From the NCBI GenBank assembly GCA_017432405.1, contig JAFRJF010000180.1:1-35878 (forward strand): a stretch of 35,878 nt of DNA, in the 5' to 3' direction. The position numbers and the translations under genes were made by a program. Numbering within the stretch: position 1 is the stretch's first letter; each line of letters starts with the position of its first letter. Source of the stretch: Clostridia bacterium (GTDB lineage Bacteria; Bacillota_A; Clostridia; Christensenellales; Aristaeellaceae). Positions 1 through 35,878 of the stretch are shown in pieces. A model generated the notes under the pieces. The model worked only from the letters and a program-made list of their open reading frames with translations, searched no databases and was not told the origin of the DNA.

Positions 1-178
1 AGGTCGTTCTCGTGGGAGGAGGCGCGCACACCAACGATACCGCAGGCGGACCGACCTCTTCCGACCCGCTGCGCGGCCCACCTTCCCCTGAACCGCGCCC
101 TTCGGTCGCTGGGGCAGGCTGTGGGGAGCGCCGCTGTTCTCCCTAACCCCTAAAACCTAACCCCTAACCCCTCAAATT
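1..178. repeat. Partial copy of a dispersed structured repeat
   Basis: Non-coding stretch that matches 33682-33862 module by module: GAGGTCGTTCT-like stem, GACCTC/TCCGACCC, GGCCCACCTTCC, CTTCGGTCGCTGGGG, then a C-rich run of CCCTAA(C)CCC repeats at about 141-172. Only the right half is present because the window begins inside the element. In the complete copy (33588-33810) these segments pair with a left half to make a long branched stem. No gene is visible here. Confidence 0.6.
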
Positions 179-205
179 CTGATTTGTCGCAGCGCGACAA
201 ATCAG
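179..205. terminator. Perfect 11-bp hairpin after the iron operon
   Basis: CTGATTTGTCG and CGACAAATCAG form a perfect stem around CAGCG. It lies a few bases beyond the stop codon of the ABC ATPase gene and would end the leftward iron-transport transcript. The same hairpin recurs at 33867-33893, and a variant occurs at 26845-26885, so it also seems to be part of the dispersed repeat family. The T-run is weak here. Confidence 0.55.
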
Positions 206-211
206 TATTTG

Positions 212-886
212 TCACTCCACAAAATTCTCGTTGATAACTTCCCGCGCCACCCTGCCGTGCTCCAGGACGATGGTGCGCTGGGCGGCTTCGGCGACCTCGG
301 GGTCGTGGGTGACGACGATCAGGGTCGTGCCCTCCCGGTGCAGCTGGCGGAACAGGTCCAGCACGATGTTCTCGTTGGCCTCGTCCAGGTTGCCGGTGGG
401 TTCGTCGGCCAGGATCAGCTCGGGGTGGTTGATCAGGGCCCGGGCCACGCACACGCGCTGCTGCTCGCCGCCGGAGAGCTGGCTGGGCAGGTGGCGCGCC
501 CGCTCCCGCAGGCCCACGCGGCCCAGGGCCTCGAGGGCTTCTTCCTCGTCGGGCATCGAGTGGTAATACTGGCTGACCATCACGTTCTCCACGGCGGTCA
601 GGTAGCCCACCATGTGGAACTGCTGGAAGATCAGGCCGATCTTGTCCCGGCGGATGTCGGTCAGGTGCTTGCTGGACTCCTTGGAGATGTCCACGTCGTC
701 CAGCAGCACCTCGCCCTTGGTGGGCTTGTCCATGCAGCCGATGATGTTCATCATCGTGCTCTTGCCGGAGCCGGAGGGGCCCATGATGGCCACCCACTCG
801 CCCTTGTCCACGTGCAGGCTGACGTTGTCCAGCGCCTTCAGCTCGCCGTATATCTTGGAAACGTTCTTCAGTTCAAGAAGCGCCAT
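212..886 (-). CDS. ABC transporter ATP-binding protein, MacB/LolD type
   Basis: A 224-residue ATPase that would power the two FtsX-type permeases encoded just upstream. The Walker A motif GPSGSGKST is at residues 36-44, the signature LSGGEQQR at 137-144 and Walker B/D-loop DEPTGNLD at 161-168. The DEPTGNLD form and the length are typical of the LolD/MacB branch, which serves mechanotransmitting exporters rather than classical importers. It is the last gene of the P19/FTR1 iron operon and starts 3 bases after the permease stop. In Campylobacter jejuni the equivalent ATPase (Cj1663) sits in the same place. The link to iron is inferred from context; the ATPase assignment is firm. Confidence 0.95.
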   Translation of the reverse strand: MALLELKNVSKIYGELKALDNVSLHVDKGEWVAIMGPSGSGKSTMMNIIGCMDKPTKGEVLLDDVDISKESSKHLTDIRRDKIGLIFQQFHMVGYLTAVENVMVSQYYHSMPDEEEALEALGRVGLRERARHLPSQLSGGEQQRVCVARALINHPELILADEPTGNLDEANENIVLDLFRQLHREGTTLIVVTHDPEVAEAAQRTIVLEHGRVAREVINENFVE

Positions 887-889
887 GTC

Positions 890-2350
890 TTATTCTCCTT
901 TCAAAACGATGGCCGGATCGATGGCCACGGCCCGCTTGATGGGCATCAGGCAGCTCACCGCCGCGATGATCACCGAGACGAGCACCGTCACCGGCAGCAG
1001 CAGCGGCTGGAACGTGATGGAGGAACCGAACACGTTCACGCTGACCACCTGGGCGAACACGAAGCCCAGTATGGCCCCCAGCACGCCGCCCAGTATGCCC
1101 AGGAACACGCCCTCGCCCAGGAATTCCACCCGGATCGAGCCGTCCGACGCGCCCAGGGCCTTGCGCAGGCCGATCTCCCGGCGGCGCTCGGAGACCACCG
1201 CCATCATCGTGGTGGACACGCAGATCATCGTCAGCAGCAGCACCACCACGGTCACCAGGAACACCAGCGCCTGGAGCTTGCCCAGCACCGCCGTCTCCGA
1301 CTTGGTGACCCGCTTCACCAGCCGTGCCTTCACGCCCTCGCCGCTTTGGGTGATGGCCTCGGCGTAGGCGTTCAGCTGCGCCTCCTCGGCGGAGACGCTC
1401 AGCTCGGCCACGTCCAGCTTATCCTCGCCGGTGAGGGCCTCCATGTCCTCCGTGGACATGAACACGTAGCCCTCCTCCTCGCCGCCGGTGGTCAGTATGC
1501 CGGTGACGGTGTAGCGCACCGTGTTGGGCTTCGACGCGGCGGTGGCCTGGCGGGCGCCGTTCAGCGCTTCCACCACGGCTGTGGAGGTGACCGTCGCGCC
1601 GGTGAGGGCGTCGACGTCCTTCCCCAGCTCGACAGGCAATCCCTTGCCGATGAACTGCGCGGCGAATTCCGGCTCGGTCTGGGTCCGACCGCCGAACTCC
1701 GCCGTCTGGGTGGAGGCGTCGATGGTCAGTTCCTTGATCTTCGCCTCGTCGTCCAGCACCGCGGTCACGGAGACCGCGCCGCCGCTCCAGCCCTCGGCGC
1801 TGCCGGTCAGGGTCGCGCCGGGCACCCGATCCGACGCGGCGTCGCCGCCGCTCGCCTTGGCCGTGGGCTGCCAGGTCAGCTCCATGTCGGAGCCCACCTT
1901 CACGCCGATGGTCTCAGCGATCTCCTTGCCCACCAGCACCTCGCGGCCCTTCTCCGGGTAACTGCCCTCCACGCTGAAATAGGGACTGGTCTTGAGCACC
2001 TGGGAAAAGTCGGTGCCCGCGGTGGTGAAGGACTGCTGGCGGCTGGTCATGTCCAGCCGGACATAGCGGTAGGGCGCCGCGCCCACCAGCGCCTCCTCGG
2101 GAAACTGGGTCAGCACCCGGGCCAGCTTTTCGCTGTCCAGCGTCTTGCCGTCCCCGGGCATCAGCAGCATGTTCGCGCCATAGGAGCGCATCTGCGCGCG
2201 CATCTGCCGGGGAACGTCGTAGTAGATCGTCACCATGCCCGCCAGAATCGTGGCCCCGATGCCGATGGACAGCAGCGCGATCAGCATCCTGGACCGCCGC
2301 CGCAGCAGCGAGGCGGTGATCATCCTTAAAAACATCCGTCGTTTCGTCAT
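890..2350 (-). CDS. FtsX/MacB-type permease with embedded FMN-binding domain
   Basis: 486 residues: an N-terminal membrane helix (about 22-42), a long extracytoplasmic region, then three C-terminal helices (about 345-480) of the FtsX fold with an ERRREIGLRKALGA-type motif. Within the extracytoplasmic region, residues about 178-268 look like an FMN_bind domain (PF04205). The domain ends in DALTGATVTS, where T253 is the expected site for covalent FMN attachment by ApbE, followed by AVVEALNGA. Ordinary MacB periplasmic domains lack this. The gene lies between the other permease and the ATPase of the iron operon, with spacings of 1-3 bases. The inferred role is an electron-transfer or reductive step in iron uptake. 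No apbE lies in the window. Confidence 0.85.
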   Translation of the reverse strand: MTKRRMFLRMITASLLRRRSRMLIALLSIGIGATILAGMVTIYYDVPRQMRAQMRSYGANMLLMPGDGKTLDSEKLARVLTQFPEEALVGAAPYRYVRLDMTSRQQSFTTAGTDFSQVLKTSPYFSVEGSYPEKGREVLVGKEIAETIGVKVGSDMELTWQPTAKASGGDAASDRVPGATLTGSAEGWSGGAVSVTAVLDDEAKIKELTIDASTQTAEFGGRTQTEPEFAAQFIGKGLPVELGKDVDALTGATVTSTAVVEALNGARQATAASKPNTVRYTVTGILTTGGEEEGYVFMSTEDMEALTGEDKLDVAELSVSAEEAQLNAYAEAITQSGEGVKARLVKRVTKSETAVLGKLQALVFLVTVVVLLLTMICVSTTMMAVVSERRREIGLRKALGASDGSIRVEFLGEGVFLGILGGVLGAILGFVFAQVVSVNVFGSSITFQPLLLPVTVLVSVIIAAVSCLMPIKRAVAIDPAIVLKGE

Positions 2351-2351
2351 A

Positions 2352-3647
2352 TCAGTGTCCTCCGTGCAGCACTTCCGCCGGCCTCAGTCTGAGCACCATG
2401 CGTATCGCGGGCAGGCTGCCGGCGATGGTCACCAGGGCGATCAGGCCCGCCACGATGGGAATCACGCGGGTGTCCATGTCGATGGCCGATCCGAAAACGC
2501 TGTGGCCGATCAACTGGGCGAAGCCGAAGCCCATGAAGTAGCCGGCGGCGAAGCCCACCAGCGCCGTGATCAGTATCTCGGTCATCACCACGCCGGTGAT
2601 GGAACGGTCCTTCGCGCCGATGGCCTTCAAAAGGCCGATCTCCTGGGCGCGCTCCATGACGGAGGCGGTCACCAGGTTCGATATGCCCAGCGCCGAGCCG
2701 ATCAGGCTCAGGGCCGTGATCAGTATCATCAGCAGCTTCGTCTTGTCCAGTATCGTGCCCTCGCTCTCGGCCACCTGGCGCACGGCAGAGGCCACGGAGC
2801 CTGTGATGACCTCCTGGATCTGGTAGCAGATGGCGCTGACGTAGGCCGTGCAGTACCAGGTCTCGTAGTCCCGGCTGGTCAGCGCCGCGGGGTTGCGGGC
2901 CGCCCGGCGGGCCAGGTCGTTGTCGGGGGTGGTCAGGGCCGAGACCTCGATGGAGGCCACCTTGCCCTCCCGGTCGGTGAGCGCCTGCACCGCGTCCAGC
3001 GTGGCGAAGATCTGGTTGTCCTCGTCGCCGCCGGCGTCAAATATGCCCACGATCTCGGCGTCCATCTCGCCGTGAGTGCCGGTCAGGGGCACATGTTCCC
3101 CCACGGTCCAGCGCTTTTCCTCGGCCAGGGCAGTGCCGACCATGATCTCGTTGTTTGCATTGGCGTCGGCCTCGTTCAGCCAGCGCCCGTCGGTGATCTC
3201 CCACCAGGAGCGCATGCCGGCCACGCCCGCGTCCAGCTCCTCGCCGGTGGGCAGGGCCAGGTGATGGTTGAACCAGGTGCCCACCACCTGGACCTCGCTT
3301 CCGTCCTTCAGCGCCGCCCGGGTGTCCAGGAACGGGGTGAAGTCCACGATGTTGAAGGCCCAGAAGATGGTCTTCAGCTTGCCCAGCTCGTCCTCCCTCA
3401 GGTAGGCGGCGTTCAGGGCCTCGCCCTCGCCCACGTCGTAGATGTCCGACAGCAGCGAGGCGTCCTTGGGCTTCACGGTGATGTTCGCGCCGTAGTTCTT
3501 CAGCTCCTTGTTCACCTTCTCCTCGACACCCAGCACCACGTTCAGCATGCCGGTGGCCAGGGACGCGCCCAGGGCGATGGTGACGGCGATCAGCAGCATC
3601 TTGCCCTTCTGGTGGAACAGCACGCCGCGTATCATTCTGAACAGCAT
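2352..3647 (-). CDS. FtsX/MacB-type ABC permease
   Basis: 431-residue permease with one N-terminal helix (about residues 15-35), a large extracytoplasmic domain and three C-terminal helices. The ERAQEIGLLKAIGA segment is the FtsX-family signature. It resembles the neighbouring permease in layout but has no FMN-attachment motif, so the pair probably forms an asymmetric heterodimer served by the ATPase at 212-886. GGGAG lies upstream of the ATG. In Campylobacter the corresponding pair is Cj1661/Cj1662 in the p19 locus. The substrate is not evident from the sequence; iron-related work is inferred from the operon. Confidence 0.9.
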   Translation of the reverse strand: MLFRMIRGVLFHQKGKMLLIAVTIALGASLATGMLNVVLGVEEKVNKELKNYGANITVKPKDASLLSDIYDVGEGEALNAAYLREDELGKLKTIFWAFNIVDFTPFLDTRAALKDGSEVQVVGTWFNHHLALPTGEELDAGVAGMRSWWEITDGRWLNEADANANNEIMVGTALAEEKRWTVGEHVPLTGTHGEMDAEIVGIFDAGGDEDNQIFATLDAVQALTDREGKVASIEVSALTTPDNDLARRAARNPAALTSRDYETWYCTAYVSAICYQIQEVITGSVASAVRQVAESEGTILDKTKLLMILITALSLIGSALGISNLVTASVMERAQEIGLLKAIGAKDRSITGVVMTEILITALVGFAAGYFMGFGFAQLIGHSVFGSAIDMDTRVIPIVAGLIALVTIAGSLPAIRMVLRLRPAEVLHGGH

Positions 3648-3671
3648 GTTTTTTCTGCTCCCTTCCCTCGT

Positions 3672-4961
3672 CTATTTGAATTCCCGCTCGCCGGCGATGA
3701 TGTCGGACAGGGCGAACACCAGGTTGCCCTCGTCCACCTCGTAGCTCAGCGGTATGGGGTTGCAGCCGCCCTTGAAGCCGATGGTGTTGGTGTTCATCAC
3801 CACGTCGCAGCGGCGGCACACCACCAGGCCGTTGCGCTCGTAGTAACCGGCGTTGCCGCAGACGTCACAGGCGTCCAGCCCCACGCCGTAGGCGGCGGAA
3901 TTGGGCTTGCGCACCACGATCCAGCGCACGTTCACGTTGTTCTCGGTCGTGTACTCAAAGCGGTGCAGGTGGAAGTCGTTCACCGAATCCATGGGCACCA
4001 GTATCCGGTCCCCGTCCACGGTGTAGGTCTCCGGCGCGGACAGCTCGATCACCCGGGTATCGTAGTCCTTCACGACGGTCAGGCACACCGTAAACAGGAT
4101 CAGGCCCGCAAAGGCCACGCAGGCCGTTCTGCGGTAGCTCCGGTTCCGCGCCCGCAGCTTGCGGTGCTGGGCGGGGTTGTCCCAGGGCTCGGTGACCTTC
4201 GTGTTCTGTATAAAGCAGATGATCAGGCTCGCCGCAGCCAGCAGGACGATCAGCCAGATGAACAGCATCGAATGATTGACCGTGATGCTCAGCCAGCCGC
4301 CGATCAGGCCGTGGCTCTCCTTCGAGTAGCGCACCGGCCATTTCAGCCACTTGGCCCGGGTGACCCACGGCGCGAAGAAGCGGCCCCCGCTGTAGAAGAA
4401 ATTCACCAGCACGCCGCCGCACAGCAGCGCGGACAGGGTGCCCAGGGGCTTGATATGCAAAGCGCAGCGGTATAGCGTGCGCGAATAGACCAGAAGCAGC
4501 AATAGCGCCAGCAGCCAGCCCGCCAGGCGCGTCATGTAGTAGGCGGAGAGATAGCCCTCGCCCATCGTGTTGAAGTTGAAGGGATAGAGCATCACCCCCG
4601 GCAACGCATAGAAGATGTGCGCCGCCGACAGCCCCGCCCCGGACAGGCACAGCAGCGTGCCGCCCAGCCCGCGCCTGCCGTCCTCGCGCCTGCCGAGGAT
4701 CAGGCACAGCACCACGAACAGCAGCGAGAATACCGATATAAAGGCGAAGATGTAGTGGTTCCAGTGGCTGGAAATGATCTTGTTGGTGGTGCCCTTCACC
4801 ACGGCCAGCGCCGCGGAGGCCACGACGCCCACGCAGATGCCGGCAGCGCTGAAGCGCCGGCCATATCTGTCGTACAGCCTGCCCAGCAGCGCGTGGATCC
4901 AGGTGACCAGCGTCACGACCACAAACAGGTCCTGGATCACCGTCCAAAGGTATTTCAGCAT
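3672..4961 (-). CDS. DUF2318 membrane protein with CxxC pairs (iron uptake cluster)
   Basis: Polytopic membrane protein with about 8-9 hydrophobic segments over the first 290 residues, followed by an extracytoplasmic C-terminal domain. That domain has CDVC and CRRC pairs plus a later Cys in GGCNP (roughly residues 365-400), the hallmark of DUF2318. Such proteins accompany FTR1/P19 iron systems (Cj1660 in Campylobacter) and may bind metal or a redox centre. I prefer ATG 4961 over ATG 4967 because GGAGG is 7 bases before the former and only 1 base before the latter. The biochemical role is not established. Confidence 0.85.
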   Translation of the reverse strand: MLKYLWTVIQDLFVVVTLVTWIHALLGRLYDRYGRRFSAAGICVGVVASAALAVVKGTTNKIISSHWNHYIFAFISVFSLLFVVLCLILGRREDGRRGLGGTLLCLSGAGLSAAHIFYALPGVMLYPFNFNTMGEGYLSAYYMTRLAGWLLALLLLLVYSRTLYRCALHIKPLGTLSALLCGGVLVNFFYSGGRFFAPWVTRAKWLKWPVRYSKESHGLIGGWLSITVNHSMLFIWLIVLLAAASLIICFIQNTKVTEPWDNPAQHRKLRARNRSYRRTACVAFAGLILFTVCLTVVKDYDTRVIELSAPETYTVDGDRILVPMDSVNDFHLHRFEYTTENNVNVRWIVVRKPNSAAYGVGLDACDVCGNAGYYERNGLVVCRRCDVVMNTNTIGFKGGCNPIPLSYEVDEGNLVFALSDIIAGEREFK

Positions 4962-5039
4962 TTTCATGCCTCCCGGAAGTCATTGGAAAGAAGTTAACTC
5001 GACCAAACTTTTTCTTAACAATGTTTCTTAACGCACGTA

Positions 5040-5077
5040 CTGCTGATGCGCATCCCCCGCGGATGGCGCACCAGCAG
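5040..5077 (-). other. Imperfect hairpin between P19 and DUF2318 genes
   Basis: CTGCTGATGCGCATCC pairs imperfectly with GGATGGCGCACCAGCAG around a short C/G-rich loop. It lies in the 150-base gap downstream of the P19 gene. Without a clear T-run it is more likely to stabilise the 3' end of an abundant P19 message or attenuate distal expression than to be a full terminator. The remainder of the gap shows nothing else. Confidence 0.35.
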
Positions 5078-5112
5078 CCGTTGCTTTTACTCTTTTATCG
5101 TTCAGGCGTGGA

Positions 5113-5661
5113 TTACCACTGCTTCACGAAATCCCAGCCGGTCCAGGTCACGGTCAGGGGCTCGGTCCAGAAGCCGTCGGCCTCGACGCCGGTCTCCTCG
5201 TCCACGTGCAGCAGGTAGCCGTTCTCAGCGGGGCTCTTGATGCTCAGGGTGATGGAGTAGCCCTCGCCCTCGGGCAGGGCGATGTTGTTGCCGTAGTGGG
5301 GGCCGTCGGAAGCCGCCATGGGCATCATGGAACCGGTGGCGATCTCCTTGCCGTCCTTGTCGTTGATGACGTAGTCGATGCTCAGATAGGGCACCCAGCC
5401 GTCCACCGGGAAGGAATAGGGGTTCTCGTTGGCGGTCAGGTCAACCTCGATGTGCAGGTCGGAATCCTCCTTGGAAGCGGCCAGGTCCGAGGGCGCCATG
5501 TCCACGGGCTGGAAGTACACCATCGCCATGGTCATGAAATCCACGGTCTGCTCACCCTCAACGCCCAGCTCGAACTCGTCGAAACCGGCCTCCTCGGCCA
5601 GGGCGAAAGCGGAAACGCTGAGCATCATGACAGCCAGCAGCAGAGCAAGAAACTTCTTCAT
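5113..5661 (-). CDS. P19/Tp34-family periplasmic iron-transport protein
   Basis: 182-residue secreted protein with a typical signal peptide (Lys-Lys then a hydrophobic run, cleavage near AFALA/EE). The mature part contains VYFQPVDM, a DLHIEVDLTANEN stretch, GWVPYLSIDY and a MMPM..DGPHYG segment. These match the Tp34/P19 fold, where Met, His and acidic residues bind copper and iron at a dimer interface. P19 proteins act outside the membrane and hand iron to, or oxidise/reduce it for, the FTR1 permease encoded upstream (compare FetMP of E. coli and Cj1659). GGGAGG precedes the ATG by about 8 bases. Family assignment is strong; which metal is bound is not shown. Confidence 0.9.
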   Translation of the reverse strand: MKKFLALLLAVMMLSVSAFALAEEAGFDEFELGVEGEQTVDFMTMAMVYFQPVDMAPSDLAASKEDSDLHIEVDLTANENPYSFPVDGWVPYLSIDYVINDKDGKEIATGSMMPMAASDGPHYGNNIALPEGEGYSITLSIKSPAENGYLLHVDEETGVEADGFWTEPLTVTWTGWDFVKQW

Positions 5662-5746
5662 GTGATTTGCCTCCCAAATAATGTTATTGATGTTTGTATC
5701 TTCAACGCGCCCTGCGCGGGGCAGGAGGCGTGAAGAACCGCTTTTT

Positions 5747-5844
5747 AATGAAGAATGAGAAATGAGGAATGAGGAATGAAGGATGCGAAACGAAGAACCC
5801 GGCTATCTCAATTCCTAATTCCTCATTCCTAATTCCTAATTCTT
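5747..5844. repeat. GGAAT-type inverted-repeat spacer
   Basis: Left side is a purine-rich run of AATGAGGAATGAGGAATGA units, and right side the complementary TTCCTAATTCCTCATTCC units, giving a long imperfect inverted repeat around a GC-rich centre. The stop codon of the FTR1 gene (5836-5838) lies inside the right arm. A similar design with a different unit occurs at 20319-20394. It could work as a hairpin between FTR1 and P19; its origin is unknown. Confidence 0.55.
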
Positions 5845-7626
5845 GGTTGCGTATTCGGCGCACATAGCCTCGATCTTCGCCTCGTACTCGGCCTTCTGGG
5901 CATCGAGCTTGCCGCGGTAGTGGGCCATCATGAAGGTCACCAGCAGTATGATCGACAGGATCAGCTGGGGCACCAGGGTCTCAAGGTAGGGATAGATGCC
6001 GAACACCTGGATCACGTCGTTCTCGGGGATGCCGGGCACACGCAGGGACAGGTCGAACACATTGCCCTCGGCCAGCTCCTTGATGCCGCTGCCCAGGAAG
6101 GACACGCACATCACGGCCATCAGGATCGACGTGGCGGTGAAGAACACCTTCAGCGGCAGCCTGACGGACAGCTTGGTGATGGCCAGGTAGACGAACACCA
6201 GCACCACGCAGCCCACGCCGAAGCCCGCCCAGACCATGCCGGGGTTGCCCTCGGAGAGCATCGGCTGGTAGAACAACACCACCTCGGCGCCCTCGCGGAA
6301 CACCGACAGGAAAGCTGTGAAGGCCAGCGCGAAGGAGCTGCCCTGCTCCAGGGAGGACTGAACCCGGCCGTCGATGTAACGGCTCCAGGAGGCGGCCTCC
6401 GCCTTGGAGATCATCCAGTTGGAGACGTAGAACAGCACGCACACGGCGATCAGGGCGGTGATGCCCTCTATGATCTCCTGGGCCATGCCGGCGCTGGTGA
6501 AGGCCCGCTTGGCCCATGCCAGTACCGCCGCCGCGACGAAGGACGCCGCGATGCCGCAGACCGCGCCGATGTACACGTTCTTCAGGCTCTTATTGGGATT
6601 GCCGCTCTTTTTCAGGTAGGCGATGATGGCGGCGATGACCAGTATGGCCTCCAGGCCCTCGCGCACGATGATGCCGAAGGCGCCCAGGAAGGTCAGCAGC
6701 CGCGGGTCGCTGGGCTTTTCCTCCTCTACGGCTTCCTCGGTCTGGCCCGCCTCCGCGGCGGCGGCGGCCTTGGCCTCGGCCTCCTGCTCGTCGATGCGCC
6801 TGGCCAGCTTCAGCACGGTGTTCTTGGCCTTGTCGGTGGTGGTGCGGTACTTGTTCTTCTGGTACTTTTCCGCCGCCGTCGCCACCAGGCTGCGCAGGTT
6901 GGAAAACTGGGCCTCCATGTTCTGCCGGTCGCCCTGGGACAGGTCGGTGTAGATCTTGTGGGAAAGGCCGGATTCCTCGTACACGCTGTAGTAGGCGGTG
7001 TTCAGGTTGTCGCTGGCGGCCTCGAAGTCCTTGTCCAGGTAGCCCATGTAGGCCGTGTCCAACAGCTCCTTCACCAGCGTGGCGGCCTCGTACCAGCTTT
7101 CGTACTTCTTGGCCGCGTTGGGGTCGGCGGAGTATTCGGGATAGGGGTCGGTGGAGACCAGCTCGCCCCGCTTGTACCACTTGTTCTCGCTCTGCGCGCC
7201 GCCCTGCTGAGCCGCCAGCTTGTTGCCGTCCTCGCGGATCATGCTCTTCAGCTTGACCAGCGCCGAGCGCACGCGCACGATCACGTCCTGCTCGGTGTTT
7301 TCCTTCTTGACCTCGGACTTGCAGACGGAGAACTGCATCTCCACGGCGTTTTTGCGATTGCCGGAGATGTAGCTCATGGTCTGGCGCTCGAAGCCGGTGG
7401 TCTCGTACACCCGGAAATAGGCGTTGCTGACGTTGTCGTAGGCCGCCGAAGCGTCGCCGTCCAGGTAGGACTCGAAGGCGGCGTCCAGGTATTTATCGAT
7501 CTCGTCCGCGGCGTCGGCCCAGCGGGTATCCGCCTCGGCCAGGACGGGCGCGCACAGATTCATCAACAGCATCGCCAGCATGACGGTGACGCCAAGCCAG
7601 GCGAAGGACCTTCTGCTCATGCTCAA
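5836..7626 (-). CDS. FTR1-family iron permease with duplicated periplasmic helical domain
   Basis: 596 residues: signal peptide (1-30), two related helical repeats (about 38-130 and 178-275), an Ala/Glu-rich linker and a seven-helix FTR1 membrane domain from about 310. The two iron-permeation motifs REGLE (322-326) and REGAE (444-448) are intact. Each N-terminal repeat contains a YLDGD/YLDKD...Y-VYEESG pattern. FTR1 proteins move iron through the membrane with a partner: an oxidase in fungi, EfeO/EfeB or P19 in bacteria. It is the promoter-proximal gene of the iron operon. The start is TTG 7626 (AAGGA 6 bases upstream) or ATG 7620; the sequence does not settle it. Confidence 0.93.
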   Translation of the reverse strand: MSMSRRSFAWLGVTVMLAMLLMNLCAPVLAEADTRWADAADEIDKYLDAAFESYLDGDASAAYDNVSNAYFRVYETTGFERQTMSYISGNRKNAVEMQFSVCKSEVKKENTEQDVIVRVRSALVKLKSMIREDGNKLAAQQGGAQSENKWYKRGELVSTDPYPEYSADPNAAKKYESWYEAATLVKELLDTAYMGYLDKDFEAASDNLNTAYYSVYEESGLSHKIYTDLSQGDRQNMEAQFSNLRSLVATAAEKYQKNKYRTTTDKAKNTVLKLARRIDEQEAEAKAAAAAEAGQTEEAVEEEKPSDPRLLTFLGAFGIIVREGLEAILVIAAIIAYLKKSGNPNKSLKNVYIGAVCGIAASFVAAAVLAWAKRAFTSAGMAQEIIEGITALIAVCVLFYVSNWMISKAEAASWSRYIDGRVQSSLEQGSSFALAFTAFLSVFREGAEVVLFYQPMLSEGNPGMVWAGFGVGCVVLVFVYLAITKLSVRLPLKVFFTATSILMAVMCVSFLGSGIKELAEGNVFDLSLRVPGIPENDVIQVFGIYPYLETLVPQLILSIILLVTFMMAHYRGKLDAQKAEYEAKIEAMCAEYATKN

Positions 7627-7706
7627 AGGACTTCCTTTCCCCGCCCGCCGTTCGGCAGGCGCGCGGATTACAGTTTGTTTTGTATCACTAATCCGCAGAC
7701 ATTATT

Positions 7707-7781
7707 TTAGCATAATCTAACCAGAGGTGCTATTCTGAAATTGACTATTTGTTTTAGTTAACTAATATTTAGCATGACTAA
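7707..7781. promoter_or_regulatory. Three TTAG..CTAA palindromes upstream of the iron operon
   Basis: TTAG-N6-CTAA at 7707-7720, the perfect 12-mer TTAGTTAACTAA at 7754-7765 and TTAG-N5-CTAA at 7769-7781. These resemble half-sites of DtxR/IdeR/MntR operators. They lie 80-155 bases before the FTR1 gene in the AT-rich part of the divergent region, where a leftward promoter is expected. I could not assign one -35/-10 pair with certainty. Iron-dependent repression is inferred. The outward CTAA-N6-TTAG at 8027-8040 near the divergent regulator may also be relevant. Confidence 0.45.
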
Positions 7782-7804
7782 CAGAGAGGCGGAGAGAGAA
7801 ATAT

Positions 7805-7925
7805 TGATTTGGCGCGCTGACGCGCAGGGATTAGGGATTAGGGATTAGGAATTAGGAAAAGCGGCTGGCGCATCCAAAAGCCTTCCCCAGGCAGCAAAGC
7901 TGCCGGTTCAGGGGAAGGCTTTTGG
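7805..7925. repeat. Miniature copy of the dispersed palindromic repeat with TTAGGG run
   Basis: Begins with GATTTGGCGCGCTGACGCG (compare 33563-33581), then a tandem GGGATTA run at 7827-7857. It ends in a nested palindrome: CCAAAAGCCTTCCCC (7874-7888) pairs with GGGGAAGGCTTTTGG (7911-7925) and encloses GGCAGC-AAA-GCTGCC (7890-7904). It is an internally deleted form of the 33588-33810 element with the outer stem kept. The gene-free interval 7627-8073 otherwise holds the TTAG..CTAA boxes and the regulator promoter region; no further gene is seen. Confidence 0.6.
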
Positions 7926-8073
7926 GAACCTCATCGTCTCCCCGACGAATCCATATTTTCCCCGATCTTAACTTGTCTGTTTTTGACTTTTTCAATATCA
8001 CCACTGGCGCTATGGGTTATTATGTGCTAACATATATTAGTGAATATAAACTACGCAAGTGAGGCGACGGGAC

Positions 8074-8463
8074 ATGACGCAGCAGCAGCGCCGCGTGAAC
8101 CGGGAGATGGAATCGCGCAGGGACGCGGGCCGGGGATTGACTCGCGCGGCCAGGGAATACGTGGAAGCCCACAGCGAGGAGAAGTTCTCGCTGCAGGCGG
8201 TGGCAGACGCGCTGTTCGTCAACGGCAGCTACCTGCTCCGTGTGTTCAAGGCCAACACCGGCCATACGCTGCTGTGGTACCACAACCATATCCGCTGCGA
8301 GCGGGCCAAGGCCCTGCTGCGCAACGGGGACATGAGCATATCCCTGGTCGGCGAGCAGGTGGGCTTTGTATCCTCCGCCCACTTTTCCCACGTGTTCAAG
8401 AAGATGACCGGAATGACGCCCTCCGATTACCGGCTCGCCAATGCGCCGTCGGAAAGGCCGTGA
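8074..8463 (+). CDS. AraC-family HTH protein (DNA-binding domain only)
   Basis: About 129 residues covering just the double helix-turn-helix of AraC/XylS regulators: AREYVEAHSEEKFSLQAVAD, then the second HTH with ISLVGEQVGFVSSAHFSHVFKK and the terminal signature MTGMTPSDYR. There is no ligand-binding or dimerisation domain. ATG 8074 has GAGGCG 7 bases upstream, better than GTG 8059. It is divergent from the iron operon and is followed 11 bases later by a DtxR-like gene, so the two probably form a small regulatory operon. A role in iron control is inferred from position only. Confidence 0.9.
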   Translation: MTQQQRRVNREMESRRDAGRGLTRAAREYVEAHSEEKFSLQAVADALFVNGSYLLRVFKANTGHTLLWYHNHIRCERAKALLRNGDMSISLVGEQVGFVSSAHFSHVFKKMTGMTPSDYRLANAPSERP

Positions 8464-8474
8464 AAGGAGCGCCG

Positions 8475-8882
8475 ATGGAGAAAAAGGCAAGGGCCCCCCG
8501 CACGATCAGCGACACCACGCTGGACCGCTACCTGGGCGCGATACTGACGCTGCGCCAGCGCATCCCCATCGTGCGGTCCGTGGACGTGGCCAACCACCTG
8601 GGCAATTCCAAGGCCTGCGTCAGCATGGCGCTGAAGCAGATGACCGTGCAGCAGCTGGTTCAGGTCGGCCCCCACGGCGCGCTGCTGCTGACCGAGGCCG
8701 GCGAGCGCCGCGCCACGGGACACCGGGACAGCTGCCGCTACTTCCAGCGGCTGCTGATCCAATCCGGCGTGCCCGAGCAGGAGGCTCACGCCGAAGCCGC
8801 GGCCATCACCCGCGCCATCAGCCGCCCCACCTTTGAGGCCCTGCAGGACTACCTGGCGCGGATGGGGATAGACGGGGAATAA
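8475..8882 (+). CDS. DtxR/MntR-fold regulator lacking metal ligands
   Basis: 135 residues that align end to end with small Firmicute DtxR/MntR proteins: winged helix (VRSVDVANHLGNSKACVSMALKQM, then LLLTEAGERRA) and the helical dimerisation part (LLIQSGVPEQEA...AISRPTFEALQDYL). By my hand alignment to B. subtilis MntR, the ligands D8, E11, H77, E99, E102 and H103 correspond to R, G, C, A, T and R here. It therefore should not bind Mn or Fe in the usual way, although the Cys could respond to redox or another metal. AGGAG precedes the ATG. It may read the TTAG..CTAA boxes or modulate another DtxR protein by heterodimerising; both are guesses. Confidence 0.8.
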   Translation: MEKKARAPRTISDTTLDRYLGAILTLRQRIPIVRSVDVANHLGNSKACVSMALKQMTVQQLVQVGPHGALLLTEAGERRATGHRDSCRYFQRLLIQSGVPEQEAHAEAAAITRAISRPTFEALQDYLARMGIDGE

Positions 8883-8894
8883 CACTTTCAAAGA

Positions 8895-8940
8895 ATGACA
8901 GAACACCCTCAATGCGTGCGCATTGAGGGCGTTCTGTCAT
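8895..8940. terminator. Long 21-bp hairpin between convergent genes
   Basis: ATGACAGAAC-A-CCCTCAATGCG and CGCATTGAGGG-C-GTTCTGTCAT form a 46-base hairpin with a single A/C mismatch and a 2-4 base loop. It sits between the DtxR-like gene (+) and the sortase gene (-), so it can serve as a bidirectional terminator. T-runs are absent, so it may instead act as a transcript-end stabiliser. Confidence 0.65.
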
Positions 8941-8951
8941 CGTAGTCAGGA

Positions 8952-10037
8952 TTAATAGGCTTCTTCCACCGCGGAAACCACCGCGTCCTTCGTCTCGCCG
9001 GGGCGCAGTCGCCGGGCCAGCACCACCAGGCGGTCGTCGTCCAGGCAGGTGGACAGGGTCAGCAGCGCGTCGTCGGGCTCCACGTCCACGGGAATCTGGA
9101 ACATCGACCGCGCCTGCACTTCGCCGATGTAGGCGTCGAAGTCGGACGCCGAGGCGAATACCGGATTCGAGAAATAGTTGAAATAATTGGCGTCGCCGGT
9201 CTTCGAGGAAACCTGCAGCACCGCGAACACGGCATAGCTCTCCTTTTCCCAGAGGGTGCTGAAGGCGATCATCGGGTGTTGCCGCACGAAGTCCAGCTTG
9301 CGGTAGTGGGTCAGTATGCCGAACATGCTGCCGTCGTTCATGCTGTGGCCGTGGATCAGCAGGTTCTGGGTGTCGGCGTTGATCGGGGAATTCTCATCCA
9401 GGAACAGCGTCCCGGAGGCGTTCTTCGCGCCGGTGAAGTCATGGTCCAGGTAGAACTCGTTGTCCCGGTAGACCACCGGCAGGTGCACCGTGCCCGATAT
9501 GCTGATCCAGCCCACCGTGTCCGGATTTTTCTGCGCCAGCTGACGCATCTCCGGCAGGATATCCAGGTCGGTTCGGTGGAAGGCCGCTGTCTGCGGGGCG
9601 CTCGTTTCCTCTGTCGGCAACGCCAACGTCTCAGGAATTTCGATGGGCGAGCCGTCCGGCATCACCATCATCGACAGCTCCCCATAGGGCGAAGAGGATG
9701 CGCCCGCCGCCTGGGCGGCAAAGGCCGGGGCGCTCCCGTCGCTGATGGGCGGCGCGGCGATCTGCGCCGTCATCGCCTCGCCGCTGACGCCGTACAGGTC
9801 CGCCAGCTGGCGGTTCAGCCGCGCGGTGCGAATGCTGCGCACGATCACCGACGCGGAAAGCCCCAGCGCCACCACCACGACCAGCGCCAGCACCGCCTGG
9901 GCCGCGATGAACCGCCGGCGGTTGACCACGCGAAAGCGCCGGCGCCGACGCCTTACCGGCATTTTTACGCGCGAAAAGCGCGGCTTCGGGGCATTCCCCG
10001 GCCGATAGCGGATTCGCCGCGCGCGCTTTCGCTGCAA
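8952..10037 (-). CDS. Class B sortase
   Basis: 361-residue membrane-anchored transpeptidase. A very basic cytoplasmic N-terminus is followed by one helix (about 43-66), a low-complexity linker (90-150) and the sortase domain. The catalytic residues are His231 in IHGHSMND, Cys331 in LTLSTC and Arg336 in DRLVVLARR. The NLLIHGHS and FNYFSN elements fit class B. Sortases attach secreted proteins to the peptidoglycan cross-bridge, but no substrate with a sorting signal is encoded in this window. The start is TTG 10037 with AAGGTG 8 bases upstream; the next ATG (residue 26) has no comparable ribosome site. Confidence 0.9.
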   Translation of the reverse strand: MQRKRARRIRYRPGNAPKPRFSRVKMPVRRRRRRFRVVNRRRFIAAQAVLALVVVVALGLSASVIVRSIRTARLNRQLADLYGVSGEAMTAQIAAPPISDGSAPAFAAQAAGASSSPYGELSMMVMPDGSPIEIPETLALPTEETSAPQTAAFHRTDLDILPEMRQLAQKNPDTVGWISISGTVHLPVVYRDNEFYLDHDFTGAKNASGTLFLDENSPINADTQNLLIHGHSMNDGSMFGILTHYRKLDFVRQHPMIAFSTLWEKESYAVFAVLQVSSKTGDANYFNYFSNPVFASASDFDAYIGEVQARSMFQIPVDVEPDDALLTLSTCLDDDRLVVLARRLRPGETKDAVVSAVEEAY

Positions 10038-10101
10038 GCTGACGCACCTTCGTTTCGTGATAGACGATATAAAGAGACCGATTGAACTGCCTCAATATCA
10101 A

Positions 10102-10130
10102 ATTATACCTGAATCACGCACTTCAGGCAA
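10102..10130 (-). promoter_or_regulatory. Promoter of the sortase gene
   Basis: On the minus strand TTGCCT (10125-10130) and TATAAT (10102-10107) are separated by 17 bases, a strong sigma-A type match. It would start transcription near 10095 and give a leader of about 58 bases. Nothing else is evident in 10131-10212. Confidence 0.75.
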
Positions 10131-10212
10131 TGCTTTTCCTACCGATATTATTCACAATTATATTACAGCCATGTTACAAAATTGTCCGATGCACTGCCGA
10201 TAGGGCGCTCCC

Positions 10213-10968
10213 TTACCCCACAGGATGGAATTGCCGCAGCCAGTCCTGCACCTCCGCCACCACCCGGTCGAGGTGCCGGTCATAGCAGTGGTCGTCGCCG
10301 GGAATCAGCACCAGCCTGCAGTTCGCGTACTGCTCGGCGGCCCTGACGCCGTATTCCACCGGCACGGCCTCGTCCGCGTCGCCGTGGATCAGCAGCACCT
10401 GCCCGGTATAGCGGTCGATGGCCTCCTCCACGTGGATCGTCTGGGCCACACGGGCGTAATTGCCGTCCAGCTCCAAATCGCCCCAGCCGTGCAATACCTC
10501 GGGAATGTGATCCGGATCGAAGCGCTCGCCCAGCAGCTCGCCGCCGCGGGCGATCTCCGGGATCATGCAGGCCGGGGACAGCGGGATCAGGCCCTTGACG
10601 ACGTCGTGCTTCATCGCCGCCGCCAGCATCACCAGCAGCCCGCCCTGGGAATGGCCGCACAGATAGAGGTCGGTGACAAAGTCGAGGCCCCTGGCGTAGT
10701 CGATCACCGTCAGCGCGTTGGTCAGCCACTTGTACAGGGTATGCTTCCTGAATTCGCCGTCGCTGTGGCCGTGGCCGTACATGTCCACCCGCAGGGTGGC
10801 AAAGCCCACGTCGTTGATGCCCTTCGACACGGCAGTGATGTGCGTCTCCTCGATGTGCCCGGTAAAGCCGTGGATGACCACCACCAACGGGCATTTCATC
10901 CCCGGCCGGTAATTCGAAGGCATGTCCAGCTTCGCGTTCAGCCGAATGCCGTCGTCCTGGATGTACAT
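10213..10968 (-). CDS. Alpha/beta hydrolase, cinnamoyl/feruloyl-esterase-like
   Basis: 251-residue serine hydrolase with no signal peptide. The oxyanion region is HGFTGH (33-38), the nucleophile Ser107 lies in GHSQGG, the acid is in HGDADEAVP (about 197-199) and the catalytic His is near 227 in GDDHCYD. The HGFTGH/GHSQGG pattern and length recall intracellular cinnamoyl ester hydrolases such as Est1E and LJ0536, which free phenolic acids from plant fibre esters, but many related esterases share it. I choose ATG 10968 because AAGGAGG lies 8 bases upstream; ATG 10986 overlaps that ribosome site. Confidence 0.88.
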   Translation of the reverse strand: MYIQDDGIRLNAKLDMPSNYRPGMKCPLVVVIHGFTGHIEETHITAVSKGINDVGFATLRVDMYGHGHSDGEFRKHTLYKWLTNALTVIDYARGLDFVTDLYLCGHSQGGLLVMLAAAMKHDVVKGLIPLSPACMIPEIARGGELLGERFDPDHIPEVLHGWGDLELDGNYARVAQTIHVEEAIDRYTGQVLLIHGDADEAVPVEYGVRAAEQYANCRLVLIPGDDHCYDRHLDRVVAEVQDWLRQFHPVG

Positions 10969-10988
10969 GTTTATGTCCTCCTTCAATG

Positions 10989-11015
10989 AACAGCCGGGGC
11001 GGTGCCCCGGCTGTT
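10989..11015 (-). terminator. GC-rich hairpin between pgi and hydrolase genes
   Basis: AACAGCCGGGGC and GCCCCGGCTGTT form a perfect 12-bp stem with a 3-base loop, 14 bases beyond the pgi stop. On the minus strand it is followed directly by the AAGGAGG of the hydrolase rather than a T-run. It may be an imperfect terminator or a processing or stabilising structure in a shared transcript. Confidence 0.55.
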
Positions 11016-11028
11016 CTGCACGTTATGC

Positions 11029-12612
11029 TCAGATATTCAACAGATCGCTGTAGGCCTTCAGCGCGCCGTCGGTGTCGTGGGCCAGCACGCGCTTGGCCAG
11101 CACCTTGCCCAGCTGCACGCCCTCTTGGTCGAAGCTGTTCACGTTCCAGCAGAAGCCCTGGAACATCACCTTGTTCTCGAAGTGGGAAAGCAGCGCGCCC
11201 AGGCTCTCGGGAGTCAGCCGGTCGCCCACGATGATGGACGAGGGGCGTCCGCCCGCGAAGGCCTTGTTGGGGTTCGCGTCGGCCTTGCCGCAGGCGAAGG
11301 CCATGATCTGGGCGGCCACGTTGGCGCACAGCTTCTGCTGGCTGGTGCTGCCCTGGATGTCCACATCCACGCCCAGCTGGTTCTCGCGGAAGCCCACGAA
11401 CTGCAGCGGCAGAATGTCGGTGCCCTGGTGGAGCAGCTGGTAGAAGGAATGCTGGCCGTTGGTGCCGGGCTCGCCGAAGATCACCGGGCCGGTGGCGTAG
11501 CCCACAGGCTCGCCGAAGCGATTGACGGACTTGCCGTTGGATTCCATGTCCAGCTGCTGCAGGTGGGCCGGGAAGCGGCTGAGCGCCTGGGAATAGGGCA
11601 GCACCGCGGTGGCGGGCCAGCCCTGGACGTTGCGCTCGTACACGCCGATCAGCGCGTCCAGCATGGCGGGGTTCTTCATCGGGTCGGGATTTTTCGCCAG
11701 CGCGTCGGCCTCGGCCGCGCCCGCGAGGAAACGGGCGAACACCTCGGGGCCGAAGGCCAGGGACAGCACCACGCCGCCCACGCAGCTGGTGGAGGAATAG
11801 CGCCCGCCAATGTAATCGTCCATGAAGAAGGCGGCCAGGTAGTCGCTGCTCTTGGCTAGCGGCGAGGTCTCGCTGGTGACGGCCACCATGTGCTTCGAGG
11901 CGTCCAGCCCCGCGCCCTTCAGGGCGTTCTTCACGAAGGCCTCGTTGGTCAGGGTCTCCAGCGTGGTGCCGGACTTGGACACCAGCACGAACAGCGCGTG
12001 GGCCACGTCGATGCCCTGCAGCACGCTGGCCGCGTCGTCCGGGTCCACGTTGCTGATGAACCGGGCCTCCATCTTCAGGGCGCCGCACTGGCGGGCCCAC
12101 TGTTCAAGCGCGATGTACATGGCCCTGGGGCCCAAGTCGCTGCCGCCGATGCCGATCTGCACCACAGTGGTAAACTTCTCGCCGGCGGCATTGGCGATCT
12201 CGCCGGCATGCACCTTCCGGGCGAAGTCGGCAGCCTTCTGCTGCTGGGCCACGTAGAATTCCCGCTTGTTGACGCCGTCGGCCACCACGTCCGCGCCCTG
12301 CTGGCCACGGGTCAGCTGGTGCAGCACCCGGCGCTTTTCGCCGGTGTTGATGACCTCGCCCTCCAGCAGCGCCCGGTATTTCCCTGCCAGCTGGGCCTCG
12401 TCCGCCAGCGCGCACAGCGCCGAGAGCACCTCGTCGTCCACGGCCTTCGCCGCGTAGTTGTACACCAGGCCGCCAGCCATGGGCACGCAATACTTCGCCA
12501 CGCGCTCGGCGCCGGCCTCGCCCGCCATCGCCTTGGGCAGGTCGACCCGGTCCTTCATACCGGAGAGCTTCTTAAAAGCCGCCAGTGTATCCAGGTTTTT
12601 CCATGAAATCAT
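11029..12612 (-). CDS. pgi: Glucose-6-phosphate isomerase
   Basis: About 527 residues, the usual size of the long bacterial form. It interconverts glucose-6-phosphate and fructose-6-phosphate in glycolysis. Recognisable elements are the sugar-phosphate SIS region IGIGGSDLGPRAMY, VSKSGTTLET, the GGRYSSTSCVGG segment (compare GGRFS in the family) and GEPGTNGQHSFYQLLHQGT, which contains the catalytic His region. ATG 12612 has AAAGGGTG about 6 bases before it and is preferred to TTG 12636. It appears to be its own transcription unit with a promoter at 12668-12697. Confidence 0.96.
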   Translation of the reverse strand: MISWKNLDTLAAFKKLSGMKDRVDLPKAMAGEAGAERVAKYCVPMAGGLVYNYAAKAVDDEVLSALCALADEAQLAGKYRALLEGEVINTGEKRRVLHQLTRGQQGADVVADGVNKREFYVAQQQKAADFARKVHAGEIANAAGEKFTTVVQIGIGGSDLGPRAMYIALEQWARQCGALKMEARFISNVDPDDAASVLQGIDVAHALFVLVSKSGTTLETLTNEAFVKNALKGAGLDASKHMVAVTSETSPLAKSSDYLAAFFMDDYIGGRYSSTSCVGGVVLSLAFGPEVFARFLAGAAEADALAKNPDPMKNPAMLDALIGVYERNVQGWPATAVLPYSQALSRFPAHLQQLDMESNGKSVNRFGEPVGYATGPVIFGEPGTNGQHSFYQLLHQGTDILPLQFVGFRENQLGVDVDIQGSTSQQKLCANVAAQIMAFACGKADANPNKAFAGGRPSSIIVGDRLTPESLGALLSHFENKVMFQGFCWNVNSFDQEGVQLGKVLAKRVLAHDTDGALKAYSDLLNI

Positions 12613-12667
12613 CGCAAACACCCTTTCTTTGTTCAATGAAACGCGGTTTCACAAATTTGTCATCGTT

Positions 12668-12697
12668 ATTATAGCGCAAAAGCATGGGGATTGTCCA
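12668..12697 (-). promoter_or_regulatory. Promoter of pgi
   Basis: TGGACA (12692-12697) and TATAAT (12668-12673) on the minus strand with an 18-base spacer. It lies about 55 bases before the chosen pgi start. Confidence 0.65.
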
Positions 12698-12701
12698 GTA
12701 C

Positions 12702-12729
12702 AAAAGAGGCCGGGAAACCGACCTCTTTT
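12702..12729 (-). terminator. Terminator of the SH3b protein gene
   Basis: AAAAGAGGCCGG pairs with CCGACCTCTTTT around GAAA with one G-T pair. Read leftwards it ends in TTTTGT, about 20 bases after the SH3b gene stop, and so separates it from the pgi promoter. Confidence 0.75.
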
Positions 12730-12750
12730 ATACCGGACATTACCTTCCGA

Positions 12751-13251
12751 TCAGCTCACCCGGCGCAGGTACTTGCCGACCACCCAGCCGACGTAGGAGC
12801 CGCGCTTGATGCGCACCCAGCTGTTACTCTTGCCGGTGATGGAGACCTTCACGTCCGTCTTCAGCGTAGCCAGATACTTCGAGCTCTTGCTGGCCTTGGC
12901 ATATACGGGCACCTTCGTCACAGCCTTGTACTTGGCGCCGGGCAGGCTGGTGACGGAGGTCAGATACCGTCTGTCCACATAGCCGCTGCCGCCGTAGTAG
13001 GCCACCTTCCACCAGCCGTTCTTGTAGGACTTGTACACGACGACGGTGCCCTTCTTCAGGTGGCCGATGATCCTGCCGTCGACCGACGCGGTCGCGTGAA
13101 CATTGAGCCGGTCGCCCTTATCGACGGTGGTGACGACATAGGAGCCGCTTCCCTTCTTGCTGGACGCGAACGCCGGCATCGCGGACGCAACCAGCATCAC
13201 CGCGATCAGCGCCAGGCAAAACGCCCTCTTGACAACATAGGATCCCCTCAT
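12751..13251 (-). CDS. Secreted protein with two bacterial SH3 domains
   Basis: 166 residues: signal peptide with cleavage near AFA/SSKKG (about residue 30), then two SH3b repeats. The first (about 40-100) has RLNVHATASVDGRIIGHLKKGT and GWWKVAYYGGSGYVDRRYL. The second (about 105-165) has VPVYAKASKSSKYLATLK and WVRIKRGSYVGWVVGKYL. Such domains bind peptidoglycan or cell-surface ligands. No catalytic domain is attached, so it may be a wall-bound adaptor or inhibitor. ATG 13251 has GGAGG about 10 bases upstream. It is monocistronic. Confidence 0.9.
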   Translation of the reverse strand: MRGSYVVKRAFCLALIAVMLVASAMPAFASSKKGSGSYVVTTVDKGDRLNVHATASVDGRIIGHLKKGTVVVYKSYKNGWWKVAYYGGSGYVDRRYLTSVTSLPGAKYKAVTKVPVYAKASKSSKYLATLKTDVKVSITGKSNSWVRIKRGSYVGWVVGKYLRRVS

Positions 13252-13320
13252 AGACAATACCCCTCCTCCGGTCGTGCACGCAAATTTGCAATCCGTTACA
13301 CGTCGACCAATATTGTAATT

Positions 13321-13349
13321 ATGATACCATAAATAATGACGCTGTGCAA
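13321..13349 (-). promoter_or_regulatory. Promoter of the SH3b protein gene
   Basis: TTGCAC (13344-13349) and TATCAT (13321-13326) on the minus strand, 17-base spacer, in an AT-rich gap about 70 bases before the gene. Confidence 0.6.
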
Positions 13350-13420
13350 TACCAATATGACCACAATTTGAAATAAATTAAAGGAAACGGTGTTGCCCTG
13401 CACTCTCTGGGTGTATGGCA

Positions 13421-13458
13421 ACAGGAGGCGGCGCTCCATTCAGAGCGCCGCCTCCTGT
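13421..13458 (-). terminator. Terminator hairpin of the amino-acid binding-protein gene
   Basis: ACAGGAGGCGGCGCTC and GAGCGCCGCCTCCTGT make a perfect 16-bp stem with a 6-base loop, about 23 bases past the stop of the binding-protein gene. The following T-run is poor (TTGCC), so termination strength is uncertain. Confidence 0.7.
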
Positions 13459-13481
13459 ACTTAACCGTTCCGCCCGGCCGC

Positions 13482-14309
13482 CTATTCGATCACGCCGCCC
13501 TCGACCACCAGGTTGTCGGGGTCGACCGCGTCGCCGTAGACGTCCTTCAGCGTGGCCTCGTAGTCGGCGTGGAAGAACTGCTCGGCGGCCAGGGCCTCGA
13601 TCTCTTCATTGATGTAGGCCAGCACGGTGTCGTTGCCCTTCTGCACCGCGGGGGCGATGGTGTCCAGGCTGCCCAGGCTCTCGATGCCCACGGTGAAACC
13701 GGGATTTTCGATAGCCCAGGCCAGCACCTCGGTGTTGTCGGTGGACAGGGCGTCTCCGCGGCCGTCCAGCAGGGCGTTGAAGGTCTCGGTGTAGGTGTCG
13801 AACTTCAAAAGCGCCACCTCGGGCTCGTTGGCGGTGAACCAGGTCTCGGCGGTGGTGCCCTTGGAGACGATCAGCTTCTTGCCCCTCAGGTCTTCGATCG
13901 AGGTGATCAGCGCGGCGTCGGGGCTGACCACGCCCAGGGCCACCTTCATGTAGGGCAGCGCGAAGTCCACCACCTCGGCCCGCTCGGGGGTGACGGTGAA
14001 GTTGGCCAGTATGATGTCCACCTTGGCGCTGGTCAGGTACTCCACCCGGTTCGGCGCGTCCACGCTCACCAGCTCCAGCTCGACGCCCAGGTCCTGGGCC
14101 AGGCGGCGGGCAAAGAAGACGTCGTAGCCCTGGTATTCGCCGTATTCGTCCACGTAGCCGAAGGGCTTCTTGTCGGAGAACACGCCGATGACCAGCTTGC
14201 CGCTCTCCTTGATTTCATCGAGGCTACGGGCCTTGGCGTCGGCCAGCGCGCCGGCGGTCAGGGACAGGACGAGGATCAGGGACAGGACCAATGCAAACAG
14301 CTTCTTCAT
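13482..14309 (-). CDS. Amino-acid ABC transporter substrate-binding protein (probable cystine type)
   Basis: 275 residues of the SBP_bac_3 family with a signal peptide cleaved near GALADA; no lipobox Cys is present. The LVIGVFSDKKPFGYVDEYGEYQGYDV opening, DIILANFTVTPERAEVVDFALPY and the GKKLIVSKGTTAE hinge segment are typical of polar and sulfur amino-acid receptors. It belongs with the ATPase and permeases encoded upstream but has its own promoter and a leader with five Cys codons and a terminator (14365-14571). This makes cystine or cysteine the best guess for the substrate; glutamate/aspartate is the alternative on homology alone. Confidence 0.9.
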   Translation of the reverse strand: MKKLFALVLSLILVLSLTAGALADAKARSLDEIKESGKLVIGVFSDKKPFGYVDEYGEYQGYDVFFARRLAQDLGVELELVSVDAPNRVEYLTSAKVDIILANFTVTPERAEVVDFALPYMKVALGVVSPDAALITSIEDLRGKKLIVSKGTTAETWFTANEPEVALLKFDTYTETFNALLDGRGDALSTDNTEVLAWAIENPGFTVGIESLGSLDTIAPAVQKGNDTVLAYINEEIEALAAEQFFHADYEATLKDVYGDAVDPDNLVVEGGVIE

Positions 14310-14364
14310 GGTTAACGCTCCTTTTCAAATTATCGTTGGGTTTTGAGGGTTGTGTATAAAACAA

Positions 14365-14403
14365 CGGGCCGGATTGGACGATCTGCACATCCAATCCGGC
14401 CCG
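14365..14403 (-). terminator. Leader terminator before the binding-protein gene
   Basis: CGGGCCGGATTGGA (14365-14378) pairs perfectly with TCCAATCCGGCCCG (14390-14403), a 14-bp stem with an 11-base loop. In the direction of transcription it is followed by TTGTTTTAT, so it is a good intrinsic terminator located before the structural gene. ATTGGATG of its first arm can instead pair with CATCCAAT at leader-peptide codons 17-19, giving a candidate antiterminator. Confidence 0.8.
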
Positions 14404-14429
14404 CCGTTTCCCGCTTGCGCGCATGCACG

Positions 14430-14504
14430 CTAAGACGGCCGACAGGGCATTGGATGGCGCCCCCGGCACATACAACACATGCAGCTGATCACGTTGTTGA
14501 ACAT
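14430..14504 (-). CDS. Cys-rich leader peptide (candidate cysteine attenuator)
   Basis: 24-codon open reading frame, ATG 14504 to TAG 14430, with GGGAGG 9 bases before the start. Five of 24 residues are Cys (8, 10, 11, 13 and 21), with the run SCMCCMC in the middle. It lies between a consensus promoter and an intrinsic terminator, ahead of an amino-acid binding-protein gene. The layout is that of a classical attenuator: a ribosome stalled at codons 8-11 for lack of Cys-tRNA would leave codons 17-19 free to pair with the terminator arm, and a ribosome reaching the stop codon would cover them. Too short for routine gene calling. An alternative is a small metal-binding peptide. Confidence 0.75.
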   Translation of the reverse strand: MFNNVISCMCCMCRGRHPMPCRPS

Positions 14505-14542
14505 GCGAAGCGCCTCCCTTTAATGTCTATCGGAATGATAAG

Positions 14543-14571
14543 ATTATAGCGCCGTCCCGTTCTCCTGTCAA
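14543..14571 (-). promoter_or_regulatory. Consensus promoter of the binding-protein leader
   Basis: TTGACA (14566-14571), a 17-base spacer and TATAAT (14543-14548) on the minus strand: a perfect sigma-A match. It begins only a few bases after the stop of the ATPase gene, so the binding protein can be transcribed apart from the permease/ATPase genes. Confidence 0.88.
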
Positions 14572-14576
14572 GGGGT

Positions 14577-15326
14577 TTACGCCTTTTTAACCGTGTCGAA
14601 CTCGAAGGTGTCCAGGAACGCCCGGGCGCGGGGGGTTTGGGGATGATGGAAGAAGTCGGCAGGCCTGCCCTCCTCCACCACCTTCCCCTGCTCCAGGAAC
14701 AGCACCCGGTCGGCCACGGCCTCGGCGAAGCGCATCTCGTGGGTCACGATCAGCATCGTCCGGCCGTCCCGGGCCAGGTCCAGCACCACGTTCAGCACCT
14801 CCCGCACCATCTCCGGGTCCAGGGCTGCGGTGATCTCGTCCAGCAGCAGCAGGCGGGGGCGCATCAGCATGGCCCGCACCAGCGCCACCCGCTGCTTCTG
14901 GCCGCCAGAGAGCTGTCGGGGCAGCGCGTGCAGCTTGTCCGCCAGGCCCACCCTCTTGAGCGCCTGCACGGCCTCGGCTTCCACCTCATTCCTGTTGCGC
15001 TTCAGCGCCTTCACCGGGCCGAGGGACAGGTTGCCCAGCACGTCCATGTGGGGAAACAGATCGTAGCTCTGGAACACCATGCCGATCTGGCGGCGCACCT
15101 GCACCATATCCATGCCGGAGATGGGCGCGCCGTCCAGCAGGATCTCTCCGGAATCCGGCGTCTCCAGGCCGTTGACGCAGCGCAGCAGCGTGCTCTTGCC
15201 GCAGCCGCTGGGCCCGACCACCACCACGACCTCCCCGTCCCCCATGGCCAGGTCGATGCCATCCAGCACGCCGTTGCCGTCAAAGCTCTTTTTCAGGTTC
15301 TTGATATCAAGCACGTATCCGCTCAT
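14577..15326 (-). CDS. Amino-acid ABC transporter ATP-binding protein (GlnQ/TcyN type)
   Basis: 249-residue ATPase of the polar amino-acid uptake family: Walker A GPSGCGKST, Q-loop MVFQSYDLFPHM, signature LSGGQKQR, Walker B LLLLDEITAALDPE and THEMRFA switch region, all intact. The DEITAALDPE variant is common in this family (usually DEPTSALDPE). It starts 1 base after the permease stop, with AGGAGG upstream, and would energise import by the two permeases. Cystine specificity is inferred from the Cys-codon leaders, not from the ATPase itself. Confidence 0.94.
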   Translation of the reverse strand: MSGYVLDIKNLKKSFDGNGVLDGIDLAMGDGEVVVVVGPSGCGKSTLLRCVNGLETPDSGEILLDGAPISGMDMVQVRRQIGMVFQSYDLFPHMDVLGNLSLGPVKALKRNRNEVEAEAVQALKRVGLADKLHALPRQLSGGQKQRVALVRAMLMRPRLLLLDEITAALDPEMVREVLNVVLDLARDGRTMLIVTHEMRFAEAVADRVLFLEQGKVVEEGRPADFFHHPQTPRARAFLDTFEFDTVKKA

Positions 15327-15327
15327 T

Positions 15328-16008
15328 TTAAACCTCCTGACACGCCCACCGCTTCTCCAGGTGCTTTGCCAGCAGCGATATGGGCCAGCAGGCGAAGAAA
15401 TACAGCAGGAACACCGCCCCGTAGACCCACACCGCGCCCTGGGGGGCGTCGTAGCGGGCGGCGTCGATGATCTGGCTGCCCACCTTCAGCACCTCCACCA
15501 CGCCGATCAGCATCACCAGCGAGGTGGTCTTGATCATGCGGGTGGTCAGGTTGATGGCCTGGGGCACCAGCCGCCGGGCCGCCTGGGGCAGCAGCACATG
15601 GGCCCAGACCTGCCCCTGTGTCAGCCCAAGGGCCGCGCCGCTCTCCCGCTGGTGGACGGGGATCGACGTGATCGCCCCGCGCACAAGGTCGCCCATCTCC
15701 CCCGCGCCCCAGAAGGTGAACACGATCACCGCCGCCGTCTCGCCGGACATCTGTAAGTTGAAGGCCTTCGCCATGCCGAAATACACCAGGAACAACAACA
15801 CCAGCTGGGGCACGATGCGCACCGTCTCCAGCCACAGCCGCGTCACCGCCCGAATCACCGGGTTTTTCAGCGTCATCAGCACCCCCACCACCAGCCCCAG
15901 AGCGATGGACAGGGCCACCGATATCAACGACAGCTTCAGCGTCACGCCCAGGCCGCCCAGCAGCCGGGCTGGGTTGTTGCCCTTAAACAGCACCGCCAAA
16001 TCCCGCAT
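15328..16008 (-). CDS. Amino-acid ABC transporter permease, second subunit
   Basis: About 226 residues, HisM/GlnP type, with roughly five membrane helices and the family's ATPase-contact loop (GAALGLTQGQVWAHVLLPQAARRLVPQ region). The start is ATG 16008, preceded by GGAGG; the open frame extends further upstream but without a ribosome site. It overlaps the end of the first permease by 26 bases, suggesting translational coupling. Together the two permeases would form the heterodimeric membrane channel. Confidence 0.92.
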   Translation of the reverse strand: MRDLAVLFKGNNPARLLGGLGVTLKLSLISVALSIALGLVVGVLMTLKNPVIRAVTRLWLETVRIVPQLVLLFLVYFGMAKAFNLQMSGETAAVIVFTFWGAGEMGDLVRGAITSIPVHQRESGAALGLTQGQVWAHVLLPQAARRLVPQAINLTTRMIKTTSLVMLIGVVEVLKVGSQIIDAARYDAPQGAVWVYGAVFLLYFFACWPISLLAKHLEKRWACQEV

Positions 16009-16648
16009 GGCGCAGCCTCCTCTCCAGCAGTGTGAACACAATCGATATCGGCAGCAGCAGCGTCAGGTACGCCAGCGTCAGCATAAGCAGCGCCTCGTCC
16101 GTCTTGTAGTACATGCCGATCAGGTCCTTCGCCACGTACATCAGGTCCGCCAGCGCCACGGCGCTGAAAACACTGGTCTCCTTGATCAGGAACACGGCAT
16201 TCGCGCCGATGGAGGGGATGGCCGTGGCCAGCCCCTGGGGCAGGATCACGTAGCGCAGGTTTTGCATCGGCGTGAGGCCGATGCACATGCCCGATTCCTG
16301 CTGGACCCTGTCCACCGACTCCAGCCCGCTGCGCAGCGATTCCGCCATGTAGGCCCCTCCCAGGAAGGTGAGCCCCGTCACCGCGCAGGTCTCGGCGTCC
16401 AGCTTGATCCCCACCTTCGGCAAACCGAAGTACAGGAAGAACAGCTGCACCAGCAGCGGGGTGTTGCGGGCCAGCTCGATATAGACCCCCGCGACCCTGT
16501 CCAGCACCGGCACCCGGAAGTGCCGCGCCATGCAGCACAGCGCCCCCACCACCAGCGACAGCGCGATGCCCGCCACGCCCAGCCGCAGCGTAAGGCCGGC
16601 GGCCTTCACGTACATGGGCAGGAATTTGACCATAAAGGACGTATCCAA
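15983..16648 (-). CDS. Amino-acid ABC transporter permease, first subunit
   Basis: About 221 residues with five hydrophobic helices and the EAA-like loop ESGMCIGLTPMQNLRYVILPQ. Start chosen at TTG 16648, because AAGGAGGT lies 7-8 bases before it. The frame is open further upstream through a terminator and leader region, including an ATG at 16724 that overlaps the leader stop (ATGA), but those codons lack a ribosome site and do not look like permease sequence. It is the first structural gene after the Cys-Cys leader at 16720-16800. Confidence 0.88.
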   Translation of the reverse strand: MDTSFMVKFLPMYVKAAGLTLRLGVAGIALSLVVGALCCMARHFRVPVLDRVAGVYIELARNTPLLVQLFFLYFGLPKVGIKLDAETCAVTGLTFLGGAYMAESLRSGLESVDRVQQESGMCIGLTPMQNLRYVILPQGLATAIPSIGANAVFLIKETSVFSAVALADLMYVAKDLIGMYYKTDEALLMLTLAYLTLLLPISIVFTLLERRLRHAGFGGAV

Positions 16649-16670
16649 GGAAGCGACCTCCTTCATTGCA

Positions 16671-16697
16671 TAAAGAAACAGCGGCCCGCAGCCGCTG
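16671..16697 (-). terminator. Leader terminator before the permease genes
   Basis: CAGCGGC (16679-16685) and GCCGCTG (16691-16697) form a 7-bp stem with a 5-base loop, followed in the reading direction by TTTCTTTA (16678-16671). It lies between the Cys-Cys leader peptide and the permease ribosome site, the expected place for an attenuator. CCGCAG in the leader, just after the tandem Cys codons, is complementary to CTGCGG in the loop and arm; this alternative pairing is weaker than in the 14.4-kb leader. Confidence 0.7.
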
Positions 16698-16719
16698 CAA
16701 CAGTCAATCCAAGCTTGGT

Positions 16720-16800
16720 TCATCGGCGCGCAGGCAAAGCAAAGCTGGCCCTGCGGCAACAGCCCAGGGCATACACGCCGAAAAAGCGGTTCCGTGCCAT
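16720..16800 (-). CDS. Leader peptide with tandem Cys codons (candidate attenuator)
   Basis: 26-codon frame from ATG 16800 to TGA 16720. AAGGAGG (16809-16815) lies 8 bases before the ATG and about where transcription should begin, so the message would start almost at its ribosome site. Residues 14-15 are Cys-Cys (TGT TGC) in the stretch ALGCCRRAS. It is preceded by a perfect promoter and followed by a terminator, then by the permease and ATPase genes. This mirrors the arrangement at 14430-14504, which supports a common cysteine-sensing mechanism. Only two Cys codons are present, so this leader is weaker evidence by itself. Confidence 0.65.
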   Translation of the reverse strand: MARNRFFGVYALGCCRRASFALPARR

Positions 16801-16823
16801 ATCCTGCGCCTCCTTCATGTATG

Positions 16824-16852
16824 AGTATAAGGCTATTTGCCCAGTATGTCAA
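16824..16852 (-). promoter_or_regulatory. Promoter of the permease/ATPase operon
   Basis: TTGACA (16847-16852), a 17-base spacer and TATACT (16824-16829) on the minus strand. Predicted start near 16817, directly before the leader ribosome site. Confidence 0.87.
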
Positions 16853-16892
16853 TAGTTTTATTTAAGATTTAATGGAGGGGGGACGGTGTTAA

Positions 16893-16927
16893 TTCCGATT
16901 TGTCGTCCCACGACCGATAAGTATTTG
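16893..16927. repeat. Degenerate copy of the GATTTGTCG hairpin
   Basis: CCGATTTGTCG TCCCA CGACCGAT and a following AAGTATTTG resemble the hairpin at 179-205 and its flank. It lies just beyond the divIB stop and may still act as a weak terminator for the dcw cluster; the stem is shorter. Confidence 0.4.
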
Positions 16928-16936
16928 CCTCTCCCG

Positions 16937-17761
16937 TCAGCTCTCCGGCGCGTTCGTCGGCTCCGGCACGGCGGTGGCCTCTGCGCTCTGCGCGGAGGCA
17001 TCGTAGCCGTAGCGCTTCGGATCCGGCTCGACCGTTGCCTCCGGGATATAGTCGGCCTTTCTGCCGCTGTACACGTCCAGCTTGCCGCCCCGCTCGCCCC
17101 TGGCCTCCAGGTCGGAGAGCGCCGCGGCCATCCAGGCGATCTTGTCCGGCATGTTTTCCGTGTTCCCCAGCAGCACCGTCACGCCGGTGCGGGTGATGAT
17201 GCGCAGATCCTCGATGTCCTCCACGCTGATCTCCGAAGCGTACTGCGTGGCCCCCCGGGCCTTCAGCGCCTCCAGCACCGCCTCCATGGCCCCGCAACGG
17301 CCGTCGGCTGTATCCAGCTGGCGTCCCAGCGTGTAATAGGAGGCCCGCAGCCCGCTGACATAGGGCAGGCTCTCCGGCATCTGGTCGAGCACCTGGGCCA
17401 CATAGCCCGCCGAATCCAGCACCAGCACCCTGCCGCCCTGAAGCATCACCGCGTCGTGACTGCGGGGGCGCACCGTCAGCAGGATCTGGTTTGGGTAGCG
17501 CTTTTCAAGGTCCACAAAGGCCAGCCGGCCGTCGCTCTCCACGGACAGGCGCACCTGCTCCGCGTCCACCCGGCCCATGGAGCCGCCCAGGCGTATCTCG
17601 CTCAGCCGCAGCACGTCGCTGGCCGGGATCTGCCCCGCGCCCTCCACCTGCACGCCCCGCACCACGAACACCACCCGCGCCAGCAGCACCCAGAGCGCGA
17701 TTCCCAGCACGGCGATGGCGATCAGAAGGGGCCAGGGGGATTGCTTCTTTTTCCTGCGCAT
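16937..17761 (-). CDS. divIB: Cell-division protein FtsQ/DivIB
   Basis: About 274 residues: short basic cytoplasmic tail, one membrane helix (about 15-35), a POTRA-type domain starting with VRGVQVEGAGQIPASDVLRLS, then the FtsQ/DivIB domain and a Pro/Glu/Ala-rich tail. It links the divisome to FtsL and DivIC outside the membrane. It closes the dcw cluster. ATG 17761 has GAGG 6 bases upstream; ATG 17773 would overlap ftsW by 11 bases and has no ribosome site. murG, which often lies between ftsW and divIB, is absent here. Confidence 0.88.
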   Translation of the reverse strand: MRRKKKQSPWPLLIAIAVLGIALWVLLARVVFVVRGVQVEGAGQIPASDVLRLSEIRLGGSMGRVDAEQVRLSVESDGRLAFVDLEKRYPNQILLTVRPRSHDAVMLQGGRVLVLDSAGYVAQVLDQMPESLPYVSGLRASYYTLGRQLDTADGRCGAMEAVLEALKARGATQYASEISVEDIEDLRIITRTGVTVLLGNTENMPDKIAWMAAALSDLEARGERGGKLDVYSGRKADYIPEATVEPDPKRYGYDASAQSAEATAVPEPTNAPES

Positions 17762-17762
17762 G

Positions 17763-18926
17763 TTATTCCTCATTTTTCGAAATGTTCATCAGCACCGCCA
17801 CCGCCGCCATCAATATGCTGACGGAGGTGCCGCCGGCGCTGAAGAAGGGCAGGGGCAGGCCGGTGGTGGGCATCATGCCGATCACCACGGCCACGTTCAG
17901 CACGCACTGCACGCCGATCATACAGGTGATTCCCCCGGCCAGCATGGCCCCGAAGCGGTCCGGGCAGCGCATGGCCACCCGCAGGCCGAAGAACAGGAAG
18001 GCCCCGAACAGCGCCAGCACCGCCATGCAGCCCACCCAGCCCAGGTCCTCCCCCACCACGGCGAATATGAAGTCGGATTCCGGATAGGGCAGGAAGGCGA
18101 ACTTCTGCCGCCCCATGCCCGGGCCCATGCCGAACAGGCCGCCGGAGCCGAAGGCCAGCAGCGACTGGGAGAGCTGGTAGCCCTCGTTGGTCATGAAGTC
18201 GAAGGGGTGGCGGAAGGACATCAGCCGCGCCCGGCGGTAGTCCTCGGACAGGGCGTAAAAAGTGCCCAGCGCCATGCCCGCCGCGCCGACCAGGCCCAGA
18301 TGCGCCCAGCGGGCCCCGGCGATCATCACCATCACGGCGGTGACGATCAGTATGCTGCCCGCGGTGGACAGGTTCGGCTGCATCAGTATCAGCAGGAACA
18401 CGATCCCCGGCAACAGGAACAGCGGCACGAGGCCCCGGAAGAACCGGGTCACGTCCCGCCGCTTCTGACTGAGGGCCCGGGCGAGGTAGACGATCATCGC
18501 GTACTTCGCCAGCTCCGAGGGCTGGAAGCTGACCGGCCCCAGCCGCAGCCAGCGCCGGGAGCCGTTCAGCATCTTGCCGATGCCCGGCACCGCCACCAGC
18601 GCCAGCATCACCAGGCTGACCGCCAGCAGCCCGCCGCACAGCCAGGGCCTGGCCAGTATCCGATAATCGATCCGCAGGATCACCAGCATCGCCGCCGCGC
18701 CCACGCCCACGCCGAACAGCTGGGAGAGCACCTCCGAAAGCGCGCCGCCGTGGTCCTGGGCGTTGTAGTAGCTGGCGGCGTACAGCGTCGCCAGGCCCGT
18801 CACCAGCAACAGCGCCGTGGTGAGCATAAGGCCCCGGTCCACGCCCGCGAACATGCCCCCCGTTGTATCTCTCTTCGCGGCGACCTGCCGCGCGTCATTG
18901 GCCCCGGATGCGGGCCGCAGGATCAA
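17763..18926 (-). CDS. ftsW: FtsW/SpoVE-family septal peptidoglycan glycosyltransferase
   Basis: SEDS polymerase of up to 387 residues with about ten membrane helices. Family landmarks include GSRRWLRLGPVSFQPSELAK, HPFDFMTNEGYQLSQSLLAFGSGGLFGMGPG, LPYPESDFIFAVVGEDLGW and PTTGLPLPFFSAGGTS. It polymerises lipid II together with the SpoVD/PBP2-like transpeptidase in the same cluster. TTG 18926 overlaps the murD stop (TTGA). An internal ATG at 18854, just before the first helix, is an alternative start. SpoVE cannot be separated from FtsW by sequence inspection. Confidence 0.93.
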   Translation of the reverse strand: MILRPASGANDARQVAAKRDTTGGMFAGVDRGLMLTTALLLVTGLATLYAASYYNAQDHGGALSEVLSQLFGVGVGAAAMLVILRIDYRILARPWLCGGLLAVSLVMLALVAVPGIGKMLNGSRRWLRLGPVSFQPSELAKYAMIVYLARALSQKRRDVTRFFRGLVPLFLLPGIVFLLILMQPNLSTAGSILIVTAVMVMIAGARWAHLGLVGAAGMALGTFYALSEDYRRARLMSFRHPFDFMTNEGYQLSQSLLAFGSGGLFGMGPGMGRQKFAFLPYPESDFIFAVVGEDLGWVGCMAVLALFGAFLFFGLRVAMRCPDRFGAMLAGGITCMIGVQCVLNVAVVIGMMPTTGLPLPFFSAGGTSVSILMAAVAVLMNISKNEE

Positions 18927-20296
18927 GCCCGCCGGCCCTCCAGGCGATTCACGATGTCCTTGAAGATGCGGCCCCGCTCCTCGTAGTCCTTGAACATGTC
19001 GAAGGATGCGCAGCTGGGCGAGAGCAGCACGTTGCCGCCGGGGTTCGCCAGCTCGAAGGCCTTCTCCACCGCAGCCCGGAAGTCGTAGCCGGCGTGGACC
19101 CAGGCGTGATAGCCCACCTTCTCAAGGGTCTGCTCGCACTGCTTCGCGGTATCCCCGATCAGCACGATCCGGGATATGGGGCACTTCAAAATCTCCTCGC
19201 ACAGCGGGGTAAAGTCGGTGTGCTTGTCGTAGCCGCCCAGGATCAGCACCGTGGGGCGCTTCATGGCCCGCACGGCCTGTATGCTGGAATCCACGTTTGT
19301 GCCCTTGGAGTCGTTGATGAAGCGCACGCCGTCCAGCTCCCGCACGAATTCAATGCGGTGCTCCACACCCTTGAAGGTGCGCAGCGTGTGGCGGATCACC
19401 GGCGCGGGGATGCCCGCCGCCATGGCCATGGCCGTGGCCGCAAGGGCGTTCTTCAGGTTGTGCTCGCCGGGGATGTACACCTCCTCGGCGGGGCAGACGG
19501 GCTTGCTGTCCTGGGGCGTGCCGTAGACGATGCTGCCGTCCTGCACGAAGGCCCCGAAGGGCACCGGGTTGCGGGAGGAGAACCAGGCCACCCGGCACTT
19601 CACCCGGTTGGCCATATCCTTGGTGACGGGATCGTCCCAGTTCAGCACCACCACGTCGTCGCCGGCGCAGTTCTCAAAGATGCGCTCCTTCAGCGCTATG
19701 TATTTTTCCATGGTGCCGTGGCGGTTCAGGTGATCCTCGGAGATGTTCAGCACCGCGCAGATGGCGGGATGGAACTCGGAGGAGGTCTCCATCATGAAGG
19801 AGGAGATCTCGCAAACGGTCACGTCCCCCGGCTTCATCTCCCCCGCCGCGCCGCTGTAGGGCGTGCCGATGTTGCCCACCACGAAGGTGCGCCGCCCGGC
19901 GTTTTTGAAGATCTCGCCCAGCAGCGTGGTGGTGGTGGTCTTGCCGTTGGTGCCGGTGATGGCCAGCAGCAGGCCCCTGGCCTCGCGGTAGGCGTACTCG
20001 ATCTCGCCCATCACCTCCACGCCCAGCGCCTTTGCCCGGACGACGGCGGGATGCTCCACCGGGATGCCGGGACTGACGATCAGCGCGTCCATGCCCTCCA
20101 CCAGGTTTTCCGGGTGCTTCTCGCCCAGGCACAGCACCGCGCCGGCGGCCTTCAGGTCGTCCAGCGCGCCATTGAAATCCGCCTCGGCCTTGCCGTCGCA
20201 GATATACACCTTCGCGCCTCTCTGCAGCAGCAGCCGCGCCGCCGCGATGCCGCTGCGGGCCATGCCGAAGACGAGAACCTTCTTGTCCTTCATCAT
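18923..20296 (-). CDS. murD: UDP-N-acetylmuramoylalanine--D-glutamate ligase
   Basis: 457-residue cytoplasmic Mur ligase that adds D-Glu to UDP-MurNAc-L-Ala. The ATP loop GTNGKTTTTT is at about 115-124, and ISEDHLNRHGTMEKYIALKERIF and RFINDSKGTNVDSS (which contains the MurD DSKxTN signature) follow. Length is normal for the family. AAAGGGGG lies upstream of the ATG. It follows mraY after a gap holding an inverted-repeat spacer and overlaps ftsW by 4 bases. Confidence 0.97.
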   Translation of the reverse strand: MMKDKKVLVFGMARSGIAAARLLLQRGAKVYICDGKAEADFNGALDDLKAAGAVLCLGEKHPENLVEGMDALIVSPGIPVEHPAVVRAKALGVEVMGEIEYAYREARGLLLAITGTNGKTTTTTLLGEIFKNAGRRTFVVGNIGTPYSGAAGEMKPGDVTVCEISSFMMETSSEFHPAICAVLNISEDHLNRHGTMEKYIALKERIFENCAGDDVVVLNWDDPVTKDMANRVKCRVAWFSSRNPVPFGAFVQDGSIVYGTPQDSKPVCPAEEVYIPGEHNLKNALAATAMAMAAGIPAPVIRHTLRTFKGVEHRIEFVRELDGVRFINDSKGTNVDSSIQAVRAMKRPTVLILGGYDKHTDFTPLCEEILKCPISRIVLIGDTAKQCEQTLEKVGYHAWVHAGYDFRAAVEKAFELANPGGNVLLSPSCASFDMFKDYEERGRIFKDIVNRLEGRRA

Positions 20297-20318
20297 ATTC
20301 CGAATCCCCCTTTAATCA

Positions 20319-20394
20319 ATGGTAAATGGGAAATGGGAAACACTGTGGATGACTGCCTGAAGCAATCCATCATTTCCCATTTCCCATTTGCCAT
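20319..20394. repeat. GGGAAAT-type inverted repeat between mraY and murD
   Basis: Two 22-base arms, 20319-20340 and 20373-20394, are complementary except for one mismatch. Each arm is built from tandem AAATGGG/CCCATTT units, and the arms enclose a 32-base loop. This AT-rich pseudo-palindrome interrupts an otherwise tight operon and would form a strong RNA hairpin. It shares design but not sequence with 5747-5844. Confidence 0.7.
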
Positions 20395-20408
20395 TTCCAT
20401 CTTTGTTT

Positions 20409-21404
20409 TTACGCGACAAATCCCAGCAGCGCGATCAGGCACAGCACGGCGGTGACGATATAGTACATCGCCACGATGCTGGTCTCGGGCATGCCGCTGA
20501 GCTCGAAGTGGTGGTGCAGCGGCGCCATCTTGAAGAAGCGTTTGCCGTGGGTCGCCCGGAAGTAGGCGAACTGGATCAGGTCCGACAGGCTGGACAGCAC
20601 CATCGCCAGGGCGATGATGGGCAGCAGCAGCGACAGCCGGGTCACCAGCGTCATCCCCACCAGCGCGCCGCCGATGAAGAAGGAGCCCACGTCGCCCATG
20701 AACACCCGGGCCGGGTGGGAATTGTAGCGCAAAAAGCCCAGCAGGCCGCCCACCATCGCGCCGCCGAAGATGGCCACGTTCAAAAGATTGTCATTCTGGG
20801 CCGGATTGGCCGCCGCCAGGGCCACGCAGATCAGCGCCATGGTCACGAAGTCGAACAGCGCGCAGCCGCCCAGCAGCCCGTCCAGGCCGTCCAGCAGGTT
20901 GGCGGAGTTCACCGTACCCACCAGCACGAATACCATCACCGGGATGTAGAACCAGCCCAGGTTCCACTCCACGTTGACGAAGGGCACCGTCAGGGACGAG
21001 CCGATGTTGGGGTTGAAGTAGGCCCAGAAGGCCAGCGCTATGGACAGCACGATCTGGGGCGCCAGCTTCTGCTTGGGCGTCAATCCCTCGGCCCGGTGCA
21101 GCCTGATCTTGATCCAGTCGTCCACGAAGCCGATCAGGCCGAAGCCCAGCGCCGACACCAGCGCCATCAGCATGAGATCCCAGCGGGCGGTGCCGTAGGA
21201 AAAGGCCAGCGTGGCGATCAGCGCCGGGACGGCGAATATGATGCCGCCCATCTGGGGCGTGCCCTGCTTCTTCTTGTGGGTCTGGGGGCCGAGCTCGTAG
21301 ATCTCCTTGCCGAACTTCATCCGCTTCAGCCACGGGATCACGATTGGGCCCAGCACGATCGCCATCGCGAAGGACGCCAACACCGTCCAGATCAGTCTTT
21401 GCAT
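20409..21404 (-). CDS. mraY: Phospho-MurNAc-pentapeptide transferase
   Basis: 331-residue integral membrane enzyme with about ten helices that makes lipid I from UDP-MurNAc-pentapeptide and undecaprenyl phosphate. Family motifs seen: the KKKQGTPQMGG segment, FVDDWIKI (catalytic Asp pair region), NSANLLDGLDGL (Mg-binding Asp), the FMGDVGSFFIGGAL segment and MAPLHHHFELSG near the end. Length is normal. It lies between murE and murD; murF, which usually precedes it, is missing. Confidence 0.97.
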   Translation of the reverse strand: MQRLIWTVLASFAMAIVLGPIVIPWLKRMKFGKEIYELGPQTHKKKQGTPQMGGIIFAVPALIATLAFSYGTARWDLMLMALVSALGFGLIGFVDDWIKIRLHRAEGLTPKQKLAPQIVLSIALAFWAYFNPNIGSSLTVPFVNVEWNLGWFYIPVMVFVLVGTVNSANLLDGLDGLLGGCALFDFVTMALICVALAAANPAQNDNLLNVAIFGGAMVGGLLGFLRYNSHPARVFMGDVGSFFIGGALVGMTLVTRLSLLLPIIALAMVLSSLSDLIQFAYFRATHGKRFFKMAPLHHHFELSGMPETSIVAMYYIVTAVLCLIALLGFVA

Positions 21405-21487
21405 GTTATCTTATGTTCCCCTCTCATTTAGAGTTCACAGATAAGTAAGCTTTCTGCACTCAACACTTTACGCTTAACTTCCAGCTC

Positions 21488-22939
21488 TCACATTTCCTCC
21501 AGCAGCTCCCGCACGACCACCTTTTCGTCGAAGGGGTGCTTTTCGCCGCGGATCTCCTGGTAGGTCTCGTGTCCCTTGCCGGCCAGCACCACCACGTCGC
21601 CCGCGCCGGCGAACTTCAGCGCGTAGCGGATGGCCTCCCGGCGGTTCTCGATCACCACGTACTCGCAGCCGGTGGGCTTGATGCCCGCCTCGATGGCGTT
21701 CAGTATGTCCATGGGGTCCTCGTTGCGGGGGTTGTCGCTGGTCAGTATGCAGTAATCCGCCAGCTCGCCGGCGATCTCGCCCATCACCGGGCGCTTGCCC
21801 CGGTCACGGTCCCCGCCGCAGCCGAACAGCGCGATCATGCGACCCTTGGTGGTCTGGCGCACCGCCTTCAGTATGTTCTCAAGGCTGTCCGGGGAATGGG
21901 CATAGTCCAGTATCACCCGGTAGGGGGTGCCGGTATCCAGCAGCTCGATGCGCCCGGGCACGTTGTACACGCTCTCCAGGCCCTGGCGAATGCTCTCGGG
22001 CCCAGCCCCGGCGCAGATGCAGATGCCCGCCGCCATCAGTGCGTTGTAGACGTTGAATATACCCGCCAGGTGCAGCGATATGGTGGTGCGGAAGCGCTTG
22101 TGCCAGGTCATCAGGAAGCTGCAGCCCCGCTCGCCGATCTCGATGTCGTTGGCGTAGACGTCGCTGCTCTCCCGGATGCCGATGCGCATGGCCTGGCGGC
22201 CCAGCGCCCGCACGCCTGTGCTGACCCGCTCGTCGTCCACGTTGTAGACGATATTCTCGCACACGTCGGGGGCCAACAGCCTCATCTTCGCGGCGAAGTA
22301 GGCGTCCAGGTCCGCAAAGTAGTCCAGGTGGTCCTGGGAAAAATTCGAGAACGCCGCCACCTTGAACTTCACGCCCGCCAGCCGGTGCATGTCCAGCGCG
22401 TGGGCTGAGACCTCCATGATCACGCACTCCATGCCCGCGTCCACCATGCGCCGCAGCAGCGTCTGGGTCTCGATTGGGTCCGGGGTGGTCAGCCGGTTGG
22501 GGATGGTCTCGTCGCCGATCATCGAACAGACGGTGCCGATCAGCCCGGTCTTTACGCCCGCGGCCTCCATGATGGCCTTGACCAGGAAGCTGGTGGTGGT
22601 CTTGCCCTTGGTGCCGGTGATGCCCAGCATCATCAGCTTTTCCGAGGGGTTGCCGAAGTATTCGGAGGCGACGTAGGAGACCGCCACGCGCACGTCTTCC
22701 ACCTTCACCTGGGGCACGTCCAGCGGCAGGAAGCGCTCGACCACCAGGGCCGACGCGCCCTTTTCCACGACCTGCGGGGCAAAGTCGTGGGCATCCATGT
22801 GCAGGCCGGGGGTGCAGAAGAACAGCGCGCCTGGCGTCGCCCGCCTGGAATCGACGCACAGCTCCGATATCTCGATGTCTGTATTGCCCTTCGTACTGAC
22901 CTCTCCGGGAATCCTCCCGATCAGCGCTTTCAGTTTCAT
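21488..22939 (-). CDS. murE: UDP-MurNAc-tripeptide synthetase MurE, meso-DAP type
   Basis: 483-residue Mur ligase. The P-loop GTKGKTTT is at 109-116, the YAHSPDSLENIL region at about 346-357 and DNPR at 402-405. DNPR is the motif of enzymes that add meso-diaminopimelate, whereas lysine-adding enzymes carry other residues at that position, so the wall is probably A1-gamma DAP type. GGGGGAGG precedes the ATG. The gap to mraY (21405-21487) is AT-rich with no clear gene or hairpin. Confidence 0.96.
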   Translation of the reverse strand: MKLKALIGRIPGEVSTKGNTDIEISELCVDSRRATPGALFFCTPGLHMDAHDFAPQVVEKGASALVVERFLPLDVPQVKVEDVRVAVSYVASEYFGNPSEKLMMLGITGTKGKTTTSFLVKAIMEAAGVKTGLIGTVCSMIGDETIPNRLTTPDPIETQTLLRRMVDAGMECVIMEVSAHALDMHRLAGVKFKVAAFSNFSQDHLDYFADLDAYFAAKMRLLAPDVCENIVYNVDDERVSTGVRALGRQAMRIGIRESSDVYANDIEIGERGCSFLMTWHKRFRTTISLHLAGIFNVYNALMAAGICICAGAGPESIRQGLESVYNVPGRIELLDTGTPYRVILDYAHSPDSLENILKAVRQTTKGRMIALFGCGGDRDRGKRPVMGEIAGELADYCILTSDNPRNEDPMDILNAIEAGIKPTGCEYVVIENRREAIRYALKFAGAGDVVVLAGKGHETYQEIRGEKHPFDEKVVVRELLEEM

Positions 22940-22979
22940 CCGACAGCCTCCCCCAGAATGACTCTATGTATAAGTATCG

Positions 22980-23024
22980 ATCGCTGTGCATTCCTGGCGG
23001 CCTGAAGGCCGCCGTTACAGCGAT
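22980..23024. other. Nested hairpin between PBP and murE
   Basis: Inner stem GGCGGCC-TGAA-GGCCGCC (22996-23013) lies inside an outer stem ATCGCTGT/ACAGCGAT (22980-22987 with 23017-23024). It sits just after the PASTA coding end and before the murE ribosome site. No T-run follows, so it may be a processing or stability element rather than a terminator. Confidence 0.45.
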
Positions 23025-23033
23025 ATCGTCGCG

Positions 23034-23435
23034 TCATGGCGGCTCGAAGCGCACCACGACCCGCGTCGTTGGATTCACCGTTGTCCCGGCGGCGGGCGAC
23101 TGGCTGACCGCCAGCCCGCTGCCCTCGACTTGCAGCGCCAGCCCGCAGGACTTCAGCAGCCGGTTGACCTCGGTCACCGGCATGCCCGTCACGTCGGGCA
23201 CCGTCACCGCGCCGCCCAGCTCCGTCGGCCCGGCCACGTACAGCATCACCAGCGCCCCGGCGTTCATCTGCGCGCCGGCCGCCGGCAGCTGGCGGATCAC
23301 CCTGCCGCCCGCGCCGTCCAGCACGCTGTCCAGGCCGGCCTCCGACAGGGCCTTTCGGGCTTCGTCGACGCTCAGGCCGGTCACGTCCGGCACCGCCACC
23401 CGCTCGGCGGGCGGCTCGCCGGTGTCCGGGGCCAC
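23034..23435 (-). CDS. PASTA-domain tail of the PBP, displaced by a frameshift
   Basis: Encodes two PASTA repeats: VAVPDVTGLSVDEARKALSEAG... and VTVPDVTGMPVTEVNRLLKSCG..., each ending in the usual PAAGxxVxxG/TxVxxx pattern. It has no ribosome site or credible start of its own and is in the -1 frame relative to the transpeptidase ORF, which ends 18 codons into it. Restoring one C at 23435-23438 joins both frames as KSLAYLG-VAPDTGEPP. It is therefore the C-terminus of the SpoVD/PBP2-type protein rather than a separate gene. PASTA domains bind muropeptides or the wall. Confidence 0.85.
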   Translation of the reverse strand: MAPDTGEPPAERVAVPDVTGLSVDEARKALSEAGLDSVLDGAGGRVIRQLPAAGAQMNAGALVMLYVAGPTELGGAVTVPDVTGMPVTEVNRLLKSCGLALQVEGSGLAVSQSPAAGTTVNPTTRVVVRFEPP

Positions 23436-25156
23436 CCCAGGTAGGCCAGCGATTTTTCAAGGATCTCCTTCGCGTAGGGCGCAGCGGTCACGGAGCCGAA
23501 GTCCACCGGCACGTCCGCCTCGTCCACCACCAGCAGCACCGCGATGCGCGGGTCATTGGCCGGGGCAAAGCCCACGAAGGAGCCGATGTGGGTGTCCCGG
23601 GACACCACGCCGTCCACGTAGACCTGGGCCGTGCCCGTCTTGCCCCCCACGTGATAACCGGGGATATAGGCGTTCTTGCCGCCGCCCAGGGTCACCACGT
23701 CCTCCAGCAGCCGCCGCATCACGGCGGAGGTCTGTTCGGAGATGGGATGGCCCGTGACCTTCGGCGCGCCCCGCCGGATGACCGCGCCGCCGGCGTCGCT
23801 GACCGACTGGATCACCCAGGGCCGCATCAGCCTGCCGCCGTTGACGGCGGCGCACACGGCGGTGAGCAGCTGGATCGGCGTCACCGCCACCGACTGCCCG
23901 AAGCCGATTCGGGCGATGTCCACCCGCTTGACGACGCGCTTTGAGATCACGATGCCCTCGGCCTCGCCGGGGATGTCCACCCCGGTCCTCTTGCCGATGC
24001 CGAAGGCGTCCAGATACCGATACAGCCTGTCCGCGCCCAGCCGCAGGCCCATCTCCACGAACACCGGGTTGCAGGAGTTCTGCAGCGCCTGGGCGAAGGT
24101 CTCGGCGCCGTGGGGCTTGCCCCAGCAGCGGATTTTGCCCCCGTCCACCACCACGGAGCCCGCGCAGTAGAAGCCCTCGTCCACCGACACCAGCCCGGCG
24201 TCCAGCGCCGAGGCGGCGGTGATCACCTTGAAGGTGGAGCCCGGCTCGTAGGCGTCGGTGAGCGCGCGGTTGCGCATCCGGTCGGTCAGCGTCTCCACGT
24301 CGTTGCGCGGCGGGTCGTTCAGGTCGTAATCCGGCTTGTTGACCATCGCCAGGATCTCGCCGGTGGCCGGGTCCATGGCCAGCACCCGCACGGCCTTTGC
24401 GTTGTTGACCTCCAGCGCCTCCCTGGCGGCCTGCTCGGCGAAGCTCTGTATGGAAGCGTCGATGGTCAGCGTCACAGAACCGCCGTTGACCGCGGCCACG
24501 TATTCCGTCTCGCCGTAGCCCAGGGCGCGGCCCTTGCCGTCCACCTGGGAAAGCACCCGGCCCGCCTTGCCGGAGAGGTAGCGGTCCAGCGACTGCTCCA
24601 GCCCCGCCTGGCCCACGCCGTCGATGGTGGTCAGGCCGATCAGCTGGGCGGCGAAGGCGCCCATGGGATAGTAGCGCTTGCTCTCCTCCTCCAGGTACAG
24701 CCCGTTCAGCGCGTCGGAGCCCGCGGCGGCGTGCTCCGCCTTCATGCGCTTGAGCTGCTGGGCCGTCTCCCGGGGCAGCTGGCGCTTCAGCGTGACGCCG
24801 CCCTTGCCGGTGTCCGACACCTTCCTCTGAATGACGGCGGCCTCCTCGTCCAGCACCGGGGCCAGCAGCGCGGCGAAGCGGGCGGCGTCCACCACCTGGC
24901 GCGGGCTGGCGGAGGCCGTGTAGGCCGTGGCGCTCTGGGCCAGCACGGCGCCGTTTCGATCCAGTATGCGGCCCCGGGTGGGCCGTATGGCGCTCTCGCT
25001 GGTCCACTGGGACTGGGCCCTGCGCTGCAGCGCCCTGCCCTGGACGACCTGCAGCCAGAACAGCCGCCCGCCCAGCGCCGATAAAAGCATGAAGAAGATG
25101 GCCATACATAGCGCAAGGCGGCGACGGATGACCGGCCCTGTGAGAACCAAGCGCAC
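23381..25156 (-). CDS. Class B penicillin-binding protein (SpoVD/PBP2-like), frameshifted
   Basis: Septal or spore-type transpeptidase. One N-terminal helix (about 13-35), a dimerisation domain with RPTRGRILDRNG (58-69), and the catalytic domain with STFK (307-310, active Ser307), SCN (361-363) and KTGTA (506-510), all intact. The frame shifts at about residue 574 in a run of G (CCCC at 23435-23438 on the + strand). The last 18 residues are then out of frame and the two PASTA domains (23034-23435) are lost. Repaired, the protein is about 707 residues, normal for SpoVD. It would act with FtsW. Start is GTG 25156 or TTG 25150; GGGGAGG is close upstream. Confidence 0.9.
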   Translation of the reverse strand: MRLVLTGPVIRRRLALCMAIFFMLLSALGGRLFWLQVVQGRALQRRAQSQWTSESAIRPTRGRILDRNGAVLAQSATAYTASASPRQVVDAARFAALLAPVLDEEAAVIQRKVSDTGKGGVTLKRQLPRETAQQLKRMKAEHAAAGSDALNGLYLEEESKRYYPMGAFAAQLIGLTTIDGVGQAGLEQSLDRYLSGKAGRVLSQVDGKGRALGYGETEYVAAVNGGSVTLTIDASIQSFAEQAAREALEVNNAKAVRVLAMDPATGEILAMVNKPDYDLNDPPRNDVETLTDRMRNRALTDAYEPGSTFKVITAASALDAGLVSVDEGFYCAGSVVVDGGKIRCWGKPHGAETFAQALQNSCNPVFVEMGLRLGADRLYRYLDAFGIGKRTGVDIPGEAEGIVISKRVVKRVDIARIGFGQSVAVTPIQLLTAVCAAVNGGRLMRPWVIQSVSDAGGAVIRRGAPKVTGHPISEQTSAVMRRLLEDVVTLGGGKNAYIPGYHVGGKTGTAQVYVDGVVSRDTHIGSFVGFAPANDPRIAVLLVVDEADVPVDFGSVTAAPYAKEILEKSLAYLGWPRTPASRPPSGWRCRT

Positions 25157-25178
25157 CCCTCCCCGCCCAAAGGAATTT

Positions 25179-25544
25179 TTAATCCAATTCCCCAGCGCCG
25201 GTGTTTTCGGCGCTCTGCGCGGTTGTGCCGTAGGACAGCCCGGACAGGTTCACCATCCGAAGCTGCGTATCGTCGGGCAGCTGCATGCCCAGGGCCTGCG
25301 CCCTGGCCGTAATCCTGTCGCGATTGTGGAATTGCTCCAGGCTGTGGTTCAGATTGTCGATGCGGCTTGCCAGGTCCCTGGCCTCGGTTCGGGCCGCGAA
25401 GGTCTGCTTGCTCTGGTTGGAAAGCTGCACCATCATGGTGATCTGGGCGACGACGCCGAGGAGCACCACCACCGCGAAGGCGATCATGAGCCTGCGATTC
25501 AGCTTCTGCTCCCGCATCCTGCTGGAGGTATGCTTCCTGTTCAT
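25179..25544 (-). CDS. ftsL: FtsL-like cell-division protein
   Basis: 121 residues: basic cytoplasmic tail, a single membrane helix (about 19-42) and an extracytoplasmic coiled-coil segment (about 45-90) ending in a short NRDRITARAQALGMQLP motif typical of FtsL/DivIC proteins. Position between mraZ and the PBP identifies it, since sequence conservation in this family is low. It would form the FtsL-DivIC-DivIB complex. rsmH, normally directly upstream, is absent: only 29 bases separate it from mraZ. Confidence 0.85.
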   Translation of the reverse strand: MNRKHTSSRMREQKLNRRLMIAFAVVVLLGVVAQITMMVQLSNQSKQTFAARTEARDLASRIDNLNHSLEQFHNRDRITARAQALGMQLPDDTQLRMVNLSGLSYGTTAQSAENTGAGELD

Positions 25545-25573
25545 ATCTATTCCTCCGCCACCAGGGGTAGAAC

Positions 25574-26038
25574 TCAGCCGTTCGGGTTGCTGTAGTAGCG
25601 GTCGTTCACATAGTCCAACAGCGCGCCGATGTCCGTCTCGGCCTTTTCGCAGGTCTCGACGAAGCGGTCCTCGTCCCAGATCTCCAGCCAGCGGCCCATG
25701 CCCGCGAAGCGGATCGCCTTGTCCATGCCCACCTTCTGGCGCAACACCGCCGGCAGCAGCACGCGGCCCTGACTGTCCAGGCTCTGGTTGGTAAAGGAGA
25801 AGGCCTTGATCAGGCGCACGTAGGCCATGCCCCGGGCGTCGCTGTCAGGTATGCGGTCCAGCCGCGCGCTCATGTCCTGCCACTTGTCGATGGGATACAG
25901 CGCGATGGCGTTGAACGCGTTGTTCAGGCCGATGGTGAACCCTTCGCCCAGCGCTTCCCGATAGGCGGCGGGGATGGTCGCCCTGCCCTTGGGGTCAATA
26001 TTATGCGTATAGTTGCCCGAAAATTCAGCGCCCGGCAT
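25574..26038 (-). CDS. mraZ: MraZ transcriptional regulator of the dcw cluster
   Basis: About 154 residues with two AbrB-like SpoVT folds, each with a DxxGR motif: NIDPKGRATIPAAYR and SLDSQGRVLLPAVLR. MraZ binds GTGG-containing repeats before its own gene and represses dcw transcription; four such repeats are at 26058-26103. ATG 26038 is preceded by GGGGGTG; GTG 26047 overlaps it. The C-terminal tail after the second domain is slightly longer than in E. coli. Confidence 0.94.
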   Translation of the reverse strand: MPGAEFSGNYTHNIDPKGRATIPAAYREALGEGFTIGLNNAFNAIALYPIDKWQDMSARLDRIPDSDARGMAYVRLIKAFSFTNQSLDSQGRVLLPAVLRQKVGMDKAIRFAGMGRWLEIWDEDRFVETCEKAETDIGALLDYVNDRYYSNPNG

Positions 26039-26057
26039 CGGATTCACCCCCTTTTCT

Positions 26058-26103
26058 CCACTTTGTACCCCACATTATACCACACCAATACTCTTTCCGC
26101 CAC
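26058..26103 (-). promoter_or_regulatory. mraZ promoter with MraZ-type GTGG repeats
   Basis: On the minus strand GTGG cores occur at 26100-26103, 26080-26083, 26070-26073 and 26058-26061, spaced 20, 10 and 12 bases. Two have the A-rich AAAGTGG form known for MraZ sites. TATAAT (26074-26079) lies between the second and third repeats, so binding would block transcription. The -35 element is poor. Confidence 0.7.
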
Positions 26104-26171
26104 TTTTTGACACTTATTTCATATCTTTTTGGATTTTTGTCATATTTTCGGCTCTTTACGAAGAATAAACA

Positions 26172-26229
26172 GAACGTGTGTTTGCATTCTGTACGCAGAT
26201 GTGCTATACTATGGGCAGAACATTTGTTT
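26172..26229 (+). promoter_or_regulatory. lexA promoter with two LexA boxes
   Basis: TTGCAT (26182-26187), a 17-base spacer and TATACT (26205-26210) make the promoter. GAACGTGTGTTT (26172-26183) and GAACATTTGTTT (26218-26229) match the Gram-positive SOS box GAAC-N4-GTTY with one deviation each. They lie at the -35 and just after the start site, as expected for autorepression. Confidence 0.8.
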
Positions 26230-26242
26230 GGAGGGAATAATC

Positions 26243-26842
26243 ATGCGCGCATCCCATGAGAATCAGCAGAAGATACTGGATTTTATCAAGTCGGAGATCG
26301 AGGACAAGGGCTATCCTCCGTCGGTGCGCGAGATCTGCGCGGCGGTGGGTCTGCGCTCCACCTCCACGGTGCACGCCCACCTGAACCACCTGGAGGCCCA
26401 GGGCCTGATCCGCCGCGACCCCACCAAGCCCCGGGCGCTGGAGGTGGTGGACGGCACCCAGCCCCGGGGGCGCAGCGTGCCGCTGGTGGGGCGCGTGACC
26501 GCGGGCCAGCCGATCCTGGCCATCGAAAACATCGACGAATACCTGACACTGCCCCAGAGCGTGCTGGGCCAGGGCAAGATGTTTTCGCTGCGGGTAGAGG
26601 GCGAGAGCATGATCGACGCCGGAATCATGGACGGGGACATCGTGGTGCTGCGCCAGCAGGACACCGCTGAAAACGGCGAGATCGTGGTGGCCATGACCGA
26701 CGAGGACGAGGCCACGCTGAAGCGCATCTACTACGAGGCGGACCGGGTGCGCCTGCAGCCGGAGAACCCCACGATGGCCCCCATCTACGTAAAGCGCGCC
26801 ACCGTGCTTGGCAAGCTGGTGGCGCTGATACGACAGTTCTGA
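26243..26842 (+). CDS. lexA: LexA SOS repressor
   Basis: 199 residues: winged-helix DNA-binding domain (1-65, with GYPPSVREICAAVGLRSTSTVHAHL), Ala87-Gly88 cleavage site in VGRVTAGQP, catalytic Ser122 in GESM and Lys160 in EATLKRIY. RecA filaments induce self-cleavage after DNA damage. ATG 26243 has GGAGG about 8 bases upstream. It is divergent from mraZ, so DNA-damage control and the division cluster share an intergenic region. Confidence 0.97.
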   Translation: MRASHENQQKILDFIKSEIEDKGYPPSVREICAAVGLRSTSTVHAHLNHLEAQGLIRRDPTKPRALEVVDGTQPRGRSVPLVGRVTAGQPILAIENIDEYLTLPQSVLGQGKMFSLRVEGESMIDAGIMDGDIVVLRQQDTAENGEIVVAMTDEDEATLKRIYYEADRVRLQPENPTMAPIYVKRATVLGKLVALIRQF

Positions 26843-26844
26843 AG

Positions 26845-26885
26845 AAAAAAACTGATTTGCCGCAACGCGACAAATCAGTTTTTTT
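26845..26885. terminator. Bidirectional terminator between lexA and the DUF6273 gene
   Basis: AAAAAAACTGATTTG (26845-26859) pairs perfectly with CAAATCAGTTTTTTT (26871-26885), giving A/T runs on both sides. It serves lexA rightwards and the DUF6273 gene leftwards. The stop codon of the latter (26884-26886) overlaps it. The core is related to the hairpins at 179-205 and 33867-33893. Confidence 0.9.
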
Positions 26886-27579
26886 ACACCTTCAACAGCA
26901 CCCACACCGCAGGCCGCACGCCGCCGCCCTCGTAGTCGATGTGTATGCCGTTTTCGTAGATGGTGCCGTCGTCGTAGACGGCCACGGTGCTGAACAGGTT
27001 GCTGCCGGGGCAGCGCAGCCACCACCATTCGCTGCCGGCCCTTTCGGCCGGGTCGGGCATGTAGCGCTCGATCTCCTCGACCCCGGGGACGTGCACCCGG
27101 TCCATGGTGTCCGGGCCGCCCTGGGTGTAGAATTTGCGGTTGCGCAGATTTTGCAGCTTGTTGGGGACGATCTTCATCCGCTCCGCAGGGGTGAAGGCGG
27201 CCTCCAGGAAATCCTTGTTCAACCACTTGCGCAGCGAGCAATCCGACCAGGTGGCGTCCTCCAGCGTGGTGCGGTGGTAGCAGCGGCGGGTGACGATTTC
27301 CTTGGCCAGCAGCAGGCGCATCTTGCCCCGCTGGTCCACGATCCGCCAGCGGATGGGCTTCCCCTCGAAGCTGCCGAAGGTCACCGTGCAGCCCGGCATA
27401 TGGGCCAGCAGCGTTTCACACTTTTCGATATAGGACGCGGACTGCTTGTAATCGGAAATCTGCCGGAACAGCCCCTCGGCCTGGCGCAGGTCCTCCGCCC
27501 CGGCATAGTGCAGGAATTTGTCCTTGGCCTGCTGATAGATGCCCTCCTGCCCGGCATTTTGGTTCAGTTCATTCGACAT
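26884..27579 (-). CDS. DUF6273-domain protein
   Basis: 231 residues, no signal peptide. Residues about 10-60 look helical and repeat-like (ARxLFxxISDYKQSASYIEKC pattern seen before this domain). The rest matches DUF6273: FGSFEGKPIRWRIVDQRG, LLAKEIVTRRCY, TWSDCSLRKWLN, FLEAAFTPAERMKI, WWWLRCPGS and GVRPAVWVLL. Function is unknown; the domain is common in Clostridia and may bind ligands. It has its own promoter and shares a terminator with lexA. Confidence 0.82.
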   Translation of the reverse strand: MSNELNQNAGQEGIYQQAKDKFLHYAGAEDLRQAEGLFRQISDYKQSASYIEKCETLLAHMPGCTVTFGSFEGKPIRWRIVDQRGKMRLLLAKEIVTRRCYHRTTLEDATWSDCSLRKWLNKDFLEAAFTPAERMKIVPNKLQNLRNRKFYTQGGPDTMDRVHVPGVEEIERYMPDPAERAGSEWWWLRCPGSNLFSTVAVYDDGTIYENGIHIDYEGGGVRPAVWVLLKV

Positions 27580-27611
27580 CTATATACCCCTTCCCGGTAT
27601 TTTATGGAGTC

Positions 27612-27640
27612 AGTATAACACCCCAGGGGGGTATTGTCAA
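27612..27640 (-). promoter_or_regulatory. Promoter of the DUF6273 gene
   Basis: TTGACA (27635-27640), a 17-base spacer and TATACT (27612-27617) on the minus strand. The spacer is filled by an imperfect G/C palindrome (ACCCCCCTGGGGTG), which could be a repressor site. Confidence 0.78.
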
Positions 27641-27680
27641 GGGACAGCCAGGTTAAATGTAAATAAGGAGACATGCCAAA

Positions 27681-28895
27681 CTACTCCTCCACCGTTATGA
27701 CACCCTTCAGCAGGTAGTGGAACGTGGGCCAGGAGGTGCCGGCGTTTTCCCTGTACCCCTGGGTCAGGTCCACGGTATCGTCGGGATGGTCGGGATCGAC
27801 GCCGGTATAATTGCCCTTGAACACATCCAGCGTGCCCTTGCGCAGGGCGTCGATGGCCTTGTCCAGCTTTTCGTCGGTGCCGTAGGGGGCAAGCTGGCGG
27901 TTCAGCTCGGTCAGCTCCACCCAGCCCTGGTCGAAGCCGGCGCACATATCGTTGCCGAAGGCGGCGCCGGGTATGCTCTTCTCGATCTCCCGGCCCTCCA
28001 ACAGCGCCTCCACCGCGCCCACCACATAGGGGGTCCAGTTGACCCGGGTGCCCACCAGCGACGTGGACGGGGCGATGTCCACCATGCTCTGGTTGTAGCC
28101 CACGTGGATCACGGGACGGCCCACCTTGGCCTCCTCGCAGGCCATGGCGGGACCGATGGTGTCGGTATGCTGGCCGATCACCACGCAGCCCTCGTCGATC
28201 AGGGCCCTGGCGCAGGCCTTTTCCCGGCTGTAGCTGCTCCAGGCGTGGGTATAGCGCACGCGCATGGTCGCCTCCGGCGCCACGGAGCGCACGCCCAACA
28301 GGAACGCGGTGTACCCGGAGACCACCTCCACCGAGGGATAGGCGCCGACATAGCCCACCAGCGCGCCGTCGGCGCCTATGACGCGGTTGTCGATCATTTC
28401 CCGCAGCTTGAGCCCCGCGGCGATGCCGCTGACGTAGCGGGCCTGGTAGATGGCGCCGTTGAAGGTATGGTAATTCTCCGGGTAGTCGTCGTGGTTCGCG
28501 GCATTGTAGGAGGTCTGGCAGAACTGCACGTTCGGGTATTGCCGCGCGGCCTCGACGATCTGGTCGCTGTAGTTGTTGGTGAATATGATCGAGCAGCCGT
28601 CCTTCACCAGGGCGCGCAGCGGGTCCTCGCACTCGTCCTCGGGCACGTTGGTGTGGGCGTAGACGCGCACCCGGTCCGGCAGCCGGGCCTCCAGCGCCTC
28701 CTGGGCCAGCATGAAATTGTAGGTATAGGGCGTGCTCTCATCGTTTTCGTAGATGAAGCCTACCTTCAGGGCGTCCACCCGGACGGCCCCGTCCCACACG
28801 GAATACACCATGCTGAAGGCCGCGACCACCAGCAGCGCCGTCACGATCGTGGTTATGTATACCCGCTTCATACCCGTCGTCACCCATCCCTTCAT
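27681..28895 (-). CDS. BMP-family extracytoplasmic binding protein with N-terminal anchor
   Basis: 404 residues. A hydrophobic segment (about 12-33) without lipobox Cys or clear cleavage site suggests a membrane-anchored form. The rest is a Bmp/PnrA-like (PF02608) periplasmic fold: LKVGFIYENDES, YARYVSGIAAGL-type segment, LVGYVGAYPSVEVVSGYTAF, and IGQHTDTIGPAMACEEA. Family members bind purine nucleosides or similar ligands. The ATG overlaps the HD-GYP gene stop (ATGA), so the two are translationally coupled. No permease or ATPase gene is adjacent, so I infer a sensory rather than transport role. ATG 28871 is an alternative start. Confidence 0.88.
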   Translation of the reverse strand: MKGWVTTGMKRVYITTIVTALLVVAAFSMVYSVWDGAVRVDALKVGFIYENDESTPYTYNFMLAQEALEARLPDRVRVYAHTNVPEDECEDPLRALVKDGCSIIFTNNYSDQIVEAARQYPNVQFCQTSYNAANHDDYPENYHTFNGAIYQARYVSGIAAGLKLREMIDNRVIGADGALVGYVGAYPSVEVVSGYTAFLLGVRSVAPEATMRVRYTHAWSSYSREKACARALIDEGCVVIGQHTDTIGPAMACEEAKVGRPVIHVGYNQSMVDIAPSTSLVGTRVNWTPYVVGAVEALLEGREIEKSIPGAAFGNDMCAGFDQGWVELTELNRQLAPYGTDEKLDKAIDALRKGTLDVFKGNYTGVDPDHPDDTVDLTQGYRENAGTSWPTFHYLLKGVITVEE

Positions 28896-31800
28896 TCATC
28901 CTTTTTGGCCGGATACAGTGCGTTCAGGTCGATCTTGCCCTCGTCGATCAACCGCAGCATGATGTCCACGATCTGCGGGTCGAACTGGGTGCCCCTGCCG
29001 TTCTTCATCTCATTCAGCACATAGCCGAAATCCATCTGCTTGCGATAGACGCGGTTGGCGGTCATGGCGTCGAAGGCGTCCGCCACGCCGATGATGCGCC
29101 CGTACAGCGGTATCTCCTCGCCCTTCAGGCCGTCGGGATAGCCCCGGCCGTCGTAGCGCTCGTGGTGGTAGCGCGCGCCCTCCACCACGTTTTCGATCAG
29201 CGTGAAGTCCTTCAGGATCTCCGCGCCCCGGGTGACGTGGGATTTCATGATCGCGTACTCGTCGTCATCCAGGCGGGCGGGCTTGTTGAGTATGCGGTCC
29301 GGTATGCCGATCTTGCCGATGTCGTGCATCAGCGCGGCCCGCCGCAGGTTTTCGCATTCCTTGTCGCTGAAGCCCAGCTCCCGGGCGATCATCACCGAAT
29401 ACTGGGACACCCGCTGGGAATGCTGGCTGGTGCGCTCATCCTTGGCATCCACGGCCTTGGCAATGGCGATGATGGTCTCGTTGCCCATCTGAATCTGCTG
29501 CTGCATCAGGGCCATCTCGTGGGCCTGGCGCTCCAGCGCGCGCTGCATGCGCCTGCGCTGGCTGTACCAGGTGATCCAGATGACCGCCAGCATCGGCACC
29601 ACCAAGATGTAGGCGATGAACCAGGGGTTGTCGTAAATCTCCCTGGCCTTGACAAGCGTGTAATCCCGCTCGCCCAATATGTTGCCCATGTTGTTGTCGA
29701 ACACCGCCAGGTGGAAGGTGTAGGTGCCGGTGGACAGGTTGGTATAGGTGATGGCGCCCAGCCCGCTCTGGGGCACGATATTCCAGTCCGTGTCGAAGCC
29801 CTCCAGCCAGTAGCCCACATAGGGGTCCTGTATGGTGTAGTTGATGATCTCCGGCATCAGCTCTACCTTGCTCACGCCGCGCCCGATCTCGATGGTGCTG
29901 CGGCGGCCCACGCTCTTAACCGTATTGTCCAGCTTCACGCTCTTTACCGACATGCGGTAGGCGTTGATGCCCGAGGTATAGTGCTCGGTGTCGATGATGA
30001 AAACGCCCTTGTCGCAGGGCAGGAACAGGTCGCCGTGCTCGTCGCGGTAATTCCAGGAATTGGCGGTCAGGGCGCTGGTCAGGCCCCGGCGGGCATCCAG
30101 CAGGTCATAGGTGATGGACTCGCTGTCCGAGAGCAGCTCGTCCCGGTCCACCACATAGATGCCCGCGCTGCTCATCACGAACAGCGTGTTCCTGTCCCGG
30201 GCCCAGATGTCGTAGTTGTTATAGTAAGGAAAGCTGTCCAGGCTGCGGATGGCCCCGGCCTCGTCCATGTAGCACAGGCCATTGCTGGTGACGATGAAGA
30301 CGCCCTGGCCCTTGGGATCGGGCACGGTGCGCAGTATGACCTCGGAGCTGAGCCCGTCGTCCCGGGTCAGCATGCGGTCCACCCTGCCGTCCACCAGCAC
30401 CGCGATGCCGTCGCCGTCGGTGCCGGCCAGTATGGTGCCGTCGGGCAGCTCGGTCACCGTGAGGATCATCGAATTGATCAGGCCGTCGGCATAGCCGATG
30501 GTTTCGACGATCTCGTGATCCCGGATGAAGCTGATGCCGGTGTCGCCGCCGGCCATGACGGTGCCGTCGGACAGCTCCGTCACCACCCTGGCCCGGTTGC
30601 CGAAGCTGCCGCTGTCGCTGTTGTACAGGTGCTCCGTGCCGTCGGGCTCCACCTCCAGGAGGCCGCTTCCGTAGGTGCAGACCCACAGGTGATCCGACGA
30701 ATCCACCAGCAGGCAGCGTATGCGCACGCCGTCCAGCTTCTCAGTCAGGGCGTTGGTGATTCGCTTCTTGCACGACGCGTCCACAACGTCCAGGCCCTTG
30801 TCGGTGCCGAAGTAGTAATCGTCCTGCCAGCGCGTCACCGCGTTGACCACCCGGTTGGGCATGCCCACGGTGGTGTACACGTCCTTGAAGGACGAGGGCG
30901 CCATGCGCAGCAATCCCAGGCGCGACGAGGTGAACCACAGGTTGCCCTGGTAGTCGATCAGCATGTTGTCGATGGAATTGTTGAACGCGTTGGTGTTGAC
31001 GGGCTCGAATTCGTTTTCCCGGCTGATGTACCCCACGCCGTTGTCGGCGGAGATGAACAGCTCGCCGTCGCCGACGTAGTACAGGTCGTTGATGTGATTC
31101 AGGCCCTCGCAGGTGCGCACCGTCTTTTCGTCAAAATAGCCCTTATCCACCTCGAACACGTAGATGTGGTTGGTGGAGGTGCCCGCCAGCAGCACGCCGT
31201 CCGGGTCAAAGCAGACGCTGTTGAACAGCTCCTCGCCCTCCGGCAGCTGCAGCGAGCTCTGAACCACGCCCTTGCGCATCAGAAACAGCCTGCCGTCGGA
31301 GGTGACCGCCGCCACGTTGCCGTCGTCGTCCGCGGCGATCTTGTCTGCGTAGTTCACCTCCCGGAGGGTGTTGACCCGCCTGAGGCCGTTTTTGAGGGTC
31401 AGGATCTGCATACTGCCCGTGGTGCCCACATAGTAATAGCCGTCGGAGCTCTGTATGATGGAGCGCACCGAATTGGAGGGCAGGCCCCTGGACTGATCCA
31501 CCACGTTGGAGATGCGCTCGTTGATGCAGATGGACAGACCGTTGTCGTTGGTGCCGATCCACAGGCGGCCCTCCTCGTCCACATACAGGCAGTTCACATT
31601 GCGCACGGACTCATACCCGTCCATCCAGGTGAATTCCCGCCCGTTGTAGCGGTACAGGCCTGCATAGGTGCCGATCCAGAGGATGCCGTCGTTGGTCTGG
31701 GCGATGTCGTTGGCCTCGCCGCAGGGCAGGCCGTTGTTGCTGTTGTAGACGGTCTGCACGTAGTCGTTGTAGTCGATGGCCTCGGGCTCCTCGGCCCGGG

Positions 31801-32428
31801 CGACAGGCGCGGCCAGGGCGGCGCCCACCGCCAGTGCCAGCGCCAGCGCCGCCAGCTTCTCCCCGGTCCGGGCCCGCGCCCCGCCCCGGCGGGCCAGCCG
31901 AACCAGGCGCACCGCGACGAACAGCAGCACCAGCGTCAGCAGCTTGTCCAGGAATTCCACGTAAAACTGGCCCAGTATCCGGCAGAGCGGCAGCGGCAGG
32001 TTCCGCTCCCGGAAGAAGCCGATCACGCCGTTGCCCCAGAGGTTGCCGGTGCCGCCGTCGTAGAAGATCATGTTCAGCGGCAGGGAGATGGCCACGGCGG
32101 CCACGGCGGCGATCGCCGCCACCGTCATCGTGTCGAAGAAGGTGTTCAGCTTCTTCCTTTTGACCCAGAAGCCGACGATCAGGGCCATGGCCACGTTGGT
32201 CAGCGCATATATATATGAAATCCCGTTCATCATGCCGTATATGAGGTTGCTGGCCAGGCCCACGATCGCGCCGCACAGCGGCCCGCCGGCATAGGCGCAA
32301 AGCACCGTGCCGCAGGCGTCCAGCCACAGGGGCAGGCTGTAGTGGGACGCCAGTGCCCTTCCCCCATAATTAATCAGTATGCAAAACACGACAAACAGGC
32401 TGATTTGCCAGGTCTTCCACCGCTTCAT
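28892..32428 (-). CDS. Membrane receptor: ECF-S-like domain, Reg_prop propeller, Y_Y_Y, HD-GYP
   Basis: About 1178 residues. The first 185 form five or six helices resembling ECF transporter S components (LWLDACGTVLCAYAGGPLCGAIVG region). A second signal-like segment with AXA site follows near residue 195-219 (PVARAEEPEA). Then come a long series of Reg_prop propeller blades (GILWIGTYAGLYRY, GRLWIGTNDNGLS and others), a Y_Y_Y domain, a helix (about 945-965), a coiled coil and an HD-GYP domain with HDIGK, HHERYDGRGYP and DAFDAMT. The output is probably c-di-GMP hydrolysis in the cytoplasm, driven by an external signal. ATG 32428 has GGAGG about 10 bases upstream. It lies between two binding-protein genes. 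Confidence 0.88.
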   Translation of the reverse strand: MKRWKTWQISLFVVFCILINYGGRALASHYSLPLWLDACGTVLCAYAGGPLCGAIVGLASNLIYGMMNGISYIYALTNVAMALIVGFWVKRKKLNTFFDTMTVAAIAAVAAVAISLPLNMIFYDGGTGNLWGNGVIGFFRERNLPLPLCRILGQFYVEFLDKLLTLVLLFVAVRLVRLARRGGARARTGEKLAALALALAVGAALAAPVARAEEPEAIDYNDYVQTVYNSNNGLPCGEANDIAQTNDGILWIGTYAGLYRYNGREFTWMDGYESVRNVNCLYVDEEGRLWIGTNDNGLSICINERISNVVDQSRGLPSNSVRSIIQSSDGYYYVGTTGSMQILTLKNGLRRVNTLREVNYADKIAADDDGNVAAVTSDGRLFLMRKGVVQSSLQLPEGEELFNSVCFDPDGVLLAGTSTNHIYVFEVDKGYFDEKTVRTCEGLNHINDLYYVGDGELFISADNGVGYISRENEFEPVNTNAFNNSIDNMLIDYQGNLWFTSSRLGLLRMAPSSFKDVYTTVGMPNRVVNAVTRWQDDYYFGTDKGLDVVDASCKKRITNALTEKLDGVRIRCLLVDSSDHLWVCTYGSGLLEVEPDGTEHLYNSDSGSFGNRARVVTELSDGTVMAGGDTGISFIRDHEIVETIGYADGLINSMILTVTELPDGTILAGTDGDGIAVLVDGRVDRMLTRDDGLSSEVILRTVPDPKGQGVFIVTSNGLCYMDEAGAIRSLDSFPYYNNYDIWARDRNTLFVMSSAGIYVVDRDELLSDSESITYDLLDARRGLTSALTANSWNYRDEHGDLFLPCDKGVFIIDTEHYTSGINAYRMSVKSVKLDNTVKSVGRRSTIEIGRGVSKVELMPEIINYTIQDPYVGYWLEGFDTDWNIVPQSGLGAITYTNLSTGTYTFHLAVFDNNMGNILGERDYTLVKAREIYDNPWFIAYILVVPMLAVIWITWYSQRRRMQRALERQAHEMALMQQQIQMGNETIIAIAKAVDAKDERTSQHSQRVSQYSVMIARELGFSDKECENLRRAALMHDIGKIGIPDRILNKPARLDDDEYAIMKSHVTRGAEILKDFTLIENVVEGARYHHERYDGRGYPDGLKGEEIPLYGRIIGVADAFDAMTANRVYRKQMDFGYVLNEMKNGRGTQFDPQIVDIMLRLIDEGKIDLNALYPAKKDE

Positions 32429-32516
32429 TTGTCGCATTCCTCCCCTCAAGGCCGATGATCTAACACGATTGCCGCGAAGCGCGTCCCACAGGTCTGCTGT
32501 CGCGCGCTATGACGCC

Positions 32517-33458
32517 TCACAGTCCCAGCGCGTCCGCGCGTCGGGCAGCTTCCTCATACCATTCCATGTACTGGCCGGACGAGAGCACCTCGTCGATCAC
32601 GCCGTTGACGAAGGCGATCAGCTGACCTTCGCCCTTCCGCGCGGCGATGCGGTCGCCCTCAAACTGCTCCTCCAGGGTGAAGTTCACCCCGGGCACCATC
32701 ATCAGCCCGCACCGGGGATTGCCCTCGATATAGGCGTGGCCGGTCTGCGTATCCACCATGGCCGCGTCGATGGTGCCGTCCATCAGGGCGTTGTAAAGCG
32801 CCTGGACCGAATTCATGCGCCTGAATTCATGGTAATGGAATACGTTTTCATACATCTGCGCCTCCTGCAGGGAGCCGCTCTGCGCCGCGATGTTGCGCCC
32901 CACGAGACTTGCGACGCCGGTGATGCGGCCGCTGTCCGCCGCGCGGATCATCAGCCCGCTGCCGGAGCGGCTGCCCGCGTAGTAATAGCCCTTGGAAAAG
33001 GTGACCTGCGCCGCCCGCCCGGGCGTGTACGAAAGGGCCGATATGGTCAGGTCACAGCTCCCGTCGGTCACGGCGTTCAACACCTCGGAAAAGTCCATCG
33101 GAACGATTTGCAGTTCAACGCCCATCCGTTGGGCGATCAGCCGGGCCAGCGCCATGTCCGCGCCCACAAAGGCGTCCTGCCCTTCGAGGTCCGGGTCGAT
33201 GAACTCCTGGGGCGGAAAATAGGGCTCCGTGGCCACCCGCAGCACCCCGGCCTCCCGGATGTCGGCCAGCACGCCCGCGGCATCCCCGGGGATGCCCTCG
33301 GAGGTATCCAGCGACACATCCACGAAATTCCAGGCGTTTTCCATGTACCGGGCGTTTGCGTCGTCCGCCTCCAGGCTCTCGGCCAGCGCCGGTGACAGCG
33401 CCAGCAGCACCGCCAGTACAAGGACGGCCAGCCGCCCGGTCCAACGATCAACAGACAT
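32517..33458 (-). CDS. Amino-acid-type (SBP_bac_3) binding protein without transporter
   Basis: 313 residues with a signal peptide ending near PALAE and an extra 45-residue segment before the SBP_bac_3 fold (GVLRVATEPYFPPQEFIDPDLEG, VGADMALARLIAQRMGVELQIV, DLTISALSYTPGRAAQVTFSKGYY). GAGGTGATCC precedes the ATG. It is the first gene of an operon with the HD-GYP receptor and the BMP protein. No permease or ATPase gene is nearby, so it is likely to present a ligand to the receptor. The ligand cannot be told from sequence. A short 90-base gap separates it from the receptor gene. Confidence 0.87.
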   Translation of the reverse strand: MSVDRWTGRLAVLVLAVLLALSPALAESLEADDANARYMENAWNFVDVSLDTSEGIPGDAAGVLADIREAGVLRVATEPYFPPQEFIDPDLEGQDAFVGADMALARLIAQRMGVELQIVPMDFSEVLNAVTDGSCDLTISALSYTPGRAAQVTFSKGYYYAGSRSGSGLMIRAADSGRITGVASLVGRNIAAQSGSLQEAQMYENVFHYHEFRRMNSVQALYNALMDGTIDAAMVDTQTGHAYIEGNPRCGLMMVPGVNFTLEEQFEGDRIAARKGEGQLIAFVNGVIDEVLSSGQYMEWYEEAARRADALGL

Positions 33459-33515
33459 GGGATCACCTCTTTGTCGTCAAAGGCTGTTCGGATAAGTCAA
33501 TATTAACCTGATGAT

Positions 33516-33544
33516 ATTATAGCGCATGACCTCGCGCTGGTCAA
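33516..33544 (-). promoter_or_regulatory. Promoter of the sensory operon
   Basis: TTGACC (33539-33544), a 17-base spacer and TATAAT (33516-33521) on the minus strand, about 55 bases before the binding-protein gene. Confidence 0.82.
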
Positions 33545-33587
33545 TATTGGAGGGAAAATTCTGATTTGTCGCGCTGACGCGGCACCC

Positions 33588-33810
33588 AACAGCCTTCCCC
33601 AGGCAGCGAAGCTGCCGGTTCAGGGTGTGCGCAGCCATGCCCTTGGGCGGAAGGTGGCGCGGCGCAAAGCGCCGTGACGGATGAGGTCGTTCTCTTGGGA
33701 GGAAACGCGCAAAGCATCGTTACCACGGGGGAACGACCTCATCCGACCCGCCGCAAGCGGCGGCCCACCTTCCGCTGAACCGCTCCCTTCGGTCGCTGGG
33801 GAAGGCTGTT
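33588..33810. repeat. Nested palindromic structured element (complete copy)
   Basis: Outer stem AACAGCCTTCCCC (33588-33600) with GGGGAAGGCTGTT (33798-33810). Inside: GGCAGC/GCTGCC hairpin (33602-33616), GGTTCAG with CTGAACC, GCGGAAGGTGG (33647-33657) with CCACCTTCCGC (33765-33775), GGCGC-AAA-GCGCC-type hairpin near 33661-33673, 15-bp stem CGGATGAGGTCGTTC (33678-33692) with GAACGACCTCATCCG (33731-33745), and a CCGCCGC-AA-GCGGCGG hairpin. Flanks are GATTTGTCGCGCTGACGCG on the left and CCCTAACCCC runs plus the 33867 hairpin on the right. The 499-base gap 33459-33957 otherwise holds a promoter and terminators and no gene. Confidence 0.75.
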
Positions 33811-33866
33811 TGGTTTGCCCGCTCTATTCCCTAACCCCTAAAACCTCACCCCAAACCCCTCACCTA

Positions 33867-33893
33867 CTGATTTGTCGCAGCGCGACAAATCAG
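33867..33893. terminator. GATTTGTCG hairpin, second perfect copy
   Basis: Identical 27-base hairpin to 179-205 (CTGATTTGTCG-CAGCG-CGACAAATCAG). It follows the CCCTAA-rich flank of the structured repeat, as it does at the left end of the window, so it probably moves with the element. It may add to termination of pepF transcripts. Confidence 0.6.
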
Positions 33894-33914
33894 TATTTAT
33901 CCCTCCCTATAAAC

Positions 33915-33943
33915 CGCGCCGCCCGGCTTGGCCGGGCGGCGCG
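33915..33943 (-). terminator. Terminator of pepF
   Basis: CGCGCCGCCCGGC and GCCGGGCGGCGCG form a perfect 13-bp stem with a 3-base loop, 14 bases after the pepF stop. Reading leftwards, GGTTTATAG follows, a modest T-run. Confidence 0.75.
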
Positions 33944-33957
33944 TTCGATCTGTTCAG

Positions 33958-35712
33958 TTATCCGGCGAGCTTCTCCAGCTCCTCCAACTTGTCCTCGAAT
34001 ACCTTCAGGCTGCTCCGCCAGAAGTTCACGTCGGCCACGTCGATGCCCACCGAGGCGGCCACGTCTCGGACCATGCCGCTGCCGGCGGCGCGCAGCAGCT
34101 TCTCGTAGTCGGGCAGGAAGGCCGCGCCCTTCTTCTGGTACAGCGCGTACACGCCCACGGCGAACAGCTGACCGAAGGCATAGGGGAAGTTGTAGAAGTG
34201 GACGTCGGTGGAATAGTAGTGGCTCTTGCAGGCCCACATGTAGGGGTGCAGGCATTCCGGGTCCAGGCCGTCGCCGTAGGTTTTCTTCTGGGCGTCCAGC
34301 ATGATTTCGCACAGCTCCCGGGGGCTGAGGGTGGTGTCGGAGCGGCGGGCGACGACCTCGCTCTCGAACAGGTAGCGGCTCATGATGTCCACGATCACCT
34401 GGGCGGCGTCGGAGAGCTGCTGCTCCAGCAGGGCGATGCGGGTGTCGCGGTCCGCGCTCTCCAGTATCCGCTGGGCCAGCAGGGTCTCGTTGAATATGGA
34501 GGCCGTCTCCGCCAGGGGCATGGGATAGTCGGCCATCAGGATCGGCAGGTCCTTCATGCACTCGTTGTGGTAGGCGTGGCCCAGCTCGTGGGCCAGGGTG
34601 CTCACCGAGCCGTAGCTGCCCTCGAAGTTGGCCAGCACGTAGCTGATGCCCAGCGGGTGCATGCCGCTGCAGAACGCGCCGCCGCCCTTGCCCTCCCGGG
34701 GGAACATGTCGATCCAGCGCTCGTCGAAGGCGCGGTTGATCATGTCCGCCATGCGGGGGCTGAAAGCGCCCAGCTCGCGAACAAGGATTTCACGGGCGTC
34801 CTCGGGGGTGTAATCCCCCTTCGCCTTGCCCACCGGGGCGAACAGGTCGTAGAACTTCAGGCCGCCCCCGTAGCCCAGCAGCTTCGCCTTCAGGCGGAAG
34901 TAGCGGCGGAACATGGGCAGGCTCTCCTCCATGGCCTGCAACAGCGCGTCCAGGGTCGCCCGGTCCATGTTGGCCCCGTCCAGGGCCATGTCCAGCACGG
35001 AATCGTAGTGCTTCAGCTCCGCCAGCGTCCGCGCCTCGCCCTTGATGCCGTTCAGGCAGGCCGCCATCGGGATCTCCATCTTGGGATAGGCGGCCAGCTC
35101 GGCCTCGTAGGCGGCCCTGCGCACGCCGGCGTCAGGGCTGTTGGCCATGCCCCTCACCGCCGACAGGGGCAGCGATTTGGCCTCGCCGTCCACGGTGATC
35201 TCCACCATGTGGTTGCCGTCCAGCTGGTCCCGCAGCTGCTCCCAGGCGTTGCCGCCGGTCATCTGCATCTTCAGCACCGTGGGCTCCAGGGCCGGGTCGA
35301 TCACGTGCTGCGCGTTCTCCTTCAGCCGGCGCAGCAGGAAGGCGTGGGCCTTCAAAAGGTCGCTGCCCTCGATCAGCGCGTCCAGGTCTTCCACCGGGCC
35401 CAGCTTCGCGCTCAGGGCGCTGGTGGCCTCCTCCAGACGATTCATCACCGGCAGCAGCCGGGCATAGGCCGCCATGGCCGGCTCGCAGTTGGCGTCCGCC
35501 GCCAGTGTCAGCTGGGCATAGGACATGGTCTTGGTGGCCAGCGTCGCCGCCTTTTCGTTCAGGCGGATCGCTTCCTCCAGCGCGGGCACTGAGATTTCCA
35601 TATTCCGCGCCTGTTCGACAGCTGCCTCGGCGGTCTGCTTCAGTTCTTCGATGTCGTTCAGAAACTCCGGCGCGTCAAAGGACGCATAGAGCTTTGAAAG
35701 GTCCCAGGTCAT
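33958..35712 (-). CDS. pepF: Oligoendopeptidase F (M3 family metallopeptidase)
   Basis: About 584 residues, cytoplasmic, close to the usual PepF length. It starts with the typical TWDLSKLY. The zinc site is HELGHAYH (about residues 375-382), with the third ligand in the following PLAETASIFNETLL helix. ICSGMHPLGISYVLANFEGS-like sequence before the HExxH and the HPYMWACKSHYYSTDVHFYNFPYAFGQL region near the C-terminus are family hallmarks. It cleaves short peptides of about 7-17 residues. ATG 35712 has GGAGG 9 bases upstream; the open frame upstream to 35748 lacks a ribosome site. Confidence 0.96.
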   Translation of the reverse strand: MTWDLSKLYASFDAPEFLNDIEELKQTAEAAVEQARNMEISVPALEEAIRLNEKAATLATKTMSYAQLTLAADANCEPAMAAYARLLPVMNRLEEATSALSAKLGPVEDLDALIEGSDLLKAHAFLLRRLKENAQHVIDPALEPTVLKMQMTGGNAWEQLRDQLDGNHMVEITVDGEAKSLPLSAVRGMANSPDAGVRRAAYEAELAAYPKMEIPMAACLNGIKGEARTLAELKHYDSVLDMALDGANMDRATLDALLQAMEESLPMFRRYFRLKAKLLGYGGGLKFYDLFAPVGKAKGDYTPEDAREILVRELGAFSPRMADMINRAFDERWIDMFPREGKGGGAFCSGMHPLGISYVLANFEGSYGSVSTLAHELGHAYHNECMKDLPILMADYPMPLAETASIFNETLLAQRILESADRDTRIALLEQQLSDAAQVIVDIMSRYLFESEVVARRSDTTLSPRELCEIMLDAQKKTYGDGLDPECLHPYMWACKSHYYSTDVHFYNFPYAFGQLFAVGVYALYQKKGAAFLPDYEKLLRAAGSGMVRDVAASVGIDVADVNFWRSSLKVFEDKLEELEKLAG

Positions 35713-35785
35713 TTGCTTCTTCCTCCGTTGTTTGTTGTTATTAGCCACTTGTAAAAGTCGAGAAAGCCCGCAAATACAAGTGATT

Positions 35786-35801
35786 TTGATACATTTATCA
35801 A
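35786..35801. promoter_or_regulatory. 16-base palindrome in the pepF divergent region
   Basis: TTGATA-CATT-TATCAA, a perfect interrupted palindrome about 75 bases before pepF and 25 bases before the rightward TATAAT. On the minus strand its TTGATA could be part of a pepF -35. Candidate operator for a dimeric repressor; the protein is unknown. Confidence 0.45.
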
Positions 35802-35824
35802 CTGATTTTTCTCCACTTTTGCTG

Positions 35825-35878
35825 TATAATATCAGTACACCACTACTTCAATCGTACAACAAAAGGGAGAAAAACCAT
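35825..35878 (+). promoter_or_regulatory. Rightward promoter and start of a gene cut by the window edge
   Basis: TATAAT (35825-35830) on the plus strand, then AAAGGGAG (35863-35870 region) and a final AT that is probably the beginning of an ATG start codon at 35877. The -35 is not clear. A gene divergent from pepF therefore begins at the edge; nothing can be said about its product. Confidence 0.5.

Follow-up and report, generated by a model that had tools for sequence, protein, structure and literature searches.

The question raised by this locus is whether a short cysteine-rich reading frame in front of a solute-binding protein gene is a regulatory leader and, if so, which amino acids it would sense. 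The locus lies in a window of 35,878 nucleotides, by which is meant the whole stretch of DNA that was analysed, and its parts are listed in Table 1. Judged from sequence comparisons, and with a probability of roughly 0.86, the element would be a ribosome-mediated transcription attenuator through which the cysteine-receptor gene responds to charged tRNA-Cys, and perhaps to tRNA-Met too.

Table 1. Features of the predicted attenuator and the surrounding transporter cluster, in the order of transcription
Feature	Position	Strand	Basis
Amino-acid ABC permease; the real start probably lies downstream of the one listed	15983..16852	-	
Amino-acid ABC permease	15328..16041	-	
ABC transporter ATPase, upstream in the same cluster	14577..15326	-	
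-35 box TTGACA	14566..14571	-	sequence
-10 box TATAAT, spacer 17 nt	14543..14548	-	sequence
RBS of the leader ORF, GGGAGG	14513..14518	-	sequence
Leader ORF (uORF) MFNNVISCMCCMCRGRHPMPCRPS, 24 codons + TAG, 5 Cys	14430..14504	-	sequence
Cys/Met cluster TGC ATG TGT TGT ATG TGC, codons 8-13, proposed stall site	14466..14483	-	sequence
Segment 2, CATCCAAT at codons 17-19, complementary to the terminator 5' arm	14449..14456	-	pairing tests
CGGCC, may lengthen segment 2	14437-14441	-	
Whole terminator	14361..14407	-	folding, covariation
Segment 3, terminator 5' arm, holds ATTGGATG at 14388-14395	14388..14407	-	folding
Segment 4, terminator 3' arm, U-rich tract next	14361..14380	-	folding
CjaA-type (cysteine-receptor type) family 3 solute-binding protein, putative regulated gene	13482..14309	-	Pfam, PDB comparison

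The original prediction was built on a promoter with a 17-nt spacer, an RBS and a 24-codon ORF with five Cys codons, and all of these are present on the minus strand. The Cys codons are numbers 8, 10, 11, 13 and 21, and the last of them lies just beyond CATCCAAT. The uORF stands 72 nt past the stop of the ATPase gene, with an RBS and behind a promoter, and its translation is predicted. When the intergenic region of the window was shuffled 20000 times with its dinucleotides kept, 3 shuffles yielded an ATG ORF of 8-40 codons that is preceded by an RBS and holds at least five Cys codons, so chance is a poor explanation for the one observed. The complementarity claimed between codons 17-19 and the first arm of the terminator holds as well, with CATCCAAT facing ATTGGATG. 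A hairpin with a T-rich tail was also found, but folding gives it a stem of 20 bp instead of the 14 bp proposed, with a loop of 7 nt and an energy of -38.1 kcal/mol, and the U-tract is imperfect.

That the structural gene encodes an amino-acid binding protein agrees with its assignment to Pfam SBP_bac_3, and comparison with the PDB adds that its nearest relatives are cysteine receptors. The closest chains are 1xt8 (E 5.6e-84), which we take to be Campylobacter CjaA, and 2yjp (1.2e-76), presumably the gonococcal cysteine receptor; 4zv1 follows far behind (1.5e-34), and the kinship to CjaA far exceeds that to other solved family 3 receptors. None of the receptor's 14 NCBIfam matches reaches its curated cut-off. 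The regulated gene is probably of the cysteine-receptor type, so that a leader coding for Cys would precede a matching gene. Because three other transporter genes precede this promoter, which sits after the ATPase gene, the main effect of the attenuator would be on how much receptor is made, and it would adjust this supply separately from that of the membrane parts. CjaA binds cysteine according to the available text of PMC4178425 and PMC9040844, and the former, as far as that text goes, describes a part of CjaA in import as unproven, with growth tests hinting that other proteins might share it. A Cys/Met attenuator directly before CjaA-type genes would be independent regulatory evidence for a role in cysteine uptake.

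The proposed mechanism involves four segments of the leader RNA. When Cys-tRNA is scarce, the ribosome would stall in segment 1 at the Cys, and perhaps Met, codons and break the pairing between segments 1 and 2; segment 2 would then be free to pair with segment 3, which would prevent the pairing of 3 with 4 and let RNA polymerase continue into the receptor gene. With ample Cys-tRNA, the ribosome would move on and cover segment 2, or segments 1 and 2 would pair, and the 3:4 hairpin would terminate transcription. Folding of the window's leader without the terminator arm pairs the Cys codons with sequence further along the leader, around segment 2 and past it, and places the CATCCAA of that segment in the loop. 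The original prediction had a ribosome at the stop codon covering segment 2, which could fit the window but not four Lachnospiraceae leaders (L012, L060, L066 and L071). There the end of segment 2 is 36-43 nt short of the stop, so a ribosome halted at the stop codon cannot account for the off state, and refolding behind the ribosome is more likely.

A search of related genomes for the Cys codons, RBS and stem, proposed as a check on the prediction, finds the same layout in 31 further leaders, giving 32 with the window, mainly from relatives of the window and Lachnospiraceae-type genomes. All 32 were found through their Cys codons and form a non-random sample in which Cys counts are non-independent evidence. 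The parts follow in a common order: RBS, Cys cluster, a segment complementary to the 5' arm of the terminator, the terminator and, where visible, a binding-protein gene. In a script scan, TTGACA or TTGACT with a -10-like hexamer at a distance of 16-18 nt was found in 29 of the 32. The leaders are 22-45 codons long with 2-6 Cys, a further Cys codon follows the cluster in 28 of the 32, and the terminator starts 9-34 nt past the uORF stop in every one, the hairpins of L012, L071, L082 and L083 having been set by hand where the terminator finder missed or misplaced them. The groups have little in common besides the Cys/Met cluster and the arrangement of the elements, and outside the cluster the peptides differ strongly between them, at the N and C termini alike. 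In 21 representatives Cys is coded by TGT 65 times and by TGC 39 times and is kept while the remaining peptide changes; the codons of the putative regulating amino acid are conserved as codons, in leaders that were found by Cys content.

The rival pairing joins the coding sequence just after the cluster with the 5' arm of the terminator, as in CAUCCAAU with AUUGGAUG in the window and CUCCCGGGCA with UGCCCGGGAG in L150. Among the 21 representatives, the mean centred energy with the leader's own arm is -5.12 kcal/mol versus 0.00 (sd 0.80) with swapped arms, an advantage equalled by none of 100000 permutations. It is absent in L145 and in L115, where the cluster rule left only one Cys and the test is unreliable. 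Comparing terminator and antiterminator by covariance, a second check proposed with the prediction, supports the terminator in the window-type leaders and, by its score, the antiterminator in the Lachnospiraceae-type leaders. For the terminator of ten window-type leaders, 96.5% of cells are paired and 25 cells are changed on both sides, neither value being reached in 500 shuffles; of the 20 pairs, 8 are changed on both sides (13 of 500 shuffles); sliding the pairing partner abolishes the signal. For the antiterminator of nine Lachnospiraceae-type leaders, 98.9% of cells are paired; 7 of 500 shuffles score as high in covariation, and 158 of 500 have as many pairs changed on both sides. An antiterminator that uses the terminator's 5' arm, and so excludes the terminator, is found, with weak covariation in the window-type group alone: 37 to 48 of 500 shuffles reach the covariation of these ten leaders, 201 their percentage paired and 229 their pairs changed on both sides. 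Column pair 33:97 of this group shows a change of A-U to G-C, which in L076 is accompanied by a change in the base that pairs with the same position in the terminator, a three-way match. Shuffle tests of single leaders give p<0.05 in 10 of 25 cases and p=0.197 for the GC-rich window. When the RNA past the stalled ribosome and before the 3' arm was folded for 20 leaders, the antiterminator formed, as judged by eye. The kept Cys codons, the terminator after every leader and the rival pairing are, by comparison, what the ribosome-mediated attenuation originally suggested would predict.

The exact DNA pattern C-M-C-C-M-C-(R/S) occurs at 70 loci in genome_contigs, of which 12 were judged leaders because they combine a short ORF with a hairpin and, on contigs that are long enough, a following gene; the other 58 were set aside on reading frames, L054, L011 and L035 among them after a closer look. 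This strict pattern is too narrow for a census, as it matches two genomes among 150 of the family and two among 391 of the class; G001, the genome nearest to the window by sampled words (26%), matches in both sets, and the other class match is G437 (L073). When the orthologous receptor gene is followed instead, it is found in 19 of 90 family genomes and is preceded by a leader in 12 of the 19, counting L078, which has two Cys and was noticed by eye. At five of the seven leaderless family loci (L088-L092) the receptor gene comes immediately after the ATPase gene; L085 has an Rrf2-family gene between the two, and L079 a spacer with a short ORF that holds one Cys. Across the class, 27 of 293 genomes have a match, and the 26 new loci include one leader (L115), so that most class orthologues are without the element; at nearly all the others the ATPase or another gene ends, by eye, just before the receptor gene. 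In the Lachnospiraceae-like family, so labelled from the company that the contigs of L060, L066 and L071 keep in the tree, 43 of 250 genomes match and 8 of 42 readable loci have a leader. The class and Lachnospiraceae scans covered ORFs with at least three Cys and an RBS-like word within 420-480 nt, and weaker leaders would be missed by them. The upstream regions of L118 (contig edge) and L159 (no alignment) are unreadable, and the start of L110 is doubtful. Cys ORFs that seem internal to other genes or placed in a different frame, such as those at L085, L088, L090, L091, L125, L147 and L151, were left uncounted.

In a tree of 82 receptor proteins, 23 of them with leaders, the leader state changes 6 times versus 20.3 times on shuffled labels. 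L148-L159, L012, L036, L062 and L033, the last having no usable alignment, were left out of it. The group of the window receptor has 19 rows, 17 with leaders, and a support of 100/100, and the Lachnospiraceae leaders fall in three other places, so that leaders have been gained, lost or moved several times. The leader of L033 precedes another family 3-like receptor, labelled by eye, and the contig of L012 ends before the downstream gene. A CMCCMC leader with a terminator was also observed at L062 (6270-6379), on a contig titled Succinatimonas, before a gene that is MetQ-like by eye. We take its product to be a MetQ-type binding protein and Succinatimonas to be a genus of another phylum; this leader may reflect convergence, transfer or misbinning.

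Four other explanations were weighed against this evidence. The original prediction had cysteine alone as the signal, and while the Cys cluster stands, this may be too narrow, as Met fills the gaps in it. In 19 leaders that were not selected for Met, it takes 18 of the 24 non-Cys positions inside the cluster and immediately precedes the first Cys in 14, versus 28 of 425 non-Cys residues elsewhere in these peptides (Fisher p 8e-24, a value that is over-optimistic since the leaders are related). The cluster is thus largely a sulfur-amino-acid cluster. Joint action of Cys and Met codons, comparable to that of the Thr and Ile codons of the thr leader, would widen the main reading without excluding it, and the L062 leader before a gene of MetQ-type appearance fits such an arrangement. 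The relatedness of the leaders nevertheless makes them non-independent, the cluster of L145 contains Trp, unbroken Cys runs without internal Met occur in L078, L083, L086, L144 and L149, and a TG-rich nucleotide constraint could favour ATG beside TGT. Joint sensing is quite possible, with somewhat less than an even chance. It is very unlikely, on the other hand, that the Cys-rich peptide itself acts by metal binding, redox sensing or as an arrest peptide. Metal binding by CMCCMC clusters is conceivable and C-R-M follows the cluster in all nine aligned Lachnospiraceae-type leaders, but the spacing, number and order of the Cys vary along with the termini, and the cluster is followed by an RNA segment that pairs with the terminator of its own locus.

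The distance of the uORF from the ATPase stop would also be a plausible place for a mere terminator of the upstream ABC operon, in which case the uORF would be spurious. Against this, the stretch that separates the ATPase gene from the uORF holds a consensus promoter and an RBS, Lachnospiraceae leaders of the same layout precede receptor genes elsewhere in the receptor tree, and the Cys codons persist while flanking codons change, which leaves this explanation with only a slight chance. Control by a T-box or another known riboswitch is barely credible: T-boxes are common in related genomes, with 2 to 17 matches (E 0.001) in each of nine and with matches that exceed the family cut-off in eight of these, but no Rfam family, T-box RF00230 included, reaches its gathering score anywhere in the window. 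Ribosome-mediated attenuation is the preferred reading.

Other observations concern the promoters and the sequence next to the receptor genes. An inverted-repeat motif, ACCTAT-N6-GTAGG (ACCYAY...RTRGG), is found at receptor-gene promoters with or without a leader (L060, L080, L082-L087, L115, L144-L149, L152 and L153), and in a subset of promoters it lies over the -35 box or after the -10 box. The motif was chosen after inspecting the sequences and occurs in 17 of 91 upstream regions, where shuffling predicts 1.5 and gave no more than 5 in any of 50 rounds. It precedes leaderless receptor genes at L146, L147, L153 and L085, and the window has a degenerate form only (14527-14541). Inverted-repeat tests of single promoters were not significant, except for one value at 0.05. 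The motif resembles, as we take it, an operator of the Rrf2/CymR type and may be a candidate operator of such a regulator. At L085 (956-1378) the place that the Cys attenuator has in relatives is taken by a gene for an Rrf2-family regulator (Pfam E 1.7e-31), whose C-terminal half contains three Cys. A broader proposal would place the leaders in a sulfur-amino-acid attenuator class of Clostridia, in which mixed Cys/Met leaders would have originated or spread repeatedly in front of CjaA-type receptor genes and would sense tRNA-Met as well as tRNA-Cys, beneath a further control exerted on the DNA, where an operator resembling ACCTAT-N6-GTAGG would probably serve an Rrf2/CymR-like regulator; as a whole this proposal is tentative and rather doubtful.

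A second short ORF with an RBS, 13-27 codons long, was seen before the receptor gene, past the terminator if there is one, at L018, L065, L078, L080, L081, L083, L084, L087, L134 and L148. It holds (D/N/F)RC, coded CGATGT or CGATGC, and its loose nucleotide motif occurs in 13 of 91 regions versus 4.8 in shuffles (maximum 10 in 50 rounds); the ORF was not seen in the window. Elsewhere in the window (28892-32449) a protein of 1185 residues is encoded, presumably with a membrane-sensor-like N-terminus followed by propeller-like repeats and an HD-GYP-like C-terminus.

Among known systems, trp/his-type attenuators, and in particular the His leaders before hisZ/hisS in Firmicutes, likewise have a leader ORF rich in the regulated amino acid upstream of a terminator (PMC2965389, in the part available). 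Those His leaders are described there from bacilli, while the window leader codes for Cys and Met, precedes a receptor gene in a transporter cluster and belongs to Clostridia. The Cys-rich upstream ORFs of Actinobacteria, to which the original prediction referred, are indeed described in the accessible part of PMC1262725 as short ORFs with a run of Cys before sulfur genes. They have, according to the same text, no conserved terminator hairpin, and the title of Canestrari 2020, as cited in PMC13236596, calls them leaderless, whereas the window has both an RBS and a strong intrinsic terminator. The uORFC-8-2 motif before cysS in Rhodobacterales is likewise predicted to work by Cys ribosome-mediated attenuation with an intrinsic terminator (PMC8632094, in the part available). 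That motif comes from another phylum and has two tandem Cys codons at about codons 14-15, unlike the leaders here, which have 2-6 Cys mostly mixed with Met, and unlike the window, where the downstream gene is a receptor gene and the Cys codons are placed differently.

The matches listed from open-licence literature include no attenuator coded by Cys or by Cys/Met, either for Clostridia or for a CjaA-type gene, which agrees with the view of the original prediction that a clostridial Cys attenuator on a transporter is no standard described system and is no proof of absence. As far as the searches show, the leader would be a case of ribosome-mediated attenuation, known elsewhere, at a gene and in a host group for which it is apparently undescribed. 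A comparable system in clostridia is the Cys T-box, where premature termination is likewise relieved when cysteine is scarce but the RNA reads the tRNA directly, without translation (PMC2940859, in the part available). G001 carries both a leader (L001) and T-boxes, so two kinds of tRNA-charge sensing coexist in one genome. The available text of PMC2940859 remarks that further mechanisms of cysteine control may exist in clostridia, and the window leader offers a testable case.
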